From the NCBI GenBank assembly GCA_018003035.1, contig JAGNEX010000003.1, forward strand, positions 14,845-78,844: 64,000 nucleotides of DNA, in the 5' to 3' direction. The DNA is from Acidimicrobiia bacterium (GTDB lineage Bacteria > Actinomycetota > Acidimicrobiia > IMCC26256 > JAGNEX01). Position numbers and translations under genes: made by a program. Below are positions 1 through 64,000 of this stretch, piece by piece; within the stretch, counting starts at the first letter, position 1, and each line of letters opens with the position of its first letter. A model generated the notes under the pieces. The model saw nothing but the letters and a program-made list of their open reading frames with translations. It ran no database searches and was not told the origin of the DNA.

Positions 1-2
1 GG

Positions 3-1268
3 CCCTGCAGCGTGCCCGTCGCGGTGAGCACCTGCACGGTCGCACCCACAGGCGCTGGCAACGTCCTCAAATGGGTCGACGATGGGTCGACCTTTGTCAT
101 CCGTCGAGACGGCATCTGGCTTGCCACACCAGGCGTAAGAACGACGCAGTACACAGACGCCCTGGGGTCGGCGTCGAGTCGGTACGAGTTGATTGGATGG
201 AAGGGCGCGTCAAGCACCCAACAGACGTGCGCGCCGCTTTCGACAGCGCCCCAACAGCCGCCCCCAACACAGCCGCCCCCGACTTCGCAGCCCCCGACCT
301 CGCAGCCGCCCAGTCAAGTGCCTCGGGTCGACCGGGTAATCCACGTCAGCATCGACGCACTTCGATCCGATCACATCAACCAGCAGTTGACTCCCAACCT
401 GGTCGCCCTCCGTGCGCAATCGGCGTCAACCTTGAATGCCCGCACCGATGCGGATGTGACAAAGACCCTTCCAAACCACACATCGCAGTGGACGGGCAGG
501 TCCGTGTTCGGGGCGTCGGGGCACCAACTCGCGGTGAACCAGGACGACGGTTCGACGGTCCACGCTGTCGCGGGTCGATACGTCGCTTCGATCTTCGACG
601 TGGTCCACGACAACGGGGCTCGAACCGCATTGTTTGCCTCTAAAGACAAGTTCGACCTCCTCGATCGCTCGTGGAACGGAACAAATGGTGCGGTGGACGT
701 GACCGGGGCCGACAACGGCCGCGACAAGATCGACATCTATTCCCGTGCCGACGCCGAAGCGAACTTCAACAGCCTGGCCTACGCGCTCCAGACCCGCCCT
801 AGTCTGAAGTTCGTCGCCTTTCACATCCCGTACCCAGACAGCGCTGGCCATGAGGCGGGCTGGACCGGGGCGGGCTATGACGCGGCCGTTTCTAGGTCCG
901 ACGCCCTCCTCGGTCGCGTCGTCCAACTCATCAAGTCCAACCCGACGTGGGCGACATCAACGATGATCGTGGTGACGGCAGATCACGGTGGGCCCAACTC
1001 GGGTCTCCTCCACGACGACCAGCTCCAGGTCGAGAACTTCACCGTGCCTTTCGTGGTGTGGGGGCCAGGAATCGTTTCGGCAGACCTATATGCGATCAAT
1101 GCCGGCCGCAGGTTCGATCCTGGCGCAACCAACCCGATGACCATTACGGCACGCCTGCCAATCCGCACGCACGAGGTCGCCAACCTGGCGCTCGAAGCGC
1201 TGGGGTACGGCCCCGTCCCCGGGTCCTTGTCCAACGCGGACCAAAGTCTCGCTGTGCGGGCCCCGTAG
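3..1268 (+). CDS. secreted alkaline-phosphatase-superfamily phosphodiesterase (5' truncated by window)
   Basis: The frame is open to the left edge, so the true start is probably outside; the first in-frame start codon is GTG at 12. Residues 15-70 from that codon resemble a fibronectin type III-like segment, followed by a Pro/Thr/Gln-rich linker (about 75-105). The catalytic domain then shows the alkaline phosphatase/nucleotide pyrophosphatase signatures: VSIDALRSDH (metal-binding Asp), TLPNHTSQWTGR (Thr as likely nucleophile), PYPDSAGHEAG (metal-binding Asp and His) and TADHGG (Asp-His). The family hydrolyses phosphodiester or phosphomonoester bonds in a two-metal site. The linker and accessory domain suggest an extracellular enzyme, but the signal peptide is not in view. 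Substrate cannot be told from sequence. Confidence 0.8.
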   Translation, partial: PCSVPVAVSTCTVAPTGAGNVLKWVDDGSTFVIRRDGIWLATPGVRTTQYTDALGSASSRYELIGWKGASSTQQTCAPLSTAPQQPPPTQPPPTSQPPTSQPPSQVPRVDRVIHVSIDALRSDHINQQLTPNLVALRAQSASTLNARTDADVTKTLPNHTSQWTGRSVFGASGHQLAVNQDDGSTVHAVAGRYVASIFDVVHDNGARTALFASKDKFDLLDRSWNGTNGAVDVTGADNGRDKIDIYSRADAEANFNSLAYALQTRPSLKFVAFHIPYPDSAGHEAGWTGAGYDAAVSRSDALLGRVVQLIKSNPTWATSTMIVVTADHGGPNSGLLHDDQLQVENFTVPFVVWGPGIVSADLYAINAGRRFDPGATNPMTITARLPIRTHEVANLALEALGYGPVPGSLSNADQSLAVRAP

Positions 1269-1430
1269 CAGCGGCGCGACAGGGCCGGTCCCACAACGCC
1301 GAACTCGGCGCGCCGAGCGTCCGAGCTGTCAGCGCAGCGGAATGGTACGGACGACCCCGGTGTTCAGGTGCCGAAGCGAACGCCGCTTTTCGATGTCGTT
1401 AGGTATCGTGGCGCTCGGGAGGGACCTCGA

Positions 1431-2300
1431 ATGAACCTCAACAATTTCAAAACCGCAGTTCTTCTGGGTGGTCTGGGTGGGCTGGCGGTTCTCTTTGGCA
1501 GCATGCTCGGTGGAAACGGTGGAGCCGTTGTCGGACTGGTGCTCGGTCTCCTCATGGTCGGAGGCTCGTACTGGTTCTCTGACAAGTTGGCGATCCGGGC
1601 GGCCCGCGCTCAGCCCGTGACCGAACAAGAGGCTCCCTGGTATTACGCCATGGTGCGCGAGCTGACAACGACGGCAGGCATCCCCATGCCCCGTCTCTAC
1701 ATCACTCCCTCAGAGCAGCCCAACGCGTTCGCTACCGGCCGCAACCCGTCGCATGCAGCGGTCGCTGTGACCCAAGGCCTCATCCAGACGCTCCAACCAG
1801 ACGAAATCAAGGGCGTTCTCGCTCATGAACTGGCGCACGTCCAGCACCGCGACATCTTGATCAGTTCGGTGGCGGCCGCTATCGCGACGGGCATTACGTT
1901 CATCGCTCGAATGGCGATGTGGGGAGCCATGTTTGGCGGCGGACGCGATGACGACCGCAACGGCAACCCGTTCGGCATGCTTGCTTTGAGCATCCTTGCT
2001 CCACTCGCAGCAGGGATGATCCAGATGGCCATTTCGCGCTCCCGAGAGTTCGACGCCGACCGAGGCGGCGCTCAGATGATGGGCACGGGTGAACCACTCG
2101 CACGGGCGCTTGAGAAGATCCACATGGGCGTGCAAAGGCGCCCCATGCAGGTCAACCCCGCGACCGAGAACATGTACATCGCCAATCCGTTCGGAAGCGG
2201 TCAACGCCAGCAGGGCGCGATGAGCTTTGCGAAGATGTTTTCGACCCACCCTCCGATGGAAGAGCGGGTTCAGCGGCTCCGCGAGTTCCGTCCGGCCTAG
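1431..2300 (+). CDS. htpX: zinc metalloprotease HtpX
   Basis: Membrane-bound M48 peptidase of 289 residues that degrades misfolded membrane proteins. The zinc motif HELAH is at about 132-136 and the third ligand lies in the downstream SREFDADRGG segment. Hydrophobic segments lie at about 8-24, 30-48, 150-170 and 185-205. The ATG at 1431 is preceded by GGGAGGGA and starts the usual MNxxK N-terminus; the frame extends upstream to 1368 but that stretch is not family-like. A rho-independent terminator follows at 2342. It sits alone between unrelated genes, so a single-gene transcript is likely. Confidence 0.93.
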   Translation: MNLNNFKTAVLLGGLGGLAVLFGSMLGGNGGAVVGLVLGLLMVGGSYWFSDKLAIRAARAQPVTEQEAPWYYAMVRELTTTAGIPMPRLYITPSEQPNAFATGRNPSHAAVAVTQGLIQTLQPDEIKGVLAHELAHVQHRDILISSVAAAIATGITFIARMAMWGAMFGGGRDDDRNGNPFGMLALSILAPLAAGMIQMAISRSREFDADRGGAQMMGTGEPLARALEKIHMGVQRRPMQVNPATENMYIANPFGSGQRQQGAMSFAKMFSTHPPMEERVQRLREFRPA

Positions 2301-2336
2301 CCCTGGCGCAACCGGCCAGAGAACGCTGTACACACC

Positions 2337-3380
2337 TCAAGAAGGGTCAGCCGCTCGGCTGGCCCTTTTTAGGAACTCACGTGCGGGGTTGGCCATCGCT
2401 GTCTGCGCGACTCCTGCGGTGCTCACCCCCACGTACGCCTGTGTGGTCGCTAGGTCGGCGTGGCCGAGCAGGCGTTGCACCTCGGGCAGCGAGCCAGTCT
2501 GCTCGACGAGCAAGGTGGCATAGGAGTGTCGCAATGAATGGTTAAGCGCCCCCGGAGGCGCCACTAGCCCTGCCCTCCGAAACCATCCGCTGACCATGTG
2601 GTCAAGGACCCGACGTGTGAGCGGTTCTCCGTTGGGGCGAACAAACATCGGCTCGTTGGGGCGACCCGAGCCGAGCTTGTCGCGACGCGACTCAAGGTAT
2701 GCGGTGACGGCCTCCACCGCTTCGGGCGGGAATGGGATCGTCCGGGTCTTGTTGCCTTTACCGGTCACATGTAGCGAATCGATCCCGGTGATCGAGCGAT
2801 GCAGATTGCCGACCTGCAGGTTTGCAACTTCTGACACTCTCAGTCCGGCGCCCACGAACGTGGCGCATATCGCCCGTTCCAACTCTGGCCACGGACTGCG
2901 GGCCGACGGATCGGGGCGCTGAGCGGCCTCTATCAAGCGGACCAGATCCTCTTCAGAGATCGGTTTCGGCTGCCATGGAGTCTTGCGAGGGCCTTCTAGC
3001 TTGTCGATTGGATTGAACGCCAGCGTTTCGTCGTCGGTCACCAGCCACTGACAGAAACCGCGCCACGTTGAGCGGGCCCTCCTGATCGAGCTTGCGGCGT
3101 GTGTTCGTGCAAACTTGGCGAAGGCTGATGCAAGCTGATCGTTATTGAGGTCGCTGATCGTTACCCGACCGAGTTCGCGTTCAAAGCCCTTGGCTGTCGG
3201 TTCGAGCCAGAACGGATGCGGCCGGCCCGCTTCATCGGCCAGGTGGCGCGCCACGATGGTGAGATCGCGTCGACGCGCCTCCTTCGTATTTGGAGACGGC
3301 TTTGCCAGGTCCTTCCGGTCGAGCCATTTGGTCGCAGAAGGCTCCAGCGATTCTTCGTGGGCTTTGACCATGTCAGCCAT
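2337..3380 (-). CDS. tyrosine recombinase, XerC/XerD-like
   Basis: Site-specific recombinase of about 347 residues. The N-terminal core-binding SAM-like domain covers about 20-130 and the catalytic domain follows. Visible catalytic elements are Arg in GAGLRVSEV, His and Arg in HSLRHSYAT, His in LLGHADLATTQ and the nucleophilic Tyr in AYVGVS. The start is uncertain: the chosen ATG at 3380 begins MADMVKAHEE, and an in-frame ATG at 3440 would add 20 residues rich in Arg. No excisionase, attachment repeat or cargo gene is adjacent and the nearest tRNA is 2.4 kb away, so a chromosomal Xer-type role or a lone relic of an integrated element are both possible. Confidence 0.85.
   Translation of the reverse strand: MADMVKAHEESLEPSATKWLDRKDLAKPSPNTKEARRRDLTIVARHLADEAGRPHPFWLEPTAKGFERELGRVTISDLNNDQLASAFAKFARTHAASSIRRARSTWRGFCQWLVTDDETLAFNPIDKLEGPRKTPWQPKPISEEDLVRLIEAAQRPDPSARSPWPELERAICATFVGAGLRVSEVANLQVGNLHRSITGIDSLHVTGKGNKTRTIPFPPEAVEAVTAYLESRRDKLGSGRPNEPMFVRPNGEPLTRRVLDHMVSGWFRRAGLVAPPGALNHSLRHSYATLLVEQTGSLPEVQRLLGHADLATTQAYVGVSTAGVAQTAMANPAREFLKRASRAADPS
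2342..2370 (+). terminator. rho-independent terminator of htpX
   Basis: An 11-bp stem (2342-2352 with 2357-2367, one G:U pair), a 4-base loop and a run of T follow htpX by about 40 bases. It overlaps the last codons of the convergent recombinase gene, so that gene's C-terminus encodes part of the hairpin. Confidence 0.75.
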
Positions 3381-3686
3381 ACCTACATGATCGCGTCTGA
3401 AAGAGCGTCGGCGGTGGAAGGACGTGAGCATTGGGTGCATGTAGAACGGTTCGTTGCTCGGCTGTTAGCGGTGGGCCCGGTAGGTCGTCGTCTAGCAGTC
3501 CACGAACCCATACACACCGTGACACGAAGCACTATTTGGTGCCATCAACCGCATATTCGGTCGCGCGTCGAGCCGGCCGGGGGGAAGTTAGGTACTGTCT
3601 AGGCTTCGGTGTGCGTCTGGGGAACACATCACAATCGCACTGCAATATCGCAGGCTGGTTTCAGCAGCGGACCTCGGAGCTACTTG
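3381..3686. other. intergenic region between recombinase and M23 peptidase
   Basis: About 300 bases between two divergent genes. It must hold the promoters of both. I see no strong consensus promoter, repeat or RNA gene here. The short frames crossing it are not protein-like. Confidence 0.4.
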
Positions 3687-4925
3687 GTGAAACCCACCTT
3701 TCAGCGGTACCTGGCGTGCGGCCTTGTCGCCCTCGGGTTGTATGTCGGGACCGGCGTCAGCAGCATCGCTGACGCACAAGAAGCTCCTGGCCCCAGTGTG
3801 CCCGCAGCTCCCGCCCCTTCCAGCACGACGCCGGCAACTTCCGTCCCGGCGCCCCCAGGTTCGGCGACCTCGGCGCCCGGTCCCACTGCGGCCACGATCC
3901 CCACCGTGCCCGTCGGCCCCAACACGACGGTCCCCGGATCGCCAGGAACGACGGTGGTCGTCCCGCCGCCGACCGAGCCAACCGTCCTCGAATCCACGAC
4001 TACCACCATGCTCGAGCCCACGACGACGACAACGCTCGGCCCTCGGGTCGTCCCACCGGAGTTCCTCCCGAAGATCAACTCGGTGCGTCGCAGCGCCGCT
4101 CGCGATACCACTGAGTTGGATACAGCGCTTGCCCCACTCATCGATGCCGGGGTGGATAAAGACGAGGTCGTCAAGATTGGATACGGCCAGTTTCCCGTTG
4201 GTGGACAGGCGAACTATTGGCACGACTGGTGGATGCCCCGCTTCACACCCAGCTTCCACCTTCACCAGGGAACCGATGTTTTCGCTCCGATGGGCACGCC
4301 GCTGCGGGCTCCCGTGGACGGCATCTTCACCCAGCGACAGGGTGGTGCCGGTGGTATCGGCGCACGCGTCACCCAGCCCGACGGGACGTTCTTCTACTTC
4401 GCGCATATGCAATCGTGGAAGGAAGGCCTCGCCGACGGGACGCCGGTGAAACAGGGCGACATCATCGGCTACGTCGGGGATAGCGGGAATGCCGACGGTG
4501 GCACCCCGCATCTGCACTTCCAGTGGCATCCAGGTGGCGGAGCCGCGAAGGACCCCAAGCCGCTCCTGGATGAATGGTTGGCCGCAGCGATGGACGAAGC
4601 GCCAGGGATCGTCGCCGGCAAACTTTCTGACGTCACGGGCGAACCGATCTCGTCTAACAATGTGGTTTCGATGTTCGCGAGGACCCGTTCGCTGTCCTCG
4701 GTAGATCGCCCGGTGCAGAAGCTGTCCGGTCTGTCGTTCGACCCAAGCCTCGGCCGGCATGTGCTAGATGGCAAGGTCCGCTTGGCAGCGGCTGAGACAC
4801 CGAAGGTGGAACCGGCGGATCCCGACACCTCAGTCGGGGCCCAAAAGGTCAGTGCGGCATTCGACGGCATCCTCGATGGCGCTCTGGACATGCCGCTTCT
4901 CGCAGCGATTCGGTGGAACTGGTAG
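3687..4925 (+). CDS. secreted M23 peptidoglycan endopeptidase
   Basis: Putative cell-wall hydrolase of 412 residues. GTG at 3687 is chosen because a basic N-terminus (VKPTFQRY) is followed at once by a hydrophobic signal segment ending near ADAQEA, and GGAG lies upstream. A low-complexity Pro/Thr/Ala linker covers about 35-130. The LytM-type zinc domain has HQGTD (His and Asp ligands) and HLHF (third ligand) near residues 190-285. The frame extends upstream to 3609 without family support. The C-terminal about 120 residues after the domain are unassigned. It probably cleaves cross-links outside the membrane during growth or division. Confidence 0.88.
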   Translation: MKPTFQRYLACGLVALGLYVGTGVSSIADAQEAPGPSVPAAPAPSSTTPATSVPAPPGSATSAPGPTAATIPTVPVGPNTTVPGSPGTTVVVPPPTEPTVLESTTTTMLEPTTTTTLGPRVVPPEFLPKINSVRRSAARDTTELDTALAPLIDAGVDKDEVVKIGYGQFPVGGQANYWHDWWMPRFTPSFHLHQGTDVFAPMGTPLRAPVDGIFTQRQGGAGGIGARVTQPDGTFFYFAHMQSWKEGLADGTPVKQGDIIGYVGDSGNADGGTPHLHFQWHPGGGAAKDPKPLLDEWLAAAMDEAPGIVAGKLSDVTGEPISSNNVVSMFARTRSLSSVDRPVQKLSGLSFDPSLGRHVLDGKVRLAAAETPKVEPADPDTSVGAQKVSAAFDGILDGALDMPLLAAIRWNW

Positions 4926-5010
4926 CAGCCCACCGTCCCGTCGGCGTCCATCGCGGAGCGCTGGCGGATAGCAGTCGTCGAAGCACTTCGAGTGGTTCGA
5001 ACTCCGACCG

Positions 5011-5181
5011 CTAGCTGGCGAGCAGTACGCCGCCGATGATGCCAATCGTAAAGCCGACCAGTGCTGCCAGAGGGGCGCTCGTGACGAGCACGGCGAATCC
5101 CAAACCGATAGCGAAGCCGATGAGCGCGCCGAGAAGTCCTGCTATGAACCCCGACTTATCTGAGGGTGGCTGCTCCTGCAT
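5011..5181 (-). CDS. 56-residue glycine-rich membrane protein (hypothetical)
   Basis: A short frame starting MQEQPPSDKSGF and ending GGVLLAS. After a polar 12-residue head it has two hydrophobic, Gly/Ala/Ile-rich segments (about 13-34 and 37-55), so a small two-pass or hairpin membrane protein is likely. GGGA lies 6 bases upstream of ATG. It lies just downstream of the YajQ gene on the same strand (about 30 bases), so the two may be co-transcribed. I recognise no family. Confidence 0.55.
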   Translation of the reverse strand: MQEQPPSDKSGFIAGLLGALIGFAIGLGFAVLVTSAPLAALVGFTIGIIGGVLLAS

Positions 5182-5210
5182 GTGTCCCGGCTTTCGTGGT
5201 TTGGTTCTGG

Positions 5211-5699
5211 CTACGAACGGTAGTTGATGAACTGAAGCGAGCAGTCGAAATCTTGCTCTTTCAACTCTGCGATGACGCCCTGCAGATCGTCGATCTTTTT
5301 GCCGGTGACGCGGAGTTGGTCCCCCTGGATCTGAGCTTGGATGCCCTTGAGTTTCAGGTCGCGGACAAACTTCGAAATGCGCTTGGCGGTATCGGTCGGA
5401 ATCCCGTTGACGATCGTCCAGGAGGTCTTGGCCGATCCGCCCGAAGCTTCGCGGATCTCGCCTCGGTCAAAGCTCTTGAGCGACACCTTGCGCTTGATCA
5501 GTTTGCTTTCAAACACATCGATCACCTGGCGAAGTTTGTCGTCGGTGTTCGAGGCCATCTCGACTTTGTCACCTTCAAGGGCGATCGTGCTGTCGGTGTC
5601 TTTGAAGTCGAAGCGAGTGCCGATCTCCCGCGCTGCCTGGTCGACAGCGTTGCGGACCTCTTGGGTATCGGTCTGTGAGACAACGTCGAAACTCGCCAT
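5211..5699 (-). CDS. YajQ family nucleotide-binding protein
   Basis: A 162-residue protein matching the YajQ/UPF0234 family from MASFDVVS to the C-terminal CSLQFINYR end. The family has two ferredoxin-like domains; some members bind cyclic di-GMP or RNA. The ATG at 5699 is chosen because it gives the conserved N-terminus and has AGAGAGGGA upstream; a frame extension to 5735 is not conserved. The function in this organism is not known. Confidence 0.92.
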   Translation of the reverse strand: MASFDVVSQTDTQEVRNAVDQAAREIGTRFDFKDTDSTIALEGDKVEMASNTDDKLRQVIDVFESKLIKRKVSLKSFDRGEIREASGGSAKTSWTIVNGIPTDTAKRISKFVRDLKLKGIQAQIQGDQLRVTGKKIDDLQGVIAELKEQDFDCSLQFINYRS

Positions 5700-5798
5700 G
5701 TGAAATCCCTCTCTAGAGCGATCGGTCCCGGCCATCCTCGGGTGCTGATCGCTATCGCTTCGAATTCGGTCGTGTCGACGGCTATCGTATGGGGCCTC

Positions 5799-5883
5799 GG
5801 GTCAGTACCCAAGCGGCCAAAGGGGACCGGCTGTAAACCGGTTGCGTCATGCTACGTTGGTTCGAATCCATCCTGGCCCACCA
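5799..5883 (+). tRNA. tRNA-Tyr (GTA)
   Basis: The acceptor GGGTCAG pairs with CTGGCCC (5873-5879) with one U:G. The anticodon arm is ACCGG-CTGTAAA-CCGGT with anticodon GTA. A long variable arm, as expected for bacterial Tyr tRNA, is present. The T arm has one U:U mismatch (5857/5871). The discriminator is A5880 and CCA is encoded at 5881-5883. Confidence 0.93.
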
Positions 5884-5892
5884 GGCAGTTAT

Positions 5893-5938
5893 TAATAAGA
5901 AGGGCGGCTCCTCGAGACGGGAGCCGCCCTTCTTATTA
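5893..5938. terminator. strong bidirectional terminator after tRNA-Tyr
   Basis: A perfect 19-bp inverted repeat (5893-5911 with 5920-5938) with an 8-base loop. The GC-rich centre is flanked by AATAAGAA/TTCTTATT, giving a U-rich tail on either strand. It lies 10 bases after tRNA-Tyr. Confidence 0.9.
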
Positions 5939-6080
5939 GTCGGCAAACCGCGGTATCCCGGCGTGCTCGCACCCCCGGTCGCAGCGGTCAGGCCAGCCGA
6001 CTCTTCAAGAGGGCTTTTGAGTGAGCGACACATTTGCGGCGCTCGCAACTGCGCCGCGAATGGCAGGTAGGTTGTCAGCT

Positions 6081-7064
6081 ATGGCTCGCGACCAGGTTCC
6101 ACTTTCGATTCTTGACCTGGCGCTCGTCAGCGGGGATGACACGGTCGCCGAGGCACTTCAGACCAGCCTGTTGATGGCCCAGGCCGCTGAAGAACGCGGG
6201 TACCGGCGAGTCTGGTACGCCGAACATCACAACATCCCCTCCATCGCGTCCGCGGCCACAGCGGTCCTGATCGCCCATGTAGCGGCACACACCGACGAGA
6301 TACTGCTGGGGTCGGGCGGCATCATGCTGCCCAACCACAGCCCGCTGACCATTGCCGAACAGTTCGGAACGCTCGCAAGTCTTCATCCCGGCCGAATCGA
6401 ACTGGGACTGGGCCGGGCACCCGGAGGGGATCCCGCAACCGCCCGGGCGCTCCGTCGACCGCCGACGGCGGCGGCGTCATTTCCTCAGGACGTTGCAGAG
6501 CTGCAGGCCTACCTTGCGGGAGACAGCATTGTGCCGCAGGTCAACGCCATCCCCGGCGCCGGAACTCGAGTGCCGCTGACGATCTTGGGATCATCGTTGT
6601 ACGGCGCCCAGTTAGCGGCCCAACTTGGCCTTCCGTACGCCTTCGCCTCTCACTTCGCGCCCGATGAACTCTCGCGGGCCATCCCGCTCTACAGGGACCG
6701 CTTCGAACCGTCCGACCAGTTGGCCGCTCCGACGGTCATGGCGGGCATCAACGTCGTGATCGCCGAGACAGAACAAGAAGCGGCTCGGCTGTTTGGCCAA
6801 GTGATTCGACTGCGCGTCGCGTCCTTCCTCGCTCGCGGCCGTCGGTTGTCAGAAGCAGAGCTAGACCAGGTTGTCGCCTCACCCGGGGGACAGCAGGTTG
6901 CCGCAATGTTGCGTCACACAGCTGTCGGGACGCCGGCGACGATCCGAGCCCAGCTCGACGACTTTGCGAACTTGGCAGATGCTGATGAGCTCATCGTCGT
7001 GCACAACGCGATCGACGCTCAGCAGCGAATCCAAGCTGTCCACCTGTTGGCGGACGCCTACTAG
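6081..7064 (+). CDS. luciferase-like flavin-dependent oxidoreductase (MsnO8/YhbW type)
   Basis: A 327-residue bacterial-luciferase-fold monooxygenase that would use reduced flavin. Typical features are LSILDLA near the N-terminus, RVWYAEHHN (active-site His region), GSGGIMLPNHSPL and HPGRIELGLGRAPG. The ATG at 6081 (MARDQVPLS) matches the family start; an upstream ATG at 6060 and the frame from 6021 are alternatives. The substrate is unknown. It stands alone after a strong terminator, so it has its own promoter. Confidence 0.85.
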   Translation: MARDQVPLSILDLALVSGDDTVAEALQTSLLMAQAAEERGYRRVWYAEHHNIPSIASAATAVLIAHVAAHTDEILLGSGGIMLPNHSPLTIAEQFGTLASLHPGRIELGLGRAPGGDPATARALRRPPTAAASFPQDVAELQAYLAGDSIVPQVNAIPGAGTRVPLTILGSSLYGAQLAAQLGLPYAFASHFAPDELSRAIPLYRDRFEPSDQLAAPTVMAGINVVIAETEQEAARLFGQVIRLRVASFLARGRRLSEAELDQVVASPGGQQVAAMLRHTAVGTPATIRAQLDDFANLADADELIVVHNAIDAQQRIQAVHLLADAY

Positions 7065-7151
7065 CTGGCGTGACACTCGCTGAGGGTCGCGGCATTGCCG
7101 CGTCTCGTCGCTGGCGTGCGCCAACGAAGATCGCAGACAACTGGAGATGAG

Positions 7152-7964
7152 ATGTCCACAGATGAGCGAACCTCGCCGACGAGTAGTGGCGAATCCGGCT
7201 CACCCAGGGCTCGCAACATCGCTGTCGCCTTGGCGCTGATCCTTGTTGCCGTCGCGATAGTGGCGGTCACGTTCGTTGCAGGACGGCGCGATCCCGGACC
7301 AAATCGTTGGCCCGATGACGACCTAGGCGCCGACAGGGTGGTCGTTTACAAACAGACCCCGACGCGCGAACTGCACCTCCACGTGTTTGAACCAAAGGGT
7401 CGGCCGACCGCCGCGGCGGTGCTCTTCCACGGGGGAGGTTTCGAACGCACCCCGATCGACCAGTTCGTTTCGCAGAGCCGCGCTTTGGCTGACAACGGGG
7501 TGGTTGCGTTCATCGCCGAGTACCGGGTCCGCAGCGATGACGTCGAGAACGCAGAGATCGTCAAGGACGCCAGGGACGCGGTGCAGTTCGTGACAGATCA
7601 CGCGCTGGACTATCGCTTCCCCGAGGACAAGGTCATCGCTATGGGGGCAAGCGCCGGGGGCATGCTCGCCGCCACGACCGAGACGGCAGATCCTGCCCAG
7701 GCAGGTCCGGAGGCACTCGTCCTGTACAACCCGGCGATTTCGGCCCGGCTGGCGAACCCCAAGATTCCGGTGCTGGTCTTCCACGGTGACGCAGATCGGA
7801 CCGTGCCGCTCTCGTCGGCCAGGTCGTACTGTGCCGACGCGGCCACGTGCGAGCTCGTGACGTTTCCCGACCAGAACCACGGCTTTTTCAACACCGAGCC
7901 GTACCTGTCGCAGACCACTGACCTGATGCTCGACTTTCTTCGTCGAGAGGGCTTCATGGGTTGA
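7152..7964 (+). CDS. membrane-anchored alpha/beta hydrolase
   Basis: 270 residues. A polar head is followed by one membrane segment (about 22-45), then an alpha/beta hydrolase domain facing outward. The HGGG oxyanion motif (LFHGGGF), the nucleophile elbow GASAG, the acid in HGDADRTVP and the His in DQNHGFF complete a lipase/esterase/peptidase-type triad. The ATG at 7152 is preceded by CTGGAGATGAG; the frame from 7095 is not supported. It resembles acetyl-esterase (BD-FAE) type enzymes. The substrate cannot be assigned. Confidence 0.82.
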   Translation: MSTDERTSPTSSGESGSPRARNIAVALALILVAVAIVAVTFVAGRRDPGPNRWPDDDLGADRVVVYKQTPTRELHLHVFEPKGRPTAAAVLFHGGGFERTPIDQFVSQSRALADNGVVAFIAEYRVRSDDVENAEIVKDARDAVQFVTDHALDYRFPEDKVIAMGASAGGMLAATTETADPAQAGPEALVLYNPAISARLANPKIPVLVFHGDADRTVPLSSARSYCADAATCELVTFPDQNHGFFNTEPYLSQTTDLMLDFLRREGFMG

Positions 7965-8034
7965 CCCTGGTGTTGGTCGGCGCCGGAACTGGAGCTGCCG
8001 CTCAGTGCAACCACCGGAAGGCCTGCTCCCAGGG

Positions 8035-8058
8035 AGGGCTTCTGCTGGGCAGAGCCCT
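8035..8058. terminator. hairpin between convergent genes
   Basis: AGGGCT-T-CTGC (8035-8045) pairs with GCAGAGCCCT (8049-8058) with one bulge. It lies between the convergent hydrolase and acetyltransferase genes. There is no clear U run, so termination is only a possibility. Confidence 0.35.
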
Positions 8059-8064
8059 ATCCGG

Positions 8065-8733
8065 TCAGGGCACCATGTATTGCAGTACGACAACGTCGAG
8101 CCAGCGGCCAAACTTCCGCCCGATCTGTCGCTCGGTGCCAATCTGGGCGAAGCCAAGCGATTCGTGCAGCGCTATCGAGGCCGAATGGCCCCCAACCACG
8201 CGGGCGATCACGGTGTGGTAGCCGTACAGATCGGCAAGCTCCAAGATCCGAGCCATCAACAGGCGCCCGACTCCGCGCCCGTGCCAGTCCTTGTGGACGT
8301 AGATCGACTCTTCGACCGATGTCGTGTACGCGAGCCGCGGTCGATACGGCGTCAGTGAGGAGTAGCCGATGACCGTTTCGCCGACGTGCGCAACGACCGC
8401 CGGATGACTTCCGCTGTGCGACCGAATCCAATCAACCTGTTCCGCCAGGGAGCGCGGTTCGAGGTCAAAGGTTACGGTGCTCGAGGTCACGTAGTGGTTG
8501 TACAGGTCGGCCAGCTGGGAGGCGTCGGCCTCGGCGCATAGCCGAATGGCAATCTGGTCAGGGTCCGCGTCAGTAGCGGCAGGTTTCCCGGCGGCAGACG
8601 ACATGACGGTCGACCCGATTTCCGATCGATCAGGGGGTTCAGCCGCTGTCGCTCCGTACGGTGTTGCAGGATGATCGGCGGTCGATTCGGCAAGGGAGGA
8701 CCGGCGAGTTTCCGGTCGTTCAGCGGCTGGCAT
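8065..8733 (-). CDS. GNAT acetyltransferase, phosphinothricin-acetyltransferase-like
   Basis: A GNAT-fold N-acetyltransferase of about 179 to 222 residues. The domain runs from IAIRLCAEADAS to the end and shows YNHYVTSSTVTFD, SIYVHKDWHGRGVGRLLM (acetyl-CoA loop RGVGR) and HESLGFAQIGT, as in the PAT/bar/YncA group. The first 43 residues (from ATG 8733) are polar and not conserved; ATG at 8604 (MSSAAGKP) is a likely alternative start. Members acetylate amino acid analogues such as methionine sulfoximine; the real substrate is unknown. Confidence 0.82.
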   Translation of the reverse strand: MPAAERPETRRSSLAESTADHPATPYGATAAEPPDRSEIGSTVMSSAAGKPAATDADPDQIAIRLCAEADASQLADLYNHYVTSSTVTFDLEPRSLAEQVDWIRSHSGSHPAVVAHVGETVIGYSSLTPYRPRLAYTTSVEESIYVHKDWHGRGVGRLLMARILELADLYGYHTVIARVVGGHSASIALHESLGFAQIGTERQIGRKFGRWLDVVVLQYMVP

Positions 8734-8823
8734 GGGTGTCCAACGTACAGCAGTTCACATCCTCGACACCGTCCTTCGCATGGTCCACCCCGTCCCGTGC
8801 GGCATCGGCCGATGCATCACCGT

Positions 8824-8829
8824 TATAAT
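8824..8829 (+). promoter_or_regulatory. -10 element of tRNA-Thr/tRNA-Met transcript
   Basis: A perfect TATAAT ends 10 bases before the tRNA-Thr 5' end. I do not see a good -35 element at the expected spacing. Confidence 0.5.
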
Positions 8830-8839
8830 GACCGGCCGC

Positions 8840-8912
<73 letters not shown>

Positions 8913-8969
8913 CTGGCCCAGCGTCGCCCCGTCAATGTTGGGCAACGCGGTGGTAGGCGCCCAACACTT

Positions 8970-9043
8970 GGCGGTGTAGCTCAGCTGGTAAGAGCGCGCG
9001 GCTCATAATCGCGAGGTCGAGGGTTCGAGTCCCTCCGCCGCTA
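8970..9043 (+). tRNA. tRNA-Met (CAT)
   Basis: The acceptor GGCGGTG pairs with CGCCGCT through two G:U pairs. The anticodon arm is CGCGG-CTCATAA-TCGCG with anticodon CAT. The paired first base (G:U, not the unpaired C1:A72 of initiators) and the position after tRNA-Thr mark it as the elongator. Confidence 0.92.
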
Positions 9044-9077
9044 CCGAGCATCCAATCATTTGCGCATGCGCATCCAA

Positions 9078-9107
9078 AAGGAGAAGGCCCGTTTGGGCTT
9101 TCTCCTT
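9078..9107 (+). terminator. hairpin between tRNA-Met and tuf
   Basis: A 13-bp stem (9078-9090 with 9095-9107, one G:U pair) and loop GTTT. It lies 34 bases after tRNA-Met and 70 bases before tuf. It probably ends or attenuates the tRNA transcript. Confidence 0.6.
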
Positions 9108-9176
9108 CGCGTATGTCCAAATCAATCCGTCGGATGCAACCCGTAAATCAGTGCTGTCAAAGCGAGGTTGAGGACA

Positions 9177-10364
9177 ATGGCAAAGGAAACCTTCGAGCGT
9201 AATAAGCCCCATTTGAATATTGGGACTATTGGGCATATTGATCATGGTAAGACGACGTTGACTGCTGCGATTACGAAGGTGTTGTCGGATCGCGTTGATG
9301 GTGTTGCGTTTACTGCGTTTGATCAGATTGATAAGGCTCCTGAGGAGCGTGAGCGTGGTATTACGATTTCGATTTCTCATGTTGAGTATGAGACGGAGAA
9401 TCGTCATTATGCGCATGTGGATTGTCCGGGGCATGCTGATTATGTGAAGAACATGATTACGGGTGCTGCGCAGATGGATGGCGGTATTTTGGTTGTTGCG
9501 GCGACTGATGGGCCGATGCCGCAGACTCGTGAGCATGTGTTGTTGGCGCGTCAGGTTGGTGTGCCGGCGATTGTTGTTGCCTTGAATAAGGTTGACATGG
9601 TTGATGATGAGGAGATCCTTGAGCTGGTTGAGCTTGAGGTTCGTGAGTTGTTGAGTGAGTATGAGTTCCCGGGTGATGATTTGCCGGTGGTTCCTGTTTC
9701 GGCGTTGAAGGCGTTGGATGGGGATTCGTCGTATGGGGACAAGATTATGGAGTTGATGGCTGCGGTTGATGCGTATGTGCCGGAGCCTGAGCGTGATGTT
9801 GATCGTCCGTTTTTGATGCCGATTGAGGATGTGTTTTCGATTACGGGTCGTGGGACGGTTGTGACGGGTCGTATTGAGCGTGGTGTTGTCCACGTGGGTG
9901 ATGAGATTGCGATTGTTGGTATTAGGAATACTCCTAATACGACGTGTACTGGTGTGGAGATGTTCCGGAAGCTTCTTGATGAGGGGCGTGCTGGGGACAA
10001 TGTGGGTGTTCTTCTTCGTGGTACGAAGAAGGAGGATGTTGCTCGGGGTCAGGTGTTGGCGAAGCCTGGTTCGATTACTCCGCATACGAAGTTTGAGGCT
10101 CAGGTGTATGTGTTGACCAAGGATGAGGGTGGTCGTCATACGCCGTTTTTTGATAATTATCGTCCGCAGTTCTATTTCCGTACGACTGATGTTACGGGTC
10201 AGGTGAAGTTGCCTGAGGGTACGGAGATGGTGATGCCGGGTGATAATACGGAGATGACGGTTGAGTTGATTGCTCCGATTGCGATGGATGAGGGTTTGAA
10301 GTTCGCGATTCGTGAGGGTGGCCGGACGGTTGGTGCTGGTCGAGTCACCAAGATCATCAACTAG
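9177..10364 (+). CDS. tuf: elongation factor Tu, copy 1
   Basis: A 395-residue GTPase that brings aminoacyl-tRNA to the ribosome. The GTP motifs are GHIDHGKT (19-26), DCPGH and NKVD; the three EF-Tu domains follow at full length. ATG at 9177 has GAGGTTGAGG upstream; an in-frame TTG at 9168 is less likely. The coding sequence appears identical to the copy at 26258. Codon use is very unlike neighbours: by my count 52 of the first 100 codons end in T and 5 in C. The first about 7 and last about 6 codons look host-like. It lies between tRNA-Met and rpmG, a place like that of tufB in enterobacteria. Confidence 0.98.
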
Positions 10365-10510
10365 CCGACGCCGAGTTACCGGCCCAAGCCGACCAGGTCA
10401 AAGCCGAATAGAAGAGCCGATCGTTGTGTTGGGGCGGTCATTCCGTCCCAACCGATCACTATGGCCCGGCTGCTGACAGCTCGGGTGATCCGTAAGAGGA
10501 AGGGCCAAAA

Positions 10511-10672
10511 ATGGCCAGTGACAAGCGAATTTTGGTCACGCTTGAGTGCACCGAGTGCAAAGAGCGCAACTATTCAACCCGCAAGAACAAGATCAACAAC
10601 CGTGAGCGGATTGAGTTGAACAAGTACTGCAACCGCTGCCGCACTCACCGTAACCACAAAGAAACTCGCTAG
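10511..10672 (+). CDS. rpmG: 50S ribosomal protein L33, zinc form
   Basis: 53 residues starting MASDKRILVTLECTEC and ending THRNHKETR. Two CxxC pairs (CTEC and CNRC) make it the zinc-ribbon form. AGGAAGGG lies upstream of ATG. It is downstream of tuf copy 1 (146-base gap) and 8 bases before the ECF sigma frame, so all three may share a transcript. Confidence 0.95.
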   Translation: MASDKRILVTLECTECKERNYSTRKNKINNRERIELNKYCNRCRTHRNHKETR

Positions 10673-10680
10673 AGGTTCCG

Positions 10681-11349
10681 GTGGTAGCCCAGTCGGAGCG
10701 GCCTCGTCGAGAGATCTCCCGCCCCCCGGTGCTGCCGCCGACCCAGATTCCGGAAGTTTCATCGTCGATACCCACCCTGTCGCGGGGTGGGTATCGACGC
10801 GTGAGCGACAGCGTGTTGGTCGAAGGTGCAAAGACGGGCGACACCACCTCTTTCGATGAGCTCGTGCGCCGACACTCGCCAACTGTTTACGCACTGGCAT
10901 TGCGATTAACCCGCAACGAAGAGGAAGCCAAAGACGTCGCCCAAGAGTCGTTCGTGCGGGCATGGCGGGCCGTCGGGCGTTTCCGGGGAGACGCTCGGTT
11001 CAGCACGTGGATGTATCGCATCACCGCAAACACCGCGGCGAGTGCGCTGGGCCGGACCTCCCGGACGATGGCGCATCCGCTCGATGACCAGATCGAGCAG
11101 TTGTGTGACGCTACGCCAGGTCCTGAAGCGGTTGCTGAGGGGCGCGACCTGCACAACCGAATACAGCAGGCGGTTTCAGAATTACCGACGAAGTTGCGGG
11201 CGGTGATCACCCTCCGCGAGCGCGATGGGCTTGCCCACGAAGCAATCGCTGCCGAACTCGGCATATCGGTCGCCAACGCCAAGATGCGCCTCCACAGGGC
11301 GCGCACTGCTCTCCGCAGCCGTTTGAATGCCGGGGACCGAGCGCTCTAA
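10681..11349 (+). CDS. ECF-type RNA polymerase sigma factor
   Basis: Region 2 is visible in FDELVRRHSPTVYALALRLT through FRGDARFSTWMYRIT, and region 4 in LPTKLRAVITLRERDG followed by the helix-turn-helix HEAIAAELGISVANAKMRLHRAR. The length is 222 residues from GTG 10681, or 182 from GTG 10801; the extra 40 residues are Pro-rich and not sigma-like, so 10801 is a serious alternative. A perfect inverted repeat ends one base before 10801. No anti-sigma gene is adjacent. It occupies the interval between rpmG and tRNA-Trp that holds hadABC in mycobacteria. It would direct polymerase to an unknown regulon. Confidence 0.88.
   Translation: MVAQSERPRREISRPPVLPPTQIPEVSSSIPTLSRGGYRRVSDSVLVEGAKTGDTTSFDELVRRHSPTVYALALRLTRNEEEAKDVAQESFVRAWRAVGRFRGDARFSTWMYRITANTAASALGRTSRTMAHPLDDQIEQLCDATPGPEAVAEGRDLHNRIQQAVSELPTKLRAVITLRERDGLAHEAIAAELGISVANAKMRLHRARTALRSRLNAGDRAL
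10763..10799 (+). repeat. perfect 15-bp inverted repeat at possible sigma gene start
   Basis: 10763-10777 pairs perfectly with 10785-10799 around a 7-base loop. The right arm holds GGGTGGG, the only candidate ribosome binding site for GTG 10801. In RNA this would be a stable hairpin that could hide that site; as DNA it could be an operator. No T run follows, so it is not a standard terminator. Confidence 0.7.
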
Positions 11350-11473
11350 ACAGCGTTTGGCGGCCTTCCGCCACGGGGCTGTTCGCGGCGTTTGCAAACT
11401 CGGGTGGGATAAGGCCTGTGGAAACTGATAGCTTTGTTGTTTCTGCCTTGTACGCGTATGAGGCAGATGACCA

Positions 11474-11546
11474 AGGGCAGTAGCTCAGCTGGTAGAGCAC
11501 CGGTCTCCAAAACCGGCGGTCGGGGGTTCAAATCCCTCCTGCCCTG
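11474..11546 (+). tRNA. tRNA-Trp (CCA)
   Basis: The acceptor AGGGCAG pairs perfectly with CTGCCCT. The anticodon arm is CCGGT-CTCCAAA-ACCGG with anticodon CCA. CCA is not encoded at the 3' end. It lies 61 bases before secE, the arrangement usual in actinobacteria. Confidence 0.96.
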
Positions 11547-11607
11547 CTCAAGGCAACGATTTCGATGGGCCTAGACCCACGCGGTGATCGAAATGTCGAG
11601 GCATTAA

Positions 11608-11904
11608 ATGAACCGAGAATCTAAGCGAATGATGGAACGCCAAGAGCGGCGTTCCCAGGGCGGCAGCGGTGGCGACCGCAGGCGACAAGCAGCAGCAGTT
11701 GCTGGTGGCGGTGGTCGTCGCGGCGGTTTCTCGGTCGGCGAATACTTTTCGGGCGTTCGTTCCGAGATGCGGAAAGTGGACTGGCCCACGCGCGGCGAGG
11801 TCATCAGCTCCAGTGCGGTGGTCGTCGTGGCCGTTCTTGTGCTGACGGCATTCGTCTACGGGGTCGACTACTTAGCGGCCAAGTTCGTGCTCTGGCTGTA
11901 CTAA
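11608..11904 (+). CDS. secE: preprotein translocase subunit SecE
   Basis: 98 residues. A basic, Gly/Arg-rich N-terminal tail (1-40) is followed by the conserved amphipathic region FSGVRSEMRKVDWPTRGEV and one membrane segment (about 66-92). It clamps the SecY channel. The neighbours nusG and rplKA downstream match the standard bacterial order. Confidence 0.96.
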   Translation: MNRESKRMMERQERRSQGGSGGDRRRQAAAVAGGGGRRGGFSVGEYFSGVRSEMRKVDWPTRGEVISSSAVVVVAVLVLTAFVYGVDYLAAKFVLWLY

Positions 11905-11940
11905 AAAGCCACAGGCCGACTACTTCAGAGATTGCGCAAC

Positions 11941-12663
11941 ATGACCGAAGACAGTTCAACGCCGCTCGATGACGCCGTGAGCGAACCTGCGGGCGAAGTC
12001 GACGAGGCGCCGACGAATCCTTCAACCGACCAGGAAGAGGATTCCGCCGAAGAGCAAGACATTGTCGATATCGAACTCGATTTCGAAGACGACGAAGACG
12101 AAGAGGATGACGAGCCCAGCCCGTACGACCGTCCGGGCCGTTGGTACGTGGTGCACTCTTACGCTGGCTACGAGAACAAGGTCAAGCAAAACATCGAGCA
12201 TCGAGTCCGCTCGATGGACATGGAAGATCGCATCTTCGAAGTTGTGATTCCCATGGAAGACGTCGTGGAGTTCAAGAACGGCCGCAAGACCGTGACTCGC
12301 AAAAAGGTGTACCCGGGTTACCTGCTCCTTCGCTGTCGACTCGACGACGACGCCTGGTACATGGTGCGTAACACCCCCGGTGTCACCGGATTCGTCGGTA
12401 GCGGGGCTAAGCCCACGCCGCTGCGTCGCAAAGAAGTCGAAGGCATTCTGGGAGTCACCCCGGAAAAGCGCGAAAAGAAGCTGCGCCCTCGCCTCGAGTT
12501 CGATGTTGGCGAGCAGGTTCGTGTCACAACCGGCCCCTTTGCCGACTTCAACGGATCGATCAGCGAGATCGATGTCGATCGATCGAAGCTCAAGGTGTTG
12601 GTCAACATCTTTGGTCGTGAAACTCCCGTCGAGTTGGAATTCGGCCAGGTAGCCGCGCTTTAG
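11941..12663 (+). CDS. nusG: transcription termination/antitermination factor NusG
   Basis: 240 residues. An acidic, unstructured extension (1-60, rich in Asp and Glu) precedes the NGN domain (RWYVVHSYAGYENKV through FVGSGAKPTPL) and the C-terminal KOW domain (DVGEQVRVTTGPFADFNG). It binds RNA polymerase and links it to Rho or ribosomes. ATG at 11941 is preferred over TTG at 11932. The acidic extension is common in actinobacterial NusG. Confidence 0.96.
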   Translation: MTEDSSTPLDDAVSEPAGEVDEAPTNPSTDQEEDSAEEQDIVDIELDFEDDEDEEDDEPSPYDRPGRWYVVHSYAGYENKVKQNIEHRVRSMDMEDRIFEVVIPMEDVVEFKNGRKTVTRKKVYPGYLLLRCRLDDDAWYMVRNTPGVTGFVGSGAKPTPLRRKEVEGILGVTPEKREKKLRPRLEFDVGEQVRVTTGPFADFNGSISEIDVDRSKLKVLVNIFGRETPVELEFGQVAAL

Positions 12664-12731
12664 TTTCCGTCGGCTTGTGCCGCAAAATGGTTTCTTCACC
12701 CGCGCGGTGAAGTCATAGGAGCATTTACATC

Positions 12732-13160
12732 ATGGGTAAGAAGAACGTTGCCGCCGTCGTCCGCATCGCGATCGAGGCGGGCGCTGCGTCACCGGCACCG
12801 CCAGTCGGTACCGCGCTTGGTCCGCACGGTATTCAGATCATGGAGTTCGTTAAGCAGTACAACGCTGCGACAGAGAACTCCCGGGGTCAGGTGGTGCCCG
12901 TCGACATCACCATCTACGAGGACCGTTCGTTTACTTTCGTCCTGAAGACCCCTCCGGCAGCGAACTTGCTCCTTCAGGCGGCCGGTCTCGACAAGGGCTC
13001 CGACAACCCGCTGCGTAACAAAGTCGGCAGCGTCACTCGTGCCCAGATCGACGAAATCGCCAAGACCAAGATGCCCGACCTCAACGCGGTCGATCTTGAG
13101 GGTGCCGCCCTCCAGATCATGGGTACGGCCCGTTCGATGGGCATCCGCGTCGTCGACTGA
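12732..13160 (+). CDS. rplK: 50S ribosomal protein L11
   Basis: 142 residues with the usual start [12 protein letters not shown], the N-terminal Pro-rich turn [13 protein letters not shown] and the C-terminal RNA-binding domain ending [10 protein letters not shown]. It forms the GTPase-associated centre with 23S rRNA. TAGGAG lies upstream. It is followed by rplA 119 bases on. Confidence 0.98.
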
Positions 13161-13164
13161 ACCC

Positions 13165-13184
13165 CCGTCGCGTCCCCGCGACGG
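13165..13184 (+). repeat. 8-bp GC-rich hairpin in rplK-rplA spacer
   Basis: CCGTCGCG pairs with CGCGACGG around TCCC, 5 bases after rplK. No T run follows. It may be a processing or stabilising hairpin, or play no role. Confidence 0.4.
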
Positions 13185-13279
13185 AACTTCAGAAAAGGCT
13201 CGGGATGACCTCGCCCGAGCGCCTCGCATTATGACTGTGAGGTTTTAGAGGGAGCCAACCACCATCAGGAGCGAATCAC

Positions 13280-13975
13280 ATGCCAGGTAAGAAGTACAAG
13301 GATGCAGTTCGGCGCTTCGACAGGGAGCGTCTTCACGCTCCCCTCGAGGGCTTGGACCTCGTCAAATCGCTGTCTTCCGCAGGTTTCGACGAGACCGTAG
13401 AAGTGGCGTTCCGGCTCGGAATCGACCCCCGCAAGGCCGACCAGATGATCCGTGGCACCGTGGGCCTTCCGGGTGGTCTCGGTAAGGACGTTCGTGTGGC
13501 CGTCTTTGCTGCTGGCGATGACGCTGCAGCTGCGACCGAGGCTGGTGCTGACGTTGTCGGCGCTGACGACTTGGTCGAGCGCGTCGAGAAGGGCTTTCTC
13601 GACTTCGACGTCGTTATTGCCACACCCGACCTGATGCCGGCGGTTGGAAAGCTCGGCCGCGTTCTTGGGCCCCGAGGCCTGATGCCGAACCCCAAGACCG
13701 GGACCGTCACGAAGGCCGTCGACAAAGCAGTTGCCGAGTTCAAAGCTGGTCGGGCGGAATACCGTTCCGACAAGAGCGGCAACATTCACGTGCCTATCGG
13801 CAAAGTCAGCTTCGATGCGCAGACCCTGCTCGCGAATTACCGGGCGGTTCTCGAAGAGCTCCTACGCGTCAAGCCCGCCGCCGCCAAGGGCAAGTACGTC
13901 AAAGCGATTACCGTGACCTCGACCATGGGTCCCGGCGTCAAAGTCGACCCGGACGCTTCTGCCCGCGCCGAGTAG
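13280..13975 (+). CDS. rplA: 50S ribosomal protein L1
   Basis: 231 residues from [14 protein letters not shown]. The conserved central part includes [19 protein letters not shown] and the RNA-binding stretch [15 protein letters not shown]. It builds the L1 stalk and in many bacteria represses its own operon. The ATG has AGGAGCG upstream. Confidence 0.98.
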
Positions 13976-14080
13976 GGACGCTAAAGGCCGATAGACCAAC
14001 AAAGGCCGGACGCTTGGCGTCGATCCGTTTCGCCGGCTCCGGCCTCCTGCTGGTACCATCGGCCGTTCAAATTTTCATCT

Positions 14081-14211
14081 TTGCCAAAGACCACTGGAAC
14101 TGTCCGATAAGACAGGTAACACGGCTCAAGTCGGTCCAGTAGAGGCGGGGTTCATTTATCGCTCGTAATGAGCGGTTCCTCGTGTCAGGTCTCAGAGCAC
14201 CGCGAGGAACC
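14081..14211 (+). ncRNA. L10(L12)4-binding leader upstream of rplJ
   Basis: The 240-base rplA-rplJ gap holds a structured leader. AAAGACCACTGGA is followed by an outer pair ACTGGA/TCCAGT (14093-14098 with 14135-14140) and an inner hairpin CTGTC/GACAG (14100-14104 with 14111-14115), as in ribosomal L10 leaders. A second hairpin, GGTTCCTCG/CGAGGAACC (14174-14182 with 14203-14211), buries the ribosome binding site of rplJ. In other bacteria the L10-L12 complex binds such a leader to reduce translation. A possible extended -10, TGGTACCAT, lies at 14051-14059. Confidence 0.65.
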
Positions 14212-14215
14212 TTCA

Positions 14216-14746
14216 ATGCCAACCGCCGCCAAAGTCGCAACCGTAGAAGAGATCGGTACGAATCTCGACGCTGCCACCGCTGTGATCGCGGCAGAGTACC
14301 GGGGTTTGACCGTCGCTCAGCTCGCAGAGCTGCGCGGCTCCCTACGCTCCTCGGACACCGCGTACCGCATCTACAAGAACACGCTCGTTCGGCGAGCCGT
14401 TGCAGGTCGCGAGGTCGAAGGTCTCGAGGACATGCTGACCGGTCCAACAGGGCTTGCGTTCGTCGAGGGCGACATCGTCGAGGCGGCAAAGGCCCTCAGT
14501 GCGTTCGCCAAAGCACAGCCGTTGTTCGTCCTCAAGGGCGGTGTGCTTCGCAACAAGGCAATCTCGGCCGGCGACGTCGACGCCCTCTCCAAGCTCGACT
14601 CACGCGAGGTTCTGCTCGCCAAGATCGCCGGCGGGTTCAAAGCCCCGATGGCAAAGGCGGCGGGTTTGTTCGCTGCCAACCAACGCAAGTTCGCCGGCCT
14701 GCTCAGCGCCTACGCGACCAAGCGCGAAGAGGAAGAAGCGGCCTAG
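14216..14746 (+). CDS. rplJ: 50S ribosomal protein L10
   Basis: 176 residues starting MPTAAKVATVEEIG. The rRNA-binding N-terminal domain (YRGLTVAQLAELRGSLR, KNTLVRRAV) is followed by the helix that carries L7/L12 dimers (C-terminal AANQRKFAGLLSAYATKRE). The ATG at 14216 is 5 bases after GAGGAACC; the upstream frame from 14168 is not conserved. Confidence 0.97.
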   Translation: MPTAAKVATVEEIGTNLDAATAVIAAEYRGLTVAQLAELRGSLRSSDTAYRIYKNTLVRRAVAGREVEGLEDMLTGPTGLAFVEGDIVEAAKALSAFAKAQPLFVLKGGVLRNKAISAGDVDALSKLDSREVLLAKIAGGFKAPMAKAAGLFAANQRKFAGLLSAYATKREEEEAA

Positions 14747-14824
14747 CCCTTCTGATTCAAGATTTCCGTTCTCCCGGCGAGCAGGCCGGGTGTGCATTCA
14801 CAACCCAAGCAAAGGAATACCACC

Positions 14825-15214
14825 ATGGCTTCCATGAGCACCGAAGAGCTCTTGAACGTCTTCAAGGAAATGACCGTTCTGGAACTCAACGACTTCCTCA
14901 AGGCTTTCGAAGAGGAATTCGACGTAACCGCAGCTGCGCCTGTCGCTATCGCGGCAGCAGCGCCCGGCGCCGGTGGCGGCGATGCGGCAGCCGAGGACGA
15001 GAAGAGCGACTTCGACGTCGTTCTCGAGTCCGCTGGTGAGGGCAAGATCAAGGTCATCAAGGAAGTGCGTGCACTTACCAACCTCGGTCTGAAAGAAGCC
15101 AAGGAGCTCGTCGAGAGCGCGCCGAAGGCTGTCCTTTCCGGAGTTTCCAAGGAAGACGCCGAGAAGGCAAAAGAGCAACTCGAAGGCGCTGGCGCCACGG
15201 TTTCGCTCAAGTAG
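14825..15214 (+). CDS. rplL: 50S ribosomal protein L7/L12
   Basis: 129 residues. The N-terminal dimerisation part ([19 protein letters not shown]) is joined by an Ala/Gly hinge (about 40-60) to the factor-binding C-terminal domain ([32 protein letters not shown]). It recruits translation GTPases. AAAGGAAT lies upstream. Multiple copies per ribosome explain the need for separate control from rpoB, and a hairpin and terminator follow. Confidence 0.98.
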
Positions 15215-15240
15215 CTTGTTCCTCGCACAATCTGGCCACG

Positions 15241-15284
15241 GGGAGCCGCAGTCCGGCCTAGTATCTGGGCCGATGCGGCTTCCC
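15241..15284 (+). repeat. long hairpin in rplL-rpoB spacer
   Basis: GGGAGCCGCA (15241-15250) pairs with TGCGGCT-T-CCC (15274-15284, one bulge) and an inner GGCC/GGCC pair extends it. It lies 26 bases after rplL. By analogy with the enterobacterial rplL-rpoB spacer, it could be an RNA processing site; that is inference. Confidence 0.45.
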
Positions 15285-15411
15285 GCTAATGGCTCTCGAC
15301 AGCTCCCACTCAGGTGGGTGGCTTGAACTGCCGCGCTCCACGTGCTTTACTGCACGGTGCTGTGCATGCACCTCTACTTCTTCTGAGCTAACACACCATA
15401 TTTTTCCGCCC

Positions 15412-15433
15412 ACGCGCTCGCGCGCGTTTTTTT
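15412..15433 (+). terminator. attenuator-like terminator directly before rpoB
   Basis: ACGCGC pairs with GCGCGT around TCGC, followed by seven T. The T run ends 17 bases before the rpoB start. Partial termination here would lower rpoBC relative to ribosomal proteins. Confidence 0.65.
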
Positions 15434-15450
15434 CATGAGGGGTGAAGTCC

Positions 15451-18918
<3,468 letters not shown>

Positions 18919-18969
18919 CTGCGACAACTCTGAAACGGAACATCCACTTCCATCAGCGAGGAATGCAAC

Positions 18970-22923
<3,954 letters not shown>

Positions 22924-22956
22924 CAGGTTACGACTGGAGACAGTTACCGATACAAG

Positions 22957-22986
22957 TTGACCAGGACACGCCGTGAGACATAGGTT
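22957..22986 (+). promoter_or_regulatory. candidate promoter of the str operon
   Basis: TTGACC (22957-22962), an 18-base spacer and TAGGTT (22981-22986), about 134 bases before rpsL. The spacing and -35 match are fair, the -10 is weak. Confidence 0.35.
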
Positions 22987-23119
22987 GTCGGGCTGTTCGT
23001 CTTGAGCTGTGTAGTGGTTCTTTTATGTGAACCCCCAGCAAAACAGACTTCGGCCCGGACCTCGTCTCACGGCTTCTGGTTCGGTCGGCTTAAAAGACTT
23101 GGGTCCTGAGGAGTTTCGC

Positions 23120-23491
23120 GTGCCCACGATTCAGCAGTTGGTCCGAAAGGGCCGCGTTTCAAAACCTGATAAGGCCAAGACGCCAGCACTGAAGGGCGCT
23201 CCGCAGCGTCGTGGCGTGTGCACCCGTGTCTTTACAACCACTCCGAAGAAGCCGAACTCGGCGCTCCGTAAGGTGGCCCGTGTTCGGTTGACCAGTGGAA
23301 TTGAAGTCACCGCCTACATTCCCGGCGAGGGCCACAATCTCCAAGAACACTCGATTGTCCTCGTCCGTGGTGGACGTGTGAAGGACCTCCCAGGTGTTCG
23401 CTACAAGATCATCCGCGGTGCGTTGGACGCGTCGGGTGTCAGCAAGCGCAAGCAGGCACGTAGCCGCTACGGCGCCAAGAAGGAGTCCTAG
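23120..23491 (+). CDS. rpsL: 30S ribosomal protein S12
   Basis: 123 residues from GTG 23120 ([12 protein letters not shown]), with GAGGAG 6 bases upstream; the frame upstream to 23027 is not S12-like. The decoding-site loops [12 protein letters not shown] and [11 protein letters not shown] keep the lysines whose loss gives streptomycin resistance, so the site looks wild type. It starts the str operon with rpsG 3 bases after. Confidence 0.98.
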
Positions 23492-23494
23492 ACC

Positions 23495-23965
23495 ATGCCT
23501 CGTAAGGGAGCCGCTCCTCGTCGGGACCTCATGCCCGACCCGCTCTACCGCTCCGTGCTGGTCACTCAGCTCGTGAACAAGGTCCTCCTTCGCGGGAAGC
23601 GTTCGACCGCCGAGCAGATCGTTTACGAAGCGCTCGATGAAGTTGCAAAGCGGTCCGGCAACGAGCCAATTCCGATGCTCAAGCGCGCTGTTGACAACGT
23701 CAAACCGCAGCTTGAGGTCAAGAGCCGTCGTGTCGGTGGCGCTACGTACCAGGTCCCGGTCGAGGTTCGCCCCCGTCGCGCCACCACCCTCGCAATCCGC
23801 TGGATCGTCGGCAACTCGCGTTCCCGCCGTGAACGCACCATGGCAGAGCGCCTCGCCAACGAACTGCACGACGCCGCCAACGGCGTCGGCACCTCGGTGA
23901 AGCGCCGCGACGACATGCACAAGATGGCCGAATCCAACCGGGCATTCGCCCACTACCGCTGGTAG
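23495..23965 (+). CDS. rpsG: 30S ribosomal protein S7
   Basis: 156 residues, [18 protein letters not shown] to AFAHYRW, the usual full length. It nucleates assembly of the 30S head by binding 16S rRNA. The start is 3 bases after rpsL, so translation is probably coupled. Confidence 0.98.
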
Positions 23966-24109
23966 GCGCTGGAGTCTTCTCCGGTCCTATCGGACCAACC
24001 GCGACTGTCAGGGCTCCTGCGGTATCCCGCTGGGGCCTTGCTCGCGAGACAACAAAAAGTTTTCGAGTAACAAGCCGTCGGCTCGCTCCGACGCCACAAA
24101 GGCGCTCAC

Positions 24110-26191
24110 ATGGCACGTCAAGCTCCCCTTAATCGCTATCGCAACATCGGCATCATGGCCCACATCGACGCGGGCAAAACGACTACGACCGAGCGAATCC
24201 TCTACTACACCGGCAAGTCCTACAAGATCGGCGAGGTCCATGACGGCGCCGCCACTATGGACTGGATGGCGCAGGAACAAGAGCGCGGCATCACCATTAC
24301 ATCTGCCGCCACGACCTGCATGTGGCGAGACCACCGCATCAACATCATCGACACGCCCGGCCACGTCGACTTCACCGTGGAAGTGGAACGTTCCCTCCGC
24401 GTTCTCGACGGAGCGGTTGCGGTCTTCGACGGTGTGGCCGGTGTGGAGCCGCAATCTGAAACCGTGTGGCGTCAAGCCGACAAGTACAACGTGCCTCGGA
24501 TGTGCTTTGTCAACAAGCTGGACCGCACCGGTGCTGACTTCTACATGTGCGTCGACATGATCAAGGACCGTTTGAAGGCGAAGGCCCTCGTGCTGCAGCT
24601 TCCAATCGGTAACGAGGCCGATTTCATCGGCATCATCGACTTGGTCCGCATGAAGGCGGTCGTGTGGAACGGAGAGGACCTCGGCGCATCGTTTGAGGTG
24701 ACCGACATCCCGGCCGATCTCCTCGAGCGTGCGGAGGAGTACCGCAACACGATGCTCGAAGAGATCGCGTCTCACGACGAGGTGCTTATGGAGCGGTACC
24801 TCGAGGGCGAAGAGCTCTCCGACGACGAGCTGCGTGCCGCTATCCGCAAGATGACCATCGCCGGCGACGCGGTGCCGATCCTGTGCGGTACTGCATTCAA
24901 GAACAAGGGCGTGCAGACCCTGCTCGACGCTGTGGTCGACTTCCTTCCGTCGCCGCTCGACATTCCCCCGGTTTCGGGCATCCTGCCAGGAACTGACGAG
25001 GTCAAGAGCCGCGAAACCGATGACAAGGCTCCCTTCACGGCAATCGCCTTCAAGATCGTGGCCGACCCTTACGGCAAGCTCACCTATTTCCGGGTGTACG
25101 CCGGCCAGGTCGACCAGGGAACGACCGTTCTCAATGTCACCCAAGACAAGAAGGAACGGATCGGTCGCCTGCTCCAGATGCACGCGAACTCCCGCGAGGA
25201 CATCGACACGGTCTACGCCGGCGACATCGCTGCAGCAGTGGGTCTGAAGAATGTGCGTACCGGTGACTCGCTGACGTCGACCGACTCGCCACTTCTTCTG
25301 GAGAAGATGGAGTTCCCCGAGCCCGTTATCTCGGTCGCAATCGAGCCGAAGTCCAAGGCTGACCAGGACAAGCTGTCCAAGGCGCTCGGAAGCCTTTCCG
25401 ACGAAGACCCGACGTTCCGTGTGCGCTCCGACGAAGAGACCGGACAGACCGTGATCTCGGGTATGGGCGAGTTGCACCTTGAGGTGCTTGTCGACCGCAT
25501 GATGCGCGAATTCAACGTCGAAGCCAACGTTGGAAAGCCTCAGGTCGCTTACCGCGAGACCATCACCAAGAAGGTCGAAAAGGTTGACGTCAAGTACGCC
25601 AAGCAGAGTGGTGGTCGCGGCCAGTACGGGCACGTCGTTATCTCGATGGAGCCAAACGAGGTCGGCGAAGGCTACGCATTCGAGAGTCAGATCGTGGGTG
25701 GTGTGATTCCCCGGGAGTACATCCCTTCGGTCGAAAAGGGCATCGGCGAAGCGCTCGAATCTGGTGTCGTCGCCGGGTACCCGATGGTTGACGTCAAGGC
25801 GATCCTGACCTACGGCTCGTACCACGACGTCGACTCGTCTGAAATGGCATTCAAAATCGCTGGCTCGATGGCGGCCAAGGAGGCGGCCCGCAAAGCGTCG
25901 CCAGTCATTCTCGAGCCGATCATGCAGGTCGAGGTTGTGACGCCCGAGGCTTACCTCGGCGATGTCATCGGTGACCTCAACTCACGCCGTGGGCGTGTCC
26001 AGGGGACCGAGCAACGCCTCAGCGGCCAAACCATCACCGCACAAGTTCCCTTGGCGGAGATGTTCGGATACGCTACCGACCTTCGTTCGCGGACCCAAGG
26101 TCGCGCGACGTACAGCATGGAGTTCAACTCCTATCAAGAAGTTCCCAAGAGCATCGCCGAGGAGATCGTGGCGAAAGTTCGCGGGGAATAG
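24110..26191 (+). CDS. fusA: elongation factor G
   Basis: 693-residue translocase GTPase. The G1 motif [12 protein letters not shown] is near the N-terminus, followed by the switch region [18 protein letters not shown] and NKLDRTGAD; domains II-V follow at full length. It has normal host codon use: 28 of the first 50 codons end in C and 8 in T. The 144-base gap before it holds two small hairpins (GGTCC/GGACC and CGTCGG/CCGACG). Confidence 0.98.
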
Positions 26192-26257
26192 CTCACCACT
26201 CAACCAAAACCCATCTAGATCGCGCGCGAGCGCATCGCATTTCAGGAGCTGTGCATC

Positions 26258-27445
26258 ATGGCAAAGGAAACCTTCGAGCGTAATAAGCCCCATTTGAATA
26301 TTGGGACTATTGGGCATATTGATCATGGTAAGACGACGTTGACTGCTGCGATTACGAAGGTGTTGTCGGATCGCGTTGATGGTGTTGCGTTTACTGCGTT
26401 TGATCAGATTGATAAGGCTCCTGAGGAGCGTGAGCGTGGTATTACGATTTCGATTTCTCATGTTGAGTATGAGACGGAGAATCGTCATTATGCGCATGTG
26501 GATTGTCCGGGGCATGCTGATTATGTGAAGAACATGATTACGGGTGCTGCGCAGATGGATGGCGGTATTTTGGTTGTTGCGGCGACTGATGGGCCGATGC
26601 CGCAGACTCGTGAGCATGTGTTGTTGGCGCGTCAGGTTGGTGTGCCGGCGATTGTTGTTGCCTTGAATAAGGTTGACATGGTTGATGATGAGGAGATCCT
26701 TGAGCTGGTTGAGCTTGAGGTTCGTGAGTTGTTGAGTGAGTATGAGTTCCCGGGTGATGATTTGCCGGTGGTTCCTGTTTCGGCGTTGAAGGCGTTGGAT
26801 GGGGATTCGTCGTATGGGGACAAGATTATGGAGTTGATGGCTGCGGTTGATGCGTATGTGCCGGAGCCTGAGCGTGATGTTGATCGTCCGTTTTTGATGC
26901 CGATTGAGGATGTGTTTTCGATTACGGGTCGTGGGACGGTTGTGACGGGTCGTATTGAGCGTGGTGTTGTCCACGTGGGTGATGAGATTGCGATTGTTGG
27001 TATTAGGAATACTCCTAATACGACGTGTACTGGTGTGGAGATGTTCCGGAAGCTTCTTGATGAGGGGCGTGCTGGGGACAATGTGGGTGTTCTTCTTCGT
27101 GGTACGAAGAAGGAGGATGTTGCTCGGGGTCAGGTGTTGGCGAAGCCTGGTTCGATTACTCCGCATACGAAGTTTGAGGCTCAGGTGTATGTGTTGACCA
27201 AGGATGAGGGTGGTCGTCATACGCCGTTTTTTGATAATTATCGTCCGCAGTTCTATTTCCGTACGACTGATGTTACGGGTCAGGTGAAGTTGCCTGAGGG
27301 TACGGAGATGGTGATGCCGGGTGATAATACGGAGATGACGGTTGAGTTGATTGCTCCGATTGCGATGGATGAGGGTTTGAAGTTCGCGATTCGTGAGGGT
27401 GGCCGGACGGTTGGTGCTGGTCGAGTCACCAAGATCATCAACTAG
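26258..27445 (+). CDS. tuf: elongation factor Tu, copy 2
   Basis: 395 residues identical to copy 1. Nucleotide identity appears complete: shadow frames in other phases are also identical. It begins at the ATG (the base before differs) and ends 10 bases after the stop codon start, where the flanks diverge. This is the usual str-operon place, 66 bases after fusA with CAGGAGCTG upstream. The T-ending codon style contrasts sharply with fusA before it and rpsJ after it. Confidence 0.98.
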
Positions 27446-27477
27446 CCGACGCTAGTTCTAAGTAGGAAAGCGGCACC

Positions 27478-27783
27478 ATGGCTGACAAGCGCATTCGTAT
27501 TCGCCTGAAGGCGTACGACCACGAGATCATCGATCAATCCACCAAGAAGATCGTTGAGACGGTTACTCGCACTCAGGCACGGGTTCGCGGTCCGGTGCCG
27601 CTTCCCACTGAGATTCGCCGGTACTGCGTGATCAAGTCCCCCCACAAGGACAAAGATTCACGTGAGCACTTCGAAATGCGAGTTCACAAGAGGCTTCTCG
27701 ATATTGTGGAGCCGACCAACAACACGGTTGACGCGCTGCAACGGCTCGATCTTCCCGCCGGGGTTGAGATCGAAATTAAGTAG
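27478..27783 (+). CDS. rpsJ: 30S ribosomal protein S10
   Basis: 101 residues from [16 protein letters not shown] to [10 protein letters not shown]. It binds 16S rRNA in the 30S head and NusB in antitermination. AGTAGGAAAG lies upstream. It is the first S10-cluster gene, but a 210-base gap separates it from rplC. Confidence 0.98.
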
Positions 27784-27993
27784 CTGACAGCGCAACTCTG
27801 GTTGCCTTGACATAGTTCGGAACGGCGTTTGCGCGCCGTCGTCGGACGCGAACATCCGGAAGGCTCGCTCGCGAGAGTGGGCCCGCCGCGATCACTGTGG
27901 TGCCTTGAACGCGGCGTTGGAACAGGCATGGGTGCGCCTTAGCACTCCGGTCCGCCACAGAATCGCGGATACCACCTGGAGAAAGCGGAGCAA
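27784..27993 (+). promoter_or_regulatory. 210-base spacer inside the S10 cluster
   Basis: An unusually long gap between rpsJ and rplC. It holds a TTGACA box (27808-27813) without a good -10, and two hairpins: ACGGCG/CGCCGT near 27820-27840 and CTCG/CGAG near 27862-27875. It may be a leader or internal promoter for rplC onward. No small gene is convincing. Confidence 0.35.
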
Positions 27994-28647
27994 ATGGGAA
28001 GCAAAGGCCTTCTGGGCCAGAAGATCGGCATGACGCAGATCTGGAACGAGAACAACGAGATCGTTCCGGTCACCGTCATAAAGGCTGGCCCCTGCACTGT
28101 TACACAGATCAAGACGGTTGAATCCGACAGTTACGCTGCCATCCAGATTGGCTTCGGCGACGTCAAGGAAAGCCGCCTGACCAACCCGCAGCGCGGACAC
28201 CTGGCCAAAGCCGGCGTTTCTGCTCGCCGCTACCTCACGGAACTTCGCGTTGCCGACACCTCGGGCTATGAACTCGGGCAGGTCATCGACGTCAGCCTTT
28301 TCGAAGCGGGCCAGCTCGTCGATGTGAGCGGCGTTTCCAAGGGCAAGGGTTTCGCCGGCGGCATGAAGCGCCACAACTTCAAAGGTCAAGGCGCGTCGCA
28401 CGGTAACCACAAGAAGCATCGTGCTCCTGGCTCCATCGGTGCGTGTGCCACTCCGGGCCGCGTCTTCAAGGGCACCCGGATGGCCGGACGCATGGGCGGT
28501 CGGAAGGTAACGACCCAGAACCTCGAAGTCGTGCAATCCGACATCGAACAGGGCTTGCTGCTGATCAAGGGCGCAGTTCCGGGACCGAACGGTGGTCTCG
28601 TGTTGATTCGCTCGGCTGTCAAAGCGGGTAAAGGCGGTGAAGCATGA
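27994..28647 (+). CDS. rplC: 50S ribosomal protein L3
   Basis: 217 residues. [17 protein letters not shown] is the standard N-terminus; the long loop near the peptidyl transferase centre ([17 protein letters not shown]) and the methylatable-Gln region [13 protein letters not shown] are present. It overlaps rplD by 4 bases (ATGA), showing coupled translation. Confidence 0.98.
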
Positions 28648-29384
28648 GCCTCAGTCTCTCGATTAAGGACCGCAGTGGCGCCTCCGTGGGTTCGATAGAA
28701 CTCAACGCTGAGGTTTTCGGAATTGAACCAAACGTCTCGGTGATGCACCAAGTGGTGACGGCGCAGCTCGCGGCCCGCCGCTCGGGAACGCACGCAACCA
28801 AAACCCGTGCAATGGTTTCGGGCGGAGGTGCCAAGCCGTGGCGCCAGAAGGGAACAGGTCGGGCACGCCAGGGTTCAACTCGGGCTCCGCACTGGACCGG
28901 CGGTGGCGTCTCTCATGGCCCGCAGCCCCGCAGCTACAAGCAGCGCACACCGAAGAAGATGGTTCGTCTCGCCTTGGTGAGCGCATTGTCTGACCGTGCG
29001 CAGGGTGGCAATGTTGCTGTCATCAAGTCATGGGAGTTCGACGCTCCTAAGACCAAGGACGCGATTGCGCTCCTCGAAGCCTTCGGCCTGGACGCCGCCA
29101 AGCGTGCGCTGGTCGTGCTGACCGGTGATGACGCCAATGCGAACAAGTCGTTCCGCAACCTCGGTCGTCGGGTTCACGTGATTCAGGCATCTGAACTGAA
29201 TACCTACGACGTGCTCGTGAGCGATGTCGTGATCTTTTCTGAGCAAACCCTGTCGACGACGACGGAGCGCCTTTCGCGGCCAGTCCGCCCGGGTGTGAAG
29301 GCGGTTGAAGTTGCGCACGTAACTGACGACGCCGCTCCGGAACCGGCCGACGCTGAGGCGGCAGAAGGCGGCGAAGAAGCATGA
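28644..29384 (+). CDS. rplD: 50S ribosomal protein L4
   Basis: 246 residues. The rRNA-binding loop lining the exit tunnel is visible as [20 protein letters not shown]. The C-terminal about 30 residues are an acidic Ala/Glu tail beyond the usual end. L4 represses its own operon in enterobacteria. It overlaps rplC and rplW by 4 bases each. Confidence 0.97.
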
Positions 29385-29674
29385 ATAAGAACCCGCGCGA
29401 CATCATCCTGAGCCCCGTGGTTTCTGAGAAGTCTTACGGGCTCATCGACCAAGGCGTCTACACGTTCATCGTGTCTGAGAGCGCCAACAAGGTCGAGATC
29501 AGACAAGCCATCGAATCGATCTTCTCGGTTCGCGTGGCGAAGGTAAACACCATCAACCGGGACGGTAAGCGCAAGCGCGACCGTCGCACCGGCCGCTGGG
29601 GCGTTCGAGCCAGCTCGAAGCGGGCAATGGTCTCGCTAGCCCCCGGCTACTCCATCGACGTCTTCGAGGCCTGA
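29381..29674 (+). CDS. rplW: 50S ribosomal protein L23
   Basis: 97 residues, with [13 protein letters not shown] and the C-terminal [18 protein letters not shown]. It sits at the tunnel exit and docks trigger factor and SRP. Its ATG overlaps the rplD stop (ATGA). Confidence 0.97.
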
Positions 29675-29675
29675 T

Positions 29676-30509
29676 ATGCCACTTCGACAGCGAAAGCCGA
29701 CGAGTCCTGGGCGCCGTTTTCAGACGAGCTACGACTTTTCGGAAATCACCAAGACCAAGCCTGAGAAGAGCCTGACTCGGCCTAAGCCGAAGACCGGTGG
29801 CCGTAATGTTCACGGGCGTATCACTTCTCGGCACCGTGGTGGCGGGCACAAGCAGAAGTACCGCATCATCGACTTCCGTCGTCGCAAGGACGGTGTTCCG
29901 GCCAAGGTCGCGGCCATCGAGTACGACCCGAACCGAAATGCTCGGATCGCTTTGCTTCACTACCTCGACGGTGAGAAGGCCTACATCATTGCCCCAATTG
30001 GCCTCAAGGTCGGGGACGTGGTGGAGAACGGTAAGGACGCCGACATCAAGCCAGGGAATGCACTGCCACTGCGCAACATTCCTGTCGGTACTACCGTGCA
30101 CAATGTCGAACTGAAGCCAGGCGCCGGCGCCAAGATGGGTCGTGCCGCTGGCACCGCCATTCAGCTGGTGGCCAAGGAAGGCAAGTTCGCGACGTTGCGT
30201 CTCCCCTCGACGGAGATGCGCCGCGTGCCCATCGACTGTCGTGCGACGGTCGGCCAGGTCGGTAACACCGAAGCCGAACTGCTCAAACTGGGTAAGGCTG
30301 GTCGGTCACGTTGGAAGGGTCGCCGTCCGCAGACCCGTGGTGTTGCGATGAACCCGAATGACCACCCACTTGGTGGTGGTGAAGGTAAGAGCTCGGGAGG
30401 TCGCCCACCGGTGTCCCCTTGGGGTAAGCCCGAAGGTCGGACCCGCAAGTCCAAGCCTTCCGACAAGATGATCGTGCGCCGTCGTCGTGGACGCGGCTCC
30501 CGGAGGTAA
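29676..30509 (+). CDS. rplB: 50S ribosomal protein L2
   Basis: 277 residues, full length, with the N-terminal OB fold ([17 protein letters not shown]) and the C-terminal [20 protein letters not shown] motif that holds the essential His near the peptidyl transferase centre. It binds 23S rRNA directly. Confidence 0.98.
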
Positions 30510-30515
30510 TGACTA

Positions 30516-30794
30516 ATGCCACGTAGCCTCAAAAAGGGCCCGTTCGTTGACGACCATCTCGAGCGCAAAGTCGATGCACTCAACGAAACAGGTGACAAGC
30601 GTGTGATCAAGACCTGGTCGCGCCGATCGACGATCATCCCTGAGATGGTCGGCCACACGATCGCCGTCCACGACGGTCGCAAGCATGTACCGGTGTACAT
30701 CTCAGAGTCCATGGTCGGGCACAAGCTTGGCGAGTTCGCACCTACGCGAACCTTCAAGTTTCACGCTGGCCAAGAACGATCCTCTCGGCGGTGA
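30516..30794 (+). CDS. rpsS: 30S ribosomal protein S19
   Basis: 92 residues, [18 protein letters not shown] to [11 protein letters not shown]; the family length and the [15 protein letters not shown] motif are intact. It lies in the 30S head with S13. CGGAGGTAATG lies upstream of the start. Confidence 0.98.
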
Positions 30795-30800
30795 TGGCAG

Positions 30801-31469
30801 ATGGCTGAAGCACGAGCATCGGCTCGACACATCCGACGGTCTCCTTACAAGGTTCGTCAGGTTCTCAACTTGATCCGAGGCGAAGACATCACGACGGCGC
30901 GCAATCGCCTGGTGCTGTCAGACCGGGGTCCGGCGAGCGACATCTTGAAGGTCCTTAACTCTGCTGTGAGCAACGCAGAGCACGAACTGTCTCTCGCTGC
31001 AGAGGACCTGTTCGTCGAAGCTTGCTACGCCGACGAGGGCCCCACACTTAAGAGATGGCGCCCCCGTGCACGAGGCCGTGCGACTCGCATCCGCAAGCGC
31101 ACGTGCCACATCACGGTTGTTCTCGGTCGCCTACCCGACGAGTTGATCGCTCTTCGCGATTCTGCCGGTGCCGCTTCCGATGACGCTCGCCGTCAGCGTC
31201 GGAGGCGTGTCGAGCGCAGTCGCGAAGCTGGCGCACCGGAGGAGACTGCCCCACAGGCACCCGCCGCGGACGCAGCCGACGCCGATGAGCAGGCTTTGTC
31301 GACGGCAACGGACGCTCCGGACGCGAGCGTCGACGGTGCAGAGACGTCGATTTCGGCGGCAACCGAAGTCGTGGAAGATGAACCGGCGGCCGACGAAGCA
31401 GCGGCTTCAGAGCCATCAAATGACTCCGAAGCGGACGAAGCACCCGAACAAGACGGGGAGAACGAGTAA
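30801..31469 (+). CDS. rplV: 50S ribosomal protein L22 with long acidic tail
   Basis: 222 residues, about twice the E. coli length. Residues 1-115 are a standard L22 ([17 protein letters not shown], the tunnel loop [20 protein letters not shown]). From about 118 the protein becomes first Arg-rich ([15 protein letters not shown]) then strongly acidic and Ala-rich to the end. Extended L22 forms are known in other actinobacteria. The stop overlaps the rpsC start (TAATG). Confidence 0.96.
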
Positions 31470-32389
31470 TGGGCCAGAAGGTCAACCCATACGGGTTCCG
31501 ACTCGGAATCGTCACCGACTGGAAGTCGCGCTGGTTCGCCGACCGCGAGTACACCGACTACCTGATCGACGACGTCAAGATCCGTCGCTATCTCAAGGCG
31601 CAGCTGCCCCACGCAGCGGTCAGCAGGGTCGAGATCGAACGGACCCGCGACCGGCTCCGTATCGACGTGCACACCGCTCGCCCGGGCATCGTCATTGGTC
31701 GCCGGGGTGCAGAGGCCGATCGCTTGCGACAAGGCCTCGCCAAGATCACTGGCAACAACAAGCTGCAACTCAACATTCAAGAGATCAAGCAGCCCGAACT
31801 TGATGCCAACCTCATCGCTCAGGGGATTGCGGACCAGCTCGCTGGCCGGGTGTCTTTCCGACGTGCGATGAAGCGTGCGGTTCAGACGACTACTCGCGCT
31901 GGTGCGCTTGGTGTCCGGGTTCAGTGCTCGGGACGACTCGGCGGTGCGGAAATGGCACGCACCGAGTGGTACCGCGAAGGTCGCGTGCCTCTGCACACCC
32001 TTCGTGCGGACGTTGACTATGGCTTCGCCGAAGCGCGGACGACGCAAGGTCGCATCGGCGTAAAGGTGTGGATCTACAAGGGTGACGTGGTGCCCTATAA
32101 GGCCGCATCCGAGGACAAGATCGCACGCGAAGCTGCAATGGCGGCGGGCGAGACGTCCGGCCAAGGCCGCCCCCGCAAGTTTGTTGGTGGTGGACGGCGC
32201 GGCGCCGGACGCCCGGCCGCCGAGAAGCCAGAAGCTGCTCCTGTTGAAGTTGCGGCGCCAGAAGAAGCAAAACCGTTGTTGGGTGAGGCCGATCCCGAGC
32301 TGGAACGCCTTCTCAACGAAGAAGAAGACGTCGAGCGCCGCACGCGTTCAGCGAGCGCGACGCCAAAGCACCGGCCCGGCGACGAGTAA
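31469..32389 (+). CDS. rpsC: 30S ribosomal protein S3
   Basis: 306 residues. [14 protein letters not shown] start, KH domain with [14 protein letters not shown] and C-terminal S3 domain ([24 protein letters not shown]) are intact to about residue 215. The remaining about 90 residues are a Pro/Ala/Glu-rich tail longer than in E. coli. It lines the mRNA entry tunnel. Confidence 0.97.
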
Positions 32390-32401
32390 GGACATCTCAT
32401 C

Positions 32402-32815
32402 ATGCTGATGCCGAGAAAAGTTCGACACAGAAAAACACAACGTGGCCGCATGAAGGGCCTCACCAAGGGCGGCGAGCGAGTCACCTTCGGCGAGTTCGGA
32501 CTTCAAGCGCTCGAACCGGGCTGGGTGACCAACCGACAGATCGAAGCCGCACGTATTGCTATGACACGTCACATCAAGCGTGGCGGCAAGGTGTGGATCA
32601 ACATCTTCCCGGACAAGCCCATTACCGAGAAGCCCGCTGAAACCCGCATGGGTTCTGGCAAGGGGAATCCGGAGCGTTGGGTTGCCGTTGTGCGCCCCGG
32701 ACGAGTCATGTTTGAGCTCGCCGGTGTGAACGAAGCAACGGCACGCGAAGCGATCCGCCTTGCGGCGCACAAGCTTCCGATGAAGTGCCGGTTTGTTACG
32801 CGGGACGGTCTCTAA
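32402..32815 (+). CDS. rplP: 50S ribosomal protein L16
   Basis: 137 residues with [34 protein letters not shown] and [14 protein letters not shown]. It helps place A-site tRNA. ATG at 32402 has AAGGA upstream; ATG at 32408 is the other option. The stop overlaps the rpmC ATG. Confidence 0.97.
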
Positions 32816-33024
32816 TGGCGAAAAATCAAGAGCTGAACTCACTTGACACCCTCGAACTCGAGTCGCGGCTGAGCGACGCCAAGGAAGAGCTGTTCAACCT
32901 GAGGTTTCAGCGGGTTACCGGACAGCTCGACAACACGGCCCGGATCGGTGAGGTCAAGCGGCAAGTCGCTCGCATCATGACCGCGATCAGGGCGCGTCAG
33001 ATCGCCGAAGCAAAGGCTGAGTGA
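32815..33024 (+). CDS. rpmC: 50S ribosomal protein L29
   Basis: 69 residues, two helices, with the conserved [22 protein letters not shown] and [13 protein letters not shown]. It sits by L23 at the tunnel exit. ATG 32815 shares a base with the rplP stop; the upstream frame from 32785 is in the rplP gene. Confidence 0.97.
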
Positions 33025-33025
33025 C

Positions 33026-33328
33026 ATGGCAGACGAAGAAGCAGTGAACCAAGACGCGAACTCAGCTGATACGCCTGTTCGAGCGAGCCGCAAGACCCGC
33101 GAGGGAATGGTCACCTCCACCAAGATGGACAAGACCATCGTCGTGACCGTCGTGGACCGCAAGCGACACCCGCGGTACCGCAAGACCATTCAGCACACCA
33201 CTCGTCTCCACGTGCACGACGAAAACGGTGACGCGAACGAAGGCGACCGGGTCCGCGTGATGGAGACCCGACCACTGTCCAAGACGAAGCGTTGGCGCCT
33301 CGTCGAAGTTGTCGAACGCGCCCGCTAG
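33026..33328 (+). CDS. rpsQ: 30S ribosomal protein S17
   Basis: 100 residues. A 25-residue polar head precedes the OB-fold core ([36 protein letters not shown]). It binds helix 11 of 16S rRNA. One base separates it from rpmC. Confidence 0.97.
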
Positions 33329-33355
33329 CGAGCACGTACCAATCGGAGACGATCG

Positions 33356-33724
33356 ATGATTCAACAAGAATCAAGACTACGAGTGGCTGACAACTCCGGG
33401 GCCAAAGAGGTGCTCTGCATCAAGGTGCTGGGCGGCTCGCGTCGGCGTTACGCCGGAATCGGCGATGAGTTCATTGCCACGGTGAAAGACGCAATCCCTG
33501 GAGCGTCGGTGAAGAAGGGTGATGTGGTTCGATGCGTGGTGGTCCGCACCCGCAAGGAACGGCGTCGACCCGATGGAAGCTACATCCGCTTTGACGAGAA
33601 CGCAGCGGTGTTGATCAATGATCAGCGCCAGCCTCGCGGGACGCGAATCTTCGGCCCTGTGGGTCGGGAACTGCGTGACCGCAAGTTCATGCGAATCGTC
33701 TCGCTGGCGCCGGAGGTGTTGTAA
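33356..33724 (+). CDS. rplN: 50S ribosomal protein L14
   Basis: 122 residues, [18 protein letters not shown] to [12 protein letters not shown], full length and without gaps. It contacts the 30S subunit. The ATG of rplX follows the stop directly. Confidence 0.98.
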
Positions 33725-34027
33725 ATGAAGTTGCGTCGCGGAGACAAAGTTCAGGTTCTTACCGGGAAAGATGCCGGCAAGCAGGGAACGATCATGCGGT
33801 CGATCCCCGAACGCGATCGTGTGATCGTGAGCGGGGTGAACATGGCTAAGCGCCACACCAAGCCAACGCGCGATGTGATGCAGGGCGGCATTATCGACAA
33901 GGACATGCCGATTCACGTTTCAAACGTGGCGCTTGTCTGCGGCAAATGCGGCCCGACTCGAGTTGGCTACCGCTTCGATGGTGACAAGAAGATCCGCACC
34001 TGTCGTAAGTGCGGAGGAGACGTCTAA
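33725..34027 (+). CDS. rplX: 50S ribosomal protein L24
   Basis: 100 residues. The KOW motif [20 protein letters not shown] is near the N-terminus. The C-terminal [11 protein letters not shown]...CRKCG pairs could bind zinc, as in some actinobacterial L24. It begins 50S assembly. The stop overlaps the rplE ATG. Confidence 0.97.
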
Positions 34028-34587
34028 TGGCTGCGAGTTCGAACATGCCTCGCCTCAAGGCTCGGTACAACGACACGATCCGCGCCGATCTCAAAGAGAA
34101 GCTCGAGATCGGCAACGTGATGGATGTTCCCCGGCTGGAGAAGATCGTCGTCAACATGGGTGTTGGCGCCGCCGTGGCTCAACCCTCGTTGCTGGAAGGC
34201 GCCATCAATGATCTGATGGTGATCACTGGCCAGCGTCCCGCAGTGAACAAGGCGAAGAAGTCAATCGCCGGTTTCAAACTCCGGGAAGGTCAGTCGATTG
34301 GAGCGAAGGTGACCCTCCGCGGGGATCGCATGTGGGAGTTCTTTGACCGCTTGGTCACCATTGCGATTCCACGAATTAGAGACTTTCGGGGGCTGCCGTT
34401 CAAGTCGTTCGATGGTCACGGTAACTACACCTTCGGTGTCGCCGAACAGCTCATGTTCCCCGAGGTCGATTACGACAAGATCGACACGCCACGGGGTATG
34501 GACATCACCATCGTCACCACCGCGAAAGATGACGCTGCGGGCCGGGCCCTGCTCGATGCGTTCAACTTTCCTTTCCGTCGCAGATAA
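34027..34587 (+). CDS. rplE: 50S ribosomal protein L5
   Basis: 186 residues from [16 protein letters not shown]. Core motifs [32 protein letters not shown] and the C-terminal [20 protein letters not shown] are intact. It binds 5S rRNA. ATG 34027 shares its A with the rplX stop; the frame start at 34009 lies within rplX. Confidence 0.97.
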
Positions 34588-34596
34588 GGAAGCACC

Positions 34597-34782
34597 ATGG
34601 CACGCAAGTCGCTGATTGTTAAATCACAGCGCAAGCCCAAGTTCAAGGTTCAGGCATATACGCGTTGTCGCCGGTGCGGACGTCCGCGCGCGGTTTACCG
34701 CAAGTTCGGTCTCTGTCGTATCTGCCTGCGCGAGATGGCACACGCGGGTGAAGTCCCGGGTGTCCGGAAGTCGTCCTGGTAG
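34597..34782 (+). CDS. rpsZ: 30S ribosomal protein S14, zinc form
   Basis: 61 residues, [16 protein letters not shown] to GVRKSSW. Two CxxC pairs ([20 protein letters not shown]) mark the short zinc-binding type. AAGGAAGC lies upstream. Confidence 0.97.
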
Positions 34783-34794
34783 GAGGGGAAGATC

Positions 34795-35199
34795 ATGTCG
34801 ATGACAGATCCCATCGCGGACATGTTGACCCGTATCCGCAACGCGAACATCGCCTATCACGACAGCTGCGACATGCCGCTTTCGAAGCAGAAGGCAGCGT
34901 TGGCAGCAGTATTGAAGTCCGAGGGCTACATCGCGGACTTTTCTGAAAGCGAAGTTCCCGGGCGCCCTGGCGCAGTGCTGAGCATCGAGCTCAAGTACAC
35001 GGTGGACCGCAAGCGGACCATCTCGGGTATCAAGCGCATTTCCAAGCCCGGACTCCGCGTCTATGCCAAGTCCAATGAGATCCCTCGGGTTCTCGGTGGA
35101 CTCGGCACCGCGATTCTGTCGACCTCGCACGGTCTGTTGACCGACCGCGAAGCTCGTCGGCAGAAGGTCGGCGGCGAGATCCTCTGTCACGTTTGGTAG
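34795..35199 (+). CDS. rpsH: 30S ribosomal protein S8
   Basis: 134 residues, [16 protein letters not shown] to [16 protein letters not shown], with the 16S-binding [14 protein letters not shown]-type motif ([13 protein letters not shown]). The ATG is at 34795 or 34801. S8 represses the spc operon in E. coli; no matching site was looked for in detail here. Confidence 0.97.
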
Positions 35200-35206
35200 G
35201 CACGTC

Positions 35207-35746
35207 ATGTCACGTATTGGACTAAAACCCATTTCGGTTCCGAGTGGAGTGTCCGTCTCTCAAGACGGACAATCTGTGACGGTTAAGGGCCCCAAAGGTG
35301 AGCTCTCTCACGAGCTGCCTGAAGGTATTTCTCTGAGCCAAGACGACGGGACGCTTTCGGTATCTCGCGATTCCGACGCTCGTCAGACGCGCGCTCTCCA
35401 CGGCTTGAACCGTTCGTTGATCGCCAACATGGTGGAGGGAGTCAGCGACGGCTTCGCCAAGAAGTTGGAGATCGTCGGCGTTGGTTACCGTGCTGCTGCC
35501 AAGGGTTCGGACAAGCTCGAGTTGGCGCTTGGCTTCTCCCACCCCGTCGAGGTTGTAGCTCCTGAAGGCGTGTCCTTCGAGGTTCCCACACCAACCGAGA
35601 TCTACGTGCGGGGAATCGACAAGCAGGTCGTCGGCCAAGTAGCCGCCGACATCCGCAAACTGCGTAAGCCTGAGCCCTACAAGGGCAAGGGCGTCCGCTA
35701 TTCAGGTGAACGCATTATTCGCAAGGCCGGTAAGGCCGCGGGTTAG
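35207..35746 (+). CDS. rplF: 50S ribosomal protein L6
   Basis: 179 residues, [15 protein letters not shown] to the RNA-binding C-terminus [16 protein letters not shown]. Two similar domains, full length. It lies at the factor-binding site. Confidence 0.98.
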
Positions 35747-35786
35747 GCCCCTGGCCTCATCCGACTACGACAGTCATGGTTGCGCA

Positions 35787-36143
35787 ATGAGTCTGAACAA
35801 AGTGCAAGCAAGAAAGCGCCGTCAGGTACGCGTCCGCAAGAAGGTGCGCGGTACAGCGGACCGTCCACGTCTCTGCGTGTTCCGGTCGAGCCGGCACATC
35901 TATGCACAGCTGATCGACGACGAGTCGGGCCACACGCTCGGTTCCGCTTCGACGATGGAGCCTGCGGTGCGTGGGGAAACCGGCAAGCCCGTCGACGCAG
36001 CGAAGAGCGTTGGGCAGCGCATTGCTGAGACCGCAAAATCTGCAGGTATCGAATCGGTCATCTTTGACCGCAACGGATTCCGCTACCACGGCCGCGTGGC
36101 CGCGATAGCCGATGGCGCCCGCGAAGCCGGGCTGAAACTCTAG
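35787..36143 (+). CDS. rplR: 50S ribosomal protein L18
   Basis: 118 residues from [17 protein letters not shown]; the core [18 protein letters not shown] and [21 protein letters not shown] are standard. It binds 5S rRNA with L5. The ATG at 35787 begins the family-like sequence; the frame upstream overlaps rplF. Confidence 0.97.
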
Positions 36144-36158
36144 GAAGGCACGGCCAAA

Positions 36159-36707
36159 ATGGCTCAGACCGAATACGAAGAGCGGGTCATCGCTATCAAC
36201 CGTGTGGCCAAGGTGGTCAAAGGTGGTCGGCGGTTTTCGTTCACGGCCCTTGTGGTCGTTGGCGACGGTAACGGCCGCGTTGGCCTCGGCTATGCAAAGG
36301 CCAAAGAGGTCCCCGGAGCGATCCAAAAGGGAATCGAAGAGGCGAAGAAGAACGTCTTCACCGTTGCGATGGCCGGCGACACCGTCACCCACACGATCAC
36401 CGGTCGTCACGATGCTGCTCGAGTGCTGATTAAGCCGGCTGCTCCGGGTACTGGTGTTATCGCTGGCGGTGCGGCACGCGCCGTGCTCGAGGCCGCTGGC
36501 GTTCACGACGTTCTAGCGAAATCGCTTGGCTCTTCGAACGCGATCAACGTCGCACACGCAACGATCGATGGTCTGCGCGAGCTGCGCCGACCAGACCACG
36601 TCGCCAAGTTGCGCGGTCGCGCCCCTGAGGAGTTTGTCCCGGCCGGCCTGTTGGCGGCGTTCAAAGAGACCGAACGCAACCGCCGGCAGCAGAAGAACGA
36701 GGGCTAA
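36159..36707 (+). CDS. rpsE: 30S ribosomal protein S5
   Basis: 182 residues with the dsRBD-like N-terminal domain ([36 protein letters not shown]) and the C-terminal [13 protein letters not shown] region. It acts in decoding fidelity and mRNA unwinding. The stop overlaps the rpmD ATG. Confidence 0.98.
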
Positions 36708-36889
36708 TGATGGCTGACTTAACAATCACGCTCGTTCGCTCGACGATCGGGTCAAAGCCAAAACACCGTGCCACCATCAAAGCGATGGGGTTGCGTCGGA
36801 TCAATGACTCGCGGACGCTTCCCGACAGCCCTGCTGTTCGGGGAATGATCCAGCGTGTCCGCCATCTCGTTGAGGTGGAGGAGAACTAA
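36707..36889 (+). CDS. rpmD: 50S ribosomal protein L30
   Basis: 60 residues (or 59 from the second ATG at 36710), LTITLVRSTIGSKPKHR with GLRRINDSRTLPDSPAVRGM. Full length. Its stop overlaps the rplO ATG, so translation is coupled on both sides. Confidence 0.96.
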   Translation: MMADLTITLVRSTIGSKPKHRATIKAMGLRRINDSRTLPDSPAVRGMIQRVRHLVEVEEN

Positions 36890-37380
36890 TGAAGATTCAT
36901 GACCTAAAGCCATCCCCGGGTGCAAAGAGCGCGCGCAAGCGTGTGGGACGCGGAATCGGCGGTAAAGGTGGCAAGACCGCAGGCCGAGGAACCAAAGGTC
37001 AGCACGCGCGCAACACCGTGCCGGTCGGTTTTGAGGGTGGTCAAACACCGCTGCATCGCCGCATTCCGAAGGGCCGGGGGTTCAATAACCCGTTCCGCGT
37101 GTCATACGAAGTTGTTAATGTGGAAAGACTCAACGTCTTTGACGCGGGCACGGTGGTGACACCAGAACTCATGCGGGAGCGCGGACTTGTCCCCAAAAAG
37201 GGATTGGTCAAAGTCCTCGGAAGTGGTTCGCTCGACACCAAGCTGAATGTACGGGCACACGCCTTCTCGAAGTCTGCCGTTGCGGCGATCGAAGGAGCCG
37301 GTGGCAGCACGGTCAAGCTCGACCTGCCGTTCTCCGGTGTGCGCCCGGCTTCGCGTGGAAGTGCGTTGACCAACCGCTAA
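36889..37380 (+). CDS. rplO: 50S ribosomal protein L15
   Basis: 163 residues. The Gly/Lys/Arg-rich N-terminus (GAKSARKRVGRGIGGKGGK) is typical, then RRIPKGRGFNNPF and the C-terminal globular domain. A late-assembly protein. It is followed by secY after 40 bases. Confidence 0.97.
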   Translation: MKIHDLKPSPGAKSARKRVGRGIGGKGGKTAGRGTKGQHARNTVPVGFEGGQTPLHRRIPKGRGFNNPFRVSYEVVNVERLNVFDAGTVVTPELMRERGLVPKKGLVKVLGSGSLDTKLNVRAHAFSKSAVAAIEGAGGSTVKLDLPFSGVRPASRGSALTNR

Positions 37381-37420
37381 ACACCGGAAGCTGGATATTG
37401 CATCCACGCCGGGAGGACCG

Positions 37421-38695
37421 ATGCTGAGTCGACTGCCAAACATGTTCCGTGTGCCGGATCTTCGAAACAAGATCCTGTTCACTGTGCTGATCATTGCCCT
37501 GTATCGCTTTGGAGCGTTTATTCCGCTGCCCTATGCGGATATCACCTCCATTTCGAACCCGGACAATCCTGCGTTGCAAGGTGGCTTCGGCAGCCTGCTG
37601 AACCTTTTCTCCGGTGGGGCGTTGGCGTCAGCGTCTGTGTTCACCCTCGGGATCATGCCGTACATCACCTCCTCGATCATCATGCAGCTGTTGGGCGTGG
37701 TGATTCCGAAGGTCGAACAGTGGCAGCAAGAAGGCCAGGCGGGTCAGAAGAAGATCACGCAGGCCAGTCGTTACTTGACCGTCGTCTTGGCTGCAGTTCA
37801 GTCGACGGGAATGGTGACCTTTGGTCCGACATCGCAACTGATGCGCGCCAATCTCACGGCTCCAGAGATCATGCTCGTCGTGTTGACCTTGACTGCCGGT
37901 ACGGCCCTGATCATGTGGCTGGGTGAATTGATTTCCCAGCGGGGAATCGGCAACGGCATGTCGCTGATCATCTTCTCGGCGGTTGTGTCGGTTATTCCCG
38001 GTCAGTACGAGGCGATCCGTAAGGAAGAGGGTGCCTTTATCTTCGGGGTCCTGATGTTGATGACGGTGGCCGTCATCGTCGCCATCGTGTTCATCGAATC
38101 CGGTCAGCGGCGTATCCCGGTCGAGTTCGCCAAACGTGTCGTGGGTCGACGGATGTACGGCGGACAGAGGACTTACATTCCGCTCAAGGTGAACCAGAGC
38201 GGTGTTATCCCGGTCATCTTTTCGTCGGCAGTGCTCTACTTTCCGGTGCTCATTCAGAACGCGATCCCCTGGGAGGGAGTTCGAAACTTCATCGAAGATG
38301 CATTCTCGAACCAGAACTCCGTGTCTTGGACGTACATCATCATCAACGCGGTGTTGATCATCTTCTTCGCGTACTTCTATACGGCGATCTCGTTCAACCC
38401 GGCCCAACAGGCGGACATCATCCGCAAGCAGGGCGGGTACATCCCTGGAATTCGGCCAGGTCCCGACACCGAGTCCTACCTGGCTCGCGTGTTGAATCGA
38501 ATCACTCTGCCGGGCGCAGCGTTCTTGGCAGTAGTGGCCACGGCCCCGTACCTGATGCTCAAGTTCTGGGACATCAATACTCTGTCGTACTCGGGAACGT
38601 CGCTGATCATTACGGTGGGTGTGGCGCTCGAGACGATGAAACAGATCGACTCTCAGCTGATGATGCGCAACTACGAAGGTTTCCTCAAGCAGTAG
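37421..38695 (+). CDS. secY: preprotein translocase subunit SecY
   Basis: 424 residues, ten predicted membrane segments forming the protein-conducting channel. Family marks: PDLRNKILFTVLIIALYRFG, GIMPYITSSIIMQLL, the plug-side and cytoplasmic loops RRIPVEFAKRVVGRRMYGG. GGGAGG lies upstream of ATG. SecE is encoded at 11608. Confidence 0.97.
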   Translation: MLSRLPNMFRVPDLRNKILFTVLIIALYRFGAFIPLPYADITSISNPDNPALQGGFGSLLNLFSGGALASASVFTLGIMPYITSSIIMQLLGVVIPKVEQWQQEGQAGQKKITQASRYLTVVLAAVQSTGMVTFGPTSQLMRANLTAPEIMLVVLTLTAGTALIMWLGELISQRGIGNGMSLIIFSAVVSVIPGQYEAIRKEEGAFIFGVLMLMTVAVIVAIVFIESGQRRIPVEFAKRVVGRRMYGGQRTYIPLKVNQSGVIPVIFSSAVLYFPVLIQNAIPWEGVRNFIEDAFSNQNSVSWTYIIINAVLIIFFAYFYTAISFNPAQQADIIRKQGGYIPGIRPGPDTESYLARVLNRITLPGAAFLAVVATAPYLMLKFWDINTLSYSGTSLIITVGVALETMKQIDSQLMMRNYEGFLKQ

Positions 38696-38744
38696 CCTCG
38701 GGCCGCCCCCATCGCTCGGGGATGGGAAGGATGTCATCCACGCC

Positions 38745-39404
38745 ATGACGCACGCACTCAAGATGCTCATCTCTGGCAAACAAGGGGCGGGTAAAGGTAC
38801 GCAGGCGACCCGGTTGGCGACACATTACGGAGTCGCCCATGTCTCCACCGGAGACATGTTTCGGGCCGCCGTAAAGGCCGAAACGCCCCTGGGTCAGACG
38901 GCAAAGGGCTACATGGATCGCGGCGAGCTTGTACCTGACGACGTTGTCATTGGTGTGGTCGCTGAATTTCTCCATGATCGCGGCGCTGAGGGTTTCATCC
39001 TCGACGGGTTCCCACGCACTGCTGCGCAAGCAGAAGCGCTTGAATCCTCGGTTGGACCAGATGGCCTCGACCTATTGCTCGACCTGGACGTTCCGACTGA
39101 CGTGGTGATCTCGCGGATTGCGGGACGCCGAGTCTGTGCCGATTGCGGCGAGACGTATCACGTCGATAGCCCGCCGCAGACGCTTTGGGACTGCGACAGG
39201 TGTGGCGGGAAAGTGGTGCAGCGCGACGACGACACCGAGGAGGCTGTGGCTCGGCGACTTGCCGCCTACGATGCACAGACCAAACCTTTGCTGAGCTTCT
39301 ATGAAGAGCGTGGCTTGTTGGTCCAGATAGATGGCACCGGCGACGTCGACGACGTGTTTGCCCGTGCAGTTGCTGGGATCGACCAAGCTCGAGTTCGCCC
39401 GTGA
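38745..39404 (+). CDS. adk: adenylate kinase
   Basis: 219 residues. The P-loop GKQGAGKGTQ (11-20), the STGDMFR AMP site and DGFPRT are present. The LID domain has two Cys pairs (CADCG and CDRCG) and so is the zinc-bearing type. It converts ATP plus AMP to two ADP. Its stop overlaps the map GTG (GTGA). Confidence 0.96.
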   Translation: MTHALKMLISGKQGAGKGTQATRLATHYGVAHVSTGDMFRAAVKAETPLGQTAKGYMDRGELVPDDVVIGVVAEFLHDRGAEGFILDGFPRTAAQAEALESSVGPDGLDLLLDLDVPTDVVISRIAGRRVCADCGETYHVDSPPQTLWDCDRCGGKVVQRDDDTEEAVARRLAAYDAQTKPLLSFYEERGLLVQIDGTGDVDDVFARAVAGIDQARVRP

Positions 39405-40147
39405 TCGTCGCAAAGAACGCCGGACAGCTCGCGCTGATGCGGAGAGCTGGCCTGGTCGTTGCCGAGATGCACGAACGCGTTCGAGAGTTCGCCCGTCCGG
39501 GTGTTACAACCCTCGACCTCGATGCGGTCGCCCGCCAGGTGCTGGCCGATCGAGGGGCTGAATCGAATTTCCTCGGTTACCACGGATTTCCAGCGGTCAT
39601 CTGCACCTCGCCGAATGACATGATCGTCCACGGGATTCCCGACGACACTGTTCTCGAAGAGGGCGACATCATTAGTGTCGACGCCGGCGCGATTATCGAG
39701 GGCTGGCACGCCGACGCGGCGCGAACCTTCGGCATCGGAGAAGTTTCCAAAGAAGCACAACGCTTGATTGCCGTCACAGCCGCCAGTTTGGATGCGGGCA
39801 TTGCCGAGATTGTTGAAGGCAATCGCCTCGGCGATTTGGGCGCTGCCGTTCAAGAGATCGCGGAGGACGCGGGCTTCAGCGTCGTCCGCGAGTACGTCGG
39901 ACACGGCATCGGAACGGCGATGCACGAAGCCCCGCAGATTCCTAACTACGGGCGTCGCGGTAAAGGGATGCGGATGCGTCTCGGCCACGTGTACGCGGTA
40001 GAGCCCATGGTCAACGTCGGCACGGCGGAAACCAGGGTCCTTAGCGACGGTTGGTCCGTGGTTACGGCCGACGGCAAACTGTCAGCGCATTTTGAAGACA
40101 CGATTGCGGTCACCGAAGACGGCCCGCAGGTGTTCACCCGTGTGTGA
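39401..40147 (+). CDS. map: methionine aminopeptidase, type I
   Basis: 248 residues from a GTG that overlaps the adk stop. The pita-bread fold metal ligands are visible: DVDAG-type Asp (ISVDAG and HADAARTF), His in GHGIG and Glu in VYAVEPMVN and HFEDTI. GYHGFPAVICTSPND holds the substrate His. It removes N-terminal Met from new proteins. Confidence 0.97.
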   Translation: MIVAKNAGQLALMRRAGLVVAEMHERVREFARPGVTTLDLDAVARQVLADRGAESNFLGYHGFPAVICTSPNDMIVHGIPDDTVLEEGDIISVDAGAIIEGWHADAARTFGIGEVSKEAQRLIAVTAASLDAGIAEIVEGNRLGDLGAAVQEIAEDAGFSVVREYVGHGIGTAMHEAPQIPNYGRRGKGMRMRLGHVYAVEPMVNVGTAETRVLSDGWSVVTADGKLSAHFEDTIAVTEDGPQVFTRV

Positions 40148-40224
40148 GTCGCCGTGTTAAGGAGTCAAGCCATCCATCTTGGCACCCCGTCTCTGGCCGT
40201 CGATTCGGAATTTATGACCAGCGT

Positions 40225-40264
40225 TTGGGTTAGGTAGCACGCCAGCGGTACTATTCTCCGCTGG
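40225..40264 (+). promoter_or_regulatory. candidate infA promoter with inverted repeat around -10
   Basis: TTGGGT (40225-40230), an 18-base spacer and TACTAT (40249-40254). The -10 lies inside a perfect 7-bp inverted repeat, CCAGCGG (40242-40248) and CCGCTGG (40258-40264), which could be an operator. It lies 70 bases before infA. Confidence 0.4.
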
Positions 40265-40307
40265 CCCCAAGCCCGGTCTCGTCGCGCGGCTCCGTGCGTC
40301 GACGAAC

Positions 40308-40312
40308 AAGGA
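40308..40312 (+). promoter_or_regulatory. ribosome binding site that fixes the CTG start of infA
   Basis: AAGGA, 8 bases before the CTG at 40321. An in-frame TAA at 40315-40317 lies between the site and the start, so translation cannot begin further upstream. Confidence 0.75.
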
Positions 40313-40320
40313 AATAACCA

Positions 40321-40545
40321 CTGGCCAAGGCAAAAGACGATGCAATCCTCGTCGAAGGAACCGTCTCGGAAGCTCTTCCGAATGCGATGTTTCGCGTCGA
40401 GCTCGAGAACGAACACGAAGTCTTGGCACACATCTCCGGCAAGATGCGCATGCATTACATCAGGATCTTGCCCGGCGATCGTGTACAGGTGGAACTAACC
40501 CCTTACGACTTGAAGCGAGGCCGGATCACCTACCGCTACCGGTAG
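40321..40545 (+). CDS. infA: translation initiation factor IF-1, CTG start
   Basis: 74 residues. The frame reads (L/M)[14 protein letters not shown] to [10 protein letters not shown], a full-length IF-1 OB fold with the usual [19 protein letters not shown] core. The only codon between the upstream TAA and the conserved AKxKDDAI sequence is CTG, and no ATG, GTG or TTG occurs before the codon for Met23. AAGGA sits at the ideal distance. IF-1 blocks the A site during initiation. The position between map and rpmJ is standard. A non-canonical start may serve self-regulation, as with AUU in E. coli infC, which is inference. Confidence 0.93.
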
Positions 40546-40616
40546 GGATCGACCAGCCAAACCATATTCCGGTGACGGCCGTGCGTGGCGCGGCCTTCCG
40601 GACGGAGTTGCCCGAA

Positions 40617-40730
40617 ATGAAAGTACGCCCAAGCGTCAAGAAGATGTGCGAGAAGTGCCGCGTCATTAGACGGCACGGTCGCGTCATGATCATCTGCGAG
40701 AACCCTCGCCACAAGCAGCGGCAGGGGTAG
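40617..40730 (+). CDS. rpmJ: 50S ribosomal protein L36, zinc form
   Basis: 37 residues: [14 protein letters not shown] through [12 protein letters not shown]. Cys11, Cys14, Cys27 and the following His form the zinc site. It lies between infA and rpsM as usual. Confidence 0.96.
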
Positions 40731-40738
40731 GAGAACTA

Positions 40739-41119
40739 ATGGCACGTATTGCCGGAGTGGACGTTCCGCGAGAGAAGCGGACCGAGATTGCGCTCACCTA
40801 TATCTTCGGAGTCGGTAAGACCCGGGCCCAGCTCGCTTGTGAGCAGACCGGTGTTAACCCGTCGACTCGGGTCTACGACCTGACAGAAGACGAGATCCAG
40901 CGACTGCGCTCTTTCATTGAAGAGAACTTCCGGGTCGAAGGTGACCTGCGTCGCGAAGTCAGCCAGAACATCAAACGCAAGATGGAGATTGGCTGCTACC
41001 AGGGTCTGCGTCACCGCCGTGGCCTTCCCGTTCACGGACAACGCACCCAGACCAACGCACGCACCCGCAAAGGCCCCCGTAAGACTGTGGCGGGCAAGAA
41101 GAAGGCCCCACGCCACTAG
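40739..41119 (+). CDS. rpsM: 30S ribosomal protein S13
   Basis: 126 residues, [14 protein letters not shown] to [11 protein letters not shown]. The helix-two-turn-helix [16 protein letters not shown] and the C-terminal [19 protein letters not shown] are intact. It contacts P-site tRNA and L5. GTAGGAGAACTA lies upstream. Confidence 0.98.
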
Positions 41120-41149
41120 TCCGGCGTCCCATTCCAGGAGTTCTTTCCA

Positions 41150-41548
41150 ATGGCAAGACCAAGCTCGACGGCCAAGCGGCCCCGTCGTCGCGAACGCAAG
41201 AACGTTTCGCACGGCATCGCGCACATCAAGTCGTCGTTCAACAACACGATCATCACTTTCACCGACTCGCAGGGCAACGCCATTTCGTGGGCGTCCGCTG
41301 GCAACGTCGGCTTCAAGGGTTCACGCAAGTCAACCCCGTTCGCAGCTCAGATGGCCGCCGAGGCCGCTGCAAAGCGAGCGATGGAGCACGGCATGCGCAA
41401 GGTGGACGTGTTCGTTAAGGGACCGGGGTCCGGTCGTGAGACCGCTATCCGTTCCATTCAAAATGCAGGTATCGAGGTGTCGGGGATCAAAGACGTCACT
41501 CCCGTTCCTCACAATGGGTGTCGCCCCAAGAAGCGTCGGAGGGTTTGA
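41150..41548 (+). CDS. rpsK: 30S ribosomal protein S11
   Basis: 132 residues with [38 protein letters not shown] and the basic C-terminus [16 protein letters not shown]. It supports mRNA in the E-site region of the platform. Confidence 0.98.
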
Positions 41549-41551
41549 GTA

Positions 41552-42163
41552 ATGGCGCGTTATACAGGCCCGAAGGCTAAGAAGTGCCGTCGCTTGGGCA
41601 CCAACATCTATGAGTCAAAGAAGTACGACCGTATTCTCGAAGCTCGGGCTTACCCGCCCGGCGAGCACGGCCGGCGACGGATTCGCGAATCTGAGTACCT
41701 CTTGCAACTCCGTGAGAAGCAGAAGGCTCGCTTCATGTACGGCTTGCTGGAACGCCAGTTCCGCAAGGTGTACGAAGAGGCCAACCGCCAGTCCGGTGTG
41801 ACCGGTGAAAACCTGTTGCGCCTGCTGGAGCGCCGTCTCGACAACGTGATGTTCCGGGCAGGCATTGCATCGACTCGCCCGCAGGCTCGCCAGCTCGTTG
41901 GCCACGGTCACGTCCTGGTGAACGGTCGCCGGGTCAACATCCCGTCGTTCCTGGTTCGTCCGGGCGATGTCATCACGCTCACCGACAAGGCGCGTGCGCT
42001 GTTGAACATTCGTCACAACATCGACACCCTGGACCGCAAGGTTCCGGCGTGGTTGGAATTCAACTCGGGCGACATCAAGGTCACCGTCCGGGATCTTCCG
42101 ATCCGGGCACAGATCGACGTGCCAGTGCGCGAACAGTTGATCGTGGAGTTGTACTCCAAGTAA
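41552..42163 (+). CDS. rpsD: 30S ribosomal protein S4
   Basis: 203 residues, MARYTGPKAKKCRRLG to PVREQLIVELYSK. No zinc Cys cluster at the N-terminus. The S4 RNA-binding domain (LDNVMFRAGIASTRPQARQLVGHGH) is standard. It is an assembly initiator; it regulates the alpha operon in E. coli. rpoA follows after 68 bases. Confidence 0.97.
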   Translation: MARYTGPKAKKCRRLGTNIYESKKYDRILEARAYPPGEHGRRRIRESEYLLQLREKQKARFMYGLLERQFRKVYEEANRQSGVTGENLLRLLERRLDNVMFRAGIASTRPQARQLVGHGHVLVNGRRVNIPSFLVRPGDVITLTDKARALLNIRHNIDTLDRKVPAWLEFNSGDIKVTVRDLPIRAQIDVPVREQLIVELYSK

Positions 42164-42231
42164 TCCACTCCGCGGGGTGATCCCGCGGGTGACGTGCCAC
42201 ATTTTCGCAACACCATTGAGGTTGTTACGCC

Positions 42232-43170
42232 ATGTTGATGATTCAACGCCCAACCGTCGAACCCCTCGGCGATGAGGAAAACGGGCGGCAGCAGTTCGCC
42301 GTTTCCCCGCTCGAGCCCGGGTTCGGTCACACGCTAGGGAACAGCATCCGCAGGACCTTGTTGTCCTCTATCCCGGGTGCCGCAATTACCAAAGTCCAGT
42401 TTGACGACGCCCTGCACGAGTTCGACACGATCGAAGGCGTGAAGCAGGACGTCACCGACATCATCTTGAACCTGAAGGACGTCGTCCTGAGCAGCGTCGC
42501 AGACGAAGCGGTCACGCTGCGTCTGGACAAGGATGGCCCGGGCCCTGTCACTGCGGGCGACATCCAACTCACCTCTGACGTCGAGGTCATTAATCCCGAG
42601 CTAGTTATTGCGGACTTGGACGATCACGGGCGCCTCGCCCTTGACGTGACGGTCGAGCGTGGCCGTGGTTACCTCTCTGCTGACCGGGCAAACCGAGACA
42701 CCACGATCGGGCTGATTGTGATTGACGCAATCTTTTCGCCGGTTCGTCGAGTGTCGTACACCGTCGAACCGACCCGCGTTGAGCAGGCAACGAACTACGA
42801 CCGCCTGGTGATGGAGATCGAGACTGACGGTTCGATGACGCCTGCTGAGGCCTTGGCTTCTGCTGGTCAGACTTTGCAGAACCTGATGCAGCTGGTCGCT
42901 GAGATGGACGAAGAGCCCCAGGGTCTCGAGTTGGGCGACACGTCTCCGGTGACGGTGACCTCGCCGGATCTTGAGCTCCCGATCGAGGACCTTGACCTTT
43001 CTGAGCGTCCGCGCAACTGCCTCAAGCGAGCGCAGGTTGACACCATCGGGCAGCTCGTTCAGAAGACCCCAGACGACCTGCTCGGGATCACCAACTTTGG
43101 GCAGAAGTCACTCGACGAAGTTGTCGAGAAGCTCGACGAGCGCGGTTTGTCGCTCGCCATGAAGGAGTAA
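42232..43170 (+). CDS. rpoA: DNA-directed RNA polymerase subunit alpha
   Basis: 312 residues. The N-terminal dimerisation domain ([25 protein letters not shown]) and the C-terminal domain that contacts UP elements and activators ([20 protein letters not shown]) are intact, joined by a short linker. The ATG at 42232 or 42238 may be used. With rpoB and rpoC the window encodes the whole core enzyme except omega. Confidence 0.98.
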
Positions 43171-43175
43171 TCCCA

Positions 43176-43526
43176 ATGTCGAAACCTCGTCGCGGCCCAA
43201 ACCTCGGTGGCTCAGCAGCTCACGAGCGCCTCATCATTGCCAACCTGGCAAACAGCCTTTTTGAGGCTGAAGGAATCACGACAACCGTCACGAAGGCGAA
43301 GGCTCTTCGCCCCTTTGTCGAGCGTCTGATTACAAAAGCCAAGAAGGGCGATGTTCACAATGCCCGTCTGATCGTCGCGGCCATCCGTGACAAGGATGTG
43401 GCGAACAAGCTGATGTCCGACATCGGTCCTCGTTACAAGGACAGGAACGGTGGCTACACCCGCATCCTGAAGCTTGGACCACGTCCGGGCGATAACGCTC
43501 CAATGGCGCGGATAGAACTCGTCTAA
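43176..43526 (+). CDS. rplQ: 50S ribosomal protein L17
   Basis: 116 residues, [19 protein letters not shown] to APMARIELV. Full length. It ends the alpha operon and is followed by a strong terminator. Confidence 0.98.
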
Positions 43527-43552
43527 CCGAGCAATCCTTTTCGTTTGTTGAT

Positions 43553-43592
43553 GTGTGGGCACGACCATTTTGGTCGTGCCCACACTTATTTA
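43553..43592 (+). terminator. strong terminator after rplQ
   Basis: A perfect 15-bp stem (43553-43567 with 43571-43585), loop TTT, then TTATTTA. It separates the alpha operon from truA. Confidence 0.88.
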
Positions 43593-43600
43593 AGGCCGAC

Positions 43601-44482
43601 ATGGGCGCCAAAGATCCACAATTCGTGCCTGACGGGAACTGTGTTTCGCCGGAAGGCCCGGCGCAACAGCTCGACGATCCCGGGGTGAGTCGGGCTATTC
43701 CTGATGTCGCAGTCATGGTCGTTTCGTATCGAGGCGACCTTTTCCATGGATTCGCCGCCCAGCCAGGCGTTCCCACGGTGGCTGGGGCGCTCAAGCAAGT
43801 GATCGAGAGACGCTGTGGGGTCGATCCGCGTCTAGAGGTGGCCGGCCGGACTGACGCGGGCGTGCATGCGACCGGCCAGGTGATCTCGTTCCCCGCTGCA
43901 ACACTGGCGATGCGTAGGGTGCCGCTCGAACGGCTGGCAAGGGGGATCAACCGGGATCTCAACCCGGCGATCGCGGTGCGGGGATGGCGCTGGGAGCCTG
44001 CTCCGTTCTCGGCGCGCTTCGACGCTCAATGGCGGCGCTACCGGTATCGCCTCAACCTTGATGGGCAGGTCGACGTGCTTGAGGCCCACCGTGAGTGGTC
44101 ACCACGGTACAAACTGGATCTGGATGCGATGGCGACGGCAGCGAGAGGCCTTGTCGGTCAGCATGACTTCGCCTCGTTCTGCCGGGCCGGACCACCTGGC
44201 TCTACAACGGAACGGACGATCCTAGACATCGCCTTTGACCCGGTTGTCGGCCCGGAGCCTGGGCGCCGGATTGAAGTGGTGATCCGGGGAACCGCTTTTT
44301 GTTGGCAAATGGTGAGATCGATCGTCGGAACCCTGGTCGATGTGGGGCGGGGTGCGCTGCAAGCCGGCGACATCGACGGCATTCTTGGCGCGCGTGACCG
44401 TGGAGTGGCAGGTCAGATTGCTCCGCCGCAAGGTCTAGTGTTGGATTCCGTTGGTTACCAGGGATGGGACTCGGCCACATGA
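43601..44482 (+). CDS. truA: tRNA pseudouridine(38-40) synthase TruA
   Basis: About 293 residues. The catalytic Asp is in VAGRTDAGVHATGQV; FSARFDAQWRRYRYRL and FCWQMVRSIVGTLVDVGRG are also family-specific. The start is uncertain: ATG 43601 gives a 40-residue polar head, and GTG 43685 lies near the conserved core (VAVMVVSYRG). A frame extension to 43553 would overlap the terminator and is rejected. It modifies the anticodon stem of many tRNAs. It follows rplQ as in many genomes but past a terminator. Confidence 0.93.
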   Translation: MGAKDPQFVPDGNCVSPEGPAQQLDDPGVSRAIPDVAVMVVSYRGDLFHGFAAQPGVPTVAGALKQVIERRCGVDPRLEVAGRTDAGVHATGQVISFPAATLAMRRVPLERLARGINRDLNPAIAVRGWRWEPAPFSARFDAQWRRYRYRLNLDGQVDVLEAHREWSPRYKLDLDAMATAARGLVGQHDFASFCRAGPPGSTTERTILDIAFDPVVGPEPGRRIEVVIRGTAFCWQMVRSIVGTLVDVGRGALQAGDIDGILGARDRGVAGQIAPPQGLVLDSVGYQGWDSAT

Positions 44483-44681
44483 GGTTGCGGCCGGCGTTGC
44501 ATCGCATGACAGCGGGCGGTTAGCCTTGCCCGTCGCGCTTGTGGCCGGTCTATTTTGGCAGCAACCATCCCAGACGGAAACACCTGGGTTTTGCTGACAA
44601 GGCCCTCGGCGCAGCCTAAATGACGCAGCCATCTTGCCGGGAGCGAAGTTGCCCCGGGGCTCGCACTACGAGGACTTCGTT

Positions 44682-45122
44682 GTGAAGACGTTTTCACCCA
44701 AACCTACTGATATCCAGCGCGCCTGGTTCGTGATCGATGCGCAGGGCGCTTCGCTCGGACGGTTGTCGACCGAGGTCGCACGCCTCCTGCGGGGTAAGCA
44801 CAAGCCCATCTACGCACCGCACGCGGACACCGGCGACCATGTCATCGTGATCAACGCTGGCCAGATTCAAGCGTCTCCGAAGGCGCTTGAGGACAAGGTG
44901 TACCACCGGCACTCGGGGTACCCGGGCGGTTTGCGTACCGAGACCCTCGGCGAAGCGCTGCAGAAGCATCCAGAGCGAGTCATCGAGCGCGCAGTTCGGG
45001 GCATGCTGCCCAAGAACCGCCTCGGCCGTCAGATGATCGGCAAGCTCCGCGTCTACGGAGGCCCAGCACACCCGCACGCCGGGCAACAGCCTCAACCCTA
45101 CGAACTCGCTAGCAAGCGCTGA
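44682..45122 (+). CDS. rplM: 50S ribosomal protein L13
   Basis: 146 residues from GTG 44682 ([20 protein letters not shown]), with GAGG 9 bases upstream; the frame to 44634 is not conserved. Core motifs [18 protein letters not shown] and [12 protein letters not shown] are intact. The 199-base gap before it contains its promoter or leader, with no clear structure named. rpsI follows after 14 bases. Confidence 0.97.
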
Positions 45123-45136
45123 GGAGTCATCGCACG

Positions 45137-45529
45137 ATGTCGAAGCCACTAGTTCAGACCGTTGGTCGCCGCAAGGCGGCCGTCGCCCGGGTACGTCTTC
45201 GTCCCGGCACCGGTCAGATCACGATTAACTCCCGGACCGTCGAGAACTTTTTCCCCTCGGCAGCGCACCGAGTCGTTCTTTCCGAGCCTCTCCGCGTGAC
45301 TCAGACCGCTGAGGTCTATGACGTCGACTGCACCGTTGACGGCGGTGGGATCACCGGACAAGCAGGCGCCGTTCGCCTCGGGATCGCCCGGGCACTGATT
45401 GCTCTCGATCCTGAGATGCGGCCGCCGCTGAAGCGCGCTGGCCTCTTGACTCGTGACCCTCGTGTCAAGGAACGCAAGAAGTACGGACTGAAGAAGGCCC
45501 GCAAGGCTCCTCAGTACTCCAAGCGTTAA
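45137..45529 (+). CDS. rpsI: 30S ribosomal protein S9
   Basis: 130 residues with [18 protein letters not shown] and the C-terminal tail [10 protein letters not shown] that reaches the P-site tRNA. It pairs with rplM as in most bacteria. Confidence 0.98.
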
Positions 45530-45540
45530 TCACGGAGCAC

Positions 45541-46884
45541 ATGGCTGTTTCTTTCGGCACCGACGGTATCCGCGGGGTCGCAAACGAAGCTTTAGATGTA
45601 GACGTCGCGGTGCGCCTCGGGCGCGCCGCGGCGCGTTGCCTTGGAACCGGGCGCCCGTTCTATATCGGGAGAGACACCCGGCTGTCGGGGCCGATGTTGC
45701 AAGCAGCGCTGTCTGCTGGCCTCGCATCGGCAGGCGCCGACGTGGTCGACATTGGTGTCATTCCGACGCCCGGTGTTGCCTTGGTCTGCGCCACCCACGA
45801 CGCGCCCGGAGCGGTCGTTTCGGCGAGTCACAATCCATTCGCCGATAACGGCATCAAGTTCTTTGCCGCTGGCGGCGCCAAACTCTCCGATGACCAACAA
45901 CACGCCATCGAGGCGGAGCTGGCCAGACCAGCTGGCTCCCTCCCTACGGGAGCGGGTGTCGGGTCTGTAACGTCGGACTTGATGGCGGCCAACCTCTACG
46001 TTGCGCACCTACTCAGCGCGGTGTCGGTGGGAATGCTGACAGGCCTGAAGGTGGTCTTAGACGTCGGGAACGGTGCTGCAACTGAGTTCGCTCGCCCGAT
46101 CTTCGAAGAGGCCGGGGCCGACGTCTGGATCCTTAACGATCGCCCCGACGGCACCAACATCAACTTGAACTGCGGTTCAACCGATGTGGCTCAACTCGCC
46201 GACGCGGTCAAAACGCACGCCGCTGACATCGGGTTCGCCTTAGACGGCGATGCCGACCGTGTGATTTGCGTCGGTCCAGACGGTGCTGTCGTCGACGGTG
46301 ACGCACTCATCTTCCTTCTTGCGAGCTCGCTTGACCGACAGTCGCGGCTTACGCCCAGGACCGTCGCAGTCACCGTGATGTCGAACCTTGGGCTTCACCG
46401 GGCTCTTGATGATCTTGGAATCGACCGGGTGGTCACGCCCGTGGGTGATCGGCACTTGCTTGCCGCAATGGCTGACGGGGGCTTAAAACTTGCAGGTGAG
46501 CAGTCGGGTCATTTGATCGTCGGAGACCACAGCACCACCGGTGACGGTCTGCTGAGCGCGCTATTGGTGTGCCAAGAGGTTGGGGTGCGACAGACCTCGG
46601 TGACCGAGTTGGTCAAGCAGGTCGTCGTGCAGCCGCAGCTGCTTGTCAACGTTGCCGTGCCCACGGGGGCGACCTACGGCGACCTTGTGGAGTTTCCTAC
46701 CGAGTTGGCCGCTGCCGAAGCGAGCCTCGGTCAGAGCGGCAGAGTTCTCGTCCGCCCATCGGGAACCGAGCCGAAGATTCGGATCATGGTCGAGGCGGCC
46801 GACGTCGGGACGGCTCGTGAAGTTGCGGACCGCCTTTCTGACAAACTGGCCGCGGAACTACACACCATCGCCGCGGCCCGTTAA
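45541..46884 (+). CDS. glmM: phosphoglucosamine mutase
   Basis: 447 residues. It converts glucosamine-6-phosphate to glucosamine-1-phosphate for peptidoglycan precursors. The phosphoserine loop VSASHNP (Ser96), the metal loop DGDADR, the sugar loop GEQSGH and the phosphate-binding RPSGTEPKIR are intact. It follows rpsI by 11 bases; this rpsI-glmM link is common in actinobacteria. acpS, often found next, is absent. Confidence 0.97.
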   Translation: MAVSFGTDGIRGVANEALDVDVAVRLGRAAARCLGTGRPFYIGRDTRLSGPMLQAALSAGLASAGADVVDIGVIPTPGVALVCATHDAPGAVVSASHNPFADNGIKFFAAGGAKLSDDQQHAIEAELARPAGSLPTGAGVGSVTSDLMAANLYVAHLLSAVSVGMLTGLKVVLDVGNGAATEFARPIFEEAGADVWILNDRPDGTNINLNCGSTDVAQLADAVKTHAADIGFALDGDADRVICVGPDGAVVDGDALIFLLASSLDRQSRLTPRTVAVTVMSNLGLHRALDDLGIDRVVTPVGDRHLLAAMADGGLKLAGEQSGHLIVGDHSTTGDGLLSALLVCQEVGVRQTSVTELVKQVVVQPQLLVNVAVPTGATYGDLVEFPTELAAAEASLGQSGRVLVRPSGTEPKIRIMVEAADVGTAREVADRLSDKLAAELHTIAAAR

Positions 46885-46920
46885 CCGGTTCACGTCGCCA
46901 GCGTCGGTGTCGTCCGCCGA

Positions 46921-48363
46921 ATGCGAGGTGTCGTGCAGCCCATTCTCAGAGTTGCCACCATGCAGGCCGCTGATGCGGCGACCATCGCGGCTGGAACGCC
47001 GCAAGCGGAGTTAATGAGGCGTGCCGGACATGCGGTCGCCCGGTCGGCAAGACAGATGTTGGGTGGGTGTTACGGCAAGCACGTTGCAGCCGTTTGCGGC
47101 ACTGGTAACAACGGTGGGGATGCTGACATTGCCCTACGAATTCTCGAGGGCTGGGGGGTCCGAACGACGTCGTTTCGGACCACCGACGAGCTGCCTGACG
47201 GATGGACCGACCGCGTCGATCTCATCATTGATGGCATGTTCGGGACGGGCTTTGCCGGGGGACTCCGTCAAGCGGCCCGCATCATCATCGAGCAGGTCAA
47301 TTCTTCAGTGACGCCGGTGTTAGCGGTCGACATCCCGTCGGGTCTCTGCGGTGATACCGGAACCGTCAACGATCTGGGAATCAAAGCGACGCGCACCGTC
47401 ACCTTCCAAGTTCCGAAGCCCGGGCTGCTGATGGAAGATGGTCCATCTCACGTGGGAGAACTGATTGTCGCCCCGATCGGCATTGCCACTCCCGACTACG
47501 ACGCCGTTGCATGGGACACCGACGACGTCCGTAGGGCGTGGCCATCACCCGACCGAGCTGGCCACAAGTGGAGCGTCGCCCCGGTTCTCGTCGTCGGCGG
47601 ATCACCCGGACTTCGGGGCGCTCCCCATCTTGCAGCACTCGGCGCGTCGGCCGCCGGATCGACGATGGTGGTCATCCTGACGCCGAGCTCACTTACGGTT
47701 CCCGATCGTCCTGACCTGGTGGTTCGAACGGTCCGCCCCCTTGAGAGTGCGCTCGATGGTGAGCGTGCCTTTGCCACCATCGAGCCCATGCTCGGCCGAT
47801 TCGGAGCAGTTGTTGTTGGACCTGGGATGGGTCAAGGACCGGGGCCCGACGCTGTTATCGAGCGGTTCTTGCGCAGCGATCGACCGTTGGTCATCGACGC
47901 CGACGCCCTCGGAGCAAACTCGCTGCACTGGGATCGGATTGCCGCCCGTCCCGCACCCACAGTCCTGACTCCCCACCACGGTGAGTTTGTCCGCATGACT
48001 GGGACTGCGCCGGTTGATCGCTTGGCGGCCAGCGTGGAAGCCGCAAGCCAGCTCGGACCCCACGCTGTCGTCGCCTTGAAAGGTCCTGGGACCGTGGTTG
48101 CCGCCGGCGGGACGACGCCGCGCTGCGCCATCGACCGCGCGGGTGATGTCCGGCTGGCCACCGCTGGGTCGGGCGATGTTCTCAGCGGGGTCGTCGCTTC
48201 TCTGCTGGCGCAGGCCGTCGATCCCTGGGAAGCGACCGTCATGGCGGCCCACGTGCACGGACTGGCTGGACGACGCATGCCGTTCATCAGCGGAAATGCA
48301 ACCCAACTAGCAGACCAAGTAGCCGCGGTGGCTGCGGACCTTGGGGCGGGAAGCGCGCTATGA
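46921..48363 (+). CDS. nnr: bifunctional NAD(P)H-hydrate epimerase/dehydratase
   Basis: 480 residues. The N-terminal YjeF epimerase domain (about 1-215) has CGTGNNGGDADIA and DIPSGLCGDTG. The C-terminal ADP-dependent dehydratase domain (about 225-478) has LVVGGSPGLRGAP, TPHHGEFVRM and ATAGSGDVLSG. It repairs damaged, hydrated NADH and NADPH. The start is ATG 46921 or GTG 46933. Its stop overlaps the alr ATG. Confidence 0.95.
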   Translation: MRGVVQPILRVATMQAADAATIAAGTPQAELMRRAGHAVARSARQMLGGCYGKHVAAVCGTGNNGGDADIALRILEGWGVRTTSFRTTDELPDGWTDRVDLIIDGMFGTGFAGGLRQAARIIIEQVNSSVTPVLAVDIPSGLCGDTGTVNDLGIKATRTVTFQVPKPGLLMEDGPSHVGELIVAPIGIATPDYDAVAWDTDDVRRAWPSPDRAGHKWSVAPVLVVGGSPGLRGAPHLAALGASAAGSTMVVILTPSSLTVPDRPDLVVRTVRPLESALDGERAFATIEPMLGRFGAVVVGPGMGQGPGPDAVIERFLRSDRPLVIDADALGANSLHWDRIAARPAPTVLTPHHGEFVRMTGTAPVDRLAASVEAASQLGPHAVVALKGPGTVVAAGGTTPRCAIDRAGDVRLATAGSGDVLSGVVASLLAQAVDPWEATVMAAHVHGLAGRRMPFISGNATQLADQVAAVAADLGAGSAL

Positions 48364-49517
48364 CGTCACCGCACACACACGCTTCCGACGATTTCGCCCC
48401 GGCCGAAAGGGGCGAAATCCGGATCGATTTATCCGCGTTGGCGGACAACGTTGACATGCTTGCCAGCGTTTTTGGCCCGACCCAGGTGTTGGCGGTCGTT
48501 AAAGCCAACGCGTACGGGCATGGCGCGATCGAATGCGCACGAGCGGCGCTGGCAGCGGGAGCGTGCGGTCTGGGCGTCGCCACGGTGACCGAGGCAACCG
48601 AGTTGCGACGCGCTGGGGTCGACGGGCGGATCCTGCTGCTGAGCGAGCCTGCACCGTCTCATATCGACCAGATGCTTGCAGCCGACGTCGAAACGGTTGC
48701 GTATTCGACCGCTCGCCTGGACGACTTTGCGACGGCCGCTTCATCGATGGGGCGGCGAATCCGTCTGCACGCCCATATCGATACGGGAATGCACCGGGTG
48801 GGAATGGAGCCCTCTGCCCTGGCCGGTTGGCTTTCCAGGGCGCGGCAACTGGACCTTGACGTTGTTGGAGCGATGACCCACTTTGCAGTTGCCGACGAGC
48901 CCGACAATCCGTTCACGGCGCAGCAGTACGAACGCTTTCGAACGGCCCTGGATGGCGCTCGAGAAACGTTTCCCGATTGGCGGCCGACGATCCACACGGG
49001 AAACTCAGCGGCTCGTTTGCGTCACGCGGCTCTTATAGCAGCCGACGACATGGTCCGGTGCGGGATCGCCGTGTACGGAATCGAACCGGCGCCTGGGATC
49101 AGCGGTGCTGCCGGTCGGTTGCTCCGGCCGGTGATGAGCATTCATACCAAGGTGTCGTGGACGAGCGACCGACTGGCTGGCGACGGTATTTCCTACGGCC
49201 AGCGCTATCGAATGCCGTCGGACGGGCGGATCGCGACGTTGCCCGTGGGCTATGGGGACGGCTTGCCTCGCGAGGTTTGCCGAGAGGGTCACGTGCTGAT
49301 CCGAGGACGGCGCTTCCCCTACGCCGGCTCCATCACCATGGACCAATGTATGGTCGACGTCGGCACGGAGGACGTTGAGATCGGCGAGCCGGTCGTCCTG
49401 TTGGGCGCTCAGGGCGACGAGACGATCTCGGCAACCGATTGGGCCCGCTGGCTCGGAACGATCTCGTACGAGCCTGTTACTCGGATGGGCTCACGACTGG
49501 CGCGGCGCTTTCTTTAA
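48360..49517 (+). CDS. alr: alanine racemase
   Basis: 385 residues. PLP-bound Lys48 is in VVKANAYGHG; RCGIAVYGIEP and the second catalytic Tyr in FPYAGSITMDQCMVDVG are intact. It supplies D-alanine for peptidoglycan. A polar 20-residue head precedes the fold. It overlaps nnr by 4 bases. Confidence 0.96.
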   Translation: MTSPHTHASDDFAPAERGEIRIDLSALADNVDMLASVFGPTQVLAVVKANAYGHGAIECARAALAAGACGLGVATVTEATELRRAGVDGRILLLSEPAPSHIDQMLAADVETVAYSTARLDDFATAASSMGRRIRLHAHIDTGMHRVGMEPSALAGWLSRARQLDLDVVGAMTHFAVADEPDNPFTAQQYERFRTALDGARETFPDWRPTIHTGNSAARLRHAALIAADDMVRCGIAVYGIEPAPGISGAAGRLLRPVMSIHTKVSWTSDRLAGDGISYGQRYRMPSDGRIATLPVGYGDGLPREVCREGHVLIRGRRFPYAGSITMDQCMVDVGTEDVEIGEPVVLLGAQGDETISATDWARWLGTISYEPVTRMGSRLARRFL

Positions 49518-49608
49518 AATCAACCGCTGACGCCTAGCGCCGGGTCTTTGCCCGTTGCGTCCGCTCACCGGGCGGGACCGAACGTCGACGAAGATCGGGG
49601 AACCTGGG

Positions 49609-50217
49609 GTGAGTACCCAGCTTGAACAACTGAGAATCCAAGCTGAGTCGTGTACCAAATGCGACCTTGCGAACTCGCGCACCAAGGTCGTCTTCGGCGT
49701 CGGCGACCCAAACGCGGAGCTGATGGTGATTGGCGAGGCACCAGGGTTCTACGAGGACCAAGAGGGCGAGCCGTTTGTCGGAAAGGCCGGGAACCTTTTA
49801 ACGGTCCTACTAGGAGAGATTGGCCTGACACGGGACGAGGTGTACATCGCGAACGTGCTCAAATGCCGACCACCGAACAATCGAGACCCGAAGCAATTTG
49901 AGATCGACCAGTGCAAGCCGTTCCTGACAGCTCAGCTGGACGAGATTTCGCCGCGGGTCATTCTGTCTCTGGGCAACTTTGCGACGCGGTTCTTGCTAGA
50001 GACGGACGTCGGCATCAGTCACCTTCGTGGGCACGAGTTCTTGTACCGCGATGGAGTCGTCATACCGACCTACCATCCTTCGGCCGTGTTGCGGCAGAGC
50101 GGCCTGACGCTGGCGGAAGCACGGGCTGATTTCGTCCTCGCCAAGGCGGCCCTGAGCACGTCGCGGGGACTTGGTCCCGGCCCGTTTGCGCAGCCAACGT
50201 CGGAGCCGTTGACTTGA
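49609..50217 (+). CDS. uracil-DNA glycosylase, family 4 (iron-sulfur)
   Basis: 202 residues from GTG. The 4Fe-4S Cys pair CTKC (15, 18) is followed by GEAPGFYEDQEGEPFVG, the Cys in NVLKCRPPNNR and the Cys in DQCKPFL; the C-terminal motif PTYHPSAVLR carries the catalytic-site His. It removes uracil from DNA. It lies between alr and tsaE, where many actinobacteria have no such gene. Its stop overlaps the tsaE TTG. Confidence 0.92.
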   Translation: MSTQLEQLRIQAESCTKCDLANSRTKVVFGVGDPNAELMVIGEAPGFYEDQEGEPFVGKAGNLLTVLLGEIGLTRDEVYIANVLKCRPPNNRDPKQFEIDQCKPFLTAQLDEISPRVILSLGNFATRFLLETDVGISHLRGHEFLYRDGVVIPTYHPSAVLRQSGLTLAEARADFVLAKAALSTSRGLGPGPFAQPTSEPLT

Positions 50218-50705
50218 CGCCGACGACCCCGGTGGGAACGACATCGCCCGAACAGACCGAAGCGTTCGGGGCTGCCATCGCCCAGGTTTTGCGGCCCGAC
50301 GATGTCGTCCTGCTCGATGGCGATGTTGGCGTAGGCAAGTCCGTCCTGGTGCGCGGCATGCTGCGAGAGCTTGGTTGGAGCGGACCGGTGCTCAGCCCTA
50401 CCTTCACGCTGCTCAACGAATATGAGCTCGACAGCACACCGCTTTCCCGCGTGGTACACGGTGACCTCTATCGACTCGATAGCGGCGCAGAACTCGACGG
50501 TCTGGGACTGGACGATGCCTTTGACGGTGCGACGGCGCTCGTCGTGGAATGGGGCGGCGTAGCCCCACAGATTTGGGGTCCAAACGTGCTTTCCGTACGT
50601 CTCGAGTATTCGGGCCCGAACGAGCGAACACTCACCGTGAGCGGAATCGGACGTTTCGCCCAGGGTACCGATGCTGCCGCCGTCCTCGAAGGCTGGAGGC
50701 ACTGA
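50214..50705 (+). CDS. tsaE: tRNA t6A biosynthesis ATPase TsaE
   Basis: 163 residues from a TTG that overlaps the previous stop. Walker A GDVGVGKS (36-43), SPTFTLLNEY and HGDLYRLDS are family marks. It drives the TsaBDE complex that makes N6-threonylcarbamoyladenosine in ANN-decoding tRNAs. It overlaps tsaB by one base. Confidence 0.94.
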   Translation: MTPTTPVGTTSPEQTEAFGAAIAQVLRPDDVVLLDGDVGVGKSVLVRGMLRELGWSGPVLSPTFTLLNEYELDSTPLSRVVHGDLYRLDSGAELDGLGLDDAFDGATALVVEWGGVAPQIWGPNVLSVRLEYSGPNERTLTVSGIGRFAQGTDAAAVLEGWRH

Positions 50706-51394
50706 TGCTGCTGTGCGCAGATACGAGCTCGACCCAGGTCACGGTGGCTTTGGGGGACACCCGCGCCTTCCTCGGGGGAATGGTTCTCGCTCGGCCACGG
50801 CACCACGCGGAGCTGCTCGTACCCGCGATTCAGCAGCTCATGAACGCGCTGAGGGTGGAAGTGCCAGACGTTGCCGGGGTCTCGGTGACCGTTGGTCCCG
50901 GCCTATTTGCGGGTCTTCGCGTCGGTATCGCGACCCTGTCGGCCTTTGCTCAAGCTCGCGACCTGCCCGTCATTGGCCTGTCTAGCCTTGAAGTTCTTGC
51001 GGAAGGGGCACCGCTTCTCAACGGCCCTATCGCTGCGACGATCGATGCCCGCCGTGGCGAGGTCTACTGGGCGCGTTTTGAGCGGACGGCTGGCGAATTG
51101 ATCCGCCTAACCCCAGACCGGGTTGACCCCCCAGAGGTCGTCCTTGCCGAATGCGCTGGCGACGTGATCGTCGGTGAAGGCCTGTCGTCCCAAGACGGTC
51201 GGGAAGCGGCAGACTGGGACGACCCTGAACGGCTGGTCGGGGGCAGCATCACAGCCGAAGCGTTGTGGGCTGCGTCGGCACGGTCGGCGACCTTGGGTCA
51301 AGCGGTCTCGGCCGGTGACATCACGCCGGTGTATCTCCGCAAGACCGACGCAGAACTCAACTGGGAACGACGGCGAGCGATGGACATGGCGTGA
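50705..51394 (+). CDS. tsaB: tRNA t6A biosynthesis protein TsaB
   Basis: 229 residues from MLLCADTSSTQVTVAL, an ASKHA-fold partner of TsaD with the GPGLFAGLRVGIATLSAFA signature. It lacks the TsaD metal histidines, as expected. The ATG at 50705 overlaps the tsaE stop; the frame from 50549 overlaps tsaE and is not conserved. Confidence 0.94.
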   Translation: MLLCADTSSTQVTVALGDTRAFLGGMVLARPRHHAELLVPAIQQLMNALRVEVPDVAGVSVTVGPGLFAGLRVGIATLSAFAQARDLPVIGLSSLEVLAEGAPLLNGPIAATIDARRGEVYWARFERTAGELIRLTPDRVDPPEVVLAECAGDVIVGEGLSSQDGREAADWDDPERLVGGSITAEALWAASARSATLGQAVSAGDITPVYLRKTDAELNWERRRAMDMA

Positions 51395-52053
51395 ACGCAT
51401 TTGATGCATCCCAAGCAGAGGTGCGCATGATTCCGGCCGTCCCAGACATGGCCGAGGACGTGATGCGTTTGGACCAGCTGCTTCACGGCCGCGCCGCGTG
51501 GACCGCCGACCTAACAGCCGGCGAGATTCGCCGGCCTGATAGCTGTTGGCTTGCCGCCTGTGTCGGTGATCAGTTGGTCGGCATCGTCGGGGGGCGTCTC
51601 GGTGCAGCCTCTTTCCCAAGCGTGGCCGCTCGCTGGCGAGAACCGCGGCGGCGTCAAACGTACGACGCGCATTTGCTGTTGTTGTTGGTCCATTCCGAAT
51701 GGTGGGGGCAAGGCATAGCGCGGACGCTGCTCGGAACCTTCGCAGCGAGAACGGGCGAACAGCTCGAGGCGTCCCCTCAGAACCTGTGCATGCGGATCGA
51801 CGTACCGGTCGACGCGGACCGGGCCCGCCGCCTGTATGCCGGCCTTGGTGCATCCGAGGTGGGCAGGATTGCTGATTGCGATGGCTTTGGGAGACCGGCC
51901 ATCACTCTGGCCTGGATTCCGCGACCGCCATCGTGCACCTCCGGCCGTGACCTAAACGGAGAATCCAAGGCCTCTGAGCCAGAACGCGCTCTCGCAGGGC
52001 GGGTAGCCGGCGTCGACCTCGGCGAAGTCTCGGTCCGGGGCAACGATGACTGA
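51391..52053 (+). CDS. GNAT acetyltransferase in RimI position
   Basis: 220 residues from GTG overlapping the tsaB stop. A GNAT fold is seen in HLLLLLVHSEWWGQGIARTLLG (acetyl-CoA loop QGIAR) and ARRLYAGLGASEVG. It sits between tsaB and tsaD, the usual place of rimI, which acetylates S18 N-terminus. Sequence similarity to RimI is low by eye and the protein has an unassigned C-terminal 45 residues, so I do not assign the symbol. It overlaps tsaD by 8 bases. Confidence 0.82.
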   Translation: MNAFDASQAEVRMIPAVPDMAEDVMRLDQLLHGRAAWTADLTAGEIRRPDSCWLAACVGDQLVGIVGGRLGAASFPSVAARWREPRRRQTYDAHLLLLLVHSEWWGQGIARTLLGTFAARTGEQLEASPQNLCMRIDVPVDADRARRLYAGLGASEVGRIADCDGFGRPAITLAWIPRPPSCTSGRDLNGESKASEPERALAGRVAGVDLGEVSVRGNDD

Positions 52054-53065
52054 TCAAATCGTCCTGGCGTTCGAAACGTCGTGCGACGACACGGCGGTTG
52101 CGGTCCTCAAAGCTGATGACAGCGGTCCCGAGCTCTTGTCGTCCGTGGTCTCTACCCAACTCGAAGAGCACGTCCGCTTCGGGGGGATCGTCCCTGAACT
52201 CGCCAGCCGGGCACATGTGAAGCTGATCGGACCGGTTTTGTCAGAAGCGCTCATCCGGGCGAAGGTGACCATCGATGATGTGTCGCTAGTCGCCGCGACG
52301 TACGGCCCCGGGCTGTCGGGAGCGTTGTTGGTTGGGCTTAGTGCCGCCAAAGGAATCGCCCTGGCGACGGGCGCTCCGTTCGTGGCGGTCAATCACATGG
52401 AGGGACACCTGTACGCAGCGGCCCTCCAAGATGACGCACCCGAGCCGCCGATGATGGTGTTGCTCGTGAGCGGCGGGCACACGTTGCTCGTGGACATGGC
52501 CCGCCATGGCGAGTATTCGGTGGTCGGATCGACCGTCGACGACGCTGCCGGAGAAGCCTTCGACAAGGTCGCCCGCTTTCTGGACCTCGGATACCCCGGC
52601 GGACCAGCGATCGACGCGCTGAGCGTCGAGGGAAACCCGAAAGCCTTTTCGTTTCCTCGGCCGATGCGATCCGACGGTCTGGACATGTCGTTTTCTGGGC
52701 TCAAGACGGCCGTCGTCGTCGAGCTCAGACGTCTCAATGCGTTGGGCGAGCACTGGTCAAAGGCCGACGTTGCCGCGTCGTTTCAAGCCGCGGTGATCGA
52801 CACCCTGGTCACCAAGCTGTTCCGGGCAGCTGATCGGTACGGCCGCGAAACGGTCGTGATCGGCGGCGGCGTCGCTGCGAACGAGGGCCTGCGCAGTGCC
52901 GTGAGCGCCCGCGCCGGGGAGCTCGGAATCAGGGCTTTCGTCCCAGAGCGGCGGTTCTGCACCGACAACGCTGCGATGATCGCGATGGCTGGGTGGCAGA
53001 AGTATCGGCGAGAAGGACCAACGCCGCTCGATGTCGGCGCCAATCCCAATCTGGCGCTGACCTAG
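52046..53065 (+). CDS. tsaD: tRNA t6A transferase subunit TsaD
   Basis: 339 residues. Metal-binding HMEGH (His117, His121), FETSCDDTAVAV, SGGHTLLV and the C-terminal CTDNAAMIA are intact. It transfers the threonylcarbamoyl group onto A37 of tRNA. It closes a tightly overlapping series from nnr through tsaD. Confidence 0.97.
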   Translation: MTDQIVLAFETSCDDTAVAVLKADDSGPELLSSVVSTQLEEHVRFGGIVPELASRAHVKLIGPVLSEALIRAKVTIDDVSLVAATYGPGLSGALLVGLSAAKGIALATGAPFVAVNHMEGHLYAAALQDDAPEPPMMVLLVSGGHTLLVDMARHGEYSVVGSTVDDAAGEAFDKVARFLDLGYPGGPAIDALSVEGNPKAFSFPRPMRSDGLDMSFSGLKTAVVVELRRLNALGEHWSKADVAASFQAAVIDTLVTKLFRAADRYGRETVVIGGGVAANEGLRSAVSARAGELGIRAFVPERRFCTDNAAMIAMAGWQKYRREGPTPLDVGANPNLALT

Positions 53066-53121
53066 CCGCACGCTGAAAGCGTGGCTCACAGCGGCCGCGG
53101 TTCTTCACGCTGACCGACGGT

Positions 53122-54168
53122 TCAGGCTGAACCGGGTTCGGTAGCCCGTCGCACCAACAGATATGCCACCGCGCCTCCCGGGATCGGCAACCAGAAGCTG
53201 AAGAGGCGGAAGGTAACGACACCAACCGACGCGATGCCGTGGTCCATCCCAAAGGCGGTCAACGTGGAGATCATCACGGCCTCCACGATTCCGAGCCCTC
53301 CCGGTGTGATGGGAATGACGGCCATAACGTTCGCCAGGCAGTACGCGACAAGCAGGCCAACGATGCTCGGGTGTCCGTTGTATGCAAGAAGCGATACCCA
53401 CAAGGCAGTCGCTCCGCACAGCCAATTGATCACGGCGTCAACCAGCAGACGACTCAACAGGTTGCGGTCCGAGATGAGCGCCGAAAGCTGATCGGCCAGC
53501 TGGTGTAGGTAAAGGCGGACGGCTGCCGGCTTCACCTTGGGAATCCACGCCACCGCCTTGGCGATGGCCTTTGCCGTCCCGTCGGTGTGTCGGACGATGG
53601 CCAGGAGCAACGCACCAATTCCCACGTAGAGAGCGCCCGCCAGCGCCAAGGCCACCTTGTAGTCGGAACGCAGCCCCGTAATCGGGATGGCGATAAGGAG
53701 GGAGACCGTCAGCATTGCGTTCAGCACGAGTGCGGACACGGTCGACTGGGTCGTCAAAACAAACGGCAATTCGCCGGTAGGCACCCCAGCCCGCTGGAGC
53801 AGCGTGACGTTCGTTGCAGCCGTGGTGGCGGCTCCTCCCGGTACGACGTGGCTCACCGCTTTGGAGGCCAAGGCGATACCGAACGACATCATCAGGGATA
53901 TCCGATGGGCGGGGCTGATCAGCTGAACAGTCATACGGGCGTACGCCAGCCAAGCGACCAACTCAACGATGGCAGCCGCAACCAAAAAGGTCGGTCGGAC
54001 CTTTGAGATGGTGTCCCACGCCGATTTCGCGTTGGACAGCTGCGGCAGGACGAGAAACCACACCACCAAGCCGAACAACACCAACTGCACCAGCTTGATG
54101 ACGAGCGCGTGCCGCCTGTCTGCATGCGAAGCGTCGGGGTCGTTGTCCTGGATCGACGCTGTAGCCAA
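53122..54168 (-). CDS. flippase-like integral membrane protein (LPG synthase TM/UPF0104 family)
   Basis: 348 residues with about eight membrane segments. Family marks are SHVVPGGAATTAA near the middle and VIPITPGGLGIVEAVM towards the C-terminus. TTG at 54168 is chosen: GAGG lies 6 bases upstream and the sequence LATASIQDNDPDA leads to the first membrane segment. The frame runs to 54372, but those 68 residues are Arg/Pro-rich and look like a shadow. The family includes lipid flippases and LPG synthase domains; the substrate is unknown. Confidence 0.82.
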   Translation of the reverse strand: MATASIQDNDPDASHADRRHALVIKLVQLVLFGLVVWFLVLPQLSNAKSAWDTISKVRPTFLVAAAIVELVAWLAYARMTVQLISPAHRISLMMSFGIALASKAVSHVVPGGAATTAATNVTLLQRAGVPTGELPFVLTTQSTVSALVLNAMLTVSLLIAIPITGLRSDYKVALALAGALYVGIGALLLAIVRHTDGTAKAIAKAVAWIPKVKPAAVRLYLHQLADQLSALISDRNLLSRLLVDAVINWLCGATALWVSLLAYNGHPSIVGLLVAYCLANVMAVIPITPGGLGIVEAVMISTLTAFGMDHGIASVGVVTFRLFSFWLPIPGGAVAYLLVRRATEPGSA

Positions 54169-54323
54169 AGTGGTCCTCGCCCAGTTCGCCGGTCGCTCCG
54201 CCGAGCATCTGCAGGCGCGGGCACGGGAGCTGACGGCGATCCTAGGCCGAGCGCGAAAAGGGAAGGGCCGGTTCCACGTACTTGTGGGCCAGGCGACAAC
54301 AGGGGTTGAACGCCCGGCGCGAA

Positions 54324-54361
54324 ACAGCGGCGGCCAGATGTCGTCACTGGGCCGCCGCTGT
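54324..54361 (-). terminator. GC-rich hairpin after the cyclophilin gene
   Basis: A 12-bp stem (54324-54335 with 54350-54361) and 14-base loop, with TTT on the exit side in the minus direction. It lies 36 bases past the cyclophilin stop and before the membrane protein gene. Confidence 0.5.
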
Positions 54362-54396
54362 CGGTTGTTCACGGGCCAGGTAGCCCAGGGGCGGAG

Positions 54397-55476
54397 CTAC
54401 CCTGCTTGCGTCGTTGTGGCCGCCGCGACCGTGGTTTCGGAGGTCTCGTCAACCACCGTGGTCGGAGTTGCTCCATCTGTTGAACCGGCATCGACGGCCG
54501 TCGTCGACGTGCCCTCCGACGCTGCTGCGTCCGCCGCGGTCGTCGGGGTCGAGGCGCCGTCTTCGAGCGGCTTTACGGTGATGCTGTTGATGTAGACGGG
54601 AGTGTCGGGCGGACCATCAGCCTTGCCCAACGTCTCGATCTTCTTCGCTACCGCCATGCCTTCGGTGACGACACCAATCCGAGGATAGACAGGCCGCTGA
54701 TCCAATGCGGCGGCGTTCGAGCCGGTCACCACAAAGAACTGCGAACCGGACACTCCCTCTCCGTAAGCCATTGCAACGTCTGCGGTCGTGTAAGGGAGCT
54801 CGGTCTCCTCGTCGGGGAGTTTGTAGCCCGGGCCACCCATCCCGTTTCCGTCGGGGTCACCGCCCTGAATGACGAAGTCGGGGGAAACCCGGTGAAAGGT
54901 CAGGCCGTCGTAAAAGCCCTGTTGGGCGAGGGTAATGAAGTTGTTCACGGCGACGGGAGCGCCCTGAGAGGGATCGAGGCCGAAGACGATGTCGCCGCAG
55001 TTGGTTGCGATCGTGGCGACATATTGGACGCCCGGCCTGATCACGATTTCTGGCGTGATCGTTCCGCCTTCTGACGCCGTTGGGGCTTCGGTGTTGCAGG
55101 TGACTGCCGCAACGGCAGCGTCATCTGCTGTGTCTGCGACGAATGTTGGACCGGCTTCGGCCTTGGTAAAGGCGGTAAAGGAGGCCGGGTCAAGAACAGC
55201 TTCTGCCGGTTTGTTCACGGTAGGACGCTTAGGAGTCGAATCCTCGGTATCGCCGGCGGCCGCAGTGGTGGTCGTGGTAGCCACGTCGTCGCCCTTGTCG
55301 CCATCGTCTCGGGTGAGGACGATGAAGGCACCCACCAGGGCGGCAACCACAACTCCAATGATGATGCTGTTACGCATCCGGTCGTTGCGGCTCTGCTTCA
55401 GTTCGGCTTGTTCGCGTTCGGCGCGCCCTAATGCCTTGTTGGCTTTTTGGCGGGCTCGTTTTTCTCTCGTTGACAT
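54397..55476 (-). CDS. membrane-anchored cyclophilin-type peptidyl-prolyl isomerase
   Basis: 359 residues. A basic cytoplasmic head (MSTREKRARQKANKALG) and one membrane segment (about 36-56) are followed by a Thr/Asp-rich linker and a cyclophilin domain (YVATIATNCGDIVFGL, FYDGLTFHRVSPDFVIQGGD, GVSGSQFFVV). A Thr/Ala-rich tail ends the protein. It would act on extracytoplasmic proteins. ATG 55476 is chosen because it starts the charged head; the extension to 55608 overlaps the lysC start and is rejected. Confidence 0.88.
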   Translation of the reverse strand: MSTREKRARQKANKALGRAEREQAELKQSRNDRMRNSIIIGVVVAALVGAFIVLTRDDGDKGDDVATTTTTAAAGDTEDSTPKRPTVNKPAEAVLDPASFTAFTKAEAGPTFVADTADDAAVAAVTCNTEAPTASEGGTITPEIVIRPGVQYVATIATNCGDIVFGLDPSQGAPVAVNNFITLAQQGFYDGLTFHRVSPDFVIQGGDPDGNGMGGPGYKLPDEETELPYTTADVAMAYGEGVSGSQFFVVTGSNAAALDQRPVYPRIGVVTEGMAVAKKIETLGKADGPPDTPVYINSITVKPLEDGASTPTTAADAAASEGTSTTAVDAGSTDGATPTTVVDETSETTVAAATTTQAG

Positions 55477-55597
55477 GGTGGTGGAGTGTAGCCAGTAGCG
55501 CAGGTGTGGTTCTGGCGGTTGTTGGCGGTTGCTATGTACGGGTGAGCCGTCGCCGACAACGAATTTGGGGTCGAGCCGCTGATAGCGTCGGCGCGGT

Positions 55598-56821
55598 ATG
55601 TCGCTCATTGTGCAGAAATACGGGGGGACCTCTGTCGCTGATCCGGAACGGATCGCAGCGGTCGCCGATCACATCACGCGAACCCGGCGGCAAGGCCATG
55701 GTGTCGTGGTCGCCGTTTCGGCGATGGGGAAATCGACGGACGATCTGATCCGGCTCGCCAATGAAGTCGCCAGCAATCCGGGCGGCCGCGAGATGGACAT
55801 GCTGCTCACGGCAGGCGAACGCATCTCGATCGCCTTGCTGTCGATGGCGATCCTTGACCGGGGCGTCCCTGCGGTCAGCTTCACTGGATCTCAAGCTGGC
55901 ATCGTGACCGACACCGCTCACGGCAAGGCAAAGATCCTCGAGATCAAAGCCGACCGACTCAAAGAGGCGCTCGACGAAGGCCAGGTGTGTATCGTCGCCG
56001 GCTTTCAAGGCGTGTCGACGGGGCGTGACATCACCACCCTCGGGCGAGGTGGCAGCGACACCACAGCGGTCGCGCTGGCCGCAGCGCTTAATGCAGACGC
56101 CTGTGAGATCTACACCGATGTAGCGGGGGTGTATTCGGCCGATCCTCGGATCTGTCACCGGGCGCGCCGCCTTTCTGAGGTGTCATTCGATGAAATGCTT
56201 GAAATGTCTGCCTCGGGTGGGCGGGTCTTGGCGCTGCGTTCGGTCGAGTTCGCGCGGCGATACAACGTGCCGCTACATGTCAGGTCCAGCTTCACTTGGG
56301 AGCCTGGTACGTGGGTTCGAGATCTGGGAGACAGTAGAACCATGGAAGATGCCGTCGTCACGGGTGTTACCCACGATGCTTCAGAAGCCAAATTGACGAT
56401 TACCGACGTTCCCGATCGTCCGGGTATCGCTGCGCTCGTGTTCCGGACTCTCGCCGCCGCAGGCGTGAACGTCGACATGATCGTCCAGAACGTCTCTCAC
56501 TCCGCACTCACCGACATCTCCTTTACGGTGCCGTCAGACGAGGCGCGAAAGGCAGAGTCGGTCATTGCCGATGAGTTGGGGACTATCGGCGCGCAGAGCG
56601 TCAGCGTCGACGACGACATCGCTCGTGTCTCTATCGTCGGTGCCGGGATGAAGTCACACCCTGGGGTCGCGGCGACCATGTTCGAGACGCTCGCCGACAA
56701 TGGGGTGAACATCGACATGATCTCGACGTCGACCATCCGCACGTCGTGCGTGGTCCGCCGTTCGGACGTCGAGTTAGCGGTCCGCTCGCTTCACACGGCA
56801 TTTGGTCTCGACGTCGATTAG
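55598..56821 (+). CDS. lysC: aspartate kinase (alpha subunit)
   Basis: 407 residues. It makes beta-aspartyl phosphate from aspartate. KYGGTSV (7-13), the FTGSQAG loop and TLGRGGSDTTA are catalytic; two ACT domains (about 265-405) give feedback control. ATG at 56342 starts MEDAVVTGV, matching the start of the beta subunit made from an internal site in corynebacteria. asd follows after 57 bases. The start lies 121 bases from the divergent cyclophilin gene. Confidence 0.96.
   Translation: MSLIVQKYGGTSVADPERIAAVADHITRTRRQGHGVVVAVSAMGKSTDDLIRLANEVASNPGGREMDMLLTAGERISIALLSMAILDRGVPAVSFTGSQAGIVTDTAHGKAKILEIKADRLKEALDEGQVCIVAGFQGVSTGRDITTLGRGGSDTTAVALAAALNADACEIYTDVAGVYSADPRICHRARRLSEVSFDEMLEMSASGGRVLALRSVEFARRYNVPLHVRSSFTWEPGTWVRDLGDSRTMEDAVVTGVTHDASEAKLTITDVPDRPGIAALVFRTLAAAGVNVDMIVQNVSHSALTDISFTVPSDEARKAESVIADELGTIGAQSVSVDDDIARVSIVGAGMKSHPGVAATMFETLADNGVNIDMISTSTIRTSCVVRRSDVELAVRSLHTAFGLDVD
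56342..56821 (+). CDS. possible aspartate kinase beta subunit (internal start in lysC)
   Basis: An in-frame ATG at 56342 would give a 159-residue protein holding just the two ACT domains. The first residues MEDAVVTGVTHDASEAK resemble the known beta start in Corynebacterium. GGGAGA lies about 11 bases upstream. Whether it is used is inference. Confidence 0.5.
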   Translation: MEDAVVTGVTHDASEAKLTITDVPDRPGIAALVFRTLAAAGVNVDMIVQNVSHSALTDISFTVPSDEARKAESVIADELGTIGAQSVSVDDDIARVSIVGAGMKSHPGVAATMFETLADNGVNIDMISTSTIRTSCVVRRSDVELAVRSLHTAFGLDVD

Positions 56822-56878
56822 GGCGGCTCAGTAGGCGCAGGTGTGCGCCGCAAGCCCACAAGTATCGGAGTGAATCAG

Positions 56879-57916
56879 ATGAAAATTGGTGTCATAGGTG
56901 TGACCGGTCTGGTCGGAACCGACATTCTCCGAATCCTCGAGCAGCGAAAGACTCCGGTCTCTGAGCTTCGTGGATTTGCCTCCGAACGTTCTGTGGGTCG
57001 CAAGGTTCCTTTCGCAGGCGGCGAAGTGATCTGCCAATTGCTGGAACCTGGCTGTTTCGACGGTCTCGACGCCGTGGTCGTCGATGTCGACGATCCGATT
57101 TCGCTCGAGTGGGCGCCGCAGGCGGCCGCCGCGGGGTGCGTTGTCATCGACAACTCCGCCGCATTTCGGATGGATCCAGACGTGCCGTTGGTCGTCGCCG
57201 AAGTCAACCCCGACGATCTGGCCGATCTGCCGAAGGGCATCGCGAGTTGCCCGAATTGCACCACTATGGTCCTGATGGTCGCCTTGGGACCGTTGCATGC
57301 AGTCAACCCGATCAAGCGCCTGGTGGTGTCGACCTATCAGTCAGTGTCGGGTGCTGGTCAGGCCGGACTTCACGAGCTGCGCGATCAGTGGCGAGCTAAC
57401 GCCGATGACCTCGACTGGATGGCGACGGCGGGTGAGTCCACCGTCCCGACGGGCGAGGTGTGGCCTATTCAGATCGCTGGCAACGCTATTCCGCTGGCCG
57501 GTTCGGTCAAAGAGGCTGGATATACCTCCGAGGAGTGGAAGCTGGTCCGCGAGACCCGAAAGATCCTCCACGACGATGACATCCAGGTGTCGGCAACGTG
57601 TGTCCGCGTCCCGGTCTTCGTCGGTCACGCCATGACCGCGAACATCGAGTTTGAGCGGCCGATGTCAAGGGACGAGGCGATATCGCTGTTGGAGAACGCG
57701 CCCGGGCTGATCTTGGACGCCGATGGCGCTCCGACGCCGCTGGAGGCAGCCGGTATCGACCCCGTGCTCGTCGGTCGCATCCGCGAGGACGTGTCCAGGC
57801 CTGGAGCGCTCGACCTTTGGGTCACAGGCGACAACCTGCGCAAAGGTGCCGCGCTGAACGCCGTTCAGATGCTTGAAGTCGCCATGGCCCAGCGCGAGGT
57901 CGTCTCGAACTCCTGA
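56879..57916 (+). CDS. asd: aspartate-semialdehyde dehydrogenase
   Basis: 345 residues. The NADP-binding GVTGLVGTDIL lies near the N-terminus and the catalytic Cys in ASCPNCTTM; the His region REDVSRPGALDLW is near the C-terminus. It makes aspartate semialdehyde for lysine, threonine, methionine and, here possibly, ectoine. ATG 56879 has GGAG upstream and starts MKIGVIGVTG; the upstream frame is not conserved. Confidence 0.96.
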   Translation: MKIGVIGVTGLVGTDILRILEQRKTPVSELRGFASERSVGRKVPFAGGEVICQLLEPGCFDGLDAVVVDVDDPISLEWAPQAAAAGCVVIDNSAAFRMDPDVPLVVAEVNPDDLADLPKGIASCPNCTTMVLMVALGPLHAVNPIKRLVVSTYQSVSGAGQAGLHELRDQWRANADDLDWMATAGESTVPTGEVWPIQIAGNAIPLAGSVKEAGYTSEEWKLVRETRKILHDDDIQVSATCVRVPVFVGHAMTANIEFERPMSRDEAISLLENAPGLILDADGAPTPLEAAGIDPVLVGRIREDVSRPGALDLWVTGDNLRKGAALNAVQMLEVAMAQREVVSNS

Positions 57917-58040
57917 CCCTGCTCGCTGATGGTTGCGGGCCGGCTGTGTGGGCCTGCCTGGAGACGTTTTGTGGGCCAGGTCGGCGCCGTCGGACAGAGG
58001 CCCGATCACTTACAGTCAGCCCGATGAGGAGCCCGCGCCG

Positions 58041-58424
58041 ATGATCATTCGGAGTCTCGACGAAGTCGTCGGATCGGAACGCGAGACCAGCGCCGAAACC
58101 TGGCGTTCGCGGCGCCTGTTACTGGCATCCGACGGTATGGGCTTTTCGCTGCACGACACGGTTCTTGGGGCGGGGACTGTCACCGAAATGCAGTACCTCA
58201 ATCACCTTGAGGCTGTGTACTGCATCGAAGGGGTCGCCGAGCTCGAGGACCACGCGACGGGTGACGTCCACCGCATCACGCCGGGAGTGGTGTACGCGCT
58301 TGATCGGCATGACCGCCACACGATCCGCGTCATCGAAGATTTTCGCTGTGTGTGCGTGTTTAACCCGGCCTGCGTTGGGACGGAGACTCATGACGAAAAC
58401 GGGTCGTTCCCCCTGCCGACCTAA
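58041..58424 (+). CDS. ectC: L-ectoine synthase-like cupin
   Basis: 127 residues that match EctC along the whole length: MIIRSLDEVVGSER, WRSRRLLLASDGMGFS, NHLEAVYCIEG, ALDRHDRHTIR and CVCVFNPAC. EctC closes N-gamma-acetyl-diaminobutyrate to ectoine with an iron centre in the cupin barrel; the Tyr, His and Glu-type residues of that site look present (NHLEAVYC, DRHDRH). It lies 124 bases after asd and ends before a terminator. No ectA, ectB or ectD is in the window. Solitary ectC genes are known in other bacteria. Confidence 0.9.
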   Translation: MIIRSLDEVVGSERETSAETWRSRRLLLASDGMGFSLHDTVLGAGTVTEMQYLNHLEAVYCIEGVAELEDHATGDVHRITPGVVYALDRHDRHTIRVIEDFRCVCVFNPACVGTETHDENGSFPLPT

Positions 58425-58493
58425 GTGTGAACCGCACTTGTGGAGTCCAATGCCTGCGCTCATGCTTCGGCTGAGCAATCCTGTCGAACAATG

Positions 58494-58528
58494 ACGGAGG
58501 CCGTGCCCTAAGGCACGGCCTCCGTTTG
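58494..58528. terminator. terminator between ectC and tRNA-Pro
   Basis: A perfect 14-bp stem (58494-58507 with 58512-58525), loop CTAA, with TTTGT after it on the plus strand. It lies between the convergent ectC and tRNA-Pro and could serve both. Confidence 0.8.
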
Positions 58529-58534
58529 TCTAGA

Positions 58535-58612
58535 TGGTCGGGACGGCGGGATTCGAACCCGCGACCTCAGCGTCCCGAACGCTGCGCGCTAACCAAGCTG
58601 CGCTACGTCCCG
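58535..58612 (-). tRNA. tRNA-Pro (CGG)
   Basis: Read on the minus strand: acceptor CGGGACG pairs perfectly with CGTCCCG, anticodon arm CAGCG-TTCGGGA-CGCTG with anticodon CGG, T arm GCGGG-TTCGAAT-CCCGC, discriminator A and encoded CCA (58535-58537). Confidence 0.95.
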
Positions 58613-58679
58613 ATTGCCGACCATTCTAGGCGGGCTTGTGGGTCGGTCCGAACCTTACCGGAGCGACCGAGGGCAGAGG

Positions 58680-59066
58680 TTAGGCGCCTGCCTTCGCCGG
58701 GGCCGCAATGAGTCGGCGGACCACTTGGCGGAGCGCCCCAGCGTTGAGGGGCTTCAAGATGGCCGCATCGGTTTCTGACCGGTTGGCCAGGAAGCGGTCG
58801 GCCTCTCTGTCGAGGAGCAGCACGATCTTGGTTTGTGGCAACCGCCCAGCCCCCGCCTCAAGGCGAAGTTCGCGAGAGACCGCGAATCCGCCCATGTTCG
58901 AGATCTGCATGTCCAAGATGACGACGTCGGGGGCGTGCTTCGCCACAGCGGCGGCGATGTCGACCCCGTTGTCGACCACTTCGACGGACATATCCCGAGC
59001 GGTCAAGGCCGAACGAGCTTCCTGTTGGATCCAAGGGGCGTCGCTTGCGACGAGCACGGTAGACAC
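58680..59066 (-). CDS. single-domain response regulator (receiver domain)
   Basis: 128 residues, a CheY-like receiver with no output domain. The phosphoacceptor is Asp52 in VVILDMQ, an acidic residue is near the N-terminus (Asp9) and the Lys is in LKPLNAG. No histidine kinase is nearby. It lies 10 bases after the ArsA-like pair on the same strand, so it is probably in the same transcript. Target unknown. Confidence 0.82.
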   Translation of the reverse strand: MSTVLVASDAPWIQQEARSALTARDMSVEVVDNGVDIAAAVAKHAPDVVILDMQISNMGGFAVSRELRLEAGAGRLPQTKIVLLLDREADRFLANRSETDAAILKPLNAGALRQVVRRLIAAPAKAGA

Positions 59067-59076
59067 GATCGCCAGG

Positions 59077-60210
59077 TTACTTTTCTGCGCCGACGAACAA
59101 AGACTCGCTCATTTGATTGAGGCTTTCCATGTCGTAGATCTCGCGTCCGAACTGGGGCACGAGAACGGTGACGGTGGTTCCAAGATCGGCCACCAGCTTG
59201 TTGACCTGATCCTTTTCGCGCTGTGCAAGCGCTTCCCAGCGGGCCAAGTTTTCAATCGCTGCAACCAGAGTCGAATCGGCGACAGCGATGCCGGCGTCCG
59301 CTTCGAACTGCGCCGAGGTCCGGTCGGTCAAACGAGGGTGAATGCGGTTCACGATGACACCCGCGACCCGCTGCCCGGTCTGGCGCAGGCGTTGGCCGAA
59401 GAAGCGAGCTTCTTCGATCGAATCTTGGCGAGCTGACGTCACGACAAGGAACGACGTATCGGAGGAGTTGATGACCGTCTCGATCCGAGCTGCACGCTGA
59501 CGAAAGCCGGATTCCATCCCCTCGAACGCTCCGAAGAAGGCGATCGCATCCTCGACGACCTCGGTGCCGACAACCCGGCTCATAGCTCTCAGAAGGCCCA
59601 TCATCGCCCTGTTGGCGGCGCGGAGATAGAGCCTTGTCGGCGCGGTCAATAGGCGAGTGACCGGGTGTTCAAGGAAGCGGGTCAACCGACCGGGAGCTTC
59701 GAGGAAATCGAGGGCGTGACGGCTCGGCGGCGTATCAACCACGATCAGGTCGAACCGATTACCCGACTCAAGTTCATAGAGCTTTTCCATTGCCATGTAT
59801 TCCTGGGTTCCGCCAAGAGCGCCAGAGAGGTTGCGGTAGATCTGATTGTTGAGGATGCGCTCGGCCTGGGCAGGGTTGGCTGACTGGCTGCGGATCAAGT
59901 CGTCAAAGGTTGCTTTGGCGTCGAGTTGCAACGCCGAGAACGTTCCGCTTGGGGCAGCGTCACCGTCCTTTCGATCGTTGACCTTCCAGAGCGCTTCGTC
60001 GATTGCTTGGGGCTGGTTGGGCAGGTTGTCGAGGCCAAGGGTGTGAGCCAGCCTTCTAGCAGGGTCGATGGTCACAACCACAGAGTTGAGGCCGTCCAGT
60101 GCGCCTTTGAGGGCAAGGGCTGCTGAGACCGTTGTCTTGCCGACCCCGCCGGTGCCGCACACGATCACGATCCGCGACTGAGTCATTACCTTTTTCAGGT
60201 CAGCGCTCAT
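59077..60210 (-). CDS. ArsA/Get3-like ATPase, second of pair
   Basis: 377 residues. The Walker A region reads CGTGGVGKTT (Thr20 in the place of the usual signature Lys), followed by DPARRLAHTLG and IVVDTPPSRHALDF (switch). It lacks the arsenite Cys triad and has no arsenic genes nearby. Mycobacteria have a similar tandem pair (Rv3679-Rv3680, BagA/BagB). Overlaps the first gene of the pair by 4 bases, so the two probably form one complex. Confidence 0.88.
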   Translation of the reverse strand: MSADLKKVMTQSRIVIVCGTGGVGKTTVSAALALKGALDGLNSVVVTIDPARRLAHTLGLDNLPNQPQAIDEALWKVNDRKDGDAAPSGTFSALQLDAKATFDDLIRSQSANPAQAERILNNQIYRNLSGALGGTQEYMAMEKLYELESGNRFDLIVVDTPPSRHALDFLEAPGRLTRFLEHPVTRLLTAPTRLYLRAANRAMMGLLRAMSRVVGTEVVEDAIAFFGAFEGMESGFRQRAARIETVINSSDTSFLVVTSARQDSIEEARFFGQRLRQTGQRVAGVIVNRIHPRLTDRTSAQFEADAGIAVADSTLVAAIENLARWEALAQREKDQVNKLVADLGTTVTVLVPQFGREIYDMESLNQMSESLFVGAEK

Positions 60211-61172
60211 TGGGCCGCCTTAGCGTCGACCAGCAGTTGATCGATCTGTGCGGCAAAGGCGTCCGCGAGTTGGTTGAGGGCGGCGAAGTCGACCTCCGAT
60301 TCAAAAATCAGTGGCAGGGTGACCAGCCCACTGCTTGAGCGAATTCGATCGATCTCCTCAGCCTGCTGGAGTCCCCGGGCTGTGGCGAACGAAGCGCTGT
60401 CGGCGCAGGCTTCGACGACCGATGGGGGCCAGTCCAAGCCAACCTCCGCACAGCGTTCGCTGAGCGTTGTCGGAGTCTCGGCGGAGAGGTTCGAAACATC
60501 AGGGTTGACCATGTTGACCACGGCTGGACCGAGGACGACGCCCGCCTGGGCTGTCAACCATTCCGAGGTCTGGAGCATTTCCGACACGGGCGTGTGTTCA
60601 GCCAGGGTCACCAACAACACCCGAGCTCTTGTTCCATCTTCGAGCATGGCCACCGCCCGTTCCGCCTGATTGCGAAGCGGACCGACCCGAGCGGCCTGTT
60701 CCATTCTGCGCGGCGTGGCGAGAAATGCGAGCGCGTGACCCGCAGCAGGCGCATCGACCAGGATGACGTCAGCAATGGCCGCCTCTTCCATCTGCCGGAT
60801 CTTGCCCATGACGAGTAGATCTCGCAGGCCCGGCACCGCGGTGGCAACCACGTCGGCGACGCCGGAGCGAATCATGCGTTTTGCAATGCGGCGCATGCCG
60901 TGGTCGTTGAGATACTCGAGGAGAGCGGCCAAGGAAGTGATCTGGCGTGCCCTGATGTTGGGTGCCAGCGTTTGATCGATATCGGATAGGGGGCCGCAGC
61001 CAAAGAGGCGCGACAGGCCCGACTTACCTTCGATCTCGACGATCTGGACGCTCCGCCCGGCCGCGGCCGCAGCGACGGCCAGCGAAGCCGTGACCGTCGT
61101 CTTCCCTACGCCGCCCTTACCGGCGACTATGAGAACGCGGGACTGGTCCCAGAACGCATCGGTGTCGGTCAC
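60207..61172 (-). CDS. ArsA/Get3-like ATPase, first of pair
   Basis: 321 residues. The deviant Walker A AGKGGVGKTT has the signature Lys19; the switch region reads ILVDAPAAGHALAFL. It is upstream of and overlaps its partner (ATGA). The neighbouring receiver gene lies downstream and the NfeD-type gene diverges from it. It may act in membrane-protein handling or envelope stress, as proposed for the mycobacterial pair; the exact role is not shown by the sequence. Confidence 0.88.
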   Translation of the reverse strand: MTDTDAFWDQSRVLIVAGKGGVGKTTVTASLAVAAAAAGRSVQIVEIEGKSGLSRLFGCGPLSDIDQTLAPNIRARQITSLAALLEYLNDHGMRRIAKRMIRSGVADVVATAVPGLRDLLVMGKIRQMEEAAIADVILVDAPAAGHALAFLATPRRMEQAARVGPLRNQAERAVAMLEDGTRARVLLVTLAEHTPVSEMLQTSEWLTAQAGVVLGPAVVNMVNPDVSNLSAETPTTLSERCAEVGLDWPPSVVEACADSASFATARGLQQAEEIDRIRSSSGLVTLPLIFESEVDFAALNQLADAFAAQIDQLLVDAKAAQ

Positions 61173-61277
61173 AGCGCCGACACTAGTTGAAGTCCAAGTC
61201 CGTGATTCCGGATCGCCCCGACCGCCCCGCAGTACCCGGTTCGACGTGCGCCTAGGTTGACGTGAAGACTTAGCGCA

Positions 61278-62813
61278 ATGGATGCGCCGCAGAAACAGCG
61301 TGTTGCCGCACCCGCGCTTTTCTCAATGCCCGACGCGACGAGAAAACTTCGCTCAGTCGGCCACGCGCACCTCGAGAATCGACGACCAACGTTGGGGCTG
61401 ATCGCCACATTGCTGGTCGTCCTTGGTGCTTTGGTATCGCTTTTGCCGGCCAGCGCTGGCGCCCAAGAAGAGCGCGACGTTACGACTACCTCGGCCGCTG
61501 GCGAAGGTGGCTCGGGTGACCTCCCCGGCAGTGAAACCGATCCGAGTCTTGATCCTGCTTGGGTCGACGACAAGCGCATCGACGTGGTCAAAGTGGACGG
61601 GGTGATCGACCCTGTCACTGCATCCATGGTTTCAGACGTCTTGACCGAGGCGAACGCCAACGACGTCACGATGGTCCTCCTTCAGATCGACGCATCGGGC
61701 GTCCTGGACGTGGACATTGCAGAGCTGACTCGCCAGATTCGCGAGTCCGATGTCCCGGTGTTGGCGTGGGTCGGTCCGTCGGGTGCGACGGCGAGCGGCG
61801 GGGCTGTCGAACTCGTCGCAGCTGCGCACCTCAACGCGATTGCTGACGGAGCCTCGATTGGCGATCCCGTTCCGTCGCGGCTCGACCGGACGGCAGCGTC
61901 TGACCAGGCAGGCGATCGAACGCTTCTCGAAGACCTGCTAGCCGAGACCGGGCGGCCAGATAACTGGATCGCACAGGCGTCCGATGGTGGTTTGGACTCT
62001 GACGAAGCGGTCAAGTCTGGCCTGATCGAAGAGAAGGCCGTCATCCTCGGGGAGGCGATTGTCGGTGTTGACGGTCAGACCGTCGAAACGGCGGCCGGAC
62101 CGGTGGTTTTGTCGACCGCTCGGACGATTACCGACGAGACGACCGGAGTTCGGCGCCAGAGCGAGAACCAGCAGATTCGATTCCTTCAGCTGGGGCTTGC
62201 CCAACAGCTCCAGCACACGCTGGTCAGTCCCCGGGTTGCATACCTGCTGCTGCTCAGCGGACTGGCCTTGATTCTCTTTGAGTATTACGCCTCGGCCGTC
62301 GGTCTGGCGTCTGCCACGGGAGCGCTCGCACTGGTGGGTGCCTTCTTTGGTATGTCGCACCTCCCGGTCAATACCTGGGCGGTGGTGCTGATCTGTCTTG
62401 CGTTCATCTGTTTTGCCGTGGAGGTCCAAGCGGGAACGCTGGGACCATACACGGCGCTCGGAACGGCGTTCGTGGCCCTTGGATCGACGCGCCTGTTTTC
62501 CGGCCCGCCCGCGGTCACCGTGCCCTGGTGGCTGGTCATTATCGGGACGGTGGCGACCGTGTTGTTCGTCGTCGGCGGAATGACCGCCATGGTCCGGTCG
62601 CGGTTTGGCACGCCCACGGTTGGACGTGAAGGACTGATCGGGCGCGAAGGGGTGACGCAATCTGCCGTAGCAGCAAAGGGCGTCGTCATTATCGATGGTG
62701 CACCGTGGCGCGCCGTGACGAACCGGGCACGCCCACTCGAAGCGGGTGTCGCGGTTCGCGTCGTGGCCATTCAGGGGCTTGAAGTAGAAGTCGAGCCGCT
62801 TTCGCTCGACTGA
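61278..62813 (+). CDS. NfeD-type membrane serine protease homologue
   Basis: 511 residues. A cytoplasmic head (1-38), one membrane or signal segment (about 39-62) and an acidic linker lead to a ClpP-like domain (about 95-240) with VGPSGATASGGAVELVA. Four or so membrane segments (about 325-440) and a C-terminal OB-fold (GREGLIGREGVTQS) follow. This is the long NfeD form, which cuts or organises membrane proteins with a stomatin partner; no stomatin gene is in view. The start lies 106 bases from the divergent ATPase gene. Confidence 0.85.
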   Translation: MDAPQKQRVAAPALFSMPDATRKLRSVGHAHLENRRPTLGLIATLLVVLGALVSLLPASAGAQEERDVTTTSAAGEGGSGDLPGSETDPSLDPAWVDDKRIDVVKVDGVIDPVTASMVSDVLTEANANDVTMVLLQIDASGVLDVDIAELTRQIRESDVPVLAWVGPSGATASGGAVELVAAAHLNAIADGASIGDPVPSRLDRTAASDQAGDRTLLEDLLAETGRPDNWIAQASDGGLDSDEAVKSGLIEEKAVILGEAIVGVDGQTVETAAGPVVLSTARTITDETTGVRRQSENQQIRFLQLGLAQQLQHTLVSPRVAYLLLLSGLALILFEYYASAVGLASATGALALVGAFFGMSHLPVNTWAVVLICLAFICFAVEVQAGTLGPYTALGTAFVALGSTRLFSGPPAVTVPWWLVIIGTVATVLFVVGGMTAMVRSRFGTPTVGREGLIGREGVTQSAVAAKGVVIIDGAPWRAVTNRARPLEAGVAVRVVAIQGLEVEVEPLSLD

Positions 62814-63548
62814 CCCCGGGTCGGTCGGGTGACCGGCAGGCCGGATTGCCGATCCTCTAGGTAGTTCCGCCTAGCCGACGCAGCGGTTTCCAGCGCCCTC
62901 TGCGCATCATGGCGCCGAGATGTGTCTCCAAGCGATGACTCGAACGCCGAAAGCCGATGGTGGCTTCGGTGCGTTGCGATGTGCGGCGTCGGTCGTCCAT
63001 GGGTTGGTGGGGTCGAGTTGTCGATTCGTCATTCTGAGCGCGCCGCTAGTGCTGGCCGACTTGGCGGGCCGTTTACGCAGGCCTTATTGGCGCTCCCGGG
63101 CTGCGACGAGGCGGGCTTTGGACCGCTCCTCACTCAAACCGGCACATCGGCGCCTGCGCCCGGGCCGCTCCTCGCTCAACCGGCGAAATCAGTGCCCCGC
63201 TCTGTGGCTGTGCAAATGCACTCGAGGTGCACCCCGTACTAGCTGACGGAAATGGGTGGGTCGAACGGCGATCGACCTCTGCGAGCCTGTCGTTCGAGCG
63301 GCCACTGACGGCCTTCGATCGACGCACCGTGAGATGTTGATACTTCGGCTGAGAAGGGGATTTTTCCGGTTTTGGTTAGCGCCTGTTGTTTTTGTGTCTC
63401 ATTCCACCGAATCTGTTGACCCTATGTTGTGGAATCGGCGAGCAGGTATTTGCGTATTCAATCAAAGCGAAAAGATCATTTGTGCTGCATATATTCCTCG
63501 TGTACGTTGAGCTTTCCCTGACAAAGAGCTAAAGAGGAATCGGTAGAA
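62814..63548. other. 735 bases without a convincing gene
   Basis: Overlapping short frames exist in three phases but have no family-like features. It holds an imperfect direct repeat of about 30 bases (near 63121 and 63164, GACCGCTCCTCACTCAAA versus GGCCGCTCCTCGCTCAA). From about 63340 the base composition turns more AT-rich towards the WhiB gene, as in a promoter region. TATATT lies at about 63489. Confidence 0.5.
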
Positions 63549-63818
63549 ATGGCAACATTGATCGACGAGAATTGGCAAGTGCGGGCCGCGTGCAGGGGTC
63601 CGGAGACTCATTTGTTCTTTGCTCCTAGTCGCTTTGAGCGACGTGATGAACGCTCTCGGCGTGAGCGTCGAGCCAAGGAAGTTTGCGCACGTTGTTCGGT
63701 AAGTTCTGAGTGTTTGCAGCAGGCGATGATGACAGCGGAGCCGTTTGGAATCTGGGGTGGCCAAACCGAGAGCGAACGTCGACGCGTCACTGCACTTCAG
63801 GCTGACTGCACCGCGTAA
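63549..63818 (+). CDS. WhiB-family iron-sulfur transcription regulator
   Basis: 89 residues with four conserved Cys: Cys15, Cys46, Cys49 and Cys55 (C...CxxCxxxxxC), and the turn GIWGG (67-71), followed by a basic ERRR stretch for DNA binding. WhiB proteins carry a 4Fe-4S cluster, are limited to actinobacteria and their phages, and often bind the housekeeping sigma factor. AAAGAGGAAT lies upstream. The paralogue type cannot be decided by eye. Confidence 0.93.
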   Translation: MATLIDENWQVRAACRGPETHLFFAPSRFERRDERSRRERRAKEVCARCSVSSECLQQAMMTAEPFGIWGGQTESERRRVTALQADCTA

Positions 63819-64000
63819 TGCCGTTTATCGGAAAAGCTGACCTGCCTTACGTTGTTAGTTAGGCGATAGGTCCGCCGAACATAAACGAATGTGCGCAAAG
63901 GTTTCACTTTGGTTGCACAGTTGAAACGGTTTCGACACTCCGTTGGCTTACTCGCAGAGTTGCAAGTGGTTATGTCCCCCTCGGTCGGTTTGTTTGCTGA
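63819..64000. other. AT-richer region after the WhiB gene
   Basis: 182 bases to the window edge. No gene or terminator-like hairpin is clear. It continues the more AT-rich composition seen upstream of the WhiB gene. Confidence 0.4.

Follow-up and report, generated by a model that had tools for sequence, protein, structure and literature searches.

ECF (group IV sigma-70) factors contain sigma2 and sigma4 domains only, with a linker of under 50 residues. They typically come with a co-transcribed cognate anti-sigma factor, for instance of the ZAS type, and with an autoregulated promoter carrying an AAC/GTC-type pair of elements, although these two traits are no longer considered defining (PMC8103513). 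Canonical intrinsic terminators are stable, G+C-rich stem-loops between transcription units that are followed by a U-tract. Hairpins lacking the U-tract and located within ~50 bp of an upstream stop codon ('I-shaped' hairpins) have been proposed as mycobacterial terminators; the same review also cites opposing in vitro data, as well as work in which the mycobacterial polymerase requires a U-tract (PMC12288462), and whether such hairpins terminate transcription is disputed. Lastly, RNA thermometers and SD-masking leaders hold the SD within a stem, which in thermometers is masked in the cold and free when warm, while riboswitches and attenuators rely on alternative pairing. Here, we describe an actinobacterial locus that shares traits with each of these systems and matches none of them completely.

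The locus lies in a 64-kb window (the whole stretch of Acidimicrobiia DNA that was analysed) and reads tuf, rpmG, an inverted repeat, a stress-type ECF sigma factor gene, tRNA-Trp, secE, nusG and rplK. The genes that concern us are:

9168 to 10364, + strand: tuf (EF-Tu), assigned from its ORF translation; heads the upstream highly expressed unit
10511 to 10672, + strand: rpmG (ribosomal protein L33; Pfam PF00471, E=3.4e-19), with stop codon TAG at 10670-10672
10801 to 11349, + strand: ECF sigma factor gene from its homologous start GTG 10801 (182 aa; Pfam Sigma70_r2, E=1.4e-19, and r4_2, E=6.8e-15), the start being aligned with a TTG in loci L002 and L003
11474 to 11547, + strand: tRNA-Trp, the conserved right border of the sigma/anti-sigma module
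11608 to 11904, + strand: secE, assigned from its ORF translation and synteny

The sigma factor conforms to the ECF group in its two domains (PF04542 at residues 61-128 and PF08281 at residues 159-211 in a 222-aa reading) and its short linker. The tuf region (9168-10364) differs from the rest in composition, with ~51% GC and a GC skew near 0.4 against 61% GC for the window and with many T-ending codons, possibly reflecting foreign origin or unusual codon selection.

At E <= 1e-30, the sigma protein has matches in 32 of the 58 genomes from the order and in 226 of the 395 from the class. We compared ~130 orthologous Acidimicrobiia loci, checking synteny around the sigma genes with tblastn; all relatives in the collections used come from other genera and families. 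The class-wide order is rpmG, ECF promoter, sigma, anti-sigma (zf-HC2 plus membrane helix), tRNA-Trp and secE, and was noted at loci L001-L030, L047-L090, L145-L153 and L162-L221. With its promoter of the form GTAAC-N18-GTCnnA, this module is undescribed in the open-access literature that was searched. Two families depart from it. Several strongly reduced genomes (~0.6-1.1 Mb) of family f22 (G061, G066, G077, G080, G092 and others) retain the sigma gene and, at first look, almost no further ECF-like candidate; the two of their loci that were read (L195 and L210) have a diverged partner and no canonical promoter. In family f44 (L177, L184, L185, L202, L220), the sigma gene lies near tRNA-Thr/tRNA-Met, rpmG was undetected, and the downstream partner has shrunk to a short protein that resembles a membrane helix and lacks the zinc motif.

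At the window locus, the space between rpmG and the sigma gene is occupied by a feature of a different kind:

10763 to 10799, no strand assigned: perfect 15-bp inverted repeat with a 7-nt loop, giving a 17-bp RNA stem-loop on the + strand; a U-tract on neither strand

Its arms, at 10763-10777 (CGTCGATACCCACCC) and 10785-10799 (GGGTGGGTATCGACG), are complementary at 15 of 15 positions (100%), and in RNA the stem grows to 17 bp, including one G-U pair. A 91-nt segment containing the stem folds at -43.4 kcal/mol (z = -3.9; none of 200 shuffles was equally stable) and a 45-nt segment at ~-34 kcal/mol (z = -5.4), which makes it a stable G+C-rich stem-loop of the kind found in intrinsic terminators. 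In 12 Markov-1 simulations of the 64-kb window, no perfect stem of at least 13 bp (loop 3-12 nt) arose, whereas the real window holds three of at least 15 bp, this repeat among them. It is the sole strong hairpin between rpmG (stop 10672) and the sigma gene. The first-pass annotation had described a perfect 15-bp repeat ending one base before GTG 10801, and both statements hold, with 10799 as the last base of the right arm; the repeat is far beyond chance. The 3.04-Mb genome contains the full palindrome a single time, ruling out a dispersed repeat or mobile element, and single half-sites with up to one mismatch occur at background frequency genome-wide. An Rfam search matched tRNA-Trp alone and returned no riboswitch or other family for the hairpin, which we therefore do not assign to a known RNA family.

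Beside the repeat, the locus shows two losses, the first of which concerns the anti-sigma gene. In the relatives, the sigma gene is directly followed, usually with an overlap of ~10 nt, by the gene for a ~120-residue protein with a conserved H-x3-C-x2-C motif and a C-terminal hydrophobic stretch (zf-HC2 matched in 4 of 10 members). A profile of this protein matches 119 of the 129 testable orthologous loci and finds matches in 32/58 genomes of the order. Anti-sigma loss in other genomes was rejected: at those profile-missed loci that were inspected, a reading frame persists in diverged or short form, and several of these frames encode a CxxC or a membrane helix. L029 ends at the contig edge. 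A search of the whole window genome gave no match to the profile (the assembly is 93% complete with the locus intact, so a copy on missing sequence is possible). The place of the partner is taken by:

11350 to 11473, + strand: gap from the sigma stop to tRNA-Trp, 124 nt, with no ORF or recognisable relic

This gap (about 124-125 nt) is the shortest of 118, the median being 451, and the window genome has the only testable locus without a partner gene among the ~130 compared. By this comparison, the anti-sigma gene was lost specifically in this lineage.

The second loss is that of the autopromoter. Of 130 orthologous loci, 106 carry a GTAAC-N17-19-GTCnnA motif (at least 8 of 9 positions) just upstream of the sigma gene. 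The start codon follows 6-7 nt past this motif in about half of those examined, so the sigma mRNA is probably leaderless there; motif (GTAAC-N18-GTCnnA) and start together offer a testable promoter for a conserved Acidimicrobiia ECF system. The same scan did not find the motif at the window locus:

10756 to 10784, + strand: place matching the relatives' ECF autopromoter; at best a degenerate GTTTC-N18-GTCgcG that does not exceed chance

The GTTTC-N18-GTC at 10756 was rejected as a degenerate promoter since chance matches in the gap equal it, and no downstream or sigma-70-type promoter was recognised for the window sigma. Nor did the genome yield a regulon with convincing targets, GTAAC-N18-GTCnnA having 8 sites against 10 in a reversed control, without excess. 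Thus, whereas the orthologous loci resemble described ECF/ZAS modules in their AAC/GTC-type autopromoter and downstream zf-HC2 plus membrane-helix partner, the window sigma is an orphan that has neither a co-transcribed cognate anti-sigma nor an autoregulated AAC/CGT-like promoter. The perfect dyad now at the former promoter place might be a DNA operator through which a bound dimeric regulator controls sigma transcription, negatively or positively. We consider this most unlikely: perfect 15-bp arms around a 7-nt loop are a more usual feature of RNA stems, the genome has no further sites and no regulator gene is adjacent.

The sigma protein itself is divergent. In a 76-locus set it differs at 12 of the 65 columns conserved at >=90%, and every other ortholog at 5 or fewer; two of the changes, A199N and V202M, fall in the helix predicted, from the sigma4 alignment, to read the -35 box. 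In a 130-locus set, its terminal branch is the second-longest, partly from want of a close relative, and the acceleration, clear against the 76-locus set, is weaker at columns conserved at >=95% across the 130 loci. Such divergence would fit changed specificity as well as relaxed constraint after loss of the GTAAC promoter, and does not decide between them. A locus that is losing its function would account for the two losses, the long branch and the changed columns, and the palindrome would then be a chance template-switch product in a region freed from selection; the right arm shares GGTATCGA with L002 while the left arm does not. We hold such decay to be very unlikely, as the reading frame is unbroken, encodes both sigma domains and is coding-like in composition, and long perfect stems are expected to erode fast without selection.

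How the sigma gene is translated depends on which of two starts is considered:

10671 to 10683, + strand: alternative start, GTG 10681, in the sigma frame, preceded by an SD-like AGAGG at 10671-10675 that overlaps the stop codon of rpmG
10785 to 10792, + strand: GGGTGGGT, the putative SD serving GTG 10801, entirely inside the right arm; unpaired probability ~0.000 at 37 C and 0.009 at 85 C

The 40 residues between these starts are not conserved, and the relatives' alignments mostly begin near residue 40. A conserved N-terminal extension was ruled out, many relatives carrying in-frame stops just upstream. In the codon model, 10681-10800 scores -0.06, which places it at the 5th percentile of coding windows, and another of its frames scores higher. 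Moreover, the relatives' promoter motif falls inside the matching stretch, which is thus promoter DNA in these genomes, and in the nearest relatives (L002 and L003) the TTG aligned with GTG 10801 is the sole start between promoter and conserved part. For these reasons, the alignments support GTG 10801 as the homologous sigma start, in line with the first-pass annotation, which had suggested 10801 as the true start, had called the preceding 40 residues not sigma-like and had placed the ribosome binding site in the right arm, where GGGGTGGG is indeed the best anti-SD match at this start (duplex -9.8 kcal/mol). In L002 and L003, a small hairpin (ACGGG-AGTGA/G-CCCGT) surrounds the SD of the TTG start. 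Use of GTG 10801 in the present-day cell is a separate question from homology, since every RNA with both arms would form the stem and so prevent initiation at this codon. After promoter loss, ribosomes might instead reinitiate at GTG 10681, 8 nt past the rpmG stop, and read in frame through a hairpin that is incidental or slows them, giving an N-extended sigma of 222 aa. The AGAGG-5nt-GTG arrangement and the open in-frame path would allow this, and translating ribosomes are able to open a stem that an initiating ribosome cannot. Nevertheless, we find it improbable, given that the extension is unconserved and poorly coding, that 106 of 130 relatives have promoter DNA in its place, and that an open run this long is not unlikely by chance.

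With the SD inside the stem and the start beside it, the hairpin resembles RNA thermometers and SD-masking leaders, and the first-pass annotation had proposed a translational or transcriptional switch. The predicted folding speaks against this. The SD of 10801 has an unpaired probability of 0.000 at 25-45 C and stays paired up to 85 C; unlike in those leaders, the stem is unmelted at any physiological temperature and no alternative fold was seen, with no complement of at least 8 nt to either arm within 10300-11360. We therefore reject a thermometer or riboswitch. The annotation had also named the absence of paired changes among relatives as counting against its reading, and a comparable hairpin at the sigma start was found in none of them, leaving no paired changes to score. 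Hence, of the earlier interpretation, the 10801 start, the non-sigma-like extension and the lack of an adjacent anti-sigma gene (sigma stop 11349, tRNA-Trp at 11474; a lineage loss) stand, and the switch does not. Dedicated translational control could take another form, in which the stem masks the 10801 SD and start and is opened under stress by a trans factor or by upstream ribosome movement, replacing the anti-sigma factor. The stem ends one base before GTG 10801, and partner and autopromoter were lost in the very lineage that bears the hairpin; yet losses and hairpin coincide in a single lineage (n = 1), and the absence of the hairpin from all relatives, of a competing pairing partner and of an Rfam match make this form of control unlikely as well.

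A static terminator or insulator role fits better than a switch. Relatives, too, repeatedly have strong hairpins between rpmG and sigma (z<-2 in 16 of 63 loci and z<-3 in 10 of 63, the window's counted in), mostly closer to the rpmG stop than to the sigma start. L005 and L006 share a TTT-tailed stem overlapping the ECF -10, in which two double changes are compensatory, and the L145/L147/L149/L150 group has kept a U-less stem with one double change; covariation in these stems involves 2-4 sequences only and does not beat shuffles (136/500). A general hairpin enrichment on the relatives' ECF promoter was not found (mean z 0.06 in 106). Within ~280 kb of the window's own genome, there are 19 long perfect hairpins, mostly intergenic and many just past a gene end (by crude gene calls), several of them without a clear U-tract. 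Further long perfect hairpins in the window lie at 5893-5938, 43553-43585 and 58494-58525; the first and the last look terminator-like, ~10 nt past tRNA-Tyr and tRNA-Pro, respectively, and there is no T-run behind the stem at 5893-5938.

Because strong hairpins recur in rpmG-sigma gaps and the genome's own stems are mostly intergenic, often at transcript 3' ends, we favor the view that the hairpin is a static, U-tract-less terminator-like or 3'-end stem of tuf-rpmG that also silences sigma read-through translation, a view to which we give about an even chance. It agrees with a stem beyond chance that is the only strong one in the gap and leaves the SD virtually never unpaired. Like canonical intrinsic terminators, it is a stable stem-loop between transcription units, but CGTGAGCGA follows the stem on the + strand and ATGAAACTT on the - strand, neither being a U-tract, and with the U-tract missing termination is no more than putative. 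Like I-shaped Mycobacterium terminators, it is a strong G+C-rich stem without poly-U after a highly expressed gene in an actinobacterial host; unlike these, it lies 90 nt from the rpmG stop (10672 to 10763) rather than within ~50, and a single base separates it from the next gene's start, a placement expected of a translational element. If it terminated completely, sigma would go unexpressed, as neither a downstream nor a sigma-70-type promoter was recognised.

We infer that termination, trimming or insulation occurs at this stem. As a terminator-like or 3'-end-protecting structure without a U-tract, it would act in RNA form where the tuf-rpmG transcript ends, having come to adjoin the sigma start at the site of the former ECF autopromoter. 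Polymerases leaving rpmG may be partly stopped there, or Rho-ended RNA may be trimmed back to the stem. On read-through RNA, the sigma SD and start codon would be locked in or against the 17-bp stem, so the orphan sigma would stay nearly silent from the strong upstream promoter. RNA begun downstream of the left arm, at the relatives' start site, would lack the stem and have a free SD. It is conceivable, if quite doubtful, that the hairpin goes further and senses transcript origin: tuf-rpmG RNA, carrying both arms, would be terminated and blocked in translation, and RNA from sigma's own promoter, begun past the left arm, would be translated freely, an RNA logic that would have taken over from anti-sigma control upon loss of the anti-sigma gene. 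The locus thus documents the rewiring of an ECF sigma factor, with anti-sigma and autopromoter both gone and a strong hairpin between sigma and a very active operon; should the hairpin indeed silence sigma, it would be a natural case of RNA insulation in place of protein-based sigma control.
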